Positions 1 through 64,000 of a stretch of 64,000 bases of DNA are shown here, piece by piece. The position numbers and the translations under genes were made by a program. The stretch lies in NCBI RefSeq assembly GCF_017743865.1, contig NZ_JAGHRJ010000002.1, positions 186,001 to 250,000 on the forward strand, written 5' to 3'. Source of the DNA: Labrenzia sp. R4_2. GTDB taxonomy: Bacteria > Pseudomonadota > Alphaproteobacteria > Rhizobiales > Stappiaceae. The notes beneath the pieces were generated by a model. It was not told where the DNA came from, did not search any database, and worked only from the letters and a program-made list of their open reading frames with translations. Positions within the stretch are counted from its first letter, which is position 1. Each line of letters starts with the position of its first letter.

Positions 1-114
1 GAAGTTACGTTAGAGTTTGGCCTGCAGGAACACTTGAAAAAGCATTTCCTCCAATACTATTGGACTGCTCTTGCAACGAATGGCCACAAAGCGGGATATG
101 ACAGCTGCAGCTAG
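1..114 (+). CDS. 3' end of an unrecognised plus-strand gene (partial)
   Basis: An open frame runs from base 1 to a TAG at 112-114 and gives 37 residues with ordinary protein composition (contains QEHLKKHFLQYYW). The base composition looks lower in GC than the neighbouring phage genes and the strand is opposite to the whole phage late operon. If real, it is the tail of a gene entering from outside the window, possibly an accessory (moron) gene inserted among the phage structural genes. No family is recognised and an accidental open frame is possible. Confidence 0.3.
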   Translation, partial: EVTLEFGLQEHLKKHFLQYYWTALATNGHKAGYDSCS

Positions 115-293
115 ACCCAGTTGTCAACTTCCACATACGGTCGGATAACTTCAGCAAGCAGTTCGTAGCCATCCCCCATCTCCACCATTAAACACCCCTT
201 AAACAGCCCCACAGCGCCGCGCGGTTCTTTTCCGCCCCATCCTGCGGTTTCGGGTGCTTCGCGCCCCAGCGGCGCTTTATACGCCTTCCCCAA
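111..293 (-). CDS. small phage protein of unknown function
   Basis: A 60-residue frame starts 17 bases before the stop of the head protein gene upstream of it, on the same strand, which fits the overlapping style of this phage operon. It has no signal peptide, membrane segment or motif that I recognise. Its stop codon touches the stop of the plus-strand partial frame, so the two are convergent. In Mu the gene after gpF is the tail-completion protein G; this product is too short for that and does not resemble it. Confidence 0.35.
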   Translation of the reverse strand: MGKAYKAPLGREAPETAGWGGKEPRGAVGLFKGCLMVEMGDGYELLAEVIRPYVEVDNWV

Positions 294-1065
294 AATCCGG
301 CCCGCCCCGCGCTTCCAGCCGCTGCACTGTCTCCCGGTGGCCGGCCTTGCCCGGATTGTAATCCCACCCCGGATCGATGCCCTCCGGCACGTGCCGCACC
401 TCCCCGGTCCGTTTGTTCGTCCAGGGCTGAAGCGTAATCGCAGGCGGCTCGAACCGCAGCGCCTCGCCTTGCCCCTTCAACCGGTCGACATCAACCGCCG
501 ACAGGCTTTGCAGCGTGCAGCGGCAGTTCCAGCCGTTGGGCGGGGCGTGGGTGTTCCAGAACGGATGATCCACGGGCAGCACCAGATTGTGCAGTTTGAG
601 ATGCTCCGGCCGGGTCAGCCCGTCCTGGACGGCGACATAGCGCATATAAGGCCGCAGGGCCTTGGTGCGCTCGAACGCCGCCCAATGCCCGGCGGCATAG
701 GACACCCGCATGTTGACCTCAAAGATGGTCCGCAGCCGCCGCAATGACCCCAGCCGCACCTTGACCGGCTCACCGGTCAGCGGATCTTCTTCGATCGCCT
801 CGCCCCACCAGCCCTTTTGAACGAGCACCGGTTTCAGGCGGCGGGAAAAGCTGTCCAACGTTTCCCCGTTTTCGAGGGCGTTCAAGACGGCATTGAAGAT
901 GTCCTCCAGGATGGCATGTCCGGCGGATTTGGCCACCGTGAACATCGCCGCATGATCATCGGCATAGACCTCTTGCCAGGCAAAGCTTGGATGGAGGTTG
1001 CCGCCGCGCGCCTCAAGCGCCCGGATCGCATCCCGGGGCGGCAGCGGGGTGAGATCCACACTCAC
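277..1065 (-). CDS. Mu gpF-like head morphogenesis protein
   Basis: This 262-residue protein is a minor head protein of the SPP1 gp7/Mu gpF (gp30) family, which assists head assembly and sits near the portal. The C-terminal half has the family signature HPFWNTHAPPNGWNCRC followed by a short tail, at about residues 167-183. The start codon overlaps the end of the portal gene by 4 bases. The order terminase, portal, gpF is the canonical Mu order and supports the call. Confidence 0.85.
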   Translation of the reverse strand: MSVDLTPLPPRDAIRALEARGGNLHPSFAWQEVYADDHAAMFTVAKSAGHAILEDIFNAVLNALENGETLDSFSRRLKPVLVQKGWWGEAIEEDPLTGEPVKVRLGSLRRLRTIFEVNMRVSYAAGHWAAFERTKALRPYMRYVAVQDGLTRPEHLKLHNLVLPVDHPFWNTHAPPNGWNCRCTLQSLSAVDVDRLKGQGEALRFEPPAITLQPWTNKRTGEVRHVPEGIDPGWDYNPGKAGHRETVQRLEARGGPDFGEGV

Positions 1066-2648
1066 CTGAGGTCCTCATCCGCTTCCCCGGCAAGCCGCGC
1101 GGCAAACACCGCCTGCGCCAGCGTGGCGGTGAAGGCCTCAAGCCCCATCACCTCCGCCCGGCGGGTCAGGATGTCCCGCGCCTCCGCCAGCGTTTCCGCC
1201 GCGCCGATTTCATCGTCCAGCCCGTCGACAATCGGCCCGACGAGCCTCTCCCAGCCCTCATCCAGCAGCGCGTCCACCGCCCGGTCCACCGCATCGGCGG
1301 ATGCGGCCACGGGCCCCGCCCGGAAGGCTTGCGCCCGCAAGGGTTCGGCTTTGGCTTGCGGCGCTGATGCGCTTGGCGGCTCGGGATTCTCTTTGACCGG
1401 CGCCCCCAAAACTTCCTCGTCCGGGTCCGGATCCGGCAGGCCCAGATGATCGCGGATGGTCGACATGCCAACCTTCAGCCCGAGCGGCACCAGCTTGGCG
1501 ACATTCTCCACCAGCTCCGAAACGTCGACCTCGTCCGGCCGCCCGATCCTGATGACCGGATAGGCTTTCTGAGGTCCCAGGTTCAGATCGATCAGCGGGC
1601 GCACCAGATCCCGGTTGAGGCTCGCCGCGAGCTGGCGAGCGTCCGCTTCCTCGATGTCGGCGCGCACCTCATCGTGCACCTTGCCGACCGCATGCCCGCC
1701 GGCAATCGCATCGGTCGTACCGGTCTGGCCGAGCACCAGCTTGGAAATCTGCCGGTCGAGCCAGTCGGAGCGCCGTTCATAGAGATCCAGCGAGCCGGTG
1801 AGTTTCGCCTCGATGAAGTCGATCGCCATGGTTTCGGGAACGATCGCCGCATAATCCGACGCGATCCCCGCCACCGCCTGCATCAGTTTCTGTTTGTCGT
1901 CTTCGGTCGCGCCCGGTCCGAACTTGCCGAGTCTTAAAGGTTGCCCATAGCTTTCAGAAAAGATCGCCCAGTCTTTCAAGGTGAAGGCCTTGAACAGGAA
2001 CGACCAGGCCGCGCCGCGCGCCAGCCCGCCGCGGATCGGCAGGCCGGATTTGGCTTTCGCCGTGTGCACGATCCAGCCGAAGGGTTTGAGCGGCTCGTCG
2101 CTCTGCACGCCACGCAGGAGCAGGCGCTCCGGATCGTCCCGGTCAAAGCGGAACCAGCGCGGGTCGCGCCATTTGAAGGCCTTCGGCCGCCATTGGCCCT
2201 CAGACGTATCCCACAAGATTTCGGTGGCGGAAAACCCTTTGCCGACCGCATCCAGAATGTCGATCAGCTCGTCGCGGAACCGGTCGCGCTCGGTCACCTC
2301 GCGGATGAGATCAGCGGCAGCCGCGTCCGCAGCTGCATCGCTCGCCGCTTCCACGGTAATCTCCAGCCCGGCGACCTGGCGTTTGCGGGTGCCCAGCACC
2401 CCGGCATAATGTTCGTTGCGCTCTTCCATGTCTTCGGCAAGCGCCAGATAGGGTTCCGGGTCGCCGTCGATCGAGTCCCGCAGGATGCACGCCAGGCGTT
2501 GCGGCGTCAGTCCGCTCGCCGGATGGAAGGTGTCGTTGCGGCGCACGGCGCGCAGCTCCGCGCCCGCCTGCTCGGTCTTGAGCGACCTTGCCGAGATGGC
2601 GCGCCCGTACATGTCGACGAGACCTTTTTGAGTGGGTGCCATCACCAC
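1062..2648 (-). CDS. DUF935 family portal protein (Mu gp29-like)
   Basis: This 528-residue protein matches the portal family of Mu-like phages in length, position and sequence style. The portal forms the dodecameric DNA entry channel of the capsid. Recognisable portal features include an N-terminal segment with DRFRDELIDILDAVGKGFSATEI and a central tract with WRPKAFKWRDPRWFRFD. The C-terminal third is rich in Ala, Glu and Asp and probably forms helices. The start overlaps the terminase stop by 7 bases. Confidence 0.9.
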   Translation of the reverse strand: MVMAPTQKGLVDMYGRAISARSLKTEQAGAELRAVRRNDTFHPASGLTPQRLACILRDSIDGDPEPYLALAEDMEERNEHYAGVLGTRKRQVAGLEITVEAASDAAADAAAADLIREVTERDRFRDELIDILDAVGKGFSATEILWDTSEGQWRPKAFKWRDPRWFRFDRDDPERLLLRGVQSDEPLKPFGWIVHTAKAKSGLPIRGGLARGAAWSFLFKAFTLKDWAIFSESYGQPLRLGKFGPGATEDDKQKLMQAVAGIASDYAAIVPETMAIDFIEAKLTGSLDLYERRSDWLDRQISKLVLGQTGTTDAIAGGHAVGKVHDEVRADIEEADARQLAASLNRDLVRPLIDLNLGPQKAYPVIRIGRPDEVDVSELVENVAKLVPLGLKVGMSTIRDHLGLPDPDPDEEVLGAPVKENPEPPSASAPQAKAEPLRAQAFRAGPVAASADAVDRAVDALLDEGWERLVGPIVDGLDDEIGAAETLAEARDILTRRAEVMGLEAFTATLAQAVFAARLAGEADEDLR

Positions 2649-4297
2649 AGCCCTTTCCGCCGCGATCCGGCCAGTCTGAACGCCCCGTCCAAGGTTTCCT
2701 CCGGCCCGCGCTCCTCGAACCGCGACGGGTTCTGGGCCACCGGTTCATAACCGAATTCCCGCCATTGCATCCGGCTGGCAAAATGGGCGAGCGCCAGGGC
2801 GATGGCATAATCGCCATGGCGTTTCCTGCCCTTTTCGCCCTCGCGGATGGGCGGCACGCGCGGAATGCCGCGGATCAGTTTGACGGCGCGCAGGTCGCTC
2901 AAGTGATCCGCGTCCTTGCCGAGATAAAGCGTTTCGTCTTCAAAGGCGGCTTTCAACGGCGGCATTTCCAGCCGGTACCAGGTTTCGGAAAAGTGGATCG
3001 CCATCACCAGCCCGGCTCCGTCCGGATCTTCCCGCAATCCAAACCGCCGGCCCATGTCTTCGGCCACCGTCCAGCCCATGCCGGTGGCATCAAAGGTCGC
3101 CCCGACAAGCCGGGTTTGAACGGCGGTTAAAACGGCTTTGACGATGTCCTTTTGTTCCTCGCCCGGCACGCCGCGCAACTCGAACGACAGCACCTCGCGG
3201 CGGGTGAGCGTTCGATCCATCGCGAGCAGACACCCGACAGTGAGATCCGACACCCGGCCGAAATCAAAGCCGAAGGCATAAAGCGGGGATTGGTCGAGAT
3301 CTGCCAGCACCGCGTCCAGCTCCTCGCGGAAGGGCGCCACCAGAACCCTTTGGGCGAGACGGTCCCGGTGCAAAAAGTCCCGGGGCAGATCGAGCCGCAG
3401 GACCGGAGCCTCCGCCATCATGCGCGCTTCGATGAGCGGCGCGGCCAGCCAGGTGCCCGAGCCCATGGCCGGAATGCAGAAGAGTTCCTCGTCCGCGCCT
3501 TCGCCGTAAAAATCGATGATGTCTTGCCGGAAGGCGGCTTCGCCTTCCGCCGACCAGTCCGTGCCCTGGACCAGGCAGATCCGTTCAAAAAGCCCGTCTT
3601 TGAGCGCATCATCGAGATCGACCCGCAGGTGAGCGTATTTTGAGCGGCCCGCCAATATGTCCTGAACGGCGATATTGAAGTCGTTCTCACTGCCGTCATG
3701 GGTGGAACAGACCACCACCTGCCCGCCCCACATCAAAAAGGCGAGCGCGGCCTTCAAAAGCTCGGCCAGCTGATCGACAAAGGCCGCCTCGTCGATGATC
3801 ACGACGCCCTGTTTGCCGCGCAGCGACCGCGGCGCGGACGACAGCGCCAGGATTTCAAAACCGGAGGCAAAGCGGATCCGGAAGGCCTGGATGTGCCTTG
3901 TCTCGGTGGGGTCGGCCGGATCGGTGTCCTCGAACAGGAACTCGTCCTCGGAGAGTGCGGCGACCGCATAGGCCCTTGCCCACATGGCGCAGGCATCGAT
4001 GAACTCGCGGGTCATTTCCTGGGAATAGGAGATATACATGGCGTCCATACCGCCCGCCGTTTTCTCGCGGGCCGCGCGCAGGACCGCGTAAGACGCCAGC
4101 CCCCAGGTCATGCCGATCCGCCGGGACTTTTCAATGAAGAGCACCCGAATGGCCGTTGCCTCCAGCAGACCGACGGCTTTCGATTGATAGGGCAAGAGCA
4201 CATTCGGCAAGCCGACTTGACCTGCGATGGTTTCTATGGTGTCGGCAGTGGTTCGGCGCAGCGCCGCCCAGTCAGCTTCTGTGAGCGGGGAACTCAT
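2642..4297 (-). CDS. terminase large subunit (Mu gp28-like)
   Basis: This 551-residue protein is the packaging motor ATPase and nuclease. An ATPase P-loop variant EKSRRIGMTWG lies at residues 56-66 and a Walker B motif VVIIDEA at 165-171. The C-terminal nuclease domain begins with FGFDFGRVSDL near residue 345, where the Asp residues are the expected metal ligands. The start overlaps the DUF3486 gene by 4 bases, so small and large packaging subunits are probably translationally coupled. Confidence 0.92.
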   Translation of the reverse strand: MSSPLTEADWAALRRTTADTIETIAGQVGLPNVLLPYQSKAVGLLEATAIRVLFIEKSRRIGMTWGLASYAVLRAAREKTAGGMDAMYISYSQEMTREFIDACAMWARAYAVAALSEDEFLFEDTDPADPTETRHIQAFRIRFASGFEILALSSAPRSLRGKQGVVIIDEAAFVDQLAELLKAALAFLMWGGQVVVCSTHDGSENDFNIAVQDILAGRSKYAHLRVDLDDALKDGLFERICLVQGTDWSAEGEAAFRQDIIDFYGEGADEELFCIPAMGSGTWLAAPLIEARMMAEAPVLRLDLPRDFLHRDRLAQRVLVAPFREELDAVLADLDQSPLYAFGFDFGRVSDLTVGCLLAMDRTLTRREVLSFELRGVPGEEQKDIVKAVLTAVQTRLVGATFDATGMGWTVAEDMGRRFGLREDPDGAGLVMAIHFSETWYRLEMPPLKAAFEDETLYLGKDADHLSDLRAVKLIRGIPRVPPIREGEKGRKRHGDYAIALALAHFASRMQWREFGYEPVAQNPSRFEERGPEETLDGAFRLAGSRRKGLW

Positions 4298-4920
4298 GCC
4301 GAGCCCTCACACTTATTCGTAACGCCGAGGATCTGCGCCTTGATGGCATCGGCGGTGTCCGACGTCAGGCCTTTCACCTTGGCAACCCGGTCGACGGCCT
4401 TTTCCGCCCGCTTGGCAAAATCCTGTTCGACCTTCTGGCGCCGCTGGGTCGACACGCCCTGCGCCTGCGCGGCCGCGCGCAAGGCCCCGGCAAGATTGAG
4501 TGCGCCTTTCGGATCAAGCCCGCTTTCGCCGGCATCGGTCAGGACTTCAAAGACCAGTGTCTTGATCGCCTCGGCCGCGATCAACGTCAGATCGTCGGAC
4601 GCCTCGGCATCGAATTTCTCCGCGATGCTGGCCGCGATCGCGCGCGTGTCCTCCAACCGCCGGGTCAAAGTCGCAAGCTTGATTGCATACCGGTTGAAGG
4701 CGGAGAAAGAGGGAATGGCGAAGTCCAGCTCGCCATGGGACTGGCGCTGGATCTCCTGAAGCTGCAGGAAAAAGTCCTCGTAGATCTCCTTTTGGGTCCG
4801 GTCCCGGCTGCGCAATTCACCCGCGGCCCAGGCGATCACAGGATCGCAGGCGGACGGCAGCTGCTCGATGGCCGACAAACGTCCTCTCCCCCTCACCGTG
4901 CCCTTCTTCACTCTTGCCAT
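4294..4920 (-). CDS. DUF3486 family protein, likely small terminase (Mu gp27-like)
   Basis: This 208-residue, mostly helical protein belongs to the DUF3486 family, which in Mu-like phages lies directly before the large terminase and is thought to be the DNA-recognition subunit. The N-terminus is basic (MARVKKGTVRGRGRLS) and is followed by a helix-turn-helix-like segment. The long charged C-terminal region may oligomerise. Gene order and the 4-base overlap with the large subunit support the assignment. Confidence 0.85.
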   Translation of the reverse strand: MARVKKGTVRGRGRLSAIEQLPSACDPVIAWAAGELRSRDRTQKEIYEDFFLQLQEIQRQSHGELDFAIPSFSAFNRYAIKLATLTRRLEDTRAIAASIAEKFDAEASDDLTLIAAEAIKTLVFEVLTDAGESGLDPKGALNLAGALRAAAQAQGVSTQRRQKVEQDFAKRAEKAVDRVAKVKGLTSDTADAIKAQILGVTNKCEGSA

Positions 4921-4922
4921 GG

Positions 4923-5219
4923 TCAGACCCCGGGCGAGGGTTTGAGGACACCATCCAGCAGCGCGCGCCGTTCGACGTGATCAAGCCCGGGGCCAAGCAG
5001 CTCGGCGACCTGAACCGACCCGGCGGCCGACACGCGCACCGCGCCAAGCTCTGTCAGCTTGTTCAGCTGCGTACGGACATAGTCCCGGGACTTGGTATGG
5101 CCGAAACTTTCCAGGATCTTCTGGATCAGGGTCTCGTTCAGCCGGTGATCGGTTTCCTGCGCCAGCGCCTTCAGGATGATCAGGCGGCAATCGCTGGCCG
5201 CGTGGTCGGCATAGCTCAT
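4923..5219 (-). CDS. small winged-helix-like phage protein (gp26 position)
   Basis: This 98-residue protein resembles the small family annotated VpaChn25_0724 in Mu-like phages, located at the Mu gp26 position. It has a fold like a small winged helix, with segment TKSRDYVRTQLNKLTELGAV at about residues 47-66. Its function is not established. The start overlaps the DUF2730 gene by 4 bases and the next gene begins 2 bases after its end. Confidence 0.7.
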   Translation of the reverse strand: MSYADHAASDCRLIILKALAQETDHRLNETLIQKILESFGHTKSRDYVRTQLNKLTELGAVRVSAAGSVQVAELLGPGLDHVERRALLDGVLKPSPGV

Positions 5220-5545
5220 TTGCTCGACTCCTTCATCAGATAGTCTTCGACCCGGTGCACGGTGCGGGACACACCAGAGAGACTTTCATCGAGCCGCCCG
5301 ACCGTGCCGCGCAGTTCGGCGAGCGCCAGTTTCAGCTCCAGGACATCGTCCTTGGCGGGCAGATGCGCCAGCTCGCTTTCCGCCGACTGGATCCGCCGGT
5401 CGTGTTCGATCAGTTTCTGATCAACGGCCTTGAGGTGTTCCGAATTCACCTTCACGCGTGAGGTCAGCCAGGAATGCACAATGGCCCCGAGCGACAGCAG
5501 CACGGCGATGAGGCTCGCCCAGTCTTTCAAGGTGTCAGGGAGCAT
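5216..5545 (-). CDS. DUF2730 family phage protein (Mu gp25-like)
   Basis: The 109-residue product has one N-terminal membrane segment (about residues 7-28, LKDWASLIAVLLSLGAIVHS) followed by a long heptad-like helical stretch. This architecture is typical of DUF2730 proteins in Mu-like phages. Topology (anchor plus coiled coil) suggests a spanin-like or lysis accessory role, but that is inference. It sits between lysis genes and packaging genes. Confidence 0.75.
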   Translation of the reverse strand: MLPDTLKDWASLIAVLLSLGAIVHSWLTSRVKVNSEHLKAVDQKLIEHDRRIQSAESELAHLPAKDDVLELKLALAELRGTVGRLDESLSGVSRTVHRVEDYLMKESSK

Positions 5546-5582
5546 GGCGAGGTCTTCATTGCGCGCGGGTGCATCATCCGCC

Positions 5583-5810
5583 TCAGCCGATTTTCTGGCG
5601 GGCGGTCACCCGGCCGTAAATGGCGAGCAGCGCACCGGCAATCACCACCAGACTGTCCCATATCCCCAGCAGCTGATTGGCAAGGCTTGTGAGTTCGGCC
5701 TGATCGGCAGCAGACATTTCAAGACCAAACAGCCCGGCCAGCGCCCCAAGCACAGCCACAGCCGCGCCCCAGAAAGTCTTGGAGCAGAATAGTGATTTGG
5801 TTTCAGTCAT
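5583..5810 (-). CDS. holin-like small membrane protein
   Basis: The product from MTETK is 75 residues with two hydrophobic segments, about 10-26 and 47-65, the usual topology of a short holin. It lies directly after the endolysin gene. An upstream in-frame ATG at 5837 overlaps the endolysin stop as TGATG and would add nine residues. I chose 5810 because an AAGGA lies eight bases before it and the protein then begins like known phage holins. Either start leaves the membrane part unchanged. Confidence 0.65.
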   Translation of the reverse strand: MTETKSLFCSKTFWGAAVAVLGALAGLFGLEMSAADQAELTSLANQLLGIWDSLVVIAGALLAIYGRVTARQKIG

Positions 5811-5836
5811 GTGGTGATCCTTTTGAAAGCTCTGCA

Positions 5837-6493
5837 TCAAGAGCGTTTGAGGGCAAGGCGCAGCGCGCGGGCGGTCACCGGGCCGACTATCCCGTCAGCG
5901 GTGAGGCCTGCCCGTGTCTGGAACGCTTGCACCACAGCCCGGGTTTTCGGCCCGAAAGCTCCGTCTGCTACCGCGTCAAATCCGAGACGGGAAAGCTGTT
6001 CCTGCAGGCTCCGCACGGCTTCGCCGCGATCGCCGATCACCAGCCGTTTTCCCGCGAGCACCTCTGCCCGGTCGGTTACGGCAGGCGGCGCAGACATCAG
6101 GGCCGGATTGGCGGATTTCGGATAAGCATCCCAGGGCAGCTGGAAATGCGGTCCGTCGAAAAACGAGGTCCAGTCTCCGCCCCATTCCAAAGGGATATTG
6201 AGGTCTTGCGCCGCCGCCTTCATCGCGTCGGCAATCCGGTAATAGAGCGGCACCTCCCAGGAGACCCGGCTACCGATCATCGCCATCAGGTCGACCGCAT
6301 GGCCGCTGAGATGCCGGGAATTGAGGGTTTTAGACGCTCCGCGTTTCACGAGCTGGCGCTGGCGGGCCAGACTGCGCAGGCCTTCACTCACCTGAAACGG
6401 TTGCGACGTCGCCCGAGCGGCTGTCTCGACCACCCGCACAAGGTCCGGATGGACACCGATAAGGCGTTTGCGGCTGCGCGCGGTCAGGTTCAT
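5837..6493 (-). CDS. endolysin: M15 peptidase plus peptidoglycan-binding domain
   Basis: The 218-residue protein has an N-terminal M15/VanY-type zinc peptidase domain (about residues 10-125). It carries the motif SRHLSGHAVD at 59-68 and a later DGPHFQL at 113-119, so His61, Asp68 and His116 are the likely zinc ligands. A PG_binding_1 domain covers about residues 145-215. The enzyme should cleave peptide cross-links in murein for host lysis. No signal peptide is visible, so export depends on the holin-like neighbour. Confidence 0.9.
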   Translation of the reverse strand: MNLTARSRKRLIGVHPDLVRVVETAARATSQPFQVSEGLRSLARQRQLVKRGASKTLNSRHLSGHAVDLMAMIGSRVSWEVPLYYRIADAMKAAAQDLNIPLEWGGDWTSFFDGPHFQLPWDAYPKSANPALMSAPPAVTDRAEVLAGKRLVIGDRGEAVRSLQEQLSRLGFDAVADGAFGPKTRAVVQAFQTRAGLTADGIVGPVTARALRLALKRS

Positions 6494-6576
6494 GGCAGGA
6501 TCCCCGATGCATGAAAGTCATGGGAAATCGTGCCAAACGGGGCAGAAAAACATCACCCACGGCGGTGCGCGGAGGA

Positions 6577-6927
6577 TCAGGTTTCAAACAGGGAAAGCTG
6601 GGTACGGTCGCGAGCCCGGGCCGCCCACCGCCGGACGGTGGTTTGATCCACATGCAGGCGGCGGGCGATCGCCGCTTTGGAGCACCCGTCCCGCTCCAGC
6701 ACGGCGGCAAGCCAGGGCTTGGGGATCGGCACACGCACAATTCCCGGACCAAGGCGTTCGGCCAGCATGGCCGCTTTGTCCGGACCGGTCAATTCCACGA
6801 CCATGGAACGCTCCGGCCGGCGCGGCAGATAGAGTTCGGAGCCGCCAAAGGCCAAAAAGAACTCGACGGCGAGCGCCTCGCCCAGCACCTCGACATAAGG
6901 CGTGATATGAGCCGGTGGCCGGGTCAT
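6577..6927 (-). CDS. Mor-like phage late/middle transcription activator
   Basis: The start at 6927 is chosen because its ATG overlaps the GemA stop as ATGA; the longer in-frame reading overlaps GemA extensively. The 116-residue protein has a C-terminal helix-turn-helix (KAAIARRLHVDQTTVRRWAARA). The preceding region resembles the Mor/C family of Mu (VEFFLAFGGSELYLPRR). Position right after GemA is where Mu has mor. It probably activates the lysis and head operon; the 83-base gap to the endolysin gene could hold the target promoter. Confidence 0.7.
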   Translation of the reverse strand: MTRPPAHITPYVEVLGEALAVEFFLAFGGSELYLPRRPERSMVVELTGPDKAAMLAERLGPGIVRVPIPKPWLAAVLERDGCSKAAIARRLHVDQTTVRRWAARARDRTQLSLFET

Positions 6928-7547
6928 CTCTTTACGCTCCGCCGCAACTGCCCAAGCGTGTTTTGCAGCGCGATCCAGTCGGAACTGGTCAGGGCTGTCG
7001 GATCGTCCTTCCCGAAGCCCTGAGAAAGATACCCGGTCAGGGTGCTGGCAGGCGCGGCGCCCCGGGCAACCAGGTCCGACCATAGATGCAGAACCACTTG
7101 AAACCTCGGGTCGTTGTAGACCTCTGGCAGTCCCGCTTCGATGCGGAACAGGCCGGGGTTTCCGGTCTTGCGGCGGATCCAATCTTTCAGTGCCTCGATC
7201 GCCTTGTCGGCATCCTGCGGGTTTCTGAGAAACCGGCTGTGATCAAGGCCAGTCTGGCGTTTCAGGAATACTCGCAGCGCCCGGTCAGACCGATTGTCGA
7301 TGACACCGAGATTATATCCGGCGATCCACAACGCTTGCAGTTTCTTGGCATAAGGACCGTTTGTTTGGGCTGCCCGTTTTGCGGCTGGTTGAAGCCTGTT
7401 TAAAGCCCTGATGAAGGTCTGCCGTTCGGAGGCGTTCAGATCCTTGGCCGACCGTTTGCCGGTCTCCCGCTCCATCAGGTCTCGGTAACTGGCCTCATCG
7501 AGCGCAGCCTGACGTTTCAAGACATGGATCCTGGCAAACGCGCTCAT
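6924..7547 (-). CDS. GemA-like regulatory protein (DUF1018, Mu gp16)
   Basis: This 207-residue protein matches the DUF1018/GemA family: an N-terminal block with IHVLKRQAALDEASYRDLM and NGPYAKKLQALWIAGYNLGVI, followed by the short helical middle. In Mu, GemA modulates host gene expression and DNA topology during lytic growth. Its place between the early genes and the Mor-like activator is conserved with Mu. It starts with ATG and overlaps both neighbours by 4 bases. Confidence 0.85.
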   Translation of the reverse strand: MSAFARIHVLKRQAALDEASYRDLMERETGKRSAKDLNASERQTFIRALNRLQPAAKRAAQTNGPYAKKLQALWIAGYNLGVIDNRSDRALRVFLKRQTGLDHSRFLRNPQDADKAIEALKDWIRRKTGNPGLFRIEAGLPEVYNDPRFQVVLHLWSDLVARGAAPASTLTGYLSQGFGKDDPTALTSSDWIALQNTLGQLRRSVKR

Positions 7548-7810
7548 GGCAAACGGTCCTTGGGACGTCCGGCGGCATGCTGGCAGAGATCCTCAGCCAC
7601 AGCCTCCATGACATCATAGAGCGCGACCTTGGAGACAAAGCCGTCCGGATGACTGAGTTCAAAATCGAGCGGTCCGGTCTGGCGCAGTTTCAGGATCTTG
7701 CCGTGCAACATCAGGGTCTCAACGACCTCTGTGCCTTCAGCCAACGGGAAATCCTTGCGGGTCCCATGTTCGGCAATCACTTCCGGCAAAAGAGAAATCT
7801 TGAGCGTCAT
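7544..7810 (-). CDS. small phage protein, unknown function
   Basis: From ATG 7810 the product is 88 residues; a GGAG six bases upstream of it favours this start over the ATG at 7822. The sequence is mixed alpha/beta, with HGKILKLRQTGPLDFEL in the middle, faintly like small tail-assembly chaperones, but this is not strong enough to name it. It overlaps GemA by 4 bases in the early operon. Confidence 0.55.
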   Translation of the reverse strand: MTLKISLLPEVIAEHGTRKDFPLAEGTEVVETLMLHGKILKLRQTGPLDFELSHPDGFVSKVALYDVMEAVAEDLCQHAAGRPKDRLP

Positions 7811-7892
7811 CGCCAACTCCAATTCAAAAGCTAAAAATCAATCGTCGCGATAGGGAAGCCGGGTGTATTGCCTTTGTCCAACCGGACCGGCA

Positions 7893-8282
7893 TCACCGAG
7901 CGGTTTTTGTTTGGTCTGGGCTTCCATCTCCCGGCGCAGGAGTTCTGTCGTTGTGTCCCGTAAGGCCCGGGTCAGATCTGGCATCAGATGCAACCGGTAC
8001 CGGTGCCGCCGGATAACGCGGGCGCGTGATTGGGAGCGGCACCGGTTTGACCGGCGTCCGGCGCAGTGGTTTGCTCGTGTCCGGTTCCGGGATCCGCCGG
8101 GTCTTCAGAACCCGCGAAACGATCGGATCGGGGATCAAGGCCTTCGCCCGGGTGAGCGCCGTCGCGACATCGAGTTCGCTCCGTCCAAGGTCTTCGGCGA
8201 TCTCCGTCAGGGTGACCTCCATCAGATCCAGACCGATCACCAGCGCAAGCTCCCGTTTGGTGAAATACCCCTTGGCGATCAT
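7893..8282 (-). CDS. small phage early protein with HTH-like N-terminus
   Basis: The 129-residue product begins with a segment that could form a helix-turn-helix (LTEIAEDLGRSELDVATALT, about residues 24-43). After residue 60 it becomes proline- and arginine-rich and probably disordered. The start overlaps the preceding gene by 4 bases. No family is recognised; a role in early regulation is only a guess from position. Confidence 0.5.
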   Translation of the reverse strand: MIAKGYFTKRELALVIGLDLMEVTLTEIAEDLGRSELDVATALTRAKALIPDPIVSRVLKTRRIPEPDTSKPLRRTPVKPVPLPITRPRYPAAPVPVASDARSDPGLTGHNDRTPAPGDGSPDQTKTAR

Positions 8283-8539
8283 GCCGCGCCTCCCTCGTCC
8301 GGGATCGGCCGCTTCATCTTCGGAAACGGCACGATCCGGTCATCGGACAGGTCGATCACGAGGCTTGCGCGGGCGCTGTCCGGAACCCGGGCCCGTTCCA
8401 GCTGCTGGATCTGGTCGCGGTAACATTGCAGGCGTCCGGCAATCCGCATCAGATAGCCCTGCATCGGATCATCTTTGGGCAACCCGTTCGCCTTGACGAA
8501 GACGGCCCGGCACAGATTGGTGATGTCGTCACTCAGCAT
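8279..8539 (-). CDS. small phage early protein, unknown function
   Basis: An 86-residue protein with a helical N-terminal half (about residues 1-52) and a short charged tail. It overlaps the gene before it by 11 bases and the gene after it by 4 bases, which supports its being part of the early operon. No domain is recognised. Confidence 0.5.
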   Translation of the reverse strand: MLSDDITNLCRAVFVKANGLPKDDPMQGYLMRIAGRLQCYRDQIQQLERARVPDSARASLVIDLSDDRIVPFPKMKRPIPDEGGAA

Positions 8540-8951
8540 GGCGGGCCTCCGGATGGGCGGGCTTTAAACGGGAGTTCGGGCAACCGGACCGGCAGGCCCG
8601 GAAAACGCGGGTGCGCACGGCATTGGTGACGGCACGCGGTTTGGACTGCCAAGCAAGGCACGCATCCCGGCCGATTGTGCCAAGCACCGGACAGACAACC
8701 GTCTCGCCCATCAGCGCACCGCGCACGGTCGCCGCAAGTTTTTCAAGATCGCCTGGATATTTGTTGGCGAGTGTCTGGCTGAGCGTTGCCGGGGAATAGC
8801 CAAGGCGTTTTGCGGCCGCATTCAAACTGCTGCGGCTGGCAAGCCCTGCCAGTTCCCGAATCCACTCCGGCATGTCCGGGCCCCAGGCGGCTTGCGCCTT
8901 GTCCAGCATGGTCGGTTCGTAAATCAGTTCCGGGGTCGACTTAGCGTTCAT
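8529..8951 (-). CDS. phage early regulator with helix-turn-helix
   Basis: The 140-residue protein carries an HTH-like segment SSLNAAAKRLGYSPATLSQT at about residues 41-60. Two later Cys pairs fall at about residues 87-96 (CPVLGTIGRDAC) and 120-124 (CRSGC); together they could bind a metal. Similar proteins occur among early genes of alphaproteobacterial Mu-like phages, annotated as transcriptional regulators. The function is inferred from the motif. Confidence 0.6.
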   Translation of the reverse strand: MNAKSTPELIYEPTMLDKAQAAWGPDMPEWIRELAGLASRSSLNAAAKRLGYSPATLSQTLANKYPGDLEKLAATVRGALMGETVVCPVLGTIGRDACLAWQSKPRAVTNAVRTRVFRACRSGCPNSRLKPAHPEARHAE

Positions 8952-9607
8952 GCCGCCACCTCTTCGGCCAGAACCGGCCCCATGATCTGTTTCAGATTGG
9001 CGTCATAGACCAGTTTGGAGCGCAGGATTTTCGGGGGCTTCGGCCCCGTGTTCATGGCAGGTTTCAGCCGCCAAATGCCCGGCGTTGCCGCTTTGCCCTT
9101 GCGGAGCACCTGCAGATAGCCAGCCGTCTCGAGGCGCTTGATATAAGCAAGCGTTGTGGTCCGCTGGAGCGCAACATCGGCCGTGCTCGCGGCAATGCAG
9201 AGTTCTCTGGCATCAAAGGACGACAGCGAGCGGATCGCATTCCAGAGCTGGATCTGCCCCTGCCCTTGCCGGCCCGCAGATCCGTCCCGGTTCAGGATCG
9301 GGGTCGCGGCCGGTGATTTGACAAGGCGATAGACATACTGCCGGCGTGTCGACTTGTTCGTCGCGCGCGATCCCTCGATGTGTCCATGGAGCGTGTCGGT
9401 AACAACGAGATGCCCCGCCTTGCACAAACGGCTGATAAAGTCGCTGATGCTCTTTCCGTCAAGGTCATTGCACCTGAGATCAATCTCCTCGAAAGTGAAC
9501 AGCCGCCCGGCCTTGCCCAGATCCCGGATCACGCTCCAATAGTGATCATGACCCCGGTAAACCGGTTTGCCGGTGGTGACCCGAAGTTCCAGCTGGATCG
9601 ACATCAC
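8948..9607 (-). CDS. phage early protein with winged-helix-like segments
   Basis: The 219-residue protein has two regions that read like winged helices, residues about 23-60 and 130-165 (TTTLAYIKRLETAGYLQVL). It overlaps the MuB-like gene and the following regulator by 4 bases each. Proteins of this type follow MuB in several alphaproteobacterial transposable phages, but I know of no defined function. A DNA-binding role is inferred only. Confidence 0.5.
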   Translation of the reverse strand: MMSIQLELRVTTGKPVYRGHDHYWSVIRDLGKAGRLFTFEEIDLRCNDLDGKSISDFISRLCKAGHLVVTDTLHGHIEGSRATNKSTRRQYVYRLVKSPAATPILNRDGSAGRQGQGQIQLWNAIRSLSSFDARELCIAASTADVALQRTTTLAYIKRLETAGYLQVLRKGKAATPGIWRLKPAMNTGPKPPKILRSKLVYDANLKQIMGPVLAEEVAA

Positions 9608-10365
9608 GCGGCCCTCTCTTTGACCCGGCCCCGCGGATCGCCGGTATAAAACCAGTCCTCGGAAAACCGCTCAGAAGTCAGGTGATCGGCCCGTTCGTTG
9701 CGCGCCGTTTCCTTGAGCTTGTTGAGGTTGACCACGATGCGCCGGGCGCGGCCGCCGGACTTTTCCAGAACCTGCGCCATCAGATCATCGTCCAAGGTGA
9801 GTTCTGGACAGAACAGATGGCCAAGCGCTCTGGCATCATCGAGATCGCATTTCTCCGCCGGCACCCATTCCAGCACCCGGTTGTGCACCCGCTCCACCTT
9901 TTGCAGCTTTTGCGGCAGCAGTTCTTCGCCGATCAGCAACATCGGGACTTGAGAGTGTTCCTGGATCTCGCGGATGAGTTCCAGCATGTTCTTGTCGGCG
10001 AGCTTGTCGGCTTCGTCGATGATCAGCGGCCGGTCGAAATCATCGCCAAGCGCCAGGATCGCCTGTTCGGTAAGGTCCGCGATTGATCCGCGCCGTGGCT
10101 CGTGCCCCGCCTCTTTCAGGATGTTTTCCAGAAACTTCTTGCGCGTCCAGCTGTCGCCGACTTCCACACGCAGTGCGCCGGTGACGTTTTGCGCGTAGAT
10201 CGCCGAATAGGTCTTGCCGTAGCCGGAATACCCGTGGAACACGCCGATCCCAGGCAAATGCGGCCCTCGGGCGCGCAAAAGTTCCACCAGGGTCAGGAAC
10301 CTTGCGACGTTTTTCAGGGCGGCCAAACCGCCGGATCGGGTTTCGGGGGTGAAGCTCTGCGTCAT
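9604..10365 (-). CDS. MuB-like AAA+ ATPase, transposition target activator
   Basis: The start at 10365 is chosen because its ATG overlaps the transposase stop as ATGA. The 253-residue protein has Walker A GYSGYGKT at 45-52 and Walker B PLIIDEAD at 113-120, as in the AAA_22/TniB-MuB group. It should bind target DNA and deliver it to the transposase while protecting the phage from self-integration. The segment LEKSGGRARRIVVNLNKL near residue 205 fits the sensor-2 region. Confidence 0.88.
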   Translation of the reverse strand: MTQSFTPETRSGGLAALKNVARFLTLVELLRARGPHLPGIGVFHGYSGYGKTYSAIYAQNVTGALRVEVGDSWTRKKFLENILKEAGHEPRRGSIADLTEQAILALGDDFDRPLIIDEADKLADKNMLELIREIQEHSQVPMLLIGEELLPQKLQKVERVHNRVLEWVPAEKCDLDDARALGHLFCPELTLDDDLMAQVLEKSGGRARRIVVNLNKLKETARNERADHLTSERFSEDWFYTGDPRGRVKERAA

Positions 10366-12530
10366 CCGGGTCTCCTCGGTCCTCTGATGGATGGGGCGGC
10401 ATGCTCGCTCAGGAGCTTGCGGGCGCGGTATTCGGCCCCGGCCTGGTAGCCGGTGAGCCACAGCGCTTCCCGGTCGCTGAGCGTTGTGCCCTCGGCAATA
10501 CGCGCTTCGAGCTGCAAGGCCCGCTGGAACCGGCCTTCGGGCGTGTCGGTCGCATTGAGAGCATGAAGGTTGGCCGGGGTTGCGGGCTGCTGCGCCTGCG
10601 TCAGCCGGTCGAGCGTGGCCGCTTCCCGGTCGGACAGCGGTTTTGCAGTTGGTTTCTGTTTGGCGGCCTTTGCGGCCAGAGACTGCGGTGTCTCGTGAGG
10701 CTTCGAGGGCTTCGGAAACGCCAGAATATCGGCATTCTGCTGATAGGCAGCGCGCTGCGCTTCCGCGACCGTGCGCGGGATGATGCGGCGTTTGGCTTTG
10801 CGGATATCGGCCAGAGCCTCGGTCTCGAGCGCCTTTTGCCGGGCGCGGACTTCCGCGATCGTGGCCGCCGGATCCAGCCCGGCAAGGTCCGGACAAAGCG
10901 CTTCGCCCAGATAGGTCTCGCCGTCCGGCTCGAACAGCCAGAGACGGCCGAGATCGTCCGGGTTGTGACGGCACAAAACGGAACGGCCCGGCATGACATC
11001 GCCGGTGAGATACTGCGCGCCATCGACCCGGATCCCGAGTTTGGTCACACGGCGCAGCCCGTCCGAGCCCGCGACTGGCGCCAGCAAGACATCGAGCACG
11101 CCCGGATCCTTGATCGCGAGCAGATCTCCTGTCCAGGCGGCCGCAGTCTCAAAGGGAGTCTTGCCCTTGAGCCCGGCGTGCGGCGTGTGGGCGTATTGCT
11201 CGATTGCCCAGCGGTCGGCTTCCGCTTGAAGCTCTGCCGCACTCATTTCGACGTTGAACAGTTTGGCATCGTCCGTCCCGAGCCGCTGCGCAAACGCCTT
11301 GCGCGCCTCAATCACCTTCCGGTCGGCCACCGAGTGACCAATGAACCCGGGCAAAGTGGCCGCACAGTCCCGCTGAAACGTTCCGATCAACCGTTCCACC
11401 GTGCCCTTTTGTTCCGGCGAATAGGGCGCAGAGAGATCATGTTCGATCCCGAGTGCGTCGAGCAGCCGTTTGGTCGCCTTGGCAACAAAATCGGAGCCAT
11501 TGTCGGTTTTCAGGATTTCCGGAACGCCCCAGGCAAGCAGACACTTGCGCAGGAGCAGACCCACGGCGGCCGCGCGCGGCGTGTCGGTGATCAGAAGTTG
11601 GCAGCGGCGCGAGTACAAATCGATCGCCGCATAGAGAGTCTTACGGCCCTCCAGTGTCATGACATCGGATGGCGAGGCATCGATCTCCCAGACCTGGTTG
11701 AGCCGGTCCATCCGGTTGGCACCACTGGCCGCAAAGCGGATGGTCGACTTGTGGGCGTCCGGATCTGTGATTTTGAGCAGTTCGTTCTTGTGCGTTTCTT
11801 TCCAGCGTTTGAGAGCATCCTGAAAGGTTCGAAGGGGCGGCATCGCCACCCGTCGCTGGCCCTTTTTGCCGTCGATCAGTACGGTCAGCCCGAATTCCTG
11901 GAGCGCGGCGGTCCGGATATGTTTGGCGGCGAGGAACGGATTGCTGGCATGAAGCGCCAGGCACCAGGCGCGCAAACGCCCCTGCTCGGCCCGATCGAGG
12001 ATCCCCTTGCCCTTGCGGGCCAGCGCCGGGTCAGAGCCGAGCCGGTTGAGATCGCGTTTCATATGGGAGCGCCAGCGGCTCAAGGTCCGCCGTGAAAGAC
12101 GTGTGATTTCCCCGTGAACCCACTCAGGCACGGCGACCTGCCCTGCCCCATAAGCCTGCGCAAAAAGATGCTCACTGACCGCCAAGCCCATGCCGGATTG
12201 CCGGTGGAAGCGTTCGGCAACCTTCAGGACAATCAGCCGTGCATCGCGGGCGGTCCGTTCGCGGGTGGTCAGCCCTTCGTTGGTCTCGCACAGAAAATCA
12301 TCGGGCTCGACGGAGATGAAGCGAGCCGCATAGGCAAGTTTTTGCGGCAGCGGCAAAAGGTCGATGTGATATTCAAAGCCCCCGCCCCCAAGCGAGCCGG
12401 TACGCCGGCGGCAGAGCGGCGTCTCCGCCCAGCCTTCCCGCTCTATCAGCTTGTGCACACCGCGTTTGGTTCCCGGAAAGCCGTCGAGGTTTAAATCGGC
12501 GAGATCCTGGGCGGTGTGCCAGAGCTTCAT
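10362..12530 (-). CDS. MuA-type DDE transposase
   Basis: This 722-residue protein has a Mu-type N-terminal DNA-binding domain (about 1-70), then further helix-turn-helix segments. An integrase catalytic core carries Asp284 (WEIDASPSD), Asp343 (TDNGSDF) and Glu379 (KGTVERLIG). A beta-barrel and C-terminal MuB-interaction region complete it. Length is close to MuA (663) with an extended tail. It cuts and joins phage ends during integration and replicative transposition. The catalytic triad is intact, so the enzyme is probably active. Confidence 0.93.
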   Translation of the reverse strand: MKLWHTAQDLADLNLDGFPGTKRGVHKLIEREGWAETPLCRRRTGSLGGGGFEYHIDLLPLPQKLAYAARFISVEPDDFLCETNEGLTTRERTARDARLIVLKVAERFHRQSGMGLAVSEHLFAQAYGAGQVAVPEWVHGEITRLSRRTLSRWRSHMKRDLNRLGSDPALARKGKGILDRAEQGRLRAWCLALHASNPFLAAKHIRTAALQEFGLTVLIDGKKGQRRVAMPPLRTFQDALKRWKETHKNELLKITDPDAHKSTIRFAASGANRMDRLNQVWEIDASPSDVMTLEGRKTLYAAIDLYSRRCQLLITDTPRAAAVGLLLRKCLLAWGVPEILKTDNGSDFVAKATKRLLDALGIEHDLSAPYSPEQKGTVERLIGTFQRDCAATLPGFIGHSVADRKVIEARKAFAQRLGTDDAKLFNVEMSAAELQAEADRWAIEQYAHTPHAGLKGKTPFETAAAWTGDLLAIKDPGVLDVLLAPVAGSDGLRRVTKLGIRVDGAQYLTGDVMPGRSVLCRHNPDDLGRLWLFEPDGETYLGEALCPDLAGLDPAATIAEVRARQKALETEALADIRKAKRRIIPRTVAEAQRAAYQQNADILAFPKPSKPHETPQSLAAKAAKQKPTAKPLSDREAATLDRLTQAQQPATPANLHALNATDTPEGRFQRALQLEARIAEGTTLSDREALWLTGYQAGAEYRARKLLSEHAAPSIRGPRRPG

Positions 12531-12985
12531 GACGAGCTCCGGATTTTCGCTTGAAGGTAGCGCGCCCGGCCCTCGATCTCCCGCTTGTGATCTTCGATCA
12601 AGGCAAGTTCGATGACATTCTCATAGCGTTTCGGGATGACAGCGAGATCGAATTCATCGGCGAGAAAGCCGAGCAGCTCGGTTTTGCCGGTCGCATGGAT
12701 CAGCGCGATGAAGCGTTCGACGGAAATGTTGTGATCCGTCTTGCTTTCGGCGGCATAGGCGTCGAGCATGGCAACCGACACCGGGGATCCGAGACGCTCC
12801 GACATCTGTCCGGCAATGGTCGCCCGGTCTTTGCCGCTCTCGCGCAAGGCTTTGGCGACCGCGCGGCTGATACGGGACGACAGCCGTTTGCCTGGAATGG
12901 ATCCGGGAGCAAAGCCGACCGAGACCCTTGGCGGGGTCCAGCCGGTGAACATGTCGATCGTATAGGGGTCACGGGGTCTACGCAT
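12527..12985 (-). CDS. phage early protein, unknown function
   Basis: A 152-residue, largely helical protein. The N-terminal third is basic with RLSSRISRAVAKALRESG. A middle segment (SVAMLDAYAAESKTDHNIS, about 71-89) could form an HTH-like unit. Its end overlaps the transposase start by 4 bases and its start overlaps the ParB-like gene by 8, so it lies in the transposition operon. Similar proteins precede MuA in other alphaproteobacterial Mu-like phages; the role is unknown. Confidence 0.55.
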   Translation of the reverse strand: MRRPRDPYTIDMFTGWTPPRVSVGFAPGSIPGKRLSSRISRAVAKALRESGKDRATIAGQMSERLGSPVSVAMLDAYAAESKTDHNISVERFIALIHATGKTELLGFLADEFDLAVIPKRYENVIELALIEDHKREIEGRARYLQAKIRSSS

Positions 12986-13862
12986 CGAACCAACCCTCCC
13001 GCCTGGCGAGATCCAGGATCTCGGCCTTGTGCTGCCGGAATACGGCCGCCCGGCCGCTCATGTTCAGTTTTGAAAGACTGTTTGAGACCCGTTTGAACTG
13101 CTGTTCGGCATTGGTGAGCGGCGGCCGGCCAGCTAGCAACACCAGCGCGTCCGCGACAGACGCCGCCTTGGGCACCGGCGCCAGGATCTGGTCCAGCACT
13201 TTTGACTGGGTTTCCGCGGCGAGTTCCGACAGCGCTTGGAGTTCGCTCTGTTTTTCCGCCACTGACGTGCCTTTGAGGCGCATCCGGCTGTCATCGGACA
13301 GTCCGTTCCAGATGGTGATCGCGAGGCGCACCGCCCGGTCAGACAAGCCGGTGGTTTCGGCGGCGTGGTGGCAAAAGGCAAAGATTGCCACTTGCCTCTT
13401 TTCACCGCCCGTGTGCTGATTGCCGCGTTTCCCGCCATGGCGGGTTTCCGGATAGAGCCGTTCATGCACGTCCTTCAGCTCGGCAAGGCCGCCGGAGCGC
13501 TCCAGGGCATTCAGATCCTTGCGCGCAAGGTTTTCCAGAAGTTCGCGGCGGCGGAGGACATCGATGGAAGGCAAACATGCTTCCGGCACGATCTGCGCGG
13601 TGATCTCAGGCCATTTCAGCAATTTTGCCGCTTCCAGACGGTGCAGGCCGGAGATGAGGACAAATCCCTTGCCCTCAGGCACAAGATCGATCGGTGTCTG
13701 CTGTCCGCTGTCCCGGAACATCTCGGCCAGAACAACCGCCCAATCCGGATCGAATGTCCGAAGCCGGTTGTCCGGCACCCGGATCGCCCTCAAAGGAACA
13801 TCCGCGAAGGTCGGCAGGACAGCCGTCCGGGTTTTGGCGGGGTGCAGACGGGGCGCGGCCAT
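12978..13862 (-). CDS. ParB N-terminal domain protein of the phage
   Basis: The start at 13862 makes a TGATG junction with the Ner-like gene; the longer in-frame reading would swallow that gene. The 294-residue protein begins with a ParB/sulfiredoxin-like nuclease-type domain. Signature segments are VPLRAIRVPDNR (about 20-31), GFVLISGLHRLEAAKLLKW (about 67-85) and a following HTH region with GLSDRAVRLAI. ParB-like proteins in phages may be CTPases or DNA-binding regulators. Its exact role in this phage is not known. Confidence 0.8.
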   Translation of the reverse strand: MAAPRLHPAKTRTAVLPTFADVPLRAIRVPDNRLRTFDPDWAVVLAEMFRDSGQQTPIDLVPEGKGFVLISGLHRLEAAKLLKWPEITAQIVPEACLPSIDVLRRRELLENLARKDLNALERSGGLAELKDVHERLYPETRHGGKRGNQHTGGEKRQVAIFAFCHHAAETTGLSDRAVRLAITIWNGLSDDSRMRLKGTSVAEKQSELQALSELAAETQSKVLDQILAPVPKAASVADALVLLAGRPPLTNAEQQFKRVSNSLSKLNMSGRAAVFRQHKAEILDLARREGWFDA

Positions 13863-14227
13863 CACGCGGCCTCCTGCGCCTGCGCGCGCCGGTTGTTTTG
13901 TCTGGCCTTTTGGAAGGCCTGTGGTGTAGCGTTCAGACGGAGACTCGGGTGGTAGGTGCGCAGCATCGAGCCCCACCGGTCGTCCGGCCACAGATCCTGC
14001 GGATCGGCTCCCAAAAAGTGCGCGACAATGATCTTGCCGCGCCGGCTCTGGGGATCGGCCCGCAGCGCGTCGGACACGGTGGAGAGCTGTTCGCCATAGG
14101 CCCAGGACAGGAACTGGAGCGTGAAGCCGGCGCCAAAACGCTGCCGTCCCAAACGCATTACATCGGCCCGGATTGCATGCCGGTCCCGCTGTAAAGGTCT
14201 TGTGTTCTGGATCTTGTCCCCTGCCAT
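13862..14227 (-). CDS. Ner/Nlp-like DNA-binding regulator
   Basis: This 121-residue protein has the Ner-type HTH pattern: LQFLSWAYGEQLSTVSDAL followed by KIIVAHFLGADPQDLWPDDRW. That compares with the Mu Ner/SfsB family ending in a Leu-Trp-Pro motif. In Mu, Ner turns down early transcription and repressor synthesis. It is the first gene of the early operon, divergent from the repressor, exactly where ner lies in Mu. The C-terminal 30 residues are basic. Confidence 0.8.
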   Translation of the reverse strand: MAGDKIQNTRPLQRDRHAIRADVMRLGRQRFGAGFTLQFLSWAYGEQLSTVSDALRADPQSRRGKIIVAHFLGADPQDLWPDDRWGSMLRTYHPSLRLNATPQAFQKARQNNRRAQAQEAA

Positions 14228-14297
14228 GCCAGCCTCCTTCGCGGCCGCCCATCGGGAGTGCAGTCCCTCAAGGCGGCCATCGGATCAGGAATGAATG

Positions 14298-14318
14298 CGC
14301 CGGTCTTTCCGGCGTTTT
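14298..14318 (+). terminator. hairpin with T-run in the early/repressor intergenic region
   Basis: A six-base-pair stem CGCCGG/CCGGCG with a five-base loop is followed by TTTT in the plus direction. It stands between the divergent Ner and repressor genes. It could stop transcripts entering the repressor from the left, or act within the early leader. Function is inferred from structure alone. Confidence 0.4.
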
Positions 14319-14347
14319 CGAGTTCGGGAAACTCGCAACCAAGGGGA

Positions 14348-14389
14348 GTATATACTGAATTAGTGTATTTAAAAGAGTATTTATACACT
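14348..14389. promoter_or_regulatory. candidate phage operator region
   Basis: This AT-rich stretch between the divergent Ner-like and repressor genes contains the palindrome GTATATAC (14348-14355). A perfect inverted repeat AGTGTAT/ATACACT follows (14362-14368 and 14383-14389) with a related TGTATTTA core. Such repeats upstream of the phage repressor are expected binding sites for the repressor and Ner. The last repeat lies 20 bases before the repressor start, so autoregulation is plausible. Confidence 0.55.
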
Positions 14390-14409
14390 TTTTCGGATTT
14401 ACTTATTCA

Positions 14410-14934
14410 ATGGGTCGTCCACCAAAAGCAAAAACAGAACTGGCACAACGACTTGTCGAAATCCGTGGAGACCGGACAAGAGATGAATTTGCGCTTCAAT
14501 ACGGTGTCAGCCCCCGGGCCTACGCCAATTATGAACGCGGAGACAATGAGCCGGGCTTTGCCTTTCTTCAGGAAATCGTAGCTGCAGAACACATTCGGCC
14601 AGCGTGGTTGTTCTCCGGCGAAGGCTCACCAAGGGGCGAGGTTCCCGACAATCTGATCCTTACAGATTCAACCCAAACGACAGTGATCGATCCCGACCTC
14701 TTGAAACAAATCGCCCGGATCGTCAGCCGTGTCCATGCCGAAGCCGAGATCCGCCTGCCCGCGGACGCCCAGGCCACGGAACTCGCCAACGCCTACAATC
14801 TACTGATGGCCAAGGCCGAAGATCCGGTTGACCCTCTGGAGCTGAAAAGCCTCCTGCCCTGGCTGGAGACCCATCTGACTAAAACCTTGAAACAAGCTCT
14901 GAAGGAGCCCGGCGCCGGGAAACGCGAGGCTTGA
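14410..14934 (+). CDS. XRE-family phage repressor (c-like)
   Basis: This 174-residue protein has an N-terminal XRE helix-turn-helix (about residues 10-62, TRDEFALQYGVSPRAYANYERG). A helical C-terminal part is probably for oligomerisation. It has no LexA-type protease domain, so SOS cleavage is unlikely. It is divergent from the early operon at the place of the Mu c repressor and probably maintains lysogeny by binding the AT-rich operators just upstream. Confidence 0.85.
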   Translation: MGRPPKAKTELAQRLVEIRGDRTRDEFALQYGVSPRAYANYERGDNEPGFAFLQEIVAAEHIRPAWLFSGEGSPRGEVPDNLILTDSTQTTVIDPDLLKQIARIVSRVHAEAEIRLPADAQATELANAYNLLMAKAEDPVDPLELKSLLPWLETHLTKTLKQALKEPGAGKREA

Positions 14935-15235
14935 GCGTGGTCCGGATTGCGGAAAGGAAACCCAAGACAGTCATATCAAGTTTATACTCGCATTAGTTGC
15001 GCTGTCAATTTTGGCTAATCATATATACGTAGCACTGCGCATATCGGGTTCTAATTGGAGAGTGGCTGCAGCGTAGAAGAATGACGGTTCAGCGAGGTAT
15101 CCTGTAAAACATTGAGCCATTACATCCAAAAACTTGGGGTCTAAGGACCGCAGTCAGCAAATCCCGACCCGCATTTTTGGGGTTCAGGACAAGTCAACAA
15201 CCGTCAGCACCTGCTTTTCAATTTTTCGCCACACC
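14935..15235. other. intergenic region expected to hold the prophage left end
   Basis: No gene is seen here. In Mu the left end lies just outside the repressor, so the phage-host junction should be in this stretch. Two imperfect direct repeats, TTGGGGTCTAAGGAC (15134-15148) and TTGGGGTTCAGGAC (15177-15190), are each followed by GTCA.CAA. They are candidate transposase-binding sites. I could not place the terminal CA dinucleotide or a 5-base host duplication without the other end. Confidence 0.35.
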
Positions 15236-15251
15236 TGTGACATCAGTCACA
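15236..15251. promoter_or_regulatory. CRP-type palindrome TGTGA-N6-TCACA
   Basis: The 16-base sequence TGTGACATCAGTCACA matches the CRP/FNR-superfamily consensus TGTGA-N6-TCACA at all ten defined positions. It lies 107 bases upstream of the vWA gene start, a usual distance for an activator site, and is the only such site I noticed in the window. The cognate regulator is not in the window. Confidence 0.55.
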
Positions 15252-15342
15252 AGGGGTGATTGATAAATGTGGTGACATGAAAGAAGGTTCTCCAAGGACA
15301 CTCCTTATTAATAACATTGATTAGTTGGGCGGGATTTTGATC

Positions 15343-17094
15343 ATGTTTCGTACGTTTTGTTCATCTTGCATCTTTCTGTTTTGCACCGCGGTTTCCTTTG
15401 CGCAACAAGCGTCCCAAATCCCAAACAACCGGGTCATGATGATCCTGGACGGATCGAACAGCATGTGGGGACAGATTGACGGCACGGCCAAGATTTCCAT
15501 TGCCAAGGAAGTCATGACCGACCTCATCAGCGACTGGGATGACGACATCCCGCTCGGTCTGATGATCTACGGGCACCGGCGCACGAAGGACTGTCAGGAC
15601 ATTGAACTGGTGTCTCTACCCGCGAAAGCCGGGCGGAAAAACTTGATCGATAAGGTTCAATCCATCACACCGCGCGGCAAGACACCGATCAGCCTGTCTT
15701 TGAGCACCGCCAGGGCTCAGCTTCTCCTTCAACGGCTTCAGAACCCCTCGTTTTCCAGAGATGCCAAGACTGCCCTGGTTCTGGTGAGTGACGGGCTGGA
15801 GACATGCAACGCGGATCCCTGCGCCACGGCGTATCAAATGGAGGCCTCAGATCCTGGAACGGATGTCCATGTCATCGGTTTCGATGTCACGGACGAGGAA
15901 TCCCGGGCGCTGCAGTGCATTTCCGACAATACGGGCGGAAAGTTCTTCCGCGCGAACAACGCCGATGAACTGCAGGCGGCTTTGAAGGAAACGGTAAAAA
16001 TTGCCAGCGGCGGATCTCCTGCGCCAGCTCCTGATGTCGCCGATGCACAACCCGCAGAACCGCAAGCATCACAATTTCTCTATGCCAAATTGTGCGAGAC
16101 CTGCGAGCGTTTGCCGCCTCTCGATGTCAGCTGGAACACCTACAAGGACGGCCAGCCCTTCTATGATGGACTTGGCGTCATCTTTCCCGATGATCCGGTG
16201 TTTGAGGCCGGCGAGTATGAAGTCGCAGTGCGTTACAAGAGCTCTCATGTCACAGCCAAGGGCGAAATCGAATTCGGCGCAGACGGCAAGCAGATTGGCG
16301 AGATCAATCTCAATGGCGGCTCAGCGGTCATGTTCGCCTATGCAACTGATGACAAGACAATTGCCGCCGATCCGATCTTCTACCAGTTCTATCCGATCAA
16401 GGATGGCAAGGCTGCATCGGAAGCCTTGACGCAAAATGCATCCACTAATTCCGCCACCTGGCTGCCTGCGGGGCGCTACAAAGTCGTTGCCACCCATGAT
16501 CAGGTCAAGGAGAGCGCCGAGATCGAAATCATCGCCGGACAGGAAACGAAGTACGACTTCGACATGCGCGTCGGCTATTTTGAGCCAGCTGCGGTGTTGA
16601 CTCCGGGGAGCAAACCGCTTGGTGGTTTCATGGATTTCTTCGTGTATGCGACGGAAGACGGCGCCAGAAACACGAGCGCATTGGACAGTATCGTCTCTTT
16701 CATCAACGCCAACGGCGACCGTAAACCCCTCAAGCCAGGAAGCTACTTTGTCAGAGCATCTGTGTCCTACAATCGTGGCACAGTAGGTTTCGACCGGATC
16801 TTTCCGTTTGAGATCAAGGCAAATGACGTCACGGCGCCAGTGTTTGACATGAATGGAGGGTTGCTCTCGCATGTCGTAAAAAGCGAAAGCGGGAAAAGCA
16901 TCACGAATATCGACTATGTCGGCGCGGATGATGGCAAGCGCGTGGAATACTTCAATGCGGGTGGGTCCAATACGGCGGCACTTCCGGTGGGCCGATACTA
17001 TCTGCGCGTCTTGAGCGGCGGCGAAACCTACGAGTCCGACCGGTTTGAAGTCCTTCCCGGTCAAACCACGAACGTCAATGTCACCATTCCTTGA
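15343..17094 (+). CDS. secreted von Willebrand factor A domain protein
   Basis: The 583-residue protein starts at ATG 15343 with a signal peptide (about residues 1-20, ending SFAQQ); a TTG at 15325 would add six residues. A vWA domain follows, with an intact MIDAS motif DGSNS at 36-40 and VLVSDGLETC further on. It is similar to the Ca-activated chloride channel-like vWA proteins. The remaining 350 residues look like beta-sandwich repeats and include a Cys-x2-Cys (KLCETCERL). It probably binds a ligand in the periplasm through a metal ion. It is first of three adjacent genes for exported proteins; the partner is unknown. Confidence 0.8.
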   Translation: MFRTFCSSCIFLFCTAVSFAQQASQIPNNRVMMILDGSNSMWGQIDGTAKISIAKEVMTDLISDWDDDIPLGLMIYGHRRTKDCQDIELVSLPAKAGRKNLIDKVQSITPRGKTPISLSLSTARAQLLLQRLQNPSFSRDAKTALVLVSDGLETCNADPCATAYQMEASDPGTDVHVIGFDVTDEESRALQCISDNTGGKFFRANNADELQAALKETVKIASGGSPAPAPDVADAQPAEPQASQFLYAKLCETCERLPPLDVSWNTYKDGQPFYDGLGVIFPDDPVFEAGEYEVAVRYKSSHVTAKGEIEFGADGKQIGEINLNGGSAVMFAYATDDKTIAADPIFYQFYPIKDGKAASEALTQNASTNSATWLPAGRYKVVATHDQVKESAEIEIIAGQETKYDFDMRVGYFEPAAVLTPGSKPLGGFMDFFVYATEDGARNTSALDSIVSFINANGDRKPLKPGSYFVRASVSYNRGTVGFDRIFPFEIKANDVTAPVFDMNGGLLSHVVKSESGKSITNIDYVGADDGKRVEYFNAGGSNTAALPVGRYYLRVLSGGETYESDRFEVLPGQTTNVNVTIP

Positions 17095-17103
17095 GGTCTC
17101 CCC

Positions 17104-17505
17104 GTGAAGACGCTGTTTCGAAGCTTTTTGCTCGCCTTAGCCGGATCCACCTTCGCGCTCCCGGCAATCAGCGCCGCCATAGCACAGGACCTCGACGTCC
17201 CGGTTATGGAACGCGCCAGCGACGATCTCGACACCTGCGCGCTCGGCAAGGTTGCCGGTCTGAAGGCGGATGGTGACGGTTACCTTGCCGTTCGCTCCGG
17301 CCCCGGCTCGAACCACCGGAAGCTCGATGAGATCCACAACGAGGATCTTGTCTGGCTGTTCGATCAGCGCGGCAAATGGATCGGCATCGTTTATGGTGTC
17401 GGCTACGACATGAGCTGCGGTGCCATCGAAAAGGACCGTCCGGTGCCCCACCCCGGAAAAAAAGGCTGGGTTCATGAAAACTGGATCGAATTTCTGGCCG
17501 GCTGA
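17104..17505 (+). CDS. secreted SH3-like domain protein
   Basis: The 133-residue product starts with GTG nine bases after the vWA gene and has a signal peptide (about 1-27, SAAIAQ). A bacterial SH3-type domain covers about residues 50-130, with LAVRSGPGSNHRKLDEI and GKKGWVHENWIEF. Such domains often bind peptidoglycan or proteins in the periplasm. Two Cys residues (about 45 and 104) could form a disulfide. Tight spacing indicates one transcript with the vWA gene. Confidence 0.75.
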   Translation: MKTLFRSFLLALAGSTFALPAISAAIAQDLDVPVMERASDDLDTCALGKVAGLKADGDGYLAVRSGPGSNHRKLDEIHNEDLVWLFDQRGKWIGIVYGVGYDMSCGAIEKDRPVPHPGKKGWVHENWIEFLAG

Positions 17506-17536
17506 CCCCGGCATGCCAAAGTCCCAGGAGTGCCTG

Positions 17537-20089
17537 ATGACACATCCGATAATCTGCCAATCCTTTCGCGAGCGCGTTTCCCGGCGCAGCACCTGTGGCC
17601 TGACGGCGCTGTTCCTGTCCGGCGCGCTGTCTTTGCCGTCCCTTGCCCCCGGCCCCGCCCTTGCAGATGGTAAGGCCGCACTCGAAATACAGGCTGCGAC
17701 GCGCGACTACAAACAAGCCCGGCAAAGTTACGAGGAGACATCTTCCGAGCAATCCCGGACGCAAATCGCGCGTAACCGGGAACGGACAAAATACCTCAAC
17801 GACTGGGCAACCATCTGGGAGAAAAAACGCCTCGGCGACACAGCTTTGCGGGACCTGCGCCAGGCGTTCGCGGAAGACAACCGGGCCTTGAAGGATGAGA
17901 TCACCGACTTGAAGTCCGCCCGCGAGTTCGCGGACATGGAAGTGAAGAGCCGGAACGACCGTCTGCTTGGCTTGCTCCACGCTCTGAGAGATGCTCAGTC
18001 AGGATCCGATAAAGCGCTTATCAATACGCTGGTGGCCGAGACAGACCTTAAGCGCAACGAACTGCGCGCGGCGGAAACTGCGTTGGACCAGGCAACAAAA
18101 GCACTTACCGATGCTGAGCAAAAACAAGCCAACCGCCAAGCTGCGTTTGACACCGAAACAGCCCGGATTAAGGAAGAAACGCCGACCCTTGCTGACGTCC
18201 GCAAACTCGAACAAGCCTATGGCGACAGGCTGGACGATATTGGCCACTTGCCTCTGCCGGAAAAGCTGGAGGACCTGGCGACGACTCACGAGAATGCGGC
18301 CGAGGCTCTTCTGGCAACCCTGTTGAAAAACCAACCGGCTTACGTCAAACGGATCGATGTCAGCTTCGACGGCAAGCCGTGGTACATGGCCGACATCGTC
18401 GAAGACCCCAACGGCACGCCCGATCCGCAATCTGCAGAACTGCAAAAGGCCACTCGGGATGCGCTCGAAAACGCCCGTATGGACCTCGAAGATCTGGACC
18501 ACCTCCTGAAAGTTGCCAGCCGGGAGATGGACCGGGTTCAACTTGAGTGGAAGGACGCATCCGAGCGCGCCGGCCATGCGCAGGTCTCCATCATTCTGCG
18601 GGACCGGGACATGGCCGCATTTACGCTCGTTGCTGAGAGTACAGCCGTTGTCATCACATCGGTCGCCACGGGCGGGCTTGCCACTCCGGCAGCCATTGGG
18701 TTCATTGAATCACTGTCGGCTGCCGGATCGAGAGCCTGGAAACTGGAACCGGACGAAGTCTACAACGCGCTCTACAAATGGGCCGTTCAGGGCATGGATG
18801 AGGGCGGGTTAAGAAAGCTTCTGTCTGAGACCGGCGACACCCATCGGGGGAAAAAATGGTCGGAAGTCGTCCTCGGCGGCCCGACCGGGACCGAGAACCT
18901 CCTGGGGCTGAATACCTATCAAAGCATTGCCGTCGGTGACTATCTGGAATTCACGTTCGCCAACTGGAACAAGGACGTCAAATCGTTCCTGCCCAAGGGC
19001 GCCGAAGCGACCACTGCTGGTATTGCACTCACCACGACAGCTGCAAAGATGATGGCGCAAAAACTCACCGACATCATGAAAGACAAGGAACAGCAGCGGG
19101 CGTTCCAAAACACGCTGAAAGCCGCACTTGAACAGAAGACCTACATGCGCCTTGCCGCAGCCCGCCGGGCGCTGAAAATTGAACGTGACACGGTCGCAGC
19201 GCAGATTTCGGCCCTTGAAAAACTCAGAGATCACGGACTGTTGCCGCGCAAACTGGAGGTGAGAAGCAGCAAGGCTATCTCCCACGATGAGGCCGCAAAA
19301 ATCGGCCGCTGGGAAGTGCGCGTGACGTTTTCCGAGTATCTGGACCACGCACCGGAACTCGCCAGCTTTAAACAAGGGGTCACCTTCGACCGGGCCCAGC
19401 GAAGCGACAGCAATCCGGCGGAATGGATCTTCGAAGTCAATGGCTTCGATATTCCAGAAAGCCAGTCAGACATCCAGCTTGTTGTTTCTATCAATCCGGG
19501 CGAGCCACCCTACTCCTACCTGGATGCCGAACCGCAAACCCCAACCTTTCCGGCAAGCCTCACATGGCATGAAGTCAAGAACTATGAACAGGGTTCGGAC
19601 GTGAACCACAGACTGATGCTGAAACCAGACGGCATCACCTTGGGCGTCTATTCGCTACTTGATCCGGCTGTTGCCGATTGCGCTTATCGCGATATCGTCG
19701 TCGGCAGCAAATTTCGCGGCGAAGGTCCGGCCTTGCCTACAATCAGCGAAAAGACCCCCACTTATGACGTTAGCCGCCAACAGGAAATACAGCCGTTTGG
19801 CAAAAGCGACCCCATTATAATGTGTGTTGATCAGGGTACATTCACACCCAGAAGGGACGCCGCCGGCCGTTACATTATTGCCGCCACGCACCCCCGGTCT
19901 ATACATCAGTATTCAAACGGATACGCTCCGCCGCACTTTGAAGAACTTGACCGTATGAGAGGAGTAGCGATCGGTAAGGCGAATGCCGCCAGCGCGGCCA
20001 ATGAAGAGGCCATGTTCGGTGAAGAAGCCCTGGAACGCCAGCGCCTTCAAATGGAAAAGGGTATGTTCATCCCGCCCGCGCCACAGTAG
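17537..20089 (+). CDS. large exported coiled-coil protein, unknown function
   Basis: The start at 17537 is chosen for the AGGAG at 17526-17530; a 39-residue longer reading overlaps the SH3 gene. The 850-residue product has an N-terminal export signal (ALSLPSLAPGPALA), then about 250 residues of heptad-rich coiled coil. A hydrophobic stretch with TAVVITSVATGGLATPAAIG lies near residue 370, a second helical region follows, and a C-terminal beta-rich region includes DVSRQQEIQPFG. I recognise no family. With the two upstream genes it forms a three-gene envelope locus. Confidence 0.7.
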   Translation: MTHPIICQSFRERVSRRSTCGLTALFLSGALSLPSLAPGPALADGKAALEIQAATRDYKQARQSYEETSSEQSRTQIARNRERTKYLNDWATIWEKKRLGDTALRDLRQAFAEDNRALKDEITDLKSAREFADMEVKSRNDRLLGLLHALRDAQSGSDKALINTLVAETDLKRNELRAAETALDQATKALTDAEQKQANRQAAFDTETARIKEETPTLADVRKLEQAYGDRLDDIGHLPLPEKLEDLATTHENAAEALLATLLKNQPAYVKRIDVSFDGKPWYMADIVEDPNGTPDPQSAELQKATRDALENARMDLEDLDHLLKVASREMDRVQLEWKDASERAGHAQVSIILRDRDMAAFTLVAESTAVVITSVATGGLATPAAIGFIESLSAAGSRAWKLEPDEVYNALYKWAVQGMDEGGLRKLLSETGDTHRGKKWSEVVLGGPTGTENLLGLNTYQSIAVGDYLEFTFANWNKDVKSFLPKGAEATTAGIALTTTAAKMMAQKLTDIMKDKEQQRAFQNTLKAALEQKTYMRLAAARRALKIERDTVAAQISALEKLRDHGLLPRKLEVRSSKAISHDEAAKIGRWEVRVTFSEYLDHAPELASFKQGVTFDRAQRSDSNPAEWIFEVNGFDIPESQSDIQLVVSINPGEPPYSYLDAEPQTPTFPASLTWHEVKNYEQGSDVNHRLMLKPDGITLGVYSLLDPAVADCAYRDIVVGSKFRGEGPALPTISEKTPTYDVSRQQEIQPFGKSDPIIMCVDQGTFTPRRDAAGRYIIAATHPRSIHQYSNGYAPPHFEELDRMRGVAIGKANAASAANEEAMFGEEALERQRLQMEKGMFIPPAPQ

Positions 20090-20126
20090 GCAAGCTTTTG
20101 ATTGGGGCGAACGATCAAGGGGGGCA

Positions 20127-20516
20127 ACGAATAAGACGTTTGTCATGGTCGAAGACGACGATGATGACCGCCGCATTTATCACAATCTTATGGTTCCGCA
20201 CGGCGATGTGATTTTTAACGTCTACACTTGCCCGCTCCTGTGAACGTCTCTGCACGTGATTTTTGAAAGGCAGCCAGACCTCGTTATCTTGGACCTGAAT
20301 TTACCCGATTGTCGAGGGGCGGAGGCACTCAAGTCTATTGCGAACAAGTTTCCCGGACAAGAAGTTCTGGTTGTAACCGGTAACCTGGACAAACACCTGT
20401 CACAAACCCTCTTGGAGATCGGTACTGTCGATGTTTTGGACAAGAGCACGATCACGAAAGGAGAGTCCCAGAACGCCATCATGGCGGCTCTTCGTGTAGA
20501 GGCCGGTACTTACTAG
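20127..20516 (+). pseudogene. broken response regulator, duplicate of the 23.2 kb gene
   Basis: The frame from 20127 to 20516 aligns without gaps over its length with the intact response regulator at 23226. Two lesions are visible: the start codon position reads ACG instead of ATG, and codon 39, CGA (Arg) in the intact copy, is TGA here (20241-20243). Downstream coding is well preserved (DLVILDLNLP, VLVVTGNLD), so decay is recent or the 3' part is still read. An internal ATG at 20145 gives only a 32-residue peptide. Confidence 0.8.
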
Positions 20517-20727
20517 GGCAAGTGAATTTAATGCGCAGGAAGGGCGTGATGGCCGCAGCGGGAAATTCGCTTCAGGTTAGATATTTCAGTTTTGCAGTTA
20601 CCGGCGAGTGATCAGCTCGCGTAGCGGTCTTTGCGGCCTATTTCGCATAATGTGCATTGTGGAATGCAGTTTACCTATTAACACCTGAGAGAAGCGTCGC
20701 AATTACCCATAAACGGTCCGAGGTTGA

Positions 20728-21141
20728 TCAAACCAGCCAGGTATCGAAGACCTCATCGATGATCCGGTCGAAGGCTGCGGCCGACCGCGGTTTGGAGACC
20801 ACCGCATTGGCCCCGAGAGCTGTCGCCCGTTCGTGGGTGTCAGGATCCGACGCCGTTGTAATCACGACGATAGGAAGGTGCCGCAATTCGGGCGTCTCTC
20901 TGACTTTCGACAACACACCGAGCCCATCAAGCCGGGGCATGTTCAGGTCAAGCAGCATAAGGTCTGGTGCAGCATCGGTGCCGACGAGTGATTTGGCTAT
21001 TTCGATGCCGGCAATACCATCATGAGCCACCCTTCGCGAAATCTCAAAAGGGTAGTCTCCCGCCCTAGAGTCAATCGCACTGCACATGAGGAACACATCA
21101 TCCTCATCGTCATCAACAATCAGAACATTCATATGCTGCAT
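20728..21141 (-). CDS. single-domain response regulator (Rcp1-type)
   Basis: The 137-residue receiver protein has the acidic cluster DDDEDD near residues 10-15, phosphoacceptor Asp65 (LMLLDLNMP), the conserved Thr in VITTAS and Lys in SKPRS. Receivers beginning like this follow phytochrome-like or PAS kinases and act without a DNA-binding domain. The gene is divergent from the PAS kinase with 114 bases between their starts. An alternative start three codons inside gives the same domain. Confidence 0.85.
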   Translation of the reverse strand: MQHMNVLIVDDDEDDVFLMCSAIDSRAGDYPFEISRRVAHDGIAGIEIAKSLVGTDAAPDLMLLDLNMPRLDGLGVLSKVRETPELRHLPIVVITTASDPDTHERATALGANAVVSKPRSAAAFDRIIDEVFDTWLV

Positions 21142-21255
21142 GGAACCAACCCACGTTGCTCAGGTTCATAGTTGTATTGAGTCTCTGAATTTAACGTTAC
21201 GTCAATTTGAAAGACAGTACCGTCGACAGCAAAGTTTTTTTTTTTGGAGCCGTCG

Positions 21256-23229
21256 ATGCAACCGGAATTAAAACCATCGGAGCACTACCTCGAAGCCGAG
21301 TTTTTTACGCGCATTCAGTCCGATCCCGAAATCATCAACTTCCTTGAAGAAGGCTCGCTCGACGGCCTCTGGTATTGGGATCTGGAGCATCCCGAACACG
21401 AATGGCTGAGCCCACGCTTCAAAACGCTCTTTGGTTACGAGCAGACAGAGATCCCGCACACCAGCGCTTGGTGGCAGGAAAATATTTTTCCCGAGGACTT
21501 GCAGAAGGCGTTACATGCGTTTCAGGCGCATGAACACAACCCATCCGTGCCCTACGATGTCGACGTTCGGTATCGTCACAAGAACGGCCATCTTGTCTGG
21601 GTACGGTGCCGGGGCAAAATCATCCGCGACAAGGCCGGCAAACCAATCCGAATGATTGGAGCGCACACCGATATTACGGCGTTGAAGTCGCGGGAAACAC
21701 AGCTTGATTATCTGAACTCCGTCCAGAAGACCCTTCTGGACACGGTACAGCACGGCCTGATGATGTTCGAGGCCATTCGCGACGGCGAAGGCAAGATTAT
21801 CGATCTGGAGATGATCGAGGCCAATGCAGCGGCCTGCAAACTTGTGGGTCGTTCAAAAGAGTCTTTGGTTGGCCGCTACCTCAGCGAAACCTTTCCCGGC
21901 AACTTTGAAGACGGATTGTTTGAGGCATATCGCAGTGCCTTGAACAGCTGCGAACCGGTCAAGCTCACCCGTCACTATCAACATGACGGTCTCGACAACT
22001 GGTACGACATTGTCGCGACCCCGAATTCCAGCGACCTCATCGTCATCAGCTTCAATGACATAACCGATTTCAAATTGATTGAACGCGAGCTGGAGCGAGA
22101 AAAGCAGAAATTAGAAGAATTGTATTTCCGGACACCGGCGATCATGCAATCCATCAATGGAAAAGGTGAGCTGGTACAAGTGAATGACGCATGGTGCAAG
22201 GCCTTCGGGTATTCCCGGGAGGAAGCCTTAACAATGCGCAACGTCGATGTGATGACAGATGAAAGCAGAGCCTACGCCGACGATGTCACCCTTCCCGCTT
22301 TTTGGAGAGATGGCCGATGCGACCGACTCCCGTTCACCTACCAGCGCCGCGACGGATCGACATTCGAGGGAGAACTATCTGCCGTAGCTCTCCGACAAGT
22401 TGGTCAGACTTCAGAAGACCAAACAAGTTTTGCCGTCATCGAAGAAGTGACAGAACGCAATCAATCCCGCCGTGATTTGGAACAAACAGTCGACACATTA
22501 AGGGAGGTGAAGTCACGCCTTGAGAAGTTCTCCCATGCCGCCTCCCACGATTTGAAGGAGCCGCTTCGAAAGATCGAAACCTTCCTGCCGATGCTGTTGA
22601 AGGCAAGAGAAGAAAACGACGCGCAAACGGCGGCCTATGCCAATCAGGTCATAGATCGTGCCCTCGGCCGCGCAAATGCGTTGATCACCGCCCTTCTCAA
22701 TTTCTCAAAGTCTCAGGACCGCGCTCTGGAGACCACATCTGTCGACCTGTCGGACGCCGTGGATCAAGCTTGGCAATCTGTTTCATATGGCGGGACAACG
22801 GAGGCACCAGTCTTCAGGAATGAGGCGGAAGCGATCAAGCTGACCTGCGATCCCATTTTGTTCGACATCCTCTTGGTCAATGTTCTGTCGAACGCGACAA
22901 AATACCGGGCAAAAGACAGACAAGGTCACATTAAAGCCTGGACCGGGACGGACGAGACAGGCCGCACCTGTCTGCACATAGAAGACAATGGAATTGGGTT
23001 GGACAAGGAAGATCTACAAAAAATCTTCGACCCCTTCATCCGGCTTCACACACAAAAGGAATTCCCCGGATCGGGCATCGGCCTTGCAACGTGTGCAACG
23101 ATCTGCAAGCGCCACGGCTGGTCGATAAGCGCGGACGGCAAGCCAGGCAAGGGGTCCTGTTTTTCAATCGCCTTCAATCTGGAGCCTCAAGCGCCAGCGC
23201 GTCCTGAAAAAGAAAGGGGTTTCTTATGA
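21256..23229 (+). CDS. PAS-domain sensor histidine kinase
   Basis: The 657-residue cytoplasmic protein has three PAS-like regions (about 20-150, 155-275, 285-405). A HisKA domain follows with His431 in SHAASHDLKEPLR, then a HATPase domain with N box NVLSNATKY, G1 DNGIG and G2 GSGIG. No membrane segment is visible, so it probably senses an internal signal. The start at 21256 follows GGAG; a TTG at 21244 is possible. The stop overlaps the next receiver gene as ATGA. A run of eleven T precedes the ribosome site. Confidence 0.9.
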   Translation: MQPELKPSEHYLEAEFFTRIQSDPEIINFLEEGSLDGLWYWDLEHPEHEWLSPRFKTLFGYEQTEIPHTSAWWQENIFPEDLQKALHAFQAHEHNPSVPYDVDVRYRHKNGHLVWVRCRGKIIRDKAGKPIRMIGAHTDITALKSRETQLDYLNSVQKTLLDTVQHGLMMFEAIRDGEGKIIDLEMIEANAAACKLVGRSKESLVGRYLSETFPGNFEDGLFEAYRSALNSCEPVKLTRHYQHDGLDNWYDIVATPNSSDLIVISFNDITDFKLIERELEREKQKLEELYFRTPAIMQSINGKGELVQVNDAWCKAFGYSREEALTMRNVDVMTDESRAYADDVTLPAFWRDGRCDRLPFTYQRRDGSTFEGELSAVALRQVGQTSEDQTSFAVIEEVTERNQSRRDLEQTVDTLREVKSRLEKFSHAASHDLKEPLRKIETFLPMLLKAREENDAQTAAYANQVIDRALGRANALITALLNFSKSQDRALETTSVDLSDAVDQAWQSVSYGGTTEAPVFRNEAEAIKLTCDPILFDILLVNVLSNATKYRAKDRQGHIKAWTGTDETGRTCLHIEDNGIGLDKEDLQKIFDPFIRLHTQKEFPGSGIGLATCATICKRHGWSISADGKPGKGSCFSIAFNLEPQAPARPEKERGFL

Positions 23230-23642
23230 TCAAGACAATCGTGATGGTCGAAGATGACGAGGATGATTGCCGGATCTTTCACAATCTTCTGGTGCCGCAT
23301 GGGGACATGATTTTTAACGTCTACACGTGCCCGATGTTACGATCGTGTTTCGGCATAATTTTTGAAAAGCGGCCGGATCTGGTCATCCTGGACCTCAATT
23401 TGCCCGATAGCCGGGGAGCCGATACGCTTCACAGGCTGAAGAATAAGTTCCCCAGGCAAAAAGTACTGGTTGTGACTGGTAATCTTGACAGTAACCTTGC
23501 CGAAACGCTTTTACAGATCGGCGCAGTTGACGCCTTGGAAAAGAGCACGGTCACTCAAGGTGAGTTCAGAACCGCAATAGCGCAAGCCCTGGAAGAAAAG
23601 CCATCACACTGGCAAGCGGACAGCCGCACCGGTGTCGCATAA
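23226..23642 (+). CDS. single-domain response regulator, partner of the kinase
   Basis: The 138-residue receiver has Asp10-Asp14 acidic residues, phosphoacceptor Asp56 (DLVILDLNLP), Thr in VVTGNLD and Lys in LEKSTVT. No output domain is present. The ATGA overlap with the kinase gene indicates translational coupling and a cognate pair. The closely related broken copy at 20127 shows that this receiver was duplicated around the kinase. Confidence 0.9.
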   Translation: MIKTIVMVEDDEDDCRIFHNLLVPHGDMIFNVYTCPMLRSCFGIIFEKRPDLVILDLNLPDSRGADTLHRLKNKFPRQKVLVVTGNLDSNLAETLLQIGAVDALEKSTVTQGEFRTAIAQALEEKPSHWQADSRTGVA

Positions 23643-24062
23643 AATGGGGTATGGAATGGGGAACGTCAGTTCCCACCACAGCACGGGCGTTACCCCTGAA
23701 CGAAACAAGCCCAGCCCAAAAAGAACATCAAAAAATCGATCCTGGGAACTGAGGGCCTGAATGCCCTACCCGGTTCCCGACTTGAAGCCGCATGCAGGCG
23801 GTTTTAAAGGTGCTATTTCGTCTGGCCCGACCCAGGCCCGCGTTTAGCGCCATTTGAACCCGCGCAAGGAATGCTTCAACGCAGCGTTAAATACCCTCCA
23901 AAGCCGGACAAAACCGTCAAGTACTACCTATTCCCGGATAATCCCGCATCAGCCCTTAAGGCCAATCGTTCCTGCGCGTTACAGTTTTTACTTCCGGTTG
24001 AAGTCCCATATTTTGGGGTAAAAACGAGGTAAGCGCCCTGCGCATATCTGATCGGCGCAGTC
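23643..24062. other. non-coding stretch before the recombinase remnant
   Basis: No gene, tRNA or clear terminator is seen in these 420 bases. The only notable sequence is ATATTTTGGGGTAA near the right end, listed separately as a possible attachment sequence. Confidence 0.5.
24008..24021. repeat. ATATTTTGGGGTAA, copy 1 (possible att core)
   Basis: This 14-base sequence lies 41 bases before the broken integrase gene and occurs again unchanged at 51636-51649. Placement next to an integrase gene is where attachment cores are found. Assignment as an att site is an inference; chance or a shared regulatory motif is possible. Confidence 0.4.
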
Positions 24063-25349
24063 ATGACCGAGTACAAACGATATGTCGTAACACGGGGTGA
24101 CTGGTATCACTTCCACCGTGCTGTGCCCGCCGCTTATAAATCCGTGGACCGCCGCCGCTGGGTGCGCCAGGCCCTCAAAACGCGAGATTATGCCGGAGCC
24201 GTCGTTCGAGCCGGTGAAGTCAACCGCCGCTTTACTGCCTATTGGGCAAGTCTTGTCAAAAGCGGAAGCGCACACAGCAATGACCGCTACCGCGCGGCCA
24301 TCGATCTAGCGTCGGTGTTTGGCATTGATTACCGGCCCTTTTGCTAGGTGATCCAATTGCCACCACGGGAATTTGTGCAACGCGCAAGTTTGTTGGCCGA
24401 TCAGGACCTGGAGAACCCCGCGCATTTCAAAGCAATCTTTGGCACCAAAGACAAACCGCGTATCAAAATGAGCGCGCTCTTGGCGGAATATGAGAAGATC
24501 GCCAAAGACGAAACAACAGGGAAAAACGCCGATCAATTGCGGGTATGGCGTAACCCCAGGAAACGCGCTGTTGCATACTGGATCAAAGTTGTCAGTGATT
24601 GTTACGTTGATGACATCACGCAATATCAAACCCTGGATTTCCGGGATTGGTGGTTAGAGCGGATCGAAGTTGACGGTCTGAAACCACGATCAGCCAACAA
24701 AGATCTTTCGCACCTCAACAAGATGTATCGCGTCGTGTGCAAGTTCCACCGGATCGATCATAACAAGCCCTTCCAGGGCACCAATTTTTCCGAAGGGATT
24801 GAAGGTGAAAAAATACCCCTTTTCGCAGGACTGGATCGAAACCGGGATCTTGCCGGGCATCGCCTCTATGAACGATGAAGCGCGGGCGCTTCTTATGATC
24901 GTTGCCAGTACTGGCGCACGGCCGTCGGAACCGGCCCGCGCACCGAATCAGAAATTCCTCCTGGACGTGGACATTCCGCATTTGATTATCGAGCCCACGA
25001 TAAGGTGAAGATCAAAACCAAATACTCAAAACGGATTGTGCCGCTGTGTGGGTCCGCCCTGGACGGCGCGCGGCTTTTGGTTGGCTCAAAAAGCGCCGTT
25101 ACATGAAAAACATCATCCCTCTCGGCGGCGGTCAACAAGTACCTCTCCGATCACAATTTGCGCGAAACCCCGAACCACAGGTTCTACAGTTTGCGGCACA
25201 CATTCCAGGACGGCTTGACGGCCCTGGACGTTCCCGACCGGATGCAAACCGAGCTTATGGGCCACAAATTCGACCGACCCATTTATGGCACAGACCCGAC
25301 CTTGGAACACAAGAAGACCGTGGTCGAAAAACTGCCGTTTTTTGTATAG
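24063..25349 (+). pseudogene. tyrosine recombinase (DUF6538-type integrase), multiply broken
   Basis: Pieces of one integrase are spread over three frames. The N-terminal DUF6538-like part (YVVTRGDWYHFHRAVP) ends at a TAG (24345-24347), continues in frame to about 24810, then shifts frame into MIVASTGARPSEPA, shifts again near 24985, and meets a TGA at 25104. The C-terminal catalytic part retains YSLRHTFQDG and MGHKFDRPIYG. At least two stops and two frameshifts mean it is inactive. It marks an old integrated element whose borders are no longer clear. Confidence 0.8.
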
Positions 25350-26160
25350 CGGTAAACTGCGGCTCGCTATCAACTGCGACCGGCCGACGGCCAATCCTGA
25401 CCGGGCAGAACGGCCGTTGGTGTTCAAGACCGCCAGCCGGGTCCAGGGCTACCGGGCACGGATCCGGGTGCCGTCCTATCTGATGTGTGCGACAAACGAC
25501 GGCCCGGTGGACCTAACCGCGCTTCCAGGCTGATCTCGAGGCCATGAACGCCCTCGCGCACTCGCGTGCGATCGGTAACACGCTATCAAAGCCCGCCGTG
25601 CGCTGCTGGCTAGAGGCCCATGTCCCCTCTGTCTCCAACCCGCACACTGATCCAGATCTTTGGCTGGACCGGTCCCGCGAGCCCCACGAGCGCGCCGCAG
25701 CGCACTCGGCCAGACATGAGCTCTTTGCCCTTTTCCTGGAAACCAGCCGCCTTCTTACCGAGAACGGACCCCGCCATGGGCACGCCCCGGACTAGATCAC
25801 CAGCCCCACCGTCAGCATTAGCATCGCCATCGCCATCGGCACCGGCATCAGCAGCGTCTGGCCGGCCCATCGACACCGCACGACTGAAGTCCACCTAGAA
25901 GGTGACCGCCCTCTTGGTCCAGAAATTCGGCGGCGACTACCTGCCGTTTTTCATGCGCCTGGAAAACGAGCTCGCAAAACACGAAGCCAAGTAAGCCGTC
26001 CGCGCGCGGGTGCAAAAGGTTCTGGAGGACGGGCGATCACCAAGCGTTGCCTTAAACGCGGACGCAGTTCAAATCCGAACCCCTTCAGGACGTTGGTGGA
26101 TGCATTGGGCGGGAGACGGATGTTCGCTGCGGTATAAGCGAACGTCCGGGTAGTCACCAA
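25350..26160 (+). pseudogene. degraded coding remnants, unknown protein(s)
   Basis: Short coherent peptides follow each other in different plus-strand frames: GYRARIRVPSYLMCATNDG, then MNALAHSRAIGNTLSKPA after a frameshift near 25525. Further on, VQKFGGDYLPFFMRLENELA ends at a stop at 25992, with readable sequence beyond it (KVLEDGRSPSVALNADAVQI). They look like the decayed remains of one or two proteins downstream of the integrase. The last part recurs in degraded form near 39.83 kb. No function is recognised. Confidence 0.4.
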
Positions 26161-26229
26161 TTATTGCCTCATCGGTCTCGGTTTTGAGAGTTCGCTTCTC
26201 TCCAGTGCTTTCCCGCAACTGGCAGTCAT

Positions 26230-27384
26230 CTAATTGGGACGCAGATAATTCAACCAGGCATCCATTCGGATCATCACCTTGCGGATCAAGTGTGTTGCGC
26301 CCGCCGTTTGTGTATAGATCGCTGCGGTCCCCCCAATCCCGCCGGGCATCTCTGCAAAGCCACCGCCACTGTCATCAATTTGAAGCACCACGCCCATTGT
26401 TTCGTTCGGTCCGTGATGGGGAGCAAGGGATGGCAGGATCCCGTTTGGCGGCAACTGGCCCGCTGCGGTGATCCTCACAAGTGACTCCACCTGCGCGGTG
26501 AACACCTTGCCCGGAAGGTAGGCAAATGTGACTTCAGCCGGTTGGTTCGGTTCAATGAACCGGACACGCGTTTGCGGGATGGAGGCAACAACCCGGCCAG
26601 TCGCTACTGGTGCGAATGCCATCCAGGACCGGAGCGGCAGGTTGCTGACCCTTTGACCCGGACGCAAGGTCAACGCGAGGACATACCCATCTGCTGGCGC
26701 TCTGACCACAGTTTCGCGCAAATCGAATTCCGCCCGGCGCAGATCTGCTTCCAGGCGTGCAACTGTTGTATTCACACCATCGATTTCAGAGGCAAAGGCG
26801 AGACGCGCCTGCTCCGCTGTCGCTTCGGCACGGGTCAGCGAGGCTTCGGATGCAAGAAAGGTCAGCCGAAGCTGTTCCACATCGCTTTCCGAAAATGGCG
26901 TACTCTGGCGGCCCAGAGCTGTCGCATTCTCGTTGGCCGTGCGCAGTCTATCGAACTCGTCCTTGGCCCGATCCCGATTTGCCGCAGCCTCTAACACCGA
27001 CGCTTCGGCAGCCCTGAAATTTGCCTCAAGTTGCGGAACCGCTTGTTCCGCTTCTGCAAGCGCAGCCCGGCTGCGGGAAACCGCCGCTTCGAACGGTTCT
27101 GGATCGATCTTGAAAAGGACCGTTCCTTTTTTCACCAGCAGCAGCGGCTGAACCGGCACCTCGGTCACTTCCCCGGAGACGTTGGGCACAATTTCGATGA
27201 CCGACGTATAGGAGCGGATGGGGCCGCTGGGCGCCCCCCATTGCATGGGAATGAACAGCACCACCAGCAGCAAAACCAGCCACAGGACAGGCGAGATCTT
27301 CCAGAAAGTGGTGAGCCGGATGACACCAGCCTTGATGAGACCGAACAGAACAGCACAGTAACAAAGGGTCAGGAAAACAATCAC
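26230..27384 (-). CDS. HlyD-family membrane fusion/adaptor protein (YiaV-like)
   Basis: The 384-residue protein starts with GTG overlapping the stop of the DUF3302 gene. Two N-terminal membrane segments (about 1-20 and 28-46) precede a HlyD-type lipoyl/coiled-coil/beta-barrel arrangement. The segment VRAPADGYVLALTLRPGQRV marks the second lipoyl half, and a long Ala/Glu-rich hairpin spans about 95-225. It resembles E. coli YiaV/YibH. No inner-membrane transporter or TolC partner is encoded nearby, so the exported substrate is unknown. Confidence 0.8.
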   Translation of the reverse strand: MIVFLTLCYCAVLFGLIKAGVIRLTTFWKISPVLWLVLLLVVLFIPMQWGAPSGPIRSYTSVIEIVPNVSGEVTEVPVQPLLLVKKGTVLFKIDPEPFEAAVSRSRAALAEAEQAVPQLEANFRAAEASVLEAAANRDRAKDEFDRLRTANENATALGRQSTPFSESDVEQLRLTFLASEASLTRAEATAEQARLAFASEIDGVNTTVARLEADLRRAEFDLRETVVRAPADGYVLALTLRPGQRVSNLPLRSWMAFAPVATGRVVASIPQTRVRFIEPNQPAEVTFAYLPGKVFTAQVESLVRITAAGQLPPNGILPSLAPHHGPNETMGVVLQIDDSGGGFAEMPGGIGGTAAIYTQTAGATHLIRKVMIRMDAWLNYLRPN

Positions 27385-27635
27385 GCGTCACCCTCCACAC
27401 CGCTGTTCCGTACTGGTTCCTCACCGTCTGTGTAAGCCCAGATGAAAGCAATAGGCATCAAAAGGCCAAGAGTAAGCGCGCCCCAATAGCCGCACATCGC
27501 CACGGCCTCCGCACGCCGGTGCCCCCGCCGTTTTGCGATTTTTCCGGGCCAGACAGCAAGAAACAGCCACCCGCCGATGAGCGTTGCCAGCAACACCAGC
27601 AGCACGATCAGCGCGAAAATCATGAGAGGGTCCAA
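27381..27635 (-). CDS. DUF3302 small membrane protein (YiaW-like)
   Basis: The 84-residue protein has two membrane segments (about 4-30 and 48-69) separated by a basic loop KIAKRRGHRRAEA. This matches DUF3302/YiaW proteins, which are found directly before YiaV-type HlyD proteins. The pair is conserved as a unit, and here it is joined by a GTGA overlap. It starts 16 bases after the formylglycine-generating enzyme gene and may share its transcript. Confidence 0.8.
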   Translation of the reverse strand: MDPLMIFALIVLLVLLATLIGGWLFLAVWPGKIAKRRGHRRAEAVAMCGYWGALTLGLLMPIAFIWAYTDGEEPVRNSGVEGDA

Positions 27636-27651
27636 AACTGCCTCCAGTTAG

Positions 27652-28665
27652 TTAGTTCACACCATCACGCGCGATCCGAAAGCCGATGTGATTGGAGCCA
27701 AGGCTCCTCTCCGCCGGTTGACGCGCTGAGGGTCGGTAACGAAAGCAGTACGACGGTGCACAGAGCCAGGAACCGCCCTTGACCACATGCCGGGCGCCAA
27801 CAGCTGAATTGGCAAACTGCTCTGCGAGCGTCTTGGACGGGCCGCCCGGGTTGGTTTGATCCTTGGTCGGATGGCCAGGGATCCACCAGTCGGACACGTA
27901 TTCCCAGACATTTCCGGCCATGTCGTATAATCCATACCCGTTGGGAGCATAGGAACCGACGGGCGCACTGCCATGATGACCGTCTTCTGCGGTGTCAACA
28001 CTTGGAAAGACGCCCTGCCAGGTGTTTGCCTTCCAGCCTTCTGATGGATCGTAATCCTCGCCCCACGAGAACTGGGCACCATCCAGCCCGCCGCGTGCTG
28101 CGAACTCCCACTCGGCTTCTGTCGGAAGGCGGCCGCCTACCCAGTCCGCATAAGCCTTTGCATCCTCGATCGACACCTGAACGACGGGATGGTTTTCAAG
28201 GCCTTCTATCGAGCTTTCGGGGCCACGGGGATGCCGCCATTGAGCACCTGGAACATAGCGCCACCACAAATTGATGTCATTCAGCGCAACAGCTTCTTTT
28301 GGCTGGGCGAACACCATAGACCCTGCTTTCAGAAGGTCCGGGGGAAGGTCCGGGTAGTCCGCCGGATCCAGGTCCTTCTCGGCCGTCGTTACATAACCGG
28401 TCGCTTCCACGAACGCTGCGAACTCGGCGTTTGTCACTTCCGTCTTTTGAATGGAATACGGCCGCAAGGTGACCTGGCGGACCGGCGCCTCTTCCCGGTA
28501 GTGCTTGCCCGACCCCATGGCGAAGGTTCCCCCTTCAAGGCCCGCAAATCCATGACTTTCGGCAAGCGCAACCGTTACTCCAGTAGGAACATGAGGCGCA
28601 AAAATCAGAGCAGCCATAAGGCCAAGACAAACCAAAGGAATGGTATGCGTTTCAATCCGGAACAT
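27652..28665 (-). CDS. exported formylglycine-generating enzyme (sulfatase maturase)
   Basis: The 337-residue protein has an N-terminal hydrophobic export segment (about 8-36), then the SUMF1/FGE fold (LEGGTFAMGS at 43-52, GGRLPTEAEWEFAARGG near 178, GLYDMAGNVWEYVSDW near 245). The aerobic FGE active-site pair is present as Cys302 and Cys307 in GGSWLCAPSYCFRYR, so it is a true FGE candidate and not merely a fold relative. It would convert the Cys of CTPSR-type sulfatase motifs to formylglycine. Two such sulfatases lie in the same operon. The export signal implies maturation outside the cytoplasm. Confidence 0.85.
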   Translation of the reverse strand: MFRIETHTIPLVCLGLMAALIFAPHVPTGVTVALAESHGFAGLEGGTFAMGSGKHYREEAPVRQVTLRPYSIQKTEVTNAEFAAFVEATGYVTTAEKDLDPADYPDLPPDLLKAGSMVFAQPKEAVALNDINLWWRYVPGAQWRHPRGPESSIEGLENHPVVQVSIEDAKAYADWVGGRLPTEAEWEFAARGGLDGAQFSWGEDYDPSEGWKANTWQGVFPSVDTAEDGHHGSAPVGSYAPNGYGLYDMAGNVWEYVSDWWIPGHPTKDQTNPGGPSKTLAEQFANSAVGARHVVKGGSWLCAPSYCFRYRPSARQPAERSLGSNHIGFRIARDGVN

Positions 28666-28676
28666 AAGATCCCTTC

Positions 28677-29558
28677 TTAATCCAGGAGCAACGACCGCAA
28701 GTGGTCCAGGTCATCGTCCGATTGATTGAGACCTTTTCCAATGTAGGCTTTGAGGCTGCCATAACTTTTTTCGGCCTCCTTGCGCGACGCATCAATGTAG
28801 GACGGCTCCAGGACATAAAATGCCTCGATTGCGGCATCGTTCTTGGCTCTTTCACTTGTCGGCATCTCGATGTCCATAGCAAGCGATTTCAAATGTTCGA
28901 TGCGCGGGATGACTTCGACCGCTCGGGTTTCGTTGGACCGCAGGTAGTCTTCTTGGACCGTTTCCCAGGGAACACCGAGCGCGGTCAGGATCAAAGCAGC
29001 CGCGGTGCCCGTCCGATGGACCCCATGAGAGCAGTGAAAGACCACCGGGTAATTCGCTTCGTCAGCGAGGATGTCAAAAAGGGCAGCATATTGGTCATCG
29101 GCCAGCCCATTCACGAGCTCTTCGTGTATCTGCGGATTGAACTCGGGCGGAAACCGCCTGAAGTCTCCGGTCTTTCGCGCCTCAATCAGCATGTTTGCCG
29201 CATCAGGATTACCGCCGATATCTCCGGTGATAGGCAGACTGATCTCCCGAACGCCAGCGGGCAACCGGTCGGGTCCACGATATTCGATCTCACCTTCCGT
29301 CAGGAAGTTGACGACGGTTTTCACGCCAAGGTCCTTGAGGGTCTCAAGATCGGCATCGGTTGTGCGTGGCAGCTCACCTGACCGAAAAACCAGACCGGTA
29401 CGAAGGGTCTGTCCATCGGACGTTTGGTATCCTCCAAGGTCTCGGAAGTTTGGCTGACCTTCAAGGCCGTGCTTGAGAGCAGGTTCAGCTGATGCAACGC
29501 TGCAAGCAACAAACAATACGACCGGAAGAGCCGACCATGCGCGCTTTAAAGTCATCAT
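28677..29558 (-). CDS. exported tyrosine/dual-specificity phosphatase family protein
   Basis: The 293-residue protein has a signal peptide (about 1-24, SVASAEP) and a Y_phosphatase3-type domain. The catalytic CX5R loop is HCSHGVHRTG at 175-184, with Cys176 and Arg182; an NFRDLGGY motif at 37-44 is typical of this family. It should dephosphorylate phosphoesters (protein, lipid or small molecule) in the periplasm. It lies 11 bases before the formylglycine-generating enzyme gene on the same strand. The substrate cannot be deduced. Confidence 0.82.
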   Translation of the reverse strand: MMTLKRAWSALPVVLFVACSVASAEPALKHGLEGQPNFRDLGGYQTSDGQTLRTGLVFRSGELPRTTDADLETLKDLGVKTVVNFLTEGEIEYRGPDRLPAGVREISLPITGDIGGNPDAANMLIEARKTGDFRRFPPEFNPQIHEELVNGLADDQYAALFDILADEANYPVVFHCSHGVHRTGTAAALILTALGVPWETVQEDYLRSNETRAVEVIPRIEHLKSLAMDIEMPTSERAKNDAAIEAFYVLEPSYIDASRKEAEKSYGSLKAYIGKGLNQSDDDLDHLRSLLLD

Positions 29559-29607
29559 TTGCAGTCTCCTCTTTCAGGCCACGGATACGCTGGTCTTGTT
29601 TCAGCCT

Positions 29608-30696
29608 TCACCGCTCGGTTGCTTCCGTAAACTCAAGGCTTTCAGGCAGGAAAGTCTCCTCAACTGTCAGGAGTCGGTCCGCAAGGCCCTGTTCGTACGA
29701 ATAGCGGAAAAGGGTTTCAAGCGTTGTCCGGTTCGGTTCGATCCCGTAGGGGTAAAAATTGCGCCCCATTAACTGGCGGGTGTTGTCGAGTTCCTGACTG
29801 TACCAGGGCAACATGTCCGTTGCCCAAGTTAGACGATCCTTGGTCCTGTACGCTTTAAACTTGGCCTCTGAATAGGCATCGAAAACGGCTTTGGCGAGCC
29901 ACGGGTGCTCGGCTGCCGTGTCCCGCCGGATCGCCAGGACATGCATGATCGGAAACACGCCTGTTTTTTCGAAATACGCTTGCTCAACAGACCTGAAATC
30001 CGGGAACAAACGGGCGATGCGGGTATCCCCCTCAACGAAGGCCGCCGGTGTTGCCGCATGAAAAAGGGCATCAACCTCGCCGGATAACAGGAGCTCGGAC
30101 TCATCGAGCCCGGGTTTTCCCTGTGTGACGGTGATACCGGCGGGGATCTGGCTTTCTTGTGCTGATACGGCACCCGCAACGGCTGCCGAGCTGTCAGCGT
30201 TCGAAATCATCCATTCCACATCCTGCGGACGGAGGCCGTATTCCTCTTCGAAGATGCCGCGGATCCAGGTCAAGGATGTGGAGGAATAACCGGCTGTTCC
30301 GATCCGTTTGCCCACCAGGTCTTGTGGCTTCTCGATCCCGGCACCGGCACGCACGAAAACGCTTTTGTGCCGGAACTGACGCAGCAGGAAAATCGGAAGA
30401 AGGGCGTAATCGCGAAATCCTTCATTGGCATGTGCCAGCATGAACGGGTGGAGACCAAGCTCGGTGATTTCATTGCCGCCAGTTCCGGAGAAGGCGGCCG
30501 TGTTCATGTCGCCGATGGCCCCTTGAACAAACTCAGCGTCAGTCCCTTCGATTGCAACGCTGCCATCAAAAAGGGCCTGGGTGCGATCCAGGAGATAACT
30601 CGACACCGTGATTGGGAGCTCGCCAGATTGAGCGGATGCCAAGGTTGGCGCATAAAGACCTGCGGCCAGGGTCTGCAAAAACAATCGTCGGTCCAT
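29608..30696 (-). CDS. periplasmic substrate-binding protein, Pht5/NMT1-like, Tat signal
   Basis: The 362-residue protein opens with a Tat-type signal, MDRRLFLQ, and an Ala-rich hydrophobic core ending ASAQ. The body resembles proteins annotated as 4,5-dihydroxyphthalate decarboxylase or NMT1-like binding proteins: DLVGKRIGTAGYSSTSLTW near residue 127 and a conserved C-terminal MGRNFYPYGIEPNRTTLE. Given the signal, a ligand-binding role is more likely than an enzyme. No permease is nearby. A strong hairpin separates it from the sulfatase gene upstream. Confidence 0.75.
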   Translation of the reverse strand: MDRRLFLQTLAAGLYAPTLASAQSGELPITVSSYLLDRTQALFDGSVAIEGTDAEFVQGAIGDMNTAAFSGTGGNEITELGLHPFMLAHANEGFRDYALLPIFLLRQFRHKSVFVRAGAGIEKPQDLVGKRIGTAGYSSTSLTWIRGIFEEEYGLRPQDVEWMISNADSSAAVAGAVSAQESQIPAGITVTQGKPGLDESELLLSGEVDALFHAATPAAFVEGDTRIARLFPDFRSVEQAYFEKTGVFPIMHVLAIRRDTAAEHPWLAKAVFDAYSEAKFKAYRTKDRLTWATDMLPWYSQELDNTRQLMGRNFYPYGIEPNRTTLETLFRYSYEQGLADRLLTVEETFLPESLEFTEATER

Positions 30697-30712
30697 CAGG
30701 CGTCCCCATGGA

Positions 30713-30742
30713 ATGTCCCCGCTGCACAGGCAGCGGGGACAT
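30713..30742 (-). terminator. intercistronic hairpin between sulfatase and binding-protein genes
   Basis: A perfect 13-base-pair inverted repeat (ATGTCCCCGCTGC / GCAGCGGGGACAT) with a four-base loop begins just after the sulfatase stop. No T-run follows on the minus strand. It may therefore attenuate transcription or protect the upstream message from decay, not act as a full terminator. Confidence 0.6.
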
Positions 30743-30746
30743 GATC

Positions 30747-32501
30747 TTATTGGCCGATGCTTGGATCACCTGCCGGATCAAACGGCAGCTCGTCCAGATG
30801 CTCGACATACTCCAGCGGATCGAAGGGCAAGTCCTTTAGCACCAGCTGAGGGTTTTGCTCACGCTTCAGTGCCTCGGAAGCATTGGCAATGCCAGTCCAA
30901 GGAATGCCGTGCTTTTCCGGACGGTCCGGGTACTTTTCCTTCCAGAGGTTGTGGCGCAAGACCATCCGGTTAAAGGGACGCTTCAGATGGATCAGGTTCG
31001 TCAGCATCGGCTGCACTTCCCGCGGGTCCGATGGCAGGAAATAGAACGCTGCCGGAATGCCGCTGGCCTCACCCACCGGGTCGGGTGAGATCATGTGCCG
31101 CTTGTAATCACCCTTCACTACGGCACCGAGCGTCGGCCCCGCATAGGTGAAGGTGTAGTCGCGGCGCCCATGCGTGTCACCGTTGAGCAAAAGTGCTGTC
31201 TGATCAATACCATCGATCACGCGATCGGTCGGGATATTTTCAAGCGCACCACCGAGGCTGGCAAAGGTGGTGAACAGATCGGTGATATGGATCATATCCC
31301 CGGGCATCGAGCCGGCTTCGATCACGCCCGGCCACACGGCAAAAGCCGGTACGCGCACGCCGCCCTCAAGGAAATCGCCTTTGCCGCCCCGGAAGATGGT
31401 TTCCGCAAACCCGGTTCCCGGGGGCGGGTTGTGGGACATCGGACCATTGTCAGCCATGGCAACAATCAGCGTGTTCTCCGCAACGCCGAGCTCAGCAAGT
31501 TTGTCCCGGATCGCCTTGATCATCGGGTCGATCGTGCACTGAAGTCCGTTTTGCAACAAAGCGCGCGCGCGGGTGCATTTCTCGCGGATCGGCATGAAGT
31601 TTGCCATGATCGGCCAGTTCGCAACGTAAAAGGGTTTGCCTTCCGCAACGTTGCGCTCCATGAACGCAAACATCCGATCGAGCCCTTCAGCGTCGATGGC
31701 CTCATAAGTCTCGGTCGTATTGTCACGCCATTGCAATGTTTCACCGCCCTTGGTCCCTTCGGCGACCATCACCCAGTCCTTGGTGACAAAGGTGTCGTCC
31801 AGCTTGTAGGGATTTGCAGGCAGCATGTCCTCAAACAGGCCGATCGAGGCATTGCCCTGTTCCGCTTCGCGCGTGTTGAGAGACAGGATCTGGTTGTACC
31901 CGGTGAACAGAGCTTCGTCGAAACCCTGGTTGTGCGGGTAGCTCTCTTCAATGTCACCAAGGTGCCACTTGCCGTAAAAGGCAGTCGCATAGCCCGCATC
32001 GCCCAACACTTCAGCAAGGGTAACTTCCTCCGCATCGAGGCCGTGGCTCTCTTGCAGCATGCCGATGTTGTACATTCCGGATCGAACCGCCATCCGGCCC
32101 GTCGCGGCTGCTGCCCGGCTCGGCGTACAGCCAACTTCAGTGTACATGCGCGTGAACATCATGCCGTCTTCGGCAAGCGCATTGATGTTTGGCGTTTCAA
32201 GACCACGGACCGCCTGAATACCCGGCATGCCAAGGTCACCATACGCCGTATCATCCCACATGATGTGGATCAGATTGGGCGGGGTTCCGTGCGTCTCGCG
32301 CAGTTCCGCAATCTTCGCCTGAAGCCCTTCGTCCTCTTCCGCCCAACGGTCGCCGTTCTGGGACTTCAGCACATAAAACTCGGCATCATGGATGATTTCC
32401 GTCCCATCCTGGGCCGCAGCGCTCTGCGGCAGGATCAAGGCGGATCCTGCAAGAAGCGCTGCAAGTGCACCGCCGTTTCGGCAGCTTCGTAACCAATGCA
32501 T
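30747..32501 (-). CDS. exported type I sulfatase (arylsulfatase family)
   Basis: The 584-residue protein has a signal peptide (about 1-30, QSAAAQ). The sulfatase signature CTPSRAAAATGR starts at Cys125, the residue converted to formylglycine, and metal-binding Asp83-Asp84 lie in MWDDT. The later MADNGP motif is also present. An N-terminal extension (residues 33-75) with EIIHDAEFYVLKSQNG precedes the catalytic fold and recurs in the sulfatase at 34.3 kb. The substrate is unknown; members of this family act on aryl, alkyl or carbohydrate sulfate esters. Confidence 0.9.
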   Translation of the reverse strand: MHWLRSCRNGGALAALLAGSALILPQSAAAQDGTEIIHDAEFYVLKSQNGDRWAEEDEGLQAKIAELRETHGTPPNLIHIMWDDTAYGDLGMPGIQAVRGLETPNINALAEDGMMFTRMYTEVGCTPSRAAAATGRMAVRSGMYNIGMLQESHGLDAEEVTLAEVLGDAGYATAFYGKWHLGDIEESYPHNQGFDEALFTGYNQILSLNTREAEQGNASIGLFEDMLPANPYKLDDTFVTKDWVMVAEGTKGGETLQWRDNTTETYEAIDAEGLDRMFAFMERNVAEGKPFYVANWPIMANFMPIREKCTRARALLQNGLQCTIDPMIKAIRDKLAELGVAENTLIVAMADNGPMSHNPPPGTGFAETIFRGGKGDFLEGGVRVPAFAVWPGVIEAGSMPGDMIHITDLFTTFASLGGALENIPTDRVIDGIDQTALLLNGDTHGRRDYTFTYAGPTLGAVVKGDYKRHMISPDPVGEASGIPAAFYFLPSDPREVQPMLTNLIHLKRPFNRMVLRHNLWKEKYPDRPEKHGIPWTGIANASEALKREQNPQLVLKDLPFDPLEYVEHLDELPFDPAGDPSIGQ

Positions 32502-32592
32502 AGAATATCCCTCCCAAAAGATTACTCAGTAGGATTGGACCAGTCTTTGTTCGTTCTTGCCCGGCTCGGTTTTAACCAGCCTCGCCCACCCC

Positions 32593-33426
32593 CTAGAACC
32601 GCGCCACAACGCCGAGCAGCGGTCCGTGCGTAACGGTGTCGTAGGCAAAGCTGTCGATGCCGGACTTGCCGTTGCTGTAATCAACGCCCAATGCCTTGTA
32701 CTGAAGGTGCGTCGACCAGATCTGGTTGAAGTGGTACCCGATGCCGGCCTGTACGTTCCAGGTGAAGTCGGACGCGGCTCCAAAACCTCCGATATCCCCG
32801 CGGCCACTGACGGACCATTTTTCATTTAGCATGTGAAATCCACGAACCCCGATCACCGGATCGATCCAGTCGGCGCCACGGGAAATGTCGAAATTGCCGG
32901 CAACGGTACCCGTGCGATTGAAATCGAGATTAATGTCCCAGTACCGCGCGCCCGCAATGAGGTCGACATACGATTGCGGTGTTGAGTAGGCCCGGTAGAA
33001 CAGCATGCCCTCAACGATAAGCTGATCACCGCCAACGCGGATGCGCCCGCCCGGCAAGAGCGCGTCGGTCGAGTTCGCAAGGTTCATGTAAGCCACATCC
33101 ACCATCGCGCCGAACCGCTGCTGATAGACCGCTTCTGCCCGGCCCATGAAACCAAAACGAAGGTTCGACAGGATGTCTGAGGTGCCCACATCGATATCGG
33201 TAGACGGTAAGCGGCCAATCTGGGATGTCCCGACGATATTCGCCCCGACGAAATAGGGTGCCAGCACAAATTCCCACGTCTTGTTGACGCGCTCATTCAC
33301 CGGAACGGGTTCTGGAACTGGAGCTTGCGGAAGATCCGCTGCAAGAACGGTGACAGGGAGAACGCACGAGACCAGCGTTCCAATGCACAGTTTTGCAGTT
33401 TTTGATTTCAGGTTGTGGAATGTCAT
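32593..33426 (-). CDS. outer-membrane beta-barrel protein
   Basis: The 277-residue protein has a signal peptide (about 1-29, VTVLAAD), a proline-rich linker and about eight to ten amphipathic beta strands. It ends in a C-terminal Phe (GVVARF), the usual BAM recognition signal. Predicted role: a small outer-membrane channel or adhesion barrel. It lies between the sulfatase gene and a Cys-rich protein gene on the same strand, so it may admit the sulfated substrate; this is inferred from context only. Confidence 0.75.
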   Translation of the reverse strand: MTFHNLKSKTAKLCIGTLVSCVLPVTVLAADLPQAPVPEPVPVNERVNKTWEFVLAPYFVGANIVGTSQIGRLPSTDIDVGTSDILSNLRFGFMGRAEAVYQQRFGAMVDVAYMNLANSTDALLPGGRIRVGGDQLIVEGMLFYRAYSTPQSYVDLIAGARYWDINLDFNRTGTVAGNFDISRGADWIDPVIGVRGFHMLNEKWSVSGRGDIGGFGAASDFTWNVQAGIGYHFNQIWSTHLQYKALGVDYSNGKSGIDSFAYDTVTHGPLLGVVARF

Positions 33427-33477
33427 GTGTCTCTCGTTGAAGTCCTTGGTGTGACTTTCAGCTTATGTGCCGCAACG

Positions 33478-33888
33478 TCAATTGGCCAGTTCGCCGGACA
33501 ACTCTGCAACCACACCGCTGCAGGCCGGTTCCAGATCTGCCTGCACTTCGGCAAGGCAACTCAACAGGCGCCCCTGACCGAAGCGCGTGTCCGCGCAGTG
33601 TTTTTGCAAGTCTGCGTCGCATATCGCGAGCGTGGAGCCGATGGTAAAGAACAGGCCATCTATGACATCGGCAATGTCTTCAAATGCAACGCCACATTCC
33701 GTGCTGATCTTGGTCTCATGTGCATAAAGACACGACAAGACGCGTCCATTGCCTGGTTCTACGGCTGAACAGAACTCGACAATTTCAGGTTCGCAGGCCT
33801 CCAGCACCCCTTGTGCATGGGTTGGAGAAATGAGACCCAAACCGAGTACGAGGCCGATAGCGGACGAGCGCTTCACTGCATTCAACAT
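33478..33888 (-). CDS. exported cysteine-rich repeat protein (GLG1-like)
   Basis: The 136-residue protein has a signal peptide (ending PTHAQ) and two units with the Cys pattern of the GLG1/cysteine-rich repeat family (CEPEIVEFCSAV, then CDADLQKHCADT, each followed by RxLSCL). Eight Cys probably form disulfides. Bacterial members are exported proteins of unknown function. The gene is part of the sulfatase operon. Confidence 0.75.
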   Translation of the reverse strand: MLNAVKRSSAIGLVLGLGLISPTHAQGVLEACEPEIVEFCSAVEPGNGRVLSCLYAHETKISTECGVAFEDIADVIDGLFFTIGSTLAICDADLQKHCADTRFGQGRLLSCLAEVQADLEPACSGVVAELSGELAN

Positions 33889-33901
33889 ATCTCATCTCCG
33901 C

Positions 33902-34222
33902 TTACGGATTGACCACAACATAGACTGTGGTGCCGCCTTCCTGAACGGCCTGGTAATAAACGCCGCCGCAGTTGTAATAGGCGCGGTATGGGGTGCAGCC
34001 CGCGACAGACGTGCGGCGGGCGACCCGCCGGGTCGTGCGGCGGGAGGTTCGCCTGGCTGTCCCATGCACCGTGCCGGGGCCGCGCTGCGCCAAGGCTTTC
34101 TTCGCGCCAATCGCGATACCAGCCACCAAACCGCTTTCGACCGTGTCCTCTTCAAGCCGGATGTCGGCCAGCCAGAATGCGCAAGCCGTCAAAAGTGTCG
34201 CCAATACAAGTTTCATGCGCAT
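33902..34222 (-). CDS. small exported Arg/Thr-rich protein, unknown function
   Basis: The 106-residue protein has an N-terminal hydrophobic segment (about 3-20), then a strongly basic low-complexity tract (RRTSRRTTRRVARRTS, about 58-73). A C-terminal GCTPYRAYYNCGGVYYQ with two Cys completes it. It is likely periplasmic or surface-bound and could bind acidic polymers. No family is recognised. The gene starts 56 bases after the second sulfatase gene. Confidence 0.55.
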   Translation of the reverse strand: MRMKLVLATLLTACAFWLADIRLEEDTVESGLVAGIAIGAKKALAQRGPGTVHGTARRTSRRTTRRVARRTSVAGCTPYRAYYNCGGVYYQAVQEGGTTVYVVVNP

Positions 34223-34278
34223 GTTTTTCTCCTGGATCCTTCTTCATCCCGGACGTCGGGTCTTGGGACTGCTGTTCC

Positions 34279-35949
34279 TCACTTTTGAACAGACGCCTGT
34301 TTCACGAGAAAAGCCTCAACGGCCGCTTGGGTTTCAGGGCGGATGTTTTCGATCCCTTCATAGGGAACTCCGCGAGCCGGTCCGGTGTCCGGATACTTCT
34401 CCTTGCGCGCCAAATGCCGTCCGAGGATCCGGACGAACTCTTGCCCGCCCCATGCCCCGACCTCTGTCGACACCGGATATTTCTCGTGGGTATCCCGGTA
34501 GATGTCATAGAAGTTGGCAAGGATAGCGCTTTCACCGGGCCCTGGAAGGTTCAGGCGCAAATGGTCCTTTACAAGCGCTTTCGGTGTTGCAACCGAGTAA
34601 ATGATCACGTGATCGCGGCGGGTTTTGGATTCATCGGCAAAAAGCAGGGCGGCCGACTGGTCGACCCCATCAACAAGCCTGTCGCGCGGTATAAAGCCTT
34701 CCGCGCCTGCGAACCGCGACAAGGTCGTATAGAGATCAGATACATGGATGATGTTATTCACCATGGAATCTGCCTCAATCATGCCCGGCCAGCGGATAAA
34801 GGCATCGACCCGGACACCGCCCTCGGTCGTGTCGCCCTTGCCCCCACGGTAGATCATGGGTGTGAAACCGGATTGCGGCGAGTACTTCGTGAAATGGCCA
34901 TTGTCGCCCATCAGGACCACGATCGTGTTGTCTGCCACGCCGACCGCTTCCATTTCGGCAAACAGGTCTCCTAGATAGCTGTCCAGGAGCTGGAGCTTGT
35001 CGGCGTAGAGACCGCCATTCACGCTTTCCGGCCCGTCCCGTCCGGCACGGGTATTGTCGAGCGGAATCATGGGCCAGTATTGCAGAAAGAACGGCGCGTC
35101 TCCCTCAGAGAGCCGCTTCAGCTCGGATATTGTTTTCAGCTGAAACGCCTCGTTCATGGCATCATATTTTTCGGCATCCCACCGCTCGCCCGGCGCCATA
35201 CGGATCTCTCGGATCGGACCACCGGCTTCACCGGCGATCACGGTCATCATTGCCGCCGGATCAGGACGGAACCAATTGTCGACAATATAGTCATCTTCAA
35301 AGTCCTTGATGCCGACGGACACCTGTTCGCGAATGGCATCGTCGTTGAAGATGGTCAGCTGTCCCTGTTGGTGCACCGCGTGCTGGGCGTAATCAAATCC
35401 CTGGTTCATGGCCCAGCTTTCGGCAATATCGCCCATATGCCACTTGCCGACGTGACTCGTTGCATAGCCCGCTTCCTTGAGAACCTCGGCGAGCGTCACT
35501 TCGTTTCCAGGCAGGCCAAACCCTGCGATGTCGACCGTGGTATCTCCCATTCCCATACGGACCGGCAGTCGGCCGGTCATTTGTGCAACCCTCGTTGGCG
35601 TACAGGATGGTTCGGTATACATGCGGACCATGCGCATGCCTTCGTCCGAGAACCGGTTGATATTTGGCGTTTCTATTCCACGAACCGCATTCAGCTCGGG
35701 AATTCCCATGTCGCCAAACCCAAGATCATCGACCAGTATGGACACGATGTTGGGAGATTTGCCGCCATTGCCGGCACGGAACTGTTCGAGCAACCGGTCA
35801 ACCGCCGCATCATCTTCTGCCCATTGGGCGCCGTTTTGAGCCTGAAGAATGTAATACTCGGCATCGTGAATGATTTCGGTGTCTTGCGCCGACGCGGCTC
35901 CCATCGACATCAATCCGATTAGAACCGTTGCAAGTGATCGTCTTGTCAT
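34279..35949 (-). CDS. exported type I sulfatase, paralog of the 30.7 kb enzyme
   Basis: The start at 35949 is chosen because it begins the signal peptide MTRRSLATVLIGLMSMGAASAQ; a start seven codons earlier exists. The 556-residue enzyme has CTPTRVAQMTGR with the formylglycine Cys at about residue 116 and DDLGFGDMG for metal binding. GKWHMGD and MGDNGHF motifs follow. It shares the N-terminal extension EIIHDAEYYILQAQNG with the other sulfatase of this operon. Both need the formylglycine-generating enzyme encoded downstream. Substrate unknown. Confidence 0.9.
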   Translation of the reverse strand: MTRRSLATVLIGLMSMGAASAQDTEIIHDAEYYILQAQNGAQWAEDDAAVDRLLEQFRAGNGGKSPNIVSILVDDLGFGDMGIPELNAVRGIETPNINRFSDEGMRMVRMYTEPSCTPTRVAQMTGRLPVRMGMGDTTVDIAGFGLPGNEVTLAEVLKEAGYATSHVGKWHMGDIAESWAMNQGFDYAQHAVHQQGQLTIFNDDAIREQVSVGIKDFEDDYIVDNWFRPDPAAMMTVIAGEAGGPIREIRMAPGERWDAEKYDAMNEAFQLKTISELKRLSEGDAPFFLQYWPMIPLDNTRAGRDGPESVNGGLYADKLQLLDSYLGDLFAEMEAVGVADNTIVVLMGDNGHFTKYSPQSGFTPMIYRGGKGDTTEGGVRVDAFIRWPGMIEADSMVNNIIHVSDLYTTLSRFAGAEGFIPRDRLVDGVDQSAALLFADESKTRRDHVIIYSVATPKALVKDHLRLNLPGPGESAILANFYDIYRDTHEKYPVSTEVGAWGGQEFVRILGRHLARKEKYPDTGPARGVPYEGIENIRPETQAAVEAFLVKQASVQK

Positions 35950-36010
35950 TCCTTCATCCCCTCCAGCCATTTTCGAACGGACTTGGATGTCCCTCTGGCC
36001 TTTTTGAGTC

Positions 36011-37255
36011 TTATGCGGCAGCCTCCGCAGAGTGTCCGGTGCGGTTGATATCGGTATGCGGGTAATATTCGGCCCATACGTGCCAGAACATGCCGGGTTT
36101 CAGCATTGGCGCCCGTTTGAGCGGCCCTTTGTTCGTGTTGCCGAAGAAGTCGATTTCGTCGATCGGGCTGCCGGTGTCGTTCATCCAGACACCCAGACTC
36201 TCGAATTTCGGATCCCAGACGATTACGAGATCTTGCCCACCAACGGTCGCGTTGACGAGATTGCCGTTTTCGACCACGAAATCGTCTGTCCAGCAGGCTG
36301 CATCACCGTTGATGTCAACACCCCAGACATACGTCTTATTGTGGAGCCGGGTGTCGCGCCGGGTCATGTTGTCCATCACCGGCTTGGCAATCCGATGCTG
36401 TTTTGCGATTTCTGATGAAAAGACGGTCTCCAGAACCATGTCGAAGAGCGCTAGCAGCGGATTCGACGGAGGTTTGTTGATGAAAACCGTCCCGCTCGGA
36501 TACGCCTTTTGAAATCCTCGGAATGTCATGCGGAATGTCGGCCAGGATTTCATGCGCAGGCCCGGACGCGCCGGGCAGACAGGGCCATCGGCTGATGGAT
36601 CGACATCCCTTTCCCGGAACCCATAGATCTGCTGGATTGGTTCACCCGTCGTATTATCGCGCAGGATCAGATTGTTGCCATGCTGGGCAAGAACCTTGAG
36701 GTCCAATGGCTGGCCTTCAACTTCCGGCGTGTAGCCAATGCCGAGATTGGCCATCGCACAATAGGTCATGACGACGTTTTCGCCGGCGAGGCCGTCATCA
36801 TTGCCCGCAAGATGCGGCCGCATGATCTGCGCATCAGGATGCGCACGGGCCACTCCCTCGTTTTCAATGACGATGACTGGACTGGACGGGCTAACCCACT
36901 CCTGGGCGTCTGCGATCGAATAGTATTTGGCGCTGTTTTTCTGGTTCCGCAGGCCAATGTGCACCCAAACGGCAGGAAAACCGTACAAAACAGCGCAAAG
37001 GACGCTGGCGATCAGCCACAGCCAAAATGGCCCACCACCCAAAGCAAAATGGGCAATGGTCATGACCGCTGCCCCGCTCAGACCTGCGGCGACAAAACGG
37101 CCCTCGTTCCGGATGAAACGGACCATGTTGGCCCGCTTAACCTTGAGGACCATCTGACTGACATCCCCGAGGTCTCGAAAATAGACGGTTCCAATCCCAA
37201 CGCTTGTCAGAAGACCAAGATAAAAAGCAATATTTCCAATGACTGCCATCTGCAT
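36011..37255 (-). CDS. DUF3179 membrane protein
   Basis: The 414-residue protein has three or four N-terminal membrane segments within about residues 4-105. A DUF3179 domain follows, with VIVIENEGVARAHP, ENVVMTYCAMANLGIGY and GVDINGDAACWTDDF. The family has no defined activity; a Cys in the TYC motif is conserved in it. It is the first gene of the long minus-strand operon and faces the AraC-type gene, so its promoter lies in the 90 bases between them. Confidence 0.75.
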   Translation of the reverse strand: MQMAVIGNIAFYLGLLTSVGIGTVYFRDLGDVSQMVLKVKRANMVRFIRNEGRFVAAGLSGAAVMTIAHFALGGGPFWLWLIASVLCAVLYGFPAVWVHIGLRNQKNSAKYYSIADAQEWVSPSSPVIVIENEGVARAHPDAQIMRPHLAGNDDGLAGENVVMTYCAMANLGIGYTPEVEGQPLDLKVLAQHGNNLILRDNTTGEPIQQIYGFRERDVDPSADGPVCPARPGLRMKSWPTFRMTFRGFQKAYPSGTVFINKPPSNPLLALFDMVLETVFSSEIAKQHRIAKPVMDNMTRRDTRLHNKTYVWGVDINGDAACWTDDFVVENGNLVNATVGGQDLVIVWDPKFESLGVWMNDTGSPIDEIDFFGNTNKGPLKRAPMLKPGMFWHVWAEYYPHTDINRTGHSAEAAA

Positions 37256-37345
37256 CGCGCTCCCACTGCCCAGACGTCAATTTTGACAGGACCATAATAG
37301 CCTAAGATTTTGTTCCCTCGGGCAGAGTTGTAAAAAGAGTAGTTT

Positions 37346-38362
37346 ATGATGCAGTCTGGAGTGATCGAAATTGCGAAACGGAAAGCCGCTCTTTTGAACA
37401 GACCCGTGTATCAACCGGCGTTTCAGGCGACATTGGTCGCGGACTTCTGCCACGTGGATCAACTTTGCCACGAGGTTCAGTATTGGGATATTCAGTTCCA
37501 GCCTTTGACCGCTTTGTCAGACGACGACCGTGTTGCGCACATCCTTCAAGGGACGTTCGCGTCCTTCGAGCTGAGTTATGCGCGCTTCCATCAAAATCTG
37601 GATCAGCGCGGCGCCCCTCCCCCGGGGAAACTCACTTTCACGATCCCGGGCCCGACCATGTCGAGGTTGTGGTGGTGTGGCAAAGAGACGGCCTCCGACT
37701 CCGTTCTGGTTTACTACCCCGGCGTTGAGTGGCGGTCGATCTCAGGCAGTGACTTTGAAGTATATCTCCTCTCGATAAACCTGGCCGATTTTGCGCGTTA
37801 TGCCGCTCGGTTCGGCGCACCGGATTTAAATCCCTACCGTTTACAGACCATATTCAAGGTACCTGATGCCCTGTTGAGTCGGGCGCAGAACGTGCTGTGC
37901 TCCCTCAACTCCCCAGCGCCGCAGTTCGATACCCTGACGCTCGATGCTCTGGTAGAAGACTTGATTGGGTGCTGGCTGGCCCAGGCGGGCCTTCATCCCC
38001 GTGCGGCTGGACTGCATACATCACAGCGGGTGCTGACCCGGATCCTGGAAATGGTCGATGCAGGTGAGATCGAAGACGTGCGTCTTCCCGAGTTGTGCGC
38101 CGAAGCCGGCCTGTCTCGCCGCGCACTGGAAATCGCTTTCAAGGACAGATTTGGGGTCGGGCCGGCTGCGTTTATGAAATCCTGGAGGCTCGCCCAGACG
38201 CGCCGTCAACTTTTGGCGGCGGATCCGGGCAAAATCACCGTTGCAGACGTTATGGCCGAACAGGGATTTCTTCACGTCGGGCAATTTGCCACCGACTATA
38301 AGCGCTGGTTTCAAGAGCTGCCGTCTCAAACCCTCCTGCGGTCTTCCACGACATCTTCTTGA
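37346..38362 (+). CDS. AraC-family transcriptional regulator
   Basis: The 338-residue protein has a C-terminal AraC HTH pair (about 235-325: LPELCAEAGLSRRALEIAF and VADVMAEQGFLHVGQFATDYKRWF). The N-terminal part (1-215) is a likely sensing domain, EutR-like in overall layout. It is divergent from the sulfatase operon and probably controls it in response to a pathway compound. An MM start allows two adjacent ATGs. Confidence 0.85.
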   Translation: MMQSGVIEIAKRKAALLNRPVYQPAFQATLVADFCHVDQLCHEVQYWDIQFQPLTALSDDDRVAHILQGTFASFELSYARFHQNLDQRGAPPPGKLTFTIPGPTMSRLWWCGKETASDSVLVYYPGVEWRSISGSDFEVYLLSINLADFARYAARFGAPDLNPYRLQTIFKVPDALLSRAQNVLCSLNSPAPQFDTLTLDALVEDLIGCWLAQAGLHPRAAGLHTSQRVLTRILEMVDAGEIEDVRLPELCAEAGLSRRALEIAFKDRFGVGPAAFMKSWRLAQTRRQLLAADPGKITVADVMAEQGFLHVGQFATDYKRWFQELPSQTLLRSSTTSS

Positions 38363-38435
38363 AAAAAGCCGTGCAAGTCTGCATCCGACCCGTCAGTCTT
38401 GTATTTCATAATTTGGGCAGGCGATCACGGCTGGT

Positions 38436-39623
38436 ATGGCGAAGGAAACTTCAACAAAGGTCCCACGGAACCGCTTTCGAGTGCACCGATATGCCTCTAA
38501 AGCGTTAGCAGGCCTGGGGCTTCTTGTGTTGCTCGCCGGCATGTCCGGCTGCGCCGCCCGGTACTCTGTGGATGCATTTTTGACGAACGAATCGGCACAA
38601 TCGGCAGGCACGCCGCACACCATCCTTGTGGCGAGTGCCCGGGCAGAAGCCGAGACATTCGGCACTCTCTTTGAAGGAGACCGCAGCGATCGGATCTCCT
38701 ACGCATCCGTGACCCTTTCGGTGCCGCCGGGTCACAAGTCTGGCGAAATCGAGTGGCCCAGAACATTTCCGGGCGATCCAGAACGCCACTTCACTGTTCG
38801 CAAGACCGCCCGGCTTTCCGGCAACGCCGCATTCAGGCAAGCGATTGAGCAGGAACTCAGCCGGCGCGCGCCCGATCAACGCAATGTCTTTGTTTTCATT
38901 CACGGCTACAACACAAGCTTTGCCGAAGCCACCTACAGGCTGGCACAGCTTGCGCATGATACCGGCTACAAAGGTGTACCGGTTTTGGTGACCTGGGGCT
39001 CCAGCGGGAACACGCTTGAATACCTCTTTGACATGAACAGCACAATGATTGCGCGGGATGGTTTGGTGGAAACGCTGGCAATGCTCAACGAGACGTCGGC
39101 GCGCGAGATCGTCCTTATGTCACACTCGATGGGCAGCCTTTTGCTCATGGAAGGCATCCGGCAGGCGCATCTTGAGAACATCATCAGCGACACAACTAAA
39201 TTCTCTCAAGTCATCATTGCCGCGCCGGACATAGATGTGGATCTTTTCAAGGCGCAGATGCGGCGGATTGGCAAACCGGACCGCCCGTTCATCATCCTCG
39301 TCGCGCGGGATGATGTTGCGTTGCGTTTATCCCGCAAGATAGCCGGTGGCGTCAGCCGGGTCGGCGCTTATGAAAACGACGAGGAGTTGTCGGAACTGGG
39401 TGCAATCGTAGTGGACGTGACGGAATTGTCGGCAAATGACCCTGCCCGTCACGGACGCTATGCCGATGCGGGAGATTTCGCACCACTGGTCCGCGACATG
39501 CTGGAGGAACGCGGCATTGAAACGGTTGGACTGCAATTCGACCTGGCAAATGGCCGATCGCGGCCGCTCGAACCGTTGATCGACCGCGGCCTCGGGATCG
39601 TGATCACGTCACCGGACCGGTAG
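38436..39623 (+). CDS. DUF900 alpha/beta hydrolase, putative lipoprotein
   Basis: The 395-residue protein has a membrane/lipoprotein signal (LGLLVLLAGMSGC; Cys38 is the candidate lipidation site although the box is not perfect). The DUF900 hydrolase has oxyanion region FVFIHGYNTSF and nucleophile elbow SHSMGS. It is probably an esterase or lipase in the cell envelope. It is monocistronic, with a hairpin terminator right after the stop. Confidence 0.8.
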   Translation: MAKETSTKVPRNRFRVHRYASKALAGLGLLVLLAGMSGCAARYSVDAFLTNESAQSAGTPHTILVASARAEAETFGTLFEGDRSDRISYASVTLSVPPGHKSGEIEWPRTFPGDPERHFTVRKTARLSGNAAFRQAIEQELSRRAPDQRNVFVFIHGYNTSFAEATYRLAQLAHDTGYKGVPVLVTWGSSGNTLEYLFDMNSTMIARDGLVETLAMLNETSAREIVLMSHSMGSLLLMEGIRQAHLENIISDTTKFSQVIIAAPDIDVDLFKAQMRRIGKPDRPFIILVARDDVALRLSRKIAGGVSRVGAYENDEELSELGAIVVDVTELSANDPARHGRYADAGDFAPLVRDMLEERGIETVGLQFDLANGRSRPLEPLIDRGLGIVITSPDR

Positions 39624-39635
39624 AAAACCTCGCCG

Positions 39636-39662
39636 AAGAGGCTGCCCGGTGAGCAGCTTCTT
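39636..39662 (+). terminator. hairpin after the DUF900 hydrolase gene
   Basis: A ten-base-pair stem AAGAGGCTGC/GCAGCTTCTT with one G-T pair and a seven-base loop lies 13 bases after the stop codon. No long T-run follows, so it is a probable but not certain terminator. Confidence 0.5.
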
Positions 39663-40260
39663 AATTGGTGTCTCGGACGCCCCTGAACACGAATTCCTTC
39701 CAGGCCGCTAGCGCATAATGGGCGATGCACTCTCAATTGCCTTCGCGAATGACCCAAAAAAGCATCGCTCGCTTGCCAACATATCAGAACTGCCCACGGC
39801 CGCACCACCGCCGCCCAGCTGCCCCCCTGAAGGTGACGGTCCTCCCCGTCCAGAAACTCGATAACGATACCCTGCTGTTTATCCCGCGCATCAAAAACCG
39901 AACGCTCCCAACCCTAAGCCAGTGGACCCGCAAGCGCGCTGGTACGGCAAGTGCTGGAAGACGGTGACCACACTGGCCGCGCTTGAAACGTGGACGACGG
40001 TCGAAACCAAGCCTTGCAGTCAGGGATAGTTGTAAAAGCAACAGACGGAATGGGCGGGAAGCTGCCGTTCGCTGTTTCACGAGTGGTCGGAAGTGCACAG
40101 GCCGCGAAACGACAGACTTACAGCAAGCGAACAGATAAGCGGACACTGGTACGCAACATGCGATTTCCTCCTTTGGCATAGAGAAGATGTTGACCGGAAC
40201 AGTGACAAAGATGGGTCCACAGTAGGACAACGTCAAAGGATCTGAAGAGCCAAAAAACTC
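39663..40260. other. non-coding stretch with a degraded repeat of the 25.9 kb remnant
   Basis: No intact gene is seen. Between about 39826 and 40020 the plus strand reads KVTVLPVQKLDNDTLLF and, about 100 bases on, VLEDG. This resembles the KVTALLVQKFGGDYLPF and VLEDGRSPS of the remnant near 25.9-26.05 kb. Both appear to be decayed copies of the same unknown gene. Confidence 0.35.
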
Positions 40261-41274
40261 TTAGAAGGCTGCAATCCGGTCGATGAACCAGACCGCGGAA
40301 ATACTCCCGATCAAGTAAGCGGCGCCAACAGAGCCGATATGTCCCGGCGTGCGGATCGCCTTGACCAAGGCCGGCGCAAACAGTTTCAAGAATGCTGCGG
40401 TCACCAGGACAACCGCGATAAACAGGATTTGCCCCGCTTCTACACCGAGGTTGAAGGACAAGAGCGCCAATGGGACATCGCCTTCCGGCAGTCCGATTTC
40501 CGCAAGCGCGCCGGCAAAGCCAAAGCCGTGCAGCAATCCAAAGGTAAACGACACGAGCCAGGGAAACCTTTCAGTGAGACGGTTCTCGCTGCTGTTCCGC
40601 TGCAAAAGCTCTGATGCCAGAAACATGATTGAAAGGGCGATGACCGCCTCCACCGGAGGCCCGGGCAACGCGACAACGCCAAACGTGGATATCGCCATTG
40701 TCATGCTGTGCGCGACCGTGAAGGCGGTCACCGCCCCGAGCAGTTTCCACTTACCCTCGATGAGGAGAAGAAGCGCAAAGACGAACAGAAGGTGGTCGAT
40801 CCCCTCCAGTATGTGATCCACGCCAAGGTTGAAATAGCTGACCAGTATGTTAAGGGCACCTGGATCGGCAGGAATGAAAAAAGCTGGTGCGCCGGCCGTC
40901 AGGCGTTGCGCCGCGCTTTTGCCCGATGAAATCTCATAGCGGACAAGCACATCTGTCTGGGTCGCTTCAAGGCCCGGTATCGCCACTTTGCCGCCGGCAA
41001 GCCCCCCCGGGCACAGCGTTACCCACTGCGCGATCCATGCTGCGCCATCGAACACTGCGTCCGGCGCCGTGTTATGTTCGCAGATGTCTGGAAGCGTAAC
41101 GCTGATCTCCATTGGGCGTCCGCCCACATCCGGTTTCCGCCACAGCGCACGCCAGCTGTCACCGCCTTGGTGTTGGAGTTCAAGATAACCAGGTTGAAGA
41201 GCATGCCCTTGCGCCGGCCCGCTTTCCAGCGCTCCAACCAGCAACAGAAAGAGACAGCACAGCACGCCCCTCAT
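40261..41274 (-). CDS. HupE/UreJ-type membrane protein with periplasmic domain
   Basis: The 337-residue protein has a signal peptide, a periplasmic domain (about 25-145), then six or seven membrane helices. These carry the His motifs of HupE/UreJ: GIDHLLFV, TVAHSMT and GLLHGFGFAGA. HupE/UreJ proteins are linked to nickel or cobalt handling, and this longer form (HupE_UreJ_2) is common in marine bacteria. No hydrogenase or urease gene is nearby, so the metal link is uncertain. It overlaps the parvulin gene by 4 bases. Confidence 0.8.
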   Translation of the reverse strand: MRGVLCCLFLLLVGALESGPAQGHALQPGYLELQHQGGDSWRALWRKPDVGGRPMEISVTLPDICEHNTAPDAVFDGAAWIAQWVTLCPGGLAGGKVAIPGLEATQTDVLVRYEISSGKSAAQRLTAGAPAFFIPADPGALNILVSYFNLGVDHILEGIDHLLFVFALLLLIEGKWKLLGAVTAFTVAHSMTMAISTFGVVALPGPPVEAVIALSIMFLASELLQRNSSENRLTERFPWLVSFTFGLLHGFGFAGALAEIGLPEGDVPLALLSFNLGVEAGQILFIAVVLVTAAFLKLFAPALVKAIRTPGHIGSVGAAYLIGSISAVWFIDRIAAF

Positions 41275-42116
41275 TGCGATGCAGCTCCCGCCATCATGTC
41301 ATCTGGATATGCAATTGAGTATTGCGCAAGCAGGCGTTGATAGTGCGCTTCGACGAAGGCATCCGCTTGCTCTTCTTTCCAGTCCTGTATCAGGCGTTCG
41401 CGGACCGCTTCGTAGGCGGGCGTTGCAGCTGGTTCGTGTTCGAAAACCTTGACCAGATGAGTTCCATACGCCGATTGAACCGGCCCGCTCCAAGAGCCAT
41501 GATCCCGCATTTCGATCCGGTCAAAAAAGCCGTCCCCAAACATCCGGTCCACGGCAGCCCGCTGTGTGAGTGGTAATTGCATCGGAAGCATGATGGCCTT
41601 GCCCTCAGACTGAGGATCAGCGCCATTGTTCAGCGCGTCCCGCGCCTCCTGAATCGCGTCATTGCCCGCTGTTTCGCCAAGATAGACCTGTTGGAAACCC
41701 AAGGATGGTTCGGTCCTGTAGCGCTCGGCGTTGGCGTCCAGATAGCTCCTGAGTTCCTGGTCTGTCGGCACGAGACCTGCGGCCGCCGACCTGGTCAAAA
41801 AGTCGATCTTCTGCCGCAGCCTCCGGCGGATAACCGTGTCATCGCGATCAAGAGACAGTGCCAGTGCCTCCCGCACGAGAACCTCTTCCCTGATGTGCGC
41901 ATTAATCAGCTGCTTCAACTCGGTCTCGGTCGGCGCGCGCTGCCAGACTGTCTGGAAGCCCAAAGACAAGCGGTCCAGATCGGTGCGTTCAACCACGATT
42001 TTTGCAGCCGGCACGTCCGGACGTTTGTCCGATACGAGCGAATAAAGCCCGAATACGCACCCTCCGATCAGGATAAAATGAACGAGGGGCTGCTTGGCAA
42101 AACTTTTCAAAATCAT
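41271..42116 (-). CDS. membrane-anchored parvulin-type peptidyl-prolyl isomerase
   Basis: The 281-residue protein has one N-terminal membrane anchor (about 11-29), a helical SurA/PpiD-like chaperone region, and a C-terminal rotamase-like domain (about 145-235). The segment GSWSGPVQSAYGTHLVKVFEHE matches the family. It probably helps fold exported proteins. The 4-base overlap with the HupE-like gene indicates one operon, so its client may be that membrane protein or the nearby exported sulfatase; this is inference. Confidence 0.8.
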   Translation of the reverse strand: MILKSFAKQPLVHFILIGGCVFGLYSLVSDKRPDVPAAKIVVERTDLDRLSLGFQTVWQRAPTETELKQLINAHIREEVLVREALALSLDRDDTVIRRRLRQKIDFLTRSAAAGLVPTDQELRSYLDANAERYRTEPSLGFQQVYLGETAGNDAIQEARDALNNGADPQSEGKAIMLPMQLPLTQRAAVDRMFGDGFFDRIEMRDHGSWSGPVQSAYGTHLVKVFEHEPAATPAYEAVRERLIQDWKEEQADAFVEAHYQRLLAQYSIAYPDDMMAGAASQ

Positions 42117-42146
42117 GACTGCGCGGACATTCGGTTGGGCTGAAGT

Positions 42147-43280
42147 TTATCTGGAACCGGCTTTCGACTGGGCAACATAGATGGCGACTTGCAATCGAGC
42201 GGCCGGTGTCATGTGCGAGGCGTCGTCCATCATGGCTTCCAGGTGCGGACCGATGCTCCAATTGCGTTGGAGTGAGAACTGGCGTGCAACCGTGGCCGCG
42301 CCTGCAGGACGGTTCCGGACAAATCCAACCAGTGTTTCTTCAATCGTCCGCTGAAGGTGATCGGATCCCAAATTGCTGTGGATGGCCATGGCCTCCACAA
42401 CCGCCGCCACCTTGGCTATCGGTTGGTCTTGGCCGGAAAGAAAGAGCCTGCTGAGGTGTTTGATCCCGTGTTCACCGTCAACTTCAATGAGGGCCGTTGC
42501 AGCAGCGCCCAGACTGACCGGCGTTGAAGACTGGTGCAGCCGATCGACCTGTTGACGCAGAAAAGGGCCAGCTTCCGGAGCGTTGCTCAACCCCAAGAGC
42601 AACAAGTTTATTGGCACATATTGCGCGTCTCTCCAGGACCCAAGAGCTTCCAGCAGTGTTTCTGCGGGAACCGAGACACCGAGAGTTCTGAGCGTCTCAT
42701 AAGGAACACGGTCAATCTCCTGCAGCGCCAGATAGTGAAGCCTTGGATCTTTGTGGTTCAAATACTTGGAAAGGGCCTCAAATCGATCCGGGTGATGTGT
42801 CTGGTCCCGCCACATCGGAGCCTGACGCATCACCATGTTGAGGAGATCCTGCCAATTCTGATCGACATAAGACAAATACCGCCAAGTCCCCTGCCCATCG
42901 AGTGAGAGCAAGACACCATGATCTGGGTTGGTCGAGAGCCGTCGCTGTGTGGCCGTATCAACCAGAAACGGGATCGGCTCAGAGTGCGCTGTTCCCTGGA
43001 GCACGTTTGCGATTTTGAAACGGAGCGCGTTGGTCTGGCTCTGCCGTGCAAGAACCAGCGTTTCGCTCTCCAGTATTTTGTCCACCAGGGTTCTGACAGG
43101 CTTGTAGGTATGGAAGGAACATGCGGCCGCCGGGTCAAAAAATGCCGTAGCAACGAAAACCAAGATAGTAATCAAATCAACCCGGCCTAAAGACCTTAAT
43201 AGTCGGGGTCTCCCAAAAATCATCATTTGACACATTGCCTTTGCAGTCCAAAGCACGGCAAGACCAAACAACCTATGCAC
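42147..43280 (-). CDS. HEAT-like repeat exported protein, unknown function
   Basis: The 377-residue protein begins with a basic segment and a hydrophobic stretch (about 35-53, ITILVFVATAFFDPAAACS) that could be a signal peptide. A start closer to that segment, e.g. ATG at 43223, is possible. Residues 75-160 are beta-rich; residues 165-370 form paired helices with spacing like HEAT repeats. No family is recognised. It ends 30 bases before the parvulin gene on the same strand. Confidence 0.6.
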   Translation of the reverse strand: MHRLFGLAVLWTAKAMCQMMIFGRPRLLRSLGRVDLITILVFVATAFFDPAAACSFHTYKPVRTLVDKILESETLVLARQSQTNALRFKIANVLQGTAHSEPIPFLVDTATQRRLSTNPDHGVLLSLDGQGTWRYLSYVDQNWQDLLNMVMRQAPMWRDQTHHPDRFEALSKYLNHKDPRLHYLALQEIDRVPYETLRTLGVSVPAETLLEALGSWRDAQYVPINLLLLGLSNAPEAGPFLRQQVDRLHQSSTPVSLGAAATALIEVDGEHGIKHLSRLFLSGQDQPIAKVAAVVEAMAIHSNLGSDHLQRTIEETLVGFVRNRPAGAATVARQFSLQRNWSIGPHLEAMMDDASHMTPAARLQVAIYVAQSKAGSR

Positions 43281-43388
43281 CGAACCACACTTGTTTGAGA
43301 CTGATCAAGCATGGCGAATGGCGAGATAGGATGCAAGTAGTGCTCGAAGGTATAACGGGTTCCACCTAGCGACGAGCGGCGACAGCCG

Positions 43389-44411
43389 TTATTTGAGGTG
43401 GATGCAGTTGGCATGCCTATACTGAAGGGGGCTCAGGCCATGGACCCTCTTGAACGCACGGGCAAAGTGGCCTGGTGTCGAATAATCGAGCGACATGGCG
43501 ATCTCCGAGACTGTGACAGGAGATCCTGCCAACAGGTCACGCGCCCGGCGCATTTTGGCCAAACCAACCAAACAACGAAAGGTGACGCCCTCTCGATTGA
43601 GGTTTCGTTGCAGCGTTCTCCGGCTGATCGCCAATGTTGATGCTACGCTGTCGAGTGTAAGCTCATCGCGTTCCTTCATTTGGTGGATCAATTCCATAAC
43701 GCATTCTACCAAAGTTGACGGAGGACCGCCGTTACATGCCCTCTCAACGTCCGCCCGTGTTGTCCATACAGAAGGCACCCTCCGATTGTTACATGCGAGA
43801 TCAGCGTTGTGCAGCTCCAAAGATAGACAGGCCTCTCCCAGTCTTACGTCAATGTTTAAACGCGTTTCGATCAAGCGTCGGGAACTCGCGTCGGAAATGT
43901 CTAGACCGATTGATACGGGCTGCCAGTTCGACCCGAGGAAATAGCGCGGGATGCTGAGAAGCGGACCCAGTGCGGCTAGTGCAACCTGGCGATAGCCGGG
44001 GCTTATTCTTTCCCCAAACCTATATTCAAAAAATGTGGTCTCCCCAGAATTGCGGAGTCGCAGTCGATCTTTGTTGGCATGAAGATGAATGATGCTTTCT
44101 GCCCTTTTCAGAGCGGAGCCCAAGTTCGGAGCCTCAAGGATATAATCGCCCCATGCTCCATATTCCCTAACGCAGAGGTGATCGACAAACTCCAAACCAA
44201 ACATATCATTCCCGGCACTTTGAGCAGCTTCGTCGAGCAATCGGTTCAGGGAGATCTGGGGAACGTAAGCCCCAACAAAAGCATTTGGATTTTCCGGCAG
44301 GCCCGCTTTCGCCAAGCACCGCTCCAATGCGTGCACTCCGAGCTTTGAAGCAATCACATCTGGGATGCTGCCAAATGATTCAGAGATGGTCATCGGAGGG
44401 AGATTTGTCAT
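43389..44411 (-). CDS. AraC-family regulator with arabinose-binding-like domain
   Basis: The 340-residue protein has an N-terminal domain of the type in OruR/ArgR-like regulators (YGAWGDYILEAPNLGSAL at about 84-101). The C-terminal AraC HTH pair covers about 245-335 (VASTLAISRRTLQRNLNREG and EIAMSLDYSTPGHFARAF). It is divergent from the sulfatase gene at 44529 with 117 bases between the starts. It therefore probably regulates that gene and the DUF3604 gene. Confidence 0.85.
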   Translation of the reverse strand: MTNLPPMTISESFGSIPDVIASKLGVHALERCLAKAGLPENPNAFVGAYVPQISLNRLLDEAAQSAGNDMFGLEFVDHLCVREYGAWGDYILEAPNLGSALKRAESIIHLHANKDRLRLRNSGETTFFEYRFGERISPGYRQVALAALGPLLSIPRYFLGSNWQPVSIGLDISDASSRRLIETRLNIDVRLGEACLSLELHNADLACNNRRVPSVWTTRADVERACNGGPPSTLVECVMELIHQMKERDELTLDSVASTLAISRRTLQRNLNREGVTFRCLVGLAKMRRARDLLAGSPVTVSEIAMSLDYSTPGHFARAFKRVHGLSPLQYRHANCIHLK

Positions 44412-44528
44412 CTTTTGCCAGTTAATTACGTTTTACATCGGATGGCGCAAAATGGTGCAATGTTTGCCAGTTCTGGTGCTAACCTCCACGATACTTACGG
44501 GTGTGGTCAACAGTGCGTGGAGAATTCA

Positions 44529-45971
44529 ATGAAGGGTGTTGTTCGGCTCTTGGCGTTGGTCGCTGCTTTAGCGGCGTGCAATGGTGCGATTGCACAGGAT
44601 AGACCCAACCTACTTCTCATATTTCTTGATAACTTCGGCTGGGGCGAACCGGGCTTCAACGGCGGTGGTATTGTCCGTGGCGCAGCCACGCCCGAGTTGG
44701 ACCAGCTCGCAGCGGATGGATTGCGCCTCACAAACTTTAATGTCGAAGTTCAGTGTACTCCGTCCCGCTCAGCAATCATGACCGGTCGCTATGCCATTCG
44801 CAGCGGAAACGGAACAGTACCATTGGGCGAAGGTGTATACGGCCTGGTTCAATGGGAAGTCACGATGGCGGAAATGCTGTCGAACGTTGGATATGCGACC
44901 GGTATGTTCGGGAAGTGGCATCTTGGCCGGACGGAAGGACGGTTCCCTACCGACCAAGGCTTTGATGAGTGGTATGGGGTTCCGAACTCAACCGACGAAG
45001 CCGTCTACTCGTCGCTGGCTGAGTTCGCCGACAGCGGTGTTGCCGAAACCTTCGTGCTGCAAAGCACAAAGGACAGCACACCCGAGCAGGTTCGTCCCTA
45101 CACCCTGGATTACAGACCGGTCATTGACCGGGATCTGACAGACAAAGCTAAAGACTTCATGGCGCGGCAGGTCGCCGAAAAAAAAACCTTTTTCGTGTAT
45201 TTGCCCTATACCGCAACGCACTTTCCCACGATGCCGCATCCGGACTTTGTCGGAAGGTCTGGCAAAGGGCCTTGGGGTGATCTTTTGATGCAGGTCGATA
45301 GTTATGTTGGTGAGTTACTGGATACAGTCGATGAGCTTGGTGTTTCAGAGAACACAATTGTCATCTTCACCGCTGACAACGGCCCAGAAGCACTAAGCTC
45401 AGGAGAAACATCCCTTACCGTTGAAACCGCTATTCACGGGTCCGCAGGCCCATGGCGGTCAACATTGTTTACTGGCTACGAAGGGGCTCTCAGGGTTCCT
45501 TTTGCTATGCGATGGCCCAGTCGGATAGAGCCTGGGAGCGTAAGCGATGAAATCGTACATGCGATGGATCTGTTTCCCACCTTCGCCCGGTTGGCCGGCG
45601 GCGAAGTTCCTTCCGACAGGGTGATTGACGGGATAGATATGGCGGAGTTCTTCACTGGTGAACGGGCGAACTCAGGGCGCGAGGGTTTCATCGTCTATAT
45701 GGGGAACGACGTTTTTGGCGTGAAATGGCGGGACTGGAAGCTGCACTTCAACGAACAGACAGGCTGGAACGGTGTCCTTCGCGAATACACCATGCCGCGC
45801 GTCTACAATTTGATGAACGACCCGCAAGAACGTGACAACGTTTTGTTCCCTCACACATGGGTGCCGAAGGCGGCCTTACCACAATTGGAAGATCATATCG
45901 CGTCATTGAAGCAGTCTCCTCCAATACCGACGGGTGCTCCTGATCCGTATGAACCGCCAAAAAGCCAATAA
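44529..45971 (+). CDS. exported type I sulfatase, possible lipoprotein
   Basis: The start at 44529 is chosen for the signal peptide MKGVVRLLALVAALAACNGA and the GGAGA upstream. The 480-residue enzyme has CTPSRSAIMTGR with formylglycine Cys76, LDNFGWGEPG as the first metal site (second Asp replaced by Asn), GKWHLGR and TADNGPE. A lipobox LAAC ends at residue 17, so it could be lipidated; cleavage after AIA is the alternative. It lacks the N-terminal extension of the two other sulfatases here. The substrate is unknown. Confidence 0.88.
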   Translation: MKGVVRLLALVAALAACNGAIAQDRPNLLLIFLDNFGWGEPGFNGGGIVRGAATPELDQLAADGLRLTNFNVEVQCTPSRSAIMTGRYAIRSGNGTVPLGEGVYGLVQWEVTMAEMLSNVGYATGMFGKWHLGRTEGRFPTDQGFDEWYGVPNSTDEAVYSSLAEFADSGVAETFVLQSTKDSTPEQVRPYTLDYRPVIDRDLTDKAKDFMARQVAEKKTFFVYLPYTATHFPTMPHPDFVGRSGKGPWGDLLMQVDSYVGELLDTVDELGVSENTIVIFTADNGPEALSSGETSLTVETAIHGSAGPWRSTLFTGYEGALRVPFAMRWPSRIEPGSVSDEIVHAMDLFPTFARLAGGEVPSDRVIDGIDMAEFFTGERANSGREGFIVYMGNDVFGVKWRDWKLHFNEQTGWNGVLREYTMPRVYNLMNDPQERDNVLFPHTWVPKAALPQLEDHIASLKQSPPIPTGAPDPYEPPKSQ

Positions 45972-46039
45972 GATCTAGACCAATACCCAGTCTGTGATAC
46001 GATTTTTGTTCAGGAGAAAGCTTCCGGGAGGAGACCGTT

Positions 46040-47965
46040 ATGAAGGCCACACTGTATGCGACCGTTTCCTTGGTTTTCCTTGCTGGGGCCGCTTGGGCAA
46101 CAGACGGGGTGCCGAGCAAAGAGGCCGCGGAAGGAACCTTCAAGGCGCCGCCATTTTCGCCTTACGCCAACCGCACCATCCCGGAACGGCCTCTTTGGGG
46201 CGACACGCATCTCCATACTGGTCTTTCGCTGGATGCAGGCGCATTTGGCAACACTTTGCTACCCGATACGGCCTGGCGGTTTGCCAAGGGCGAACAGGTG
46301 ATCTCATCGACAGGTCAGCCGGTTCGGCTGGCGCGTCCGCTCGACTGGATGGTTCTGACCGACCACACGGATCTGATGGGTTTTGCACCGGATCTGCAGG
46401 CCGGCAAACCCGGAGTGCTTGCCGATCCCAAAGGTCGCGAATGGTATGAAGGCTATTCGCAAGGCGGAGCGGCGGCTGGAAAGGCCGCCTTCGACTTGAT
46501 TACCAACTTCTCGCAAATGACACTCCCGGAACTTTTGCTGGAATCCTACAGTCCGGGTGCGGATGCCTTTGCCTTCACCTGGGAACACATTGTCGATGCG
46601 GCGGAGCGGCATAACGATCCGGGCACCTTCACGGCCTTCATCGGCTTTGAATGGACATCTGTTCCCAAGGGTTTCAACCTGCACCGCAACGTGATGCTGC
46701 GCGATGGACCGGTGCGGGCCAAACAGGTCGTGCCACCGGTCACACAACCTCCTTATGGCGATACGAATCCGGAAAGTCTTTACGAATGGCTGGAGATGTA
46801 TCAGGAAAAAACCGGCGGACGGGCCGTTGCCTTTGCCCACAATGGCAACCTGTCAAATGGCTGGATGTTCCCGACAGAAGATACCTACCATGGTGGAACA
46901 GTTGATCAGGATTATGTCGAGCGGCGCGCGAAGTGGGAGCCCCACTACGAAGTCACGCAGATCAAGGGAGATGGCGAAGCCCATCCGGCGCTGAGCCCGG
47001 AGGACACATTCGCTGATTACGAAAACTGGGATGTCGGCAACCTCGATCTGACCCAACTAAAAACTGAAGACATGCTGTCCGGTGAATATGCCCGCGAGGC
47101 GCTGAAACGCGGTTTGATGCTGGAAGAGAAATTCGGCGTAAACCCCTACAAGTTCGGCATGGGCGGTGCCACGGACAGTCACACGGCCCTGGCAACGGCC
47201 GAAGAAGAGAATTTCTTCAGCAAATCGGTCAGCGTGGAACCGTCGCCGACCCGGATCCAACACCCCTTCGTCAAGAGCGATCTGGGGGAGATTCCGGGGC
47301 ATCTTATGGTGGCATCGGGATACACGGCAGTCTGGGCGACCGAAAACACCCGGGCGGCGATTTTCGACGCATTCAAACGCCGCGAAACCTATGCTACGAC
47401 CGGGCCGCGGATCGGTCTGCGGTTTTTTGGGGGCTGGGAGTACACCAATGACGACTTGCGCACGCGCATGCCGGCCGAGGCAGGATACGCCAAGGGGGTT
47501 CCGATGGGCGGCGATTTGCGCCCTCGAACCGGGGATGGCGCGCCGAGTTTCATGATCTATGCGTTGCGCGATCCGGTCGGTGCCAATCTTGACCGGCTTC
47601 AGGTGGTCAAGGGATGGCTGGACAGTGACGGATCACTTCAGGAAAAAGTCTACGACGTAGCTTGGTCGGGCGAGCGGGATGCCGATGCAGACGGGAATGT
47701 TCCTGCCGTTGGGACGACAGTGGATCTGGAGACCGCGAGCTGGACAAACACAATCGGGGCTTCGGAACTCGCGACGGTCTGGACCGACCCGGATTTCAAT
47801 CCTGCGGAGCGCGCGTTCTATTACGTCCGTGTTCTGGAAATTCCGACCCCGCGGTGGGTGGTCTATGACAAGGTCCGCTTCGGCATTGACTTGCCACAGG
47901 ATGCGAGGCTGACGCACCAGGAACGGGCCTACTCGTCTCCGATCTGGTACACACCGCGCGGCTAG
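46040..47965 (+). CDS. DUF3604 exported protein (PHP-like metalloenzyme family)
   Basis: The 641-residue protein has a signal peptide (about 1-20, GAAWAT). It carries the DUF3604 metal-binding pattern: [11 protein letters not shown] near 53, LTDHTD near 108, [10 protein letters not shown] near 262 and GATDSHTA near 378. These His/Asp sets suggest a hydrolytic metalloenzyme of the PHP fold. It lies 68 bases after the sulfatase gene on the same strand and is probably co-transcribed. DUF3604 proteins are frequent near sulfatases in marine bacteria; their reaction is not established. Confidence 0.85.
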
Positions 47966-48278
47966 TGCGGCATTTTCCGGAGGTTAGCGTACTTCATCTG
48001 AAGCGACCTCTGGAACAGTTACATCGGTCAAAACCACAAAGCTGAAAACAACGCCGCCACTCGGTGACCTACCCGCGCCTGCGCAGCAAGGGTATTGTTC
48101 AGCTAAAACCGGGCCGAAACATCTCGGGCGGATTTCGGGCCGCATGGAGAGAGGGCTAAGCCCCAAGCCGCGGATCGCCACCACCGACCCTAGAAACCTG
48201 ATCCGGTAAATTGGCGACAAGGTTTTGGTTCCAACAGGCCAGCGTGGCCTCGTCCAATCCGCGTTCCATCATCAGTCA
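47966..48278. other. intergenic stretch without a gene
   Basis: No coding or RNA feature is recognised between the DUF3604 gene and the convergent M20 hydrolase gene, apart from the hairpin listed next. Confidence 0.5.
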
Positions 48279-48309
48279 GTTAGAGCCCATGAGCAACGGG
48301 GGCTCTAAC
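48279..48309 (-). terminator. hairpin between convergent genes
   Basis: A perfect ten-base-pair stem GTTAGAGCCC/GGGCTCTAAC with an eleven-base loop lies 12 bases beyond the stop of the M20 hydrolase gene on the minus strand. It probably ends that transcript, and the palindrome can also act on the DUF3604 transcript. Confidence 0.55.
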
Positions 48310-48321
48310 TTGAGAGTTGAT

Positions 48322-49518
48322 TCAAGAGAGCCGGCTGACGGCATCCGATAGAACGCGAAGACCGATGATCAGGTCTTCCGCATTGGTGTCTTCGGTAAAA
48401 TCGTGGCTGATCCCTCCGATCGACGGGACAAACACCATGGCCGCTGGCATCAAGCTGGCCATGTTCGAAGCATCGTGCAGAGCGCCGGACGGCATCTCGC
48501 GCCATTTGCCCGAGGCCTGCGCCTCAGCTCCGGCACAAAGGGCCGCTCGTAAGGTCGGATCCATAGGTACCGGCTGCAGTGCCTTGTTGGGAACGATCTC
48601 GGCCGTCATCCCGTAGTCACCGGCAACGCCGCCAACAAGATCGCGGATGAGCGTTTCCATCCGGGCAAGCCGATCGTCATCAACATCGCGCCATTGCACG
48701 TCGAACATGACTTCGCCTGGCACGATGGAGGGCGCGTTGGGCCGCAAGTGTACCCGTCCAATCGTCCAGACTGTGCGAGGCGTTACAATGTTTCGAAGAC
48801 GGTCGTTGAGAGCGGTGTTGAACGCCGACAGTGCTTGGAACGCATCCTTTCGCTGGTGCATGAGGGTTGTTCCGGCGTGGTTTTGCTGACCGGTCAAAGT
48901 CGCTTGCAGCTGCCGGGATCCGACGATGTCCGTGACAACACCAATTGCCTCCCCTGCCTCGTCCAGCGTGCTGCCCTGTTCGATATGCAATTCGATGAAC
49001 CCAGAGAAGTGCGTGTGCGGTACGACTCCGCCTCTAAGACCCGCCATCGCAGACCGTGCCTCGCGGAAGGAAGTTCCGTTTACGTCCGTGAAGGTGTCAG
49101 CTTCGGCCAGCTGTGTCTTGCCTGAATAAATGCTGGATCCTGTCAGAGCCCCAAAGCGCCCCTCCTCGTCCTGAAAATTCACAACGGAAACGGAAGGACC
49201 GCCTGCTTCTTTTGCCGCCCGCGCGACCTCCAAAGCGGCAATGACACCCAAGGCCCCATCCAGCCAACCGCCTTCAGGTTGGGTATCGCTGTGAGACCCC
49301 AAAAGAATGGATGGTTCTTCAGCCAGACCAAAAACGTTGCCCGCCGGGTCCACATGCGGCGCAAGACCGGCCGCCGCCAACTGGTCGAACAGCCACGTCC
49401 GGGCCGCAACGTCTGGATCCGAAAAGGCCGGACGCACCACGCCCTTGCCCACACCACTCGCGCCGAAGGATCGCAAGGTGTGAAGATCTTGCAAAAACCT
49501 ATCTGGCTGAACCTCCAT
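48322..49518 (-). CDS. M20 Zn-dependent amidohydrolase (hydantoinase/carbamoylase family)
   Basis: The 398-residue enzyme belongs to the N-carbamoyl-L-amino acid hydrolase/allantoate amidohydrolase family. Visible metal and catalytic residues include His76 and Asp87 ([15 protein letters not shown]), Glu118-Glu119 (QDEEGRF), His178 (ELHIEQG) and a C-terminal His in GGISHDF. The dimerisation domain covers about 200-310 with NHAGTT. It hydrolyses carbamoyl or ureido bonds in the cytoplasm; the exact substrate cannot be told. No pathway partner is adjacent. Confidence 0.85.
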
Positions 49519-50125
49519 GCTGACCTTTCCAAACCTACATCACCTTGAAATTAAGGCACATCCCGCAATTCTTACGTCCCGCACGTGAAACTGCAACCGA
49601 TCTGAGCATTTATAAACTCAACTTATCCAAAAGCAGGCAGGTCAGGACTCGGTAGACCAAATGAGAGAGCAGAGTATTCCGAGCACAACCATCTGATCTC
49701 GTTTGTGTTGGTATGCCCAGAATGCCGTTTAAGTGCTTTGCCAATTCAGGCCATCGAACTGTGGGCCGCATTTGCGCCGGAACGTATAATGTTCATGTCC
49801 TGTTTGTCGTTTCCAAACGAAACCAATACTGGCCAAGTGGCATAGATCGCGCATTCCAGATTCCGATCGAAAAACTGTTTCCGCAGTCCCCCCCTCTTTT
49901 GAACATGACCCTGACCATGAACCTGACACTTCCGCGAACACCACGTGCGTCCGTGTCCTGGGATGGCGAACGACCTCGTGGGACAGATAACGACCTGAAA
50001 GGACCCACGCGTTTTCTGGCCACATCTCATGTGCTCGCTCTGCCCGATGCTGCCTGCATGATCTCGATTTTGAGATTAATCCAACCTTCCCGCCTCCCCG
50101 CCACTAGATGCACCGAAACGAAAAA
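49519..50125. other. long stretch without a convincing gene
   Basis: Open frames occur on both strands between 49713 and 50177 but none has recognisable domains, a good ribosome site or an operon context. I see no RNA gene. The stretch may be decayed sequence next to the insertion sequence. Confidence 0.45.
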
Positions 50126-50152
50126 TGCGCCGCCCGGTTGCCCGGTGGCGCA
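50126..50152. terminator. strong GC-rich hairpin
   Basis: TGCGCCGCCCGG and CCCGGTGGCGCA pair over eleven of twelve positions around a three-base loop, flanked by A-rich sequence on the left and CTTTCT on the right. It could terminate transcription from either side. No adjacent gene was assigned to it. Confidence 0.45.
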
Positions 50153-50195
50153 CTTTCTGAGAATAACTAAACCCTAGCGTTTAGTGCCGAACTAG

Positions 50196-51042
50196 GTCCT
50201 GTTGACAAAGTGGGTTCCCAAATCAGCTGAGCTGTGATTCAAGACTGTCTTTTAGGAGCTAGTCTTGGCACGTGGCGATCTGACAGACGCAGAATGGGAA
50301 TTGATCGAAGCGCTTCTTCCTTCGGAGCGAGGCCGAAAGTCCCGCCCGGCTCAGGATAACCGCCGTTATCTGAACGGGATGCTGCATGTCCTGCGGGTTG
50401 GCTGCCCTTGGCGGGATATGCATGAACGCTATGGAAAATGGAACTCGGTCTATGTCCGGTTTCGCCGGTGGGCGGAACAAGGCGTTTGGGATGGGTTGCT
50501 CGAAACGCTGGTGGATCTCGGGCTTACCGATGACTGGCAACACATGATCGACAGCACCACAGTCCGCGGCCATAGTCAGGCAGCAGGCGCTAAAGGGGGA
50601 CTCATAAGGAGGCTTTTGGTCGATCACGCGGCGGCTTTACGACGAAAACCCACGCCAGAGCAGACGGTCAAGGACGCCCTCTCGGCTTTGTCCTGACAGG
50701 CGGCGAAGTATCAGACTACAGCGCCGGTCCCGCCCTCTTGGATATGCCTTTACGCAAGCCCCGGCTGTTCCTGGCGGACAGGGGATACGATGGCGATGCA
50801 GTGCACCAAAGCCTGCTGCTGGTTGGCATCAGCCCGGTCATTCCGCCAAAGTCCAACCGCAAGGAGCGAATTCCCTGCGACCTTCGGGCTTACAAGGACA
50901 GGAACCGGATCGAGCGAATGTTCAACAAGGTCAAACAGTTCCGAAGGATTGCCACTCGGTACAATAAAACCAAAAGATCCTTTGCCGCGTTCCTTAATCT
51001 CGCAGCTGCACGCATCTGGTTACGAGACTTTGTCAACAGAAC
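50196..51042 (+). mobile_element. IS5-family insertion sequence, IS427-like group
   Basis: The 847-base element has terminal inverted repeats GTCCTGTTGACAAAGT and, at the right, ACTTTGTCAACAGAAC (one mismatch in sixteen). It is flanked by direct CTAG copies (50192-50195 and 51043-51046), the four-base YTAR-type duplication typical of the IS427 group. It encodes the transposase in two overlapping frames. Both ends and duplications are intact, which suggests recent insertion. Confidence 0.9.
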
Positions 51043-51046
51043 CTAG
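50265..51046 (+). CDS. IS427-type transposase made by -1 frameshift
   Basis: The first frame (50265-50696, TTG start after AGGAG) encodes the DUF4096-like N-terminus (LTDAEWELIEALLP, HMIDSTTVRGHSQ). The catalytic second part is read in the -1 frame through SRGGFTTKTHARADGQGRP and FLADRGYDGDAV to NRIERMFNKVKQFR. The switch can occur at the run AAAGGGGG near 50591, as is known for this group. Asp in IDSTT, Asp in ADRGYD and Glu in RIERMF are the likely DDE residues. The stop TAG lies within the CTAG target copy. Confidence 0.85.
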
Positions 51047-51905
51047 ATCAACCCTATGATCCCGCGAATGCTGTACATTAGTCATCTGACGCCATTCTTT
51101 CTTGTTTTCAAACGACCTGCCTCAATCTTTATGCAATTGAAATATTGTGCCTTTTTCTCGATTAAAGGGAATTCAAACCAATCAAAAATCGTTTCTGGTC
51201 ACGCTTACCATCCTCAACGCACAGAGGCTTGCCAATTGTTGTACTCCTCGAGCAAAGCCGCATAAGTCTTTGTAATTATGAAGAAACGACCAAATCACAT
51301 TCAAATCAGCCATATTGGCGTCAAAAACACCTACATGCAGAACCATCCTGCAACTGATCAAGAACAGCTCTTACCGAGCGCCCCATTTCGATCACAAGGA
51401 GTGTAGCCATGGCTTGAGCGATTGGGCTCGTTTTCATCAGACAATGTTGTTTTATATATACTGTTCTTATACATACCCACTGTGGTTGGCATGGCATGCC
51501 AAACTGTATTGGCATGGGGTGATGCCCCAACATCGGCCACGGTACGACCGCCGGTTTGCAATTCGATCGCCCAAACTCTCAAACAGCGCAACTTGAGAAG
51601 TTCAGATTTTATCGCCCCGTCGCGATCTAACAGAAATATTTTGGGGTAAGTTTGGGGTAAAATTCAGAGTTTATAGAGTGTCGATCACTTATTTTCTTAT
51701 ATTTTTCAGTTGTTTATGAAATTCCTATCGAGAGGTTGTCATTCTACTCAGGGAGCCACTCTCTTTTCTAAAAACATGCAATTGATCAGATCGACGCACA
51801 ATCGGCCCTGAGGCCTGTTCACGCTTGAAGCTTGAGCGTTCGAAAACGCAAAAATCAAGGACTGACGGAAACCGCCAGCCCCGCCCTGTCATGGGCTGCC
51901 GTCGA
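51047..51905. other. AT-rich non-coding stretch
   Basis: This segment is visibly richer in A and T than the neighbouring genes and no gene is convincing in any frame. It holds two copies of TTTGGGGTAA near 51.65 kb, listed separately. It may be the edge of an integrated element or a decayed zone. Confidence 0.45.
51636..51660. repeat. ATATTTTGGGGTAA, copy 2, plus a second TTTGGGGTAA
   Basis: Bases 51636-51649 repeat the 14-base sequence at 24008-24021. A shorter copy, TTTGGGGTAA, follows at 51651-51660. The first copy is next to an integrase remnant, so this pair may be the attachment sites of an old island of about 27.6 kb; this is not proven. Confidence 0.4.
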
Positions 51906-52673
51906 TCAGTCCAGGTTCACTTTGTACTCAGCCTTCAATTCCGCGACCTTGTCAGCGTTTTCGGACATCCAAGAATTAAAGTCCGCAATCAACTCCGGCT
52001 TTGTTGTCGTGCTGGCATAATAGTAGTCGCGGGTATGCTTGAGATCCGGATCGAACGAGAGCGCATTCGGCTGCCCCATTTCCCCCAGTTGGTGCTAAAT
52101 GACCGCTACGTTGGCATAAGCAGCATCGATACGGCTGTTTATGGCTTGTTTGATCAGACCATCCAGGGATTTCACTTCCGACAACTCAACGGCCCCTGAG
52201 GAGGTCAGATCGATCCAGGACCACGGCGTAAAGCCGCGCACGGTACCCAGTTTCTTGACCGACCCCATCCCTTTGCCGACATTGCCCGGCGTCACAGAGA
52301 CCCCATCGATGTATTCGACCACCTTGTCTGAGTAGACCACCGGCTTGCCATCCTTCAAATCCGCGGACCAATAGGCATTGTCCGGATATTTGATATCGAC
52401 CGTTCCTTCGACCAGGTTTTCCATCAAGCGCTTGATCGGATACGCCTCATATTTCAGCGTGTGTCCGTTATCCGACGCCCATGCATCCAGCAGCGCCCGT
52501 CCAAAACCACCATACTCCCCGCCCTCCATGGTGTAATGCGGGTAGTAGGTTAGATCTTCAACGCCAACAATTACGGTATCTGCCAGTGCTGCAGATGAAA
52601 GTGAAACACCTCCAACAAAAACAGCATGAATCGGCAGTAATTTTACGAATGACTTAAGATCTGCGTATCTCAT
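51906..52673 (-). pseudogene. family 3 ABC substrate-binding protein with one amber codon
   Basis: From ATG 52673 to a TGA at 51906-51908 the frame holds 255 codons, the normal length for this family. A single in-frame TAG (52095-52097) breaks it after residue 192. The N-terminus is a signal peptide (about 1-31, SSAALADTV), then a binding fold with YGGFGRALLDAWASDNG and IKYPDNAYWSADLKDG. After the TAG the same frame continues with FDPDLKHTRDYYYAS and a normal C-terminus. It is a very young pseudogene, a strain-specific mutation, or read through. No permease gene is adjacent. Confidence 0.8.
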
Positions 52674-53274
52674 GTTCCCTTACCTTTCTTGGCAATCTAT
52701 CTGGAACTTGGTCTCACAACGTAATTGAGAACCCAATGAATTACGCATTTATTAATTCATATTTGGAAACAACTTTAAATTCCTTCTCGTAATTTTTGAT
52801 AATCACTCCAGAAAAACAAAAAATTGGATAGTACGACACACCTTAACCTTCCGCAGAGGCAAGAGTGACCAATGCTCATATTCATTTAACTCAGAAAGAA
52901 GCCTGCTGGTTTTTTTGCTCAAAAATGGGCCATTTTTCGTTGCCGATCCGCAACAGACCCGACCGACCGCAGATTTTATCCGCAATACTTACAATGAAGA
53001 TAACATCACGTCAGCGTGATTTTTCTTGCACTGAGGCGATTAAGACACACTTATTAACGGAAAGTAGCCAGAAACAAGCAGTTTTGTGATGTTTATTACA
53101 CCCATTCACCAGATTGTGGTGCGATAATGGCGAAATAGTGGCTGCGCATAAAGGGGCGCTTTCACGCTAAAAGACGAAAAACAAAAGGAATTTGGTCAAG
53201 AAGTCCAAAACGGACCAGGATCACAAGGCCCCAAAGCGCGGTAAATTGAGTTGTATTAGCCTTGGGAGGCGATC
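52674..53274. other. AT-rich intergenic stretch
   Basis: No gene or RNA feature is recognised in these 600 bases. The stretch should contain the promoters of the binding-protein gene (leftward) and of the small exported protein gene (rightward). Confidence 0.45.
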
Positions 53275-53871
53275 ATGCAACGGAATACCAAAGCAGGAGC
53301 GTTTGCGCTTGGCCTCATCCTCGCGTTTGCGGGAAGCGCGGCAGCCAGTCCTTTGCCGCAAGAAACGATTACTCTGCCAGAAGACAGCCTTGAGGTAACA
53401 GTCGCCTCTGCGAGCCTGGATCAAAAAGATCCGCTTGAGAGCGAACTGACCATATGGGTCGGAGAAGTGCACTTGAACGGCCGCGACGTCGTTTGGGTTG
53501 AACTGATCGATTCCTATGGTGAAGTGATTTACGATTCCGAAGTCAGCACCAACGAAACCCATCTGTTGCCGGATGGACGCGCGGTCGTGGTCAATGCGCT
53601 GGATCCGCAGACTATGGTCGCGGAGAAGGATGAGTCCCGTCTCGTAACCGAAGGCGCACTTGTCGTGACCCGGCGGGTCATCAACGATGGTGGCAACGCT
53701 GCGGCGGTTGAATTGATCGAAACATCGGACGAACCCGTTCGTAAGGGCACGATGCTCGAAATCGCCGACTTCGGCCAGACGGTTTGGGAACGCGTTGTTG
53801 CATTCTTCAACGCAGCCACAAGTCAGGTAAAGGTCGCATGGACCTGGCTGGTCGACACGCTTCAAGCCTGA
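53275..53871 (+). CDS. exported protein of unknown function
   Basis: The 198-residue protein has a signal peptide (about 1-24, AGSAAASPL), a beta-rich middle (about 30-140) and a C-terminal amphipathic or hydrophobic helix (VAFFNAATSQVKVAWTWLVD, about 173-192). GGAGG lies upstream of the ATG. No family is recognised. It stands alone, followed by a GC-rich hairpin. Confidence 0.7.
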   Translation: MQRNTKAGAFALGLILAFAGSAAASPLPQETITLPEDSLEVTVASASLDQKDPLESELTIWVGEVHLNGRDVVWVELIDSYGEVIYDSEVSTNETHLLPDGRAVVVNALDPQTMVAEKDESRLVTEGALVVTRRVINDGGNAAAVELIETSDEPVRKGTMLEIADFGQTVWERVVAFFNAATSQVKVAWTWLVDTLQA

Positions 53872-53899
53872 TCGCCATAGTCCCCGCGAACAGGTTGAT

Positions 53900-53925
53900 G
53901 CGGTCCGCTCGTGAGAGCGGGCCGC
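53900..53925 (+). terminator. hairpin after the exported protein gene
   Basis: GCGGTCCGCTC and GAGCGGGCCGC pair over ten of eleven positions around GTGA, 28 bases after the stop. No T-run follows, so termination is likely but not certain. Confidence 0.5.
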
Positions 53926-54062
53926 GCCCCCTTGGCCACGCAAGAGTGACCCGAACCTTCACCCTTTGAAAGTCTGCGCCGCGAACCGCGGCGGGTTGTC
54001 TCTTCATTTTCAACACACCTTTGCCTCGAATTGAATTTTCATAGGAAATTCATTGCCCTGCG

Positions 54063-54088
54063 TGATCCGCACTTTAAACTCCCCCGTA
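54063..54088 (+). promoter_or_regulatory. candidate RpoE (ECF11)-type promoter of the FAD/DUF1365/CFA operon
   Basis: TGATCC (54063-54068) is followed after exactly 16 bases by CGTA (54085-54088), 85 bases upstream of the FAD oxidoreductase start. The same elements with the same spacing precede the ChrR-like gene. TGATCC at -35 is the element known for the ECF11 sigma factor RpoE of Rhodobacter, which is controlled by ChrR. No other TGATCC with this spacing was noticed in the window. Confidence 0.65.
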
Positions 54089-54172
54089 GACGGTCTTGAA
54101 TAGCAACTGACCAACCGACTGGGCTTCCCCACGCTGGGATTTAGGCGGCCCTGCCAAGCCAAAGGATTTAAC

Positions 54173-55471
54173 ATGCGGATTGCCGTCATCGGCTCGGGTA
54201 TTTCCGGAAACAGTGCTGCATGGGCACTTAATAGCCACCACGATGTTGTTCTTTACGAGAAAAGAGACCGTCCAGGTGGCCACAGCGCAACGGCCGATAT
54301 CGACTACGACGGCACCCCGATGAGCGTCGACACAGGCTTCATTGTCTATAATGAACTCAACTACCCGAACTTCACAGCCCTACTCGACCACTTGGGTGTT
54401 GCAACCGAGATCAGCGACATGAGTTTTTCGCTGTCAGCGGACCGGGGCAAACTGGAGTGGTGTGGCGACGGGCTCAACGCCGTGTTCGCGCAGCGCAAGA
54501 ACATCGTCTCCCCGCGGTTTTTGAAAATGCTTCGGGACATCTTCCGCTTTAACAAACAAGCCGTCGCGGACTTGAACTCAGGTCGGCTTGCGGGCCAAAC
54601 GCTTGGTGGCTATCTGGAGGCGGAGCGCTATTCCAGCGGCTTCATCAACGATTATCTGCTTGCCATGGGTGCTGCCATCTGGTCGACCCCGATTAACGAG
54701 ATGCGCGCCTACCCGGCCGAAAGCTTCGTGGCGTTCTTCGACAATCACCGTCTCCTGTCCTTCGACCGTCAGCTGTGGCGGACGGTCTCCGGTGGCAGCC
54801 GCAACTACGTGAAGAAACTCACTGAGCCGTTTGCGAACAAGATGCGTCTTGGCAGCCCGGTTGCGGAGATCCTCAGAACCGATGGAAAAGTCGTTGTTCG
54901 CGACGAGACTGGTCATACCGATACATTCGATCACGTCATCATGGCCAGCCATACGGATCAAAGCCTTGCCATGCTCGGCGATCCAAGCGCGGAAGAGCGG
55001 GAGATATTGAGCGCAATCCGGTATCGTCCGAACGAGGTGTATCTGCACCGGGACGAAAGCCTGATGCCCAAGAAGAAAAAGGTTTGGGCATCCTGGAACT
55101 ACATGTCGGATCGAGAAGCGGGTGAAACACGCGATGTGACGGTTTCCTATTGGATGAACCGGCTGCAGAACCTTGACCGCTCCAAGCCGGTCTTTGTCAC
55201 GCTCAATCCGTTTCAGGCACCGAGCGAAGACAAGACCTTCGCCAAATACATCTACGACCACCCGCAATTTGATGCCAAAGCCCTGGCGGCCAAGCAGCAG
55301 CTCAGCAAGATCCAGGGTGTGAACAACACCTGGTATTGCGGCGCATGGAACGGTCATGGCTTCCACGAGGACGGATTGGCATCCGGTCTTAGCGTGGCCA
55401 AGGCACTAGGTGCTATCCTGCCGTGGGAGCGTGAGCGTCAAGAGCCGGTGATGCTGGAAGCCGCTGAATGA
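54173..55471 (+). CDS. FAD-dependent oxidoreductase (COG2907, amine-oxidase fold)
   Basis: The 432-residue protein has an N-terminal dinucleotide-binding motif GSGISGNSAAW at 7-17, an acidic strand end YEKRDRPGGHS, and a C-terminal FAD motif CGAWNGHGFHEDGLASG. It belongs to COG2907, which is regularly found with DUF1365 and cyclopropane synthase genes, as here. It probably oxidises or desaturates a lipid-linked acyl chain. Its stop overlaps the DUF1365 start as ATGA. Relation to the Rhodobacter furan fatty acid enzymes is possible but not shown. Confidence 0.85.
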   Translation: MRIAVIGSGISGNSAAWALNSHHDVVLYEKRDRPGGHSATADIDYDGTPMSVDTGFIVYNELNYPNFTALLDHLGVATEISDMSFSLSADRGKLEWCGDGLNAVFAQRKNIVSPRFLKMLRDIFRFNKQAVADLNSGRLAGQTLGGYLEAERYSSGFINDYLLAMGAAIWSTPINEMRAYPAESFVAFFDNHRLLSFDRQLWRTVSGGSRNYVKKLTEPFANKMRLGSPVAEILRTDGKVVVRDETGHTDTFDHVIMASHTDQSLAMLGDPSAEEREILSAIRYRPNEVYLHRDESLMPKKKKVWASWNYMSDREAGETRDVTVSYWMNRLQNLDRSKPVFVTLNPFQAPSEDKTFAKYIYDHPQFDAKALAAKQQLSKIQGVNNTWYCGAWNGHGFHEDGLASGLSVAKALGAILPWERERQEPVMLEAAE

Positions 55472-56346
55472 TACCCGCATCTGCCACAAACAGGATGTCG
55501 GACAATGGCCCCGCGCCGGATGCCGCGGCAGCGCTTTACAATGGCGCTGTCATGCACCAGCGCATGAAACCGAAACAACATCGGTTCTCTTATGACGTTT
55601 TCAATCTTCTGATCGATATTGATCGGTTGAAAGAAGCTTCAAGATTGAGTTGGATGTTGTCAGTCAACCGGTTCAACCTTCTCTCGTTTCATGAAAAAGA
55701 TCATGGCCCGCGAGACGGAAGCTCGTTGAGACAACACATCGACAGCTTGCTGGAGAAAGAGGGTTTGGAGCGGGCTCACCGGGTTGTGCTGCTCGCATAT
55801 CCCCGGCTTTTGGGGTACGGGTTCAATCCGCTCAGCGTCTATTATGCTTATAATAAGAACGATCGGCTGACCGCACTCGTCTATGAGGTCCGCAACACCT
55901 TCGGCGGTCTTCACACGTATGTCGGGCCGGTGCGTGACGGGCAGATCAGCGATGCCGGTGTTCGCCAGGATCAGCGTAAAGAGTTTTACGTGTCGCCGTT
56001 TATCAGCATGCAGCAGCATTATCACTTTCGCATGCTGCCGCCGGGCAATGCGGTGCGGGTCAGGATCCTGGAGACGGACGACACAGGTCCATTGTTGTCA
56101 GCAACCTTTTCCGGCACGCAGGAGCCCTTGACCACATGGTCTTTGATGCGCGCTTTTGCACGGGTTCCGCTTTTGAGCTTCAAGGTGATGGCCGCCATTC
56201 ATTGGCAAGCCTTTAAAATCTGGCGCAAGCGTGTACCATTTCATCCGCGGCCCGCGAATGATGGTAGGGACGACAGCGCGGGCCGGAGCACAGCTTCGGA
56301 ACTTTGGCAAGAAACAACAAACAACATTTCAAGGGGTTCGGCATGA
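55468..56346 (+). CDS. DUF1365 family protein
   Basis: The 292-residue protein matches DUF1365 (COG3496): AVMHQRMKPKQHRFSYDVF near residue 27, GYGFNPLSVYYAY near 116 and EFYVSPFISMQQHYHFR near 170. The reaction is unknown; the family is always close to cyclopropane synthase and COG2907 oxidoreductase genes. The overlaps with both neighbours (ATGA each) indicate translational coupling. About 25 C-terminal residues are disordered. Confidence 0.85.
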   Translation: MIPASATNRMSDNGPAPDAAAALYNGAVMHQRMKPKQHRFSYDVFNLLIDIDRLKEASRLSWMLSVNRFNLLSFHEKDHGPRDGSSLRQHIDSLLEKEGLERAHRVVLLAYPRLLGYGFNPLSVYYAYNKNDRLTALVYEVRNTFGGLHTYVGPVRDGQISDAGVRQDQRKEFYVSPFISMQQHYHFRMLPPGNAVRVRILETDDTGPLLSATFSGTQEPLTTWSLMRAFARVPLLSFKVMAAIHWQAFKIWRKRVPFHPRPANDGRDDSAGRSTASELWQETTNNISRGSA

Positions 56347-57572
56347 ATGGGCCTATTGTGTTGTCCGAGGACAATCTCCGCACGCAACTCAAAGGGACGC
56401 CGCGGCTTGCGCGCATGGCGGCAAACCTGGCAATCAAGATCCGCTATGGAACGCTCGACATCACTTTCCCGGACGGGCGCATGTTCCGGATCAATGGAAC
56501 GGAACCTGGGCCAGACGGCGTTCTGAAAATCCATAACTGGAAATTTTTCACCATGGCTGTGAAAGGCGGTGATGTTGGTGTCGGTGAAGCCTTCATGGCC
56601 GGCTATTGGTCATCTCCGGATGTCACGACTTTCTTGGAGATTTTCGCGCTCAATCAGGCGTCCACTTTGGAGGCCTTGCGTGGCCGACCACTAACCCGTC
56701 TGTTATTGTCGCTCCGTCATTGGCTCAACGCAAACACAAAGAGTGGGTCCAAGCGCAACATCTCGGCACACTACGATCTAGGAAATGCGTTCTATCAGGA
56801 GTGGCTCGACCCGTCGATGACCTACTCCTCTGCAATCTTCAGCAATGAAACCAACAGCCTGGAACAAGCGCAAGCTGAGAAATACGCGTCACTGGTCCGG
56901 CAAACCGGGATCGAACCTGGACACTCTGTTCTGGAAATCGGCTGCGGTTGGGGCGGCTTTGCAGAGCACGTCGCCAAAACAGTCGGGGCGAACGTCCGAG
57001 GCCTGACCATCTCTCGCGAGCAGTATGATTACGCCAGAGAACGGATCTTCAAGGCCGGCCTCAACGAAAAAGTCGAAATCGTCTTCCAAGACTACCGCGA
57101 CGAAAAAGGTGTTTATGATCGGATTGCCTCGATCGAAATGTTCGAGGCGGTCGGCGAAAAATACTGGCCGACCTACTTTGAAAAGGTATCGGACTGTCTG
57201 AAACCGGGCGGCAAGGCGGGCCTCCAGATCATCACGATCCAGGACCAGATGTTCGAGGACTACCGGTCGGGCACCGACTTTATTCAACGCTACATTTTCC
57301 CGGGCGGCATGCTTCCGCCTCCCGAAAAACTGGCAGAAATCGGCAAATCCCTTGGCCTTGATCTGAAAGATCAAAAAATCTTCGGGCAGGATTACGCGCG
57401 CACGCTTTTGGAATGGCGGCAACGTTTCCGCACCGCCTGGCCGCAAATTCGTCCGATGGGTTTTGACGAACGGTTCAAACGGCTGTGGGAGTTCTATCTG
57501 CACTACTGCGAGGCCGGTTTCCGCGCAGGCAACATCGACGTCAGGCAGCTGGTTTATGAAAAGGCGGCCTGA
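56343..57572 (+). CDS. cyclopropane-fatty-acyl-phospholipid synthase family methyltransferase
   Basis: The start at 56343 makes an ATGA overlap with the DUF1365 stop. The 409-residue protein has the CFA synthase signature SAHYDLGNAFYQEWLD (141-156) and SAM-binding motif VLEIGCGWGG (196-205), then ASIEMFEAVGEKYWPTYF and an N-terminal lipid-binding domain. It should add a methyl or methylene group to an unsaturated acyl chain of membrane phospholipid. As part of a predicted RpoE-controlled operon it probably serves membrane change under oxidative stress. Confidence 0.9.
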   Translation: MNGPIVLSEDNLRTQLKGTPRLARMAANLAIKIRYGTLDITFPDGRMFRINGTEPGPDGVLKIHNWKFFTMAVKGGDVGVGEAFMAGYWSSPDVTTFLEIFALNQASTLEALRGRPLTRLLLSLRHWLNANTKSGSKRNISAHYDLGNAFYQEWLDPSMTYSSAIFSNETNSLEQAQAEKYASLVRQTGIEPGHSVLEIGCGWGGFAEHVAKTVGANVRGLTISREQYDYARERIFKAGLNEKVEIVFQDYRDEKGVYDRIASIEMFEAVGEKYWPTYFEKVSDCLKPGGKAGLQIITIQDQMFEDYRSGTDFIQRYIFPGGMLPPPEKLAEIGKSLGLDLKDQKIFGQDYARTLLEWRQRFRTAWPQIRPMGFDERFKRLWEFYLHYCEAGFRAGNIDVRQLVYEKAA

Positions 57573-57602
57573 CTCGGTCTGTTGAGAGACTACTTAAAAT
57601 CC

Positions 57603-57639
57603 AAACAAGCGGTGCAACTCCATGCTGCACCGCTTGTTT
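57603..57639 (+). terminator. rho-independent-like terminator after the CFA synthase gene
   Basis: A perfect 14-base-pair stem AAACAAGCGGTGCA/TGCACCGCTTGTTT with a nine-base loop lies 30 bases after the stop. The A-rich left arm and T-rich right arm give the form of a terminator in both directions. It ends the three-gene lipid operon and may also serve the convergent SDR gene. Confidence 0.8.
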
Positions 57640-57758
57640 GCATTCATAGGCATCTTCGCTGATTGCCGACCTTACCGGAATTCAGGTCATTACTGTCGAG
57701 GATCACCGTAAAGAATGGCCGTGTGGGCAAAGGGGCTTACCGATCGATGTCCGGCGGC

Positions 57759-58562
57759 TTACGCCTTGCCCTTCTGATCCCATCCGGTCGTTTTGCGGAC
57801 CAGTTTGTAATAGAGGTTGAACGGTAAAAACTGGATGGCTTTCAACTGGCGAACAAACGCCTTTGGAAACGAGATCTCAAAGTGCTTCCGGTCCTGAAGT
57901 CCGTCGATGATCCCCCTGACAGCCTCTTGAGGTGAAATCAGGTGCGGCATCGGGAACGGATTTGATTTGGTGGCGGGCGTGTCGACAAATCCCGGGCTGA
58001 TGACTTGCAGACGAATTCCGGCCCGCTCGAGATCAAACCGCAGGCTTTCCGCGAAATTAAACAGCGCAGCTTTGCTGGCCCCATAGGCAGCAGAGGTTGG
58101 AAGACCGCGATAACCAGCAACCGATGACACGATAGCGATCTGCCCCTGCCCTGCCGCCTTCATCACATTGATAGCTGGCAGAACGACGTTCACGGTGCCC
58201 ATCAGGTTCACGTCGAACGTTTTCCGGTAAGCTTCCGCGTCGCCGTCGAGGCCATCTTGAGGCAGATAGATCCCAGCGTTTGCAACGACCAAAGCAAGCC
58301 CGTGTTCGGTTGCGATGGACGCGCAATGCGCCGCCATCAATGCGGTATTGCTCACATCGCCGGCATATACAACAATGGAACCAGAAAAGTCGGATGCGGC
58401 GTCTTCAAGCTCTGCCAATGCATCTTCTGAGCGCGCTGTGATGGCCACTGTCCAGCCGGTTCGCGCCATCTCCAACGCCAGTTCCCGGCCAATGCCAGAA
58501 CTTGCGCCTGTAATCCAAACAGCCCCGTCGGACGGGGCTGCTACGTAACTCACTATGGACAA
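57759..58562 (-). CDS. short-chain dehydrogenase/reductase
   Basis: The 267-residue SDR has the cofactor motif TGASSGIG (18-25), an NAG motif near residue 95, and the catalytic YGASK near residue 160 with a preceding Ser in SSVAGY. The C-terminal end is basic. It lies 55 bases after the ChrR-like gene on the same strand and is probably co-transcribed with it from the TGATCC promoter. Possible substrate: an acyl or lipid carbonyl; not shown by the sequence. Confidence 0.85.
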   Translation of the reverse strand: MSIVSYVAAPSDGAVWITGASSGIGRELALEMARTGWTVAITARSEDALAELEDAASDFSGSIVVYAGDVSNTALMAAHCASIATEHGLALVVANAGIYLPQDGLDGDAEAYRKTFDVNLMGTVNVVLPAINVMKAAGQGQIAIVSSVAGYRGLPTSAAYGASKAALFNFAESLRFDLERAGIRLQVISPGFVDTPATKSNPFPMPHLISPQEAVRGIIDGLQDRKHFEISFPKAFVRQLKAIQFLPFNLYYKLVRKTTGWDQKGKA

Positions 58563-58617
58563 TGATGTCTCCTTAAGTCTCTGCTATTTATACGCAAAGA
58601 CAGGAGTAATGGTTTGC

Positions 58618-59280
58618 TTATCCGCGCATGAAAGGTGCGAACCAACGGCCGACCGGCCCGGTCAGCTCCAAACGCCCAGCGGTCACTGCAAAGCAAATGC
58701 AATCATCGCCGTCATCTGCAATCGGGCGATGATCCACATCGTCATCGGCGAAAGCAACATCGCCAGTCACATAGTGACCATCGGTGTCCTTGAAACCGCC
58801 CTGGAGAACCAGGGTGAGTTCAGTCCCGTGGTGAGTATGTGACGGCATTGCGCGCCCTGCGCGGACCCAGATGAGGCTGGCATCGCAGCCATCAATTTCG
58901 CCGAGTTTGCATTCTTTCACACCAGGAAGAAGTGTTTTCCAGGCAACGCTCTCCATGGATGGGCCGATAATCGAGCGGAGCGATTCAGGAACCCGGCCAT
59001 CACTTTCGCACGAGCGCTTGGACGCTAGATCCCGGATTGGCTCTTCACTCTCAAAAATTGCGGCCAAGGCAGAGTCGCGGTCTGCAAATTCAACGGGATC
59101 GCTGTCAGCCAACCCCGTGCTGGCAAGCGTCTCAAGAGAATGGACATAGCCCCGGTTCTGGCCGCTCAATTCCAAGTGAGCACCAATCAGAGCTTGAGCC
59201 GGATACGTAAGTGTTCCGGCTGCGTATCCAGCCAACAACTCATCCATTCCGGTCACGTGCTTTTCCATCTCGTATCTCAT
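58618..59280 (-). CDS. ChrR-like cupin protein lacking the zinc-site cysteines
   Basis: The start at 59280 follows AGGTAA and gives 220 residues, close to Rhodobacter ChrR (213). The N-terminal part aligns with the ChrR anti-sigma domain (DELLAGYAAGTL), and His8 and His35 match its zinc ligands. The two Cys ligands are replaced by Ser39 and Asn42. The C-terminal cupin keeps the ligand pattern His148, His150, Glu154 and His184 (SHTHHGTELTLVLQGGF). No sigma factor gene is adjacent. It may be a ChrR paralog that senses without holding a sigma factor, or a cysteine-free anti-sigma factor. Confidence 0.8.
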   Translation of the reverse strand: MRYEMEKHVTGMDELLAGYAAGTLTYPAQALIGAHLELSGQNRGYVHSLETLASTGLADSDPVEFADRDSALAAIFESEEPIRDLASKRSCESDGRVPESLRSIIGPSMESVAWKTLLPGVKECKLGEIDGCDASLIWVRAGRAMPSHTHHGTELTLVLQGGFKDTDGHYVTGDVAFADDDVDHRPIADDGDDCICFAVTAGRLELTGPVGRWFAPFMRG

Positions 59281-59312
59281 GCTTACCTTTTGCTTCCAGA
59301 GTACAATTCGCC

Positions 59313-59338
59313 TACGGCTTGATTCAGCATCTGGATCA
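59313..59338 (-). promoter_or_regulatory. candidate RpoE (ECF11)-type promoter of the ChrR-like/SDR operon
   Basis: On the minus strand TGATCC (59338-59333) is followed after exactly 16 bases by CGTA (59316-59313), 33 bases before the ATG of the ChrR-like gene. Elements and spacing equal those before the FAD oxidoreductase gene. The agreement of two sites flanking one functional cluster makes chance less likely. Confidence 0.65.
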
Positions 59339-59582
59339 TTTGCAAAACTAAATAAGCCGAATTTTCCTTGGGATCTAGGGGATCTGAAGAACAACTCAGC
59401 CAGTACTTTTAATGAAAACGCTTACAGCGCCAAAAATATCGATTTTTATGTGTAGCAATCCGCAGTTAAAGACTTACATTGCTTGCTTGATAAGACCTAT
59501 CGGTGCCATTAGCGTCGGCGCTGAACGCGTGATGAAATCTATGGAACAGCGCTCCGCTGTCCACTCTGTCGGGATCAATTGA

Positions 59583-60617
59583 ATGTCTGTGTCCGCATCT
59601 GTCGTCGATGCCATCGGCAATACGCCGCTTATCCGCCTTAAGGGCCTGTCCGAAGAAACTGGTTGTGAAATTTTCGGCAAGGCCGAGTTCATGAACCCGG
59701 GACAATCCGTCAAGGACCGCCCGGCCCGTCAGATGATCCTGGAAGCCGAAGCGCGCGGCGATCTGAAGCCCGGCGGTGTCATCGTTGAAGGGACAGCAGG
59801 GAACACCGGCATTGGCCTTGCGCTGGTTGCAAGTGCACGCGGATATCGGACCGTTATCGTTATCCCGGAAACTCAGACCCAGGAAAAGAAGGATATGCTG
59901 CGCATGTGCGGCGCAGAGCTCCTCGAAGTTCCGGCAAAACCCTTCAAAGATCCGAACAATTACCAGCACGTGGCGCGCCGCCTTGCTGAAGAAATGGCCA
60001 AGACCGAACCGAATGGGGTTCTCTTTGCCGACCAATGGAACAATCTGGACAATCGCAAAGCCCACTATCTGACAACGGGTCCGGAAATCCTTGCTCAGAC
60101 AGATGGAAAGATTGACGGATTTATTTGTGCCGTCGGCTCCGGCGGAACGCTTGCCGGCGTCTCCACGTATCTGCGCGAGCAAAAGCCGGGCATTACGATC
60201 GGATGCGCCGACCCGCTGGGCGCAGGCATGTATCACCTCTTTAAAGATGGTGAAGCAAAGGCCACCGACGGCGGTTCGATTGCAGAAGGCATTGGACTTG
60301 GCCGCTCAACGGTGATTGTCGGCGATATCAAGGTCGATCATCCATATTCAATCCCTGATGAAGAAGCGCTGCCGCTTGTCTTTGATCTTGCCGAAAACGA
60401 AGGACTGCTGCTCGGCGGCTCGTCTGCGATCAACCTTGCGGGCGCACGGCGCTTGGCAAAGGAAATGGGTCCGGGCCACACGATCGTGACCATCCTCTGT
60501 GACCACGGCACCCGCAGCCAGTCAAAACTCTATAATCCTGAGTTTCTGCGGGCCAAGAACTTGCCGGTGCCCGGTTGGCTTGAGCGGACAGTCGACCTGA
60601 AACCGCCCTTCGCATAA
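59583..60617 (+). CDS. cysK: cysteine synthase A family (O-acetylserine sulfhydrylase)
   Basis: The 344-residue PLP enzyme has the lysine motif NPGQSVKDRPA with Lys44 as the cofactor-binding residue. It also has the acetylserine loop as EGTAGNTG (usual form EPTSGNTG) and the phosphate-binding GSGGTLAG. It makes cysteine from O-acetylserine and sulfide. The altered loop and extra C-terminal 25 residues distinguish it from the shortest CysK forms; a cystathionine-beta-synthase-like activity cannot be excluded. The upstream 190 bases contain no recognised regulatory site. Confidence 0.85.
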   Translation: MSVSASVVDAIGNTPLIRLKGLSEETGCEIFGKAEFMNPGQSVKDRPARQMILEAEARGDLKPGGVIVEGTAGNTGIGLALVASARGYRTVIVIPETQTQEKKDMLRMCGAELLEVPAKPFKDPNNYQHVARRLAEEMAKTEPNGVLFADQWNNLDNRKAHYLTTGPEILAQTDGKIDGFICAVGSGGTLAGVSTYLREQKPGITIGCADPLGAGMYHLFKDGEAKATDGGSIAEGIGLGRSTVIVGDIKVDHPYSIPDEEALPLVFDLAENEGLLLGGSSAINLAGARRLAKEMGPGHTIVTILCDHGTRSQSKLYNPEFLRAKNLPVPGWLERTVDLKPPFA

Positions 60618-60651
60618 TTTCCAAGGAGGAGGAGACCGAGCCAGTCCAGTC

Positions 60652-62166
60652 ATGTCGACCCATGATCCTGCACTTCAAACCGGCATCGCCGAAACAAAGC
60701 GCGTAATCCAGGATGCTGCCACGGACATAACCGTCGTTGATATGGTGGCAAACAACCTGGGACTGGTCGCAGGTGCGCTCGCGGTTGTTTACATCACTGC
60801 AGTCATTTGTGCGGTTCGCGAGATTATGTACTCGCGCACCTCACAAGGTTCGGTTGCCTGGCTCCTGTCTCTGTTTTTCATCCCCTATGTCACGGTCCCG
60901 CTGTACTTTGTGTTCGGCTGGCGGTCCTTTTCCGACTACGCGAAAATTCAAATTACACTTGGCCGCAGCGAACGGGCGCGCCGGGCCGATGAACTTGGTC
61001 TCACAGACCACGACGAAACGCGGGATTGGCCCGTGCTTTCCCGAGTTGCCGGTGTGCCGTTTCTTGCAGGCAACACATCCGAACTTCTGATCGACGGCGA
61101 CGCAACCTTCACAGCGATCAAGGAGGGGATCGCCCGGGCAGAAAGCGTCATTTTCTTTCAGTTCTTTGCAATACACGATGATGCCCTTGGCAGGGAAATG
61201 GCCGATGCGCTGATCGCGCGGGCCAAGGACGGGGTGGAGATTTACTTCCTCTATGATGATGTCGGGAGCCACTCGCTCTCCAACAAATACATCGAACGCC
61301 TGACGGATGCGGGTATCAAGGTTTGCGGCTTCAATGAAAACCACAAGTTCCTGCGGGTTTTGGGGCCAATGCGGCTTAATTATCGAAACCACAGAAAACT
61401 GGTGGTGATCGATTACCGCGAAGCATTTGTCGGCGGCCACAACGTTGCGGATCAATATGTCGGGCGAAGCAAACGGTTTGGCCGATGGCGCGACACCCAT
61501 GTGAGGATCGAAGGACCGGCAGCGGTCGCCTGCGCCTTGTCATTTGTGGAAGACTGGCTCTGGGCGAGCGGCAATCACATCGATCTGCCGCAGGTGAGCG
61601 AAATTCCCATGCCGGGCGATGAGTCCGTGCTGGTGATGCCAACGGGGCCAGCCGACAAACTGGAAGAATGCGCGATTGCTTTTGTTGAAGCCGCGGCGCA
61701 AGCAAAACACAGACTTTGGATCACAACACCATATCTGGTACCGTCTTTGGATGTGCAAACGGCACTTGCCGCAGCCGCTATGCGCGGGGTCGATGTCCGC
61801 ATTCTCCTACCGGAAAAACGCGACCACTGGACAGTCTGGCTCGCCAGCCATGCCTATGAGGATACCCTCGTCCAGCGAGGCGTAAAGATCTACCGGTACA
61901 CGGATGGCTTCCTCCATCAGAAGGTGACTTTGCTTGACGATGATCTTGTGTCCATCGGCACGGTGAATTTCGACAACAGGTCCTTCCAGATCAACTTTGA
62001 ACTCACGCTCTGGTTCACCCATGAACGGCTGATTTCGAAGGTGGAGAAGATGCTGGAAGAGGATTTCGCGCATTCCCGCCTCACCTGGCCGGATGCGTTC
62101 CAGTCGCGCAGTTACATTTTCCAGGTCTTCGCCCAAGGCGCCCGGCTGATGTCTCCGATCCTTTAA
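60652..62166 (+). CDS. cls: cardiolipin synthase, phospholipase D family
   Basis: The 504-residue membrane protein has two N-terminal membrane helices (about 30-50 and 62-85). Two HKD phosphatidyltransferase motifs follow: HRKLVVID from His247 with GGHNVAD, and HQKVTLLD from His422 with GTVNFDNRSF. It condenses two phosphatidylglycerol molecules into cardiolipin. It is 34 bases after the cysteine synthase gene and may share its transcript; a GGAGGAGG lies upstream. Confidence 0.92.
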   Translation: MSTHDPALQTGIAETKRVIQDAATDITVVDMVANNLGLVAGALAVVYITAVICAVREIMYSRTSQGSVAWLLSLFFIPYVTVPLYFVFGWRSFSDYAKIQITLGRSERARRADELGLTDHDETRDWPVLSRVAGVPFLAGNTSELLIDGDATFTAIKEGIARAESVIFFQFFAIHDDALGREMADALIARAKDGVEIYFLYDDVGSHSLSNKYIERLTDAGIKVCGFNENHKFLRVLGPMRLNYRNHRKLVVIDYREAFVGGHNVADQYVGRSKRFGRWRDTHVRIEGPAAVACALSFVEDWLWASGNHIDLPQVSEIPMPGDESVLVMPTGPADKLEECAIAFVEAAAQAKHRLWITTPYLVPSLDVQTALAAAAMRGVDVRILLPEKRDHWTVWLASHAYEDTLVQRGVKIYRYTDGFLHQKVTLLDDDLVSIGTVNFDNRSFQINFELTLWFTHERLISKVEKMLEEDFAHSRLTWPDAFQSRSYIFQVFAQGARLMSPIL

Positions 62167-62286
62167 AGGCAAGCGCACAGCACCAAAACCACATGACCCT
62201 GTTTATGCCGCATTGCAGCACTAACCTCTGATTCCAGGGAGGACACTTTCATCGCCGGAAAACCGGCAGACACAGAGGGTCCTTAC

Positions 62287-62847
62287 ATGAACGACAACTT
62301 AGCTGTTTCTCATCCCGGCATCAGACGACTTTGGCAGTCTGACCTCGACAGGCTCACCGAACATTTTCAAAGACTTGACAGCGACACCCGGAGGCTGAGG
62401 TTTGCCGGAAAGGTCTGTGACGGGTTTGTTGATCAATATGCCGAATCCCTTCTTTCAGCTGGCGCAATAGGGTATGGCGCTTTTCCTGATCACGAGTTGC
62501 GTGGAATGGCGGAACTGCGCGAACTGCAAAACAGTTGGCCGCGCGCAGCCGAACTTGCGCTTGTCGTCGAGCGGGACTGGCAAGAAAAGGGCATCGGTAA
62601 GGCCCTGTTCAATCGGATGATCGGCGCGGCGCAAACCAGACAGATCAAGACCATCCATATGCTGTGCCTTCTAGAAAACACACGCATGAGGAACCTTGCG
62701 AAACTGCATGATGCGAACCTTGCGATCGACAGCGGGATCATGGAGGCCACTTTGTCCGTCGCCCGCCCCTCACCAATCGCGTTTCTGGAAAAGCTTTATG
62801 GCGACCCTTGCAATATTCTGAGAGCGACAATTCGCGTGGGCGTCTAG
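62287..62847 (+). CDS. GNAT-family N-acetyltransferase
   Basis: The 186-residue protein has the GNAT core. Motif A is ALVVERDWQEKGIGKALFNRM (about 95-115), in which QEKGIGKA is the acetyl-CoA pyrophosphate loop; a following helix has ENTRMRNLAKLHD. The substrate cannot be deduced. It stands alone between the cardiolipin synthase and LysE-type genes. Confidence 0.8.
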   Translation: MNDNLAVSHPGIRRLWQSDLDRLTEHFQRLDSDTRRLRFAGKVCDGFVDQYAESLLSAGAIGYGAFPDHELRGMAELRELQNSWPRAAELALVVERDWQEKGIGKALFNRMIGAAQTRQIKTIHMLCLLENTRMRNLAKLHDANLAIDSGIMEATLSVARPSPIAFLEKLYGDPCNILRATIRVGV

Positions 62848-62938
62848 GCCGCGTAGACCGCTCTCACCAAATATGCTTTGACACCAACAGAGTGATAAGG
62901 TGTTGTGCGGTCATCTAACGCCTACGCTTTGGTGTCCA

Positions 62939-63586
62939 ATGCCCGACTTTCTGCCCTCTTTCTCGGTTCTCGCAGCTTTTACGGCCGCGGCTCTTGTCCT
63001 GACAATCACACCAGGGCCGGACATGACCCTGTTCATGAGCAAAACGCTCACCCAGGGACGTAAAGCCGGGATCGCGGCGGTCCTTGGGGCTACGACCGGG
63101 TTGATCATCCACACGATCCTCGCCGCTATCGGCATTTCTGCGCTTCTTGCAGCCTCTGCGACAGCATTCACAGTGCTGAAGTTTGTCGGCGCGGCGTATC
63201 TGATTTGGCTTGCTATACAGGCTCTCAGAAAAGGCGCTTCCCTCACCCTTGAGGCCGCAGAAAGCAAAACCCAGCCGTTCCGCCGGGTCTGGTTGCAGGG
63301 GCTTGGGGTGAACATTCTCAATCCGAAGATCGTCCTGTTTTTCGTGACCTTCCTTCCGCAATTCGTGTCGGCAAGCGACCCGCATGCAACTGCAAAACTT
63401 CTGTTTTTCGGTAGCTATTTCGTTCTGCTCGGGATGCCGATTTGTGTCCTGATGGTTTTAGGCGCTGGCGCGTTCTCACGCTTCCTCAAGTCGTCGCCAG
63501 CGTTCATGCGCGCGTTCGACTGGCTGTTCGCCGGGATCATGGGAACCTTCGCACTGAAGCTGCTGGTCGCAAAGGCAAACGCCTGA
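62939..63586 (+). CDS. LysE/RhtB-family exporter
   Basis: The start at 62939 begins MPDFLPSFSVLAAF; a TTG at 62900 would add 13 residues without a membrane segment. The 215-residue protein has six hydrophobic segments and the family pattern LTITPGPDMTLFMSKTLTQGRKAG near residue 20, and GVNILNPKIVLFFVTFLPQFV near residue 124. It probably exports an amino acid such as homoserine or threonine. No regulator is adjacent. Confidence 0.85.
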   Translation: MPDFLPSFSVLAAFTAAALVLTITPGPDMTLFMSKTLTQGRKAGIAAVLGATTGLIIHTILAAIGISALLAASATAFTVLKFVGAAYLIWLAIQALRKGASLTLEAAESKTQPFRRVWLQGLGVNILNPKIVLFFVTFLPQFVSASDPHATAKLLFFGSYFVLLGMPICVLMVLGAGAFSRFLKSSPAFMRAFDWLFAGIMGTFALKLLVAKANA

Positions 63587-63684
63587 ACGGTTTCGCGCGA
63601 CTTTTCACCCCAAAACCGGATTGACCCATTTCTCCGGCTGTGCACTCTTGGGCAAAATCAGTTTTCTTCCAAGGAGTTGCTTAG

Positions 63685-64000
63685 ATGACCACGCCCCTCT
63701 TCCGCGATGATGCCTATTTGCGCAGCTGCGAAGCGGATGTTGTGGCGGTGAACGAGCGTGGCGGCATCGTCCTGGACCGAACTGTGTTCTATGCAACTGG
63801 TGGCGGGCAGCCCGGAGATACCGGGTATCTGGAGCTTGATGACGGTGCCCGCATCGACATTGCAACGACCGTTTATGACGCGGACAAGAAAACGATCGTC
63901 CACGTGCCGGCAGTAGAACAGGCACTGCCGGAACCGGGCACAAAACTGACGGCCCATATTGATTGGGCGCGCCGCTACCGGTTAATGCGAATGCATACGG
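63685..64000 (+). CDS. alanyl-tRNA editing protein, AlaX-like (5' part)
   Basis: From ATG 63685, preceded by AAGGAG, 105 codons are present before the window ends. The beginning MTTPLFRDDAYLRSC and the motif FYATGGGQPGDTG are typical of the AlaRS second additional domain and AlaX proteins, which hydrolyse Ser- or Gly-tRNA(Ala). The expected zinc-binding HxxxH would begin just after the window edge (RLMRMHT is the last part seen). The rest of the gene lies outside. Confidence 0.88.
   Translation, partial: MTTPLFRDDAYLRSCEADVVAVNERGGIVLDRTVFYATGGGQPGDTGYLELDDGARIDIATTVYDADKKTIVHVPAVEQALPEPGTKLTAHIDWARRYRLMRMHT

Follow-up and report, generated by a model that had tools for sequence, protein, structure and literature searches.

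Is the locus described here the core of an RpoE/ChrR (ECF11) stress regulon and, if so, can its ChrR-like protein work as ChrR does in Rhodobacter sphaeroides? In the literature available to us, it is left open whether the sensing of singlet oxygen by ChrR depends on the anti-sigma zinc site, on the cupin or on regulated turnover. The locus lies in a 64-kb stretch of Labrenzia sp. R4_2 DNA, termed the window, and contains two converging operons with the following features.

54063..54088, plus strand: ECF11-type promoter motif before the ufaD-like gene (exact TGATCC-N16-CGTA match)
54173..55471, plus strand: ufaD-like FAD-dependent amine-oxidase-family protein, 432 aa (Pfam Amino_oxidase, 79 bits)
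55468..56346, plus strand: ufaO-like DUF1365 protein, 292 aa (Pfam DUF1365, 273 bits)
56343..57572, plus strand: ufaM-like CFA/CMAS-family methyltransferase, 409 aa from the ATG at 56343 (Pfam CMAS, 284 bits)
57602..57640, no strand: 15-bp inverted repeat in the gap separating the two operons (read from sequence)
57759..58562, minus strand: SDR-family oxidoreductase, downstream of the chrR-like gene (Pfam adh_short, 147 bits)
58618..59268, minus strand: ChrR-like protein, 216 aa from the ATG at 59268, the ATG at 59280 being possible too (TIGR02451, 151.2 bits; cut-off for ChrR, 124.5 bits)
59313..59338, minus strand: ECF11-type promoter motif before the chrR-like gene (exact TGATCC-N16-CGTA match)
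59583..60617, plus strand: cysK-like gene, divergent from the chrR-like gene (PALP, 248 bits)

Promoter motifs in the window and genome

A first reading of the window, made from its sequence only, had reported two identical promoters. Exact TGATCC-N16-CGTA matches were indeed present exactly twice in the 64 kb, 84 and 32 bases before the ATG codons of the ufaD-like and chrR-like genes, respectively, with the identity restricted to the boxes, as the spacers differ. The genome-wide scan suggested by the same reading was performed and yielded 28 exact pairs of boxes at spacings of 14 to 18, versus 10 for a reversed control, so that the bare motif is no rarity; five of the 28 had the N16 spacing. 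Twenty-three were located within a stop-to-stop frame of >150 codons, including the chrR site, which was counted because the chrR frame is open upstream of its start, while those outside such frames were L021, L026, L029 (the ufaD site), L031 and L035. Counts of relaxed matches were abandoned, both as proof of the motif (64 sites with ≤2 mismatches in the window versus 46.6 expected) and as a means of calling a regulon (306 sites with ≤1 mismatch in the genome versus 70 in the reversed control, which is too many).

A ChrR variant without zinc cysteines

The chrR-like gene differs from an ordinary chrR on two points: the anti-sigma domain (ASD) lacks both zinc cysteines (C35S and C38N, with H31 kept) and the sigma gene is unlinked. 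If the ungapped register is carried past the printed alignment, H6 is replaced by T, with a His at position 4. No Cys was present in the first 85 residues of the window protein, which does not match the zinc motif H-X24-H-X3-C-X2-C of the ZAS family. The cupin (Cupin_7, 54 bits) has intact metal ligands at H141/H143/E147/H177 and C187/C189. Judged by its sequence, this protein is a ChrR variant overlooked by the sequence-only reading, with zinc cysteines lost, cupin ligands kept and the sigma gene elsewhere. An AlphaFold2 model from six sequences had a mean pLDDT of 34, and no inference of fold was drawn from it. Two other proteins were considered as a canonical ChrR and rejected: the C11 double cupin scored 25 bits against TIGR02451, and the C4 cupin protein had no match to this model, with no sigma factor seen by eye among the C4 frames.

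In a set of 114 zinc-less ChrRs, position 35 was never Cys or His and position 38 was never Cys; His was found at position 38 in 7, H31 was kept in 110 and any Cys within the aligned domain was detected in only 24. These counts bear on one alternative, an ordinary Rhodobacter-like ECF11 regulon in which ChrR acts in the known way, other residues perhaps coordinating the zinc, and in which the differences are neutral. The same promoter, similar target genes and the same cupin ligands are consistent with this alternative, and the histidines at position 4 (window) and position 38 could be ligands, but the complete absence of cysteines at both positions, their rarity in the rest of the domain and a different layout and sigma lineage render it improbable.

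A second alternative is that the ChrR-like protein has lost its anti-sigma role and serves the regulon as a cupin-type stress protein or as an enzyme, while the unlinked sigma factor is under transcriptional control or has a different partner that controls it. Both missing cysteines fall in a domain for which zinc has been reported as essential, in the part of that work available. However, the mean column conservation of anti-sigma helices 1 to 3 was not lowered, being 0.678 for the 114 zinc-less proteins versus 0.562 for a comparison group of 26 that includes L283 and L288 (cupin, 0.713 versus 0.664; all raw means that ignore tree shape and group size). By this measure the helices are not relaxed in zinc-less ChrRs, and H31 is nearly always kept. 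Furthermore, L288 lacks both cysteines and yet its rpoE still adjoins chrR; therefore, cysteine loss need not entail loss of the rpoE-chrR pairing.

An unlinked RpoE-like sigma factor

The first reading named the absence of an ECF11 sigma factor from the genome as a ground for its refutation; this refutation fails, as an RpoE-like sigma was found at C22:113742-114305. Its best PDB match was 2q1z RpoE (E 5e-50), which makes it ECF11 type by homology, and the genome contained no second match at E 1e-25. This gene is on contig C22 and the chrR-like gene is on C19, so that rpoE and chrR are not adjacent. An exact TGATCC-CGTA motif with N15 to N17 was found upstream of none of the 54 unlinked sigma genes examined, L161 having a single mismatch; this result and the unlinked position also speak for a ChrR that has lost its function.

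The ChrR-like protein and the sigma factor nevertheless occur together in the family, which argues against lost function. The sigma factor was present in 81 of 87 family genomes; the six genomes without it also lacked a ChrR above the cut-off. Such a ChrR was detected in 80 of the 81 sigma-bearing genomes, the exception being G017, in which chrR is split. Genome G290 is less in keeping with the favored reading: its ChrR is zinc-less, yet its sigma reached only E 1.3e-41. The unlinked type formed an exact split in both trees, comprising 116 of 141 leaves for ChrR (support, 0.995) and 54 of 81 leaves for sigma (support, 0.998). Both trees follow species history in part, and for the sigma tree the unlinked type was drawn from the best-scoring genomes only. 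Identity ranges for the sigma overlapped between linked (45 to 54%) and unlinked (47 to 65%) genomes. With this evidence on both sides, the loss of anti-sigma function appears unlikely.

The arrangement is not peculiar to the window. Among 80 family loci, 61 had a zinc-less ChrR and lacked rpoE across the stretch retrieved (up to 15 kb), while 19 had rpoE together with chrR. Outside the family, 53 loci of the order were drawn from the 54 best matches; both cysteines were missing in all 53 and rpoE was found in none of the stretches. Many of the order's genomes thus share this arrangement. Named plasmid records showed <36% identity among the matches listed (25 of 93) and were uninformative on the zinc-less type.

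Conservation of the promoter motifs in relatives

In the family loci without rpoE, the chrR promoter had an exact N16 motif in 45 of 61 and a single mismatch in the other 16. The ufaD promoter was exact in 32 of 56 such loci, with one mismatch in 7 and two or more in 17. For other families of the order, 34 of 53 chrR regions were exact, 9 had one mismatch and 10 had two or more. None of the 29 ufaD upstream regions from outside the family was exact, which counts against generality. Exact family matches were N16 without exception, while six order loci had N15. Single-base shuffles produced no exact sites in any set of loci, and the opposite strand of the same loci contained no exact match at N16. 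When 79 distinct exact sites were compared, little information was found in the spacer other than a purine immediately after TGATCC. As judged from these comparisons, conservation excludes a chance origin of the two motifs, for which the count was insufficient.

We take the Pseudomonas syringae pv. tomato pair PSPTO_1043/PSPTO_1042 to be of the ECF11 class. According to the part of the published work available, the consensus for PSPTO_1043, an RpoE/ChrR-type sigma, is the same 10 bases with N16; there, however, the sigma gene carries the promoter, whereas here chrR does and the sigma gene does not. This agreement is relevant to the further proposal that another of the genome's ECF sigmas recognizes both boxes, with the RpoE-like sigma being irrelevant. 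Nine Sigma70_r2 matches were present in the genome and the RpoE-like gene has no motif upstream, as this proposal would have it, but the motif is the consensus of an RpoE/ChrR-type sigma, the C22 gene stands alone at E 1e-25 and a sigma without chrR was found in 0 of 87 family genomes, counting the split chrR of G017. We regard a different sigma factor as highly improbable.

The lipid operon

The ufaD-like and ufaO-like reading frames overlap by ATGA, as do those of the ufaO-like and ufaM-like genes. A TTG at 56304 is a possible alternative start for the ufaM-like gene. The sequence-only reading had proposed modification of acyl chains of the cyclopropane, methylated or furan type, and of these the furan type fits best, because the operon resembles ufaD-ufaO-ufaM in its DUF1365 protein and in the order of its genes. 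These three genes have been reported, in the excerpts available, to direct furan fatty acid synthesis in R. sphaeroides and Rhodopseudomonas palustris, with DUF1365 as part of UfaO. The R. palustris set (RPA2571-2570-2569) has the same order, as deduced from locus tags, and includes a SAM-dependent fatty acyl methylase. The window operon is likened to it by order and domains, with its product being predicted; the name ufaD-like was given from operon position and rests on gene order, not sequence. All three genes were present in 105 of 133 loci, always in the same order and on one strand, namely, in 17 of 19 rpoE-linked and 56 of 61 unlinked family loci and in 32 of 53 order loci.

The cyclopropane option fared less well. 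We assume that residues C, E, H, I and Y form the bicarbonate site of cyclopropane fatty acid synthase. These residues are C-E-H-I-Y in Escherichia coli CFA synthase and in two further proteins of the genome, L186 and L188, versus S-E-Q-I-Y in the window ufaM-like protein, which lacks two residues that the E. coli enzyme keeps and so departs from the cyclopropane synthase site. Of 76 ufaM-like copies from the bacterial family, 75 had S-E-Q-I-Y and one had S-E-Q-V-Y. The third gene of the operon is, hence, probably not a cyclopropane synthase. A structure model of the DUF1365 protein (pLDDT 65) gave weak fold matches, the best being nitrobindin (E 1.9e-3), and this may serve as a lead.

A proposed derived ECF11 regulon

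On balance, the locus probably forms the core of a derived type of ECF11 (RpoE/ChrR) stress regulon, in which a zinc-free ChrR still restrains an unlinked sigma. The C22 sigma would read both promoters and be bound and restrained by the zinc-less ChrR, whose helical bundle may depend on protein contacts instead of zinc, as has been reported for RseA. Folding without zinc has been reported for RseA and other anti-sigma domains, and zinc and non-zinc ASDs are said to be intermixed in some groups; the zinc-free domains named in the available part of that literature are, however, not cupin-bearing ChrR proteins. Singlet oxygen or lipid peroxides would act via the cupin and ChrR turnover instead of zinc-thiol oxidation. 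The lipid operon would make methylated furan fatty acids, which have been reported, in the portion of the source available, to be needed for ChrR turnover in R. sphaeroides. As a promoter of this kind is missing from the sigma gene, feedback would run through the inhibitor alone. From homology, we infer that the cluster may be induced by photooxidative stress.

The R. sphaeroides system shares with this locus an RpoE-like sigma, H31, the full set of cupin ligands and furan fatty acid genes near chrR. It differs from the arrangement here, where the sigma is encoded elsewhere, two cysteines (C35 and C38) and, by register, one histidine (H6) are lost, no exact motif precedes the sigma gene and the order is cysK / chrR-SDR / ufaDOM. 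Some observations weigh against the favored regulon with a zinc-free ChrR: ASD zinc is reported, in the available part of the source, as required for inhibition by R. sphaeroides ChrR, so that the losses could mean lost function, and the promoters are imperfect at a distance (at least two mismatches in 10/53 order chrR regions; 0/29 exact ufaD regions outside the family). A wider version of this proposal is that a whole ECF11 lineage, spanning many families of the order and reaching at least once beyond it, has a zinc-free ChrR and an unlinked sigma, senses singlet oxygen or a lipid product by the cupin and furan-lipid-dependent turnover alone and autoregulates only the inhibitor; we hold this tentatively, at slightly below an even chance.

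A natural ChrR lineage with a cupin and without zinc cysteines would separate the sensing ideas set out above. Should a zinc-less ChrR still bind its sigma and free it under singlet oxygen, an obligatory role of the zinc thiols in sensing would fall away. A further prediction drawn from the locus is that many genomes of this order direct the synthesis of furan fatty acids.

Neighboring genes

Among loci of the unlinked layout, the SDR gene was located ≤3 kb from chrR in 60 of the 61 from the family and in 41 of the 53 from the order. The cysK-like gene, which diverges from the zinc-less chrR, was found within the same distance in all 61 of these family loci, in 39 of the 53 order loci and in none of the 19 rpoE-linked loci. 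The inverted repeat at 57602..57640 is a possible terminator for both operons.

An RpoE-like sigma factor encoded apart from chrR

The locus comprises two convergent operons, each preceded by the same motif.
54063-54088 (+), TGATCC-N16-CGTA
54173-57572 (+), ufaD-ufaO-ufaM-like operon
57759-59268 (-), chrR-like/SDR operon
59313-59338 (-), TGATCC-N16-CGTA

Both motifs were exact where the sequence-only reading had placed them, and no third was detected in the 64-kb window. That reading had also proposed a search of the genome for an ECF11 rpoE, and an RpoE-like gene was found: one of nine Sigma70_r2 matches, on contig C22, encodes an RpoE-like sigma factor (PDB match 2q1z, E 5e-50) whose own sequence finds no other match in the genome at E 1e-25. 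The C22 gene has no neighbouring chrR, since the chrR-like gene of the window is the sole genomic match above the cut-off (124.5 bits) of the ChrR model TIGR02451. This layout is termed unlinked and that with rpoE beside chrR linked. Sigma factors of the C22 type were present in 81 of 87 Stappiaceae genomes, with one match per genome, and the six genomes without one also had no ChrR above the cut-off. Identity to the C22 protein was 61 to 99% in the unlinked family genomes and 41 to 47% in the remaining ones, where the gene adjoins chrR.

Loss of the zinc cysteines

Eighty family loci were taken, namely, the ChrR place of 79 other genomes above the TIGR02451 cut-off and a split gene in genome G017, together with 53 of the best 54 matches from Rhizobiales outside the family, which represent 14 families (a partial match, G428, was left out). 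Relative to R. sphaeroides ChrR, the window protein keeps H31 and the cupin ligands, while C35 is replaced by S and C38 by N. Extension of the ungapped register to the N terminus would also change H6 to T; position 4 is His in the window protein and two near relatives and Asn in three others. No unlinked sequence had Cys at 35 or 38 (0/61 family, 0/53 order) and all had the four cupin ligands (61/61 and 53/53), while both zinc cysteines were present in all 18 readable linked family sequences. At the nineteenth linked locus (L155, G017), chrR is split into two pieces next to the rpoE match.

No rpoE was found within the stretches of the 53 order loci, several of which end at contig ends; the sigma gene was located elsewhere in the genome for 52, G290 being the one without a stated place. 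Seven lower-scoring order loci were chosen: five were rpoE linked with cysteines, one (L283) was of the window type and one (L288) was linked without cysteines. In L288 (G404, 5342-6684), rpoE adjoins chrR, both zinc cysteines are changed, to S and G, and the N-terminal HH is retained, apparently a separate, partial loss. Among the 130 order matches listed outside the family, 93 had a sigma factor listed (34 linked, 59 unlinked; 37 matches were not placeable), with identities to that of the window genome of 45 to 54% (linked) and 47 to 65% (unlinked), figures that hold among the matches listed and are not rates for the whole order. Of 385 genomes sampled across the class, 17 matched at E 1e-38; of seven loci examined from other orders, six had cysteines and linked rpoE and one (L342) was of the window type. 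Judged by these order counts and L342, the zinc-less state is common in Rhizobiales, with at least one occurrence beyond the order.

The unlinked type formed an exact split in trees of both ChrR (141 sequences, support 0.995; L155 dropped, L283 assigned to the unlinked type by its layout) and sigma (81 sequences, support 0.998). With two distant sigmas as the outgroup, the unlinked sigma fell within the linked type (support 0.83). Six genus-mates (G032, G034, G046, G058, G060 and G071) have a linked cassette with cysteines and not the zinc-less one, which suggests that whole cassettes have been exchanged.

Conservation of the promoters

Rhodobacter RpoE recognizes TGATCC. A consensus identical to the window motif, 10 bases with N16, is described for PSPTO_1043, an RpoE/ChrR-type sigma factor of Pseudomonas syringae (PMC5507510). 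As the genome contains 28 exact matches at spacings of 14 to 18 (10 for the reversed control), the two window matches alone are weak proof; conservation among relatives, rather than presence of the motif, decides whether the sites are real.

Matches to the motif in upstream regions
chrR, unlinked family (n = 61): 45 exact, 16 one mismatch
ufaD, unlinked family (n = 56; 5 loci excluded for lack of a usable upstream region): 32 exact, 7 one mismatch, 17 weaker
rpoE, linked family (n = 19): 11 exact, 8 one mismatch
ufaD, linked family (n = 19): 5 exact, 13 one mismatch, 1 weaker
chrR, order outside family (n = 53): 34 exact, 9 one mismatch, 10 weaker
ufaD, order outside family (n = 29; 24 left out): 0 exact, 4 one mismatch, 25 weaker

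Single-base shuffles gave no exact site in any locus set. The spacer of exact sites was N16 throughout the family and N15 in six order loci, and its sequence was almost unconstrained except for a purine directly after TGATCC.

The zinc-less lineage retains the sigma factor, promoter and cupin but not the zinc cysteines. It has been reported that in R. sphaeroides ChrR inhibition of the sigma factor requires zinc in the anti-sigma domain, release requires the cupin, and turnover depends on furan fatty acid genes, and that RseA has a similar fold stabilized without zinc (PMC6852236). A peptide study argued that the zinc site itself may sense singlet oxygen (PMC6432622). On the simplest reading, the zinc-less ChrR would go on restraining its sigma factor in a zinc-free form. 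Feedback would run via the inhibitor, because none of 54 regions upstream of unlinked sigma genes had an exact promoter of this type (one had a single mismatch). In several of the unlinked loci L156 to L183, a shared stretch some 66 bases upstream of the sigma start codon contains TTCGAA or CCGAA elements, not TGATCC. Zinc-less anti-sigma domains in general are already known. A zinc-less, unlinked ChrR was not found in the available text of the literature covered, including PMC7406223, PMC8999054 and PMC3420878 and extending to works other than those on the 2008 core regulon, 2013 turnover, 2014 furan and ECF reclassification; the combination is provisionally considered new.

The lipid operon

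The ufaD-, ufaO- and ufaM-like genes are joined by ATGA overlaps, and Pfam assigns their products to the amine oxidase (flavoprotein), DUF1365 and CMAS families. The complete trio, in the window order on one strand, was present in 17/19 linked family, 56/61 unlinked family and 32/53 order loci and in no other gene order in these three sets; incomplete loci lacked one or more matches, partly owing to contig or stretch ends. Both R. sphaeroides and R. palustris make furan fatty acids by means of UfaD, UfaO (DUF1365) and UfaM (PMC7380195), proteins with which the window operon was compared by description.

E. coli CFA synthase has C-E-H-I-Y at five site positions, as do two further CMAS proteins encoded in the window genome. 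These residues hold bicarbonate that assists ring closure. The window protein and 76 aligned family copies (17 linked, 59 unlinked) have S-E-Q-I-Y at these positions, with S-E-Q-V-Y once. The cyclopropane option that the sequence-only reading had allowed for the cluster is therefore disfavored, and we infer that the protein may methylate without closing a ring. The two proteins with C-E-H-I-Y intact (C20:166173 and C23:50013) are better candidates for the cyclopropane synthases that this genome encodes.

The predicted structure of the DUF1365 protein (55468-56346; low-confidence model, pLDDT 65) shows a weak fold similarity (E 1.9e-3) to small beta-barrels, nitrobindin among them, a possible lead to the UfaO cofactor. 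Upstream of ufaD, 53275-53871 encodes a secreted-looking protein with no Pfam match, which by eye resembles a frame near chrR in L283 (5368-5967). Two frames at 50265-51046 resemble, also by eye, pieces of an IS transposase.
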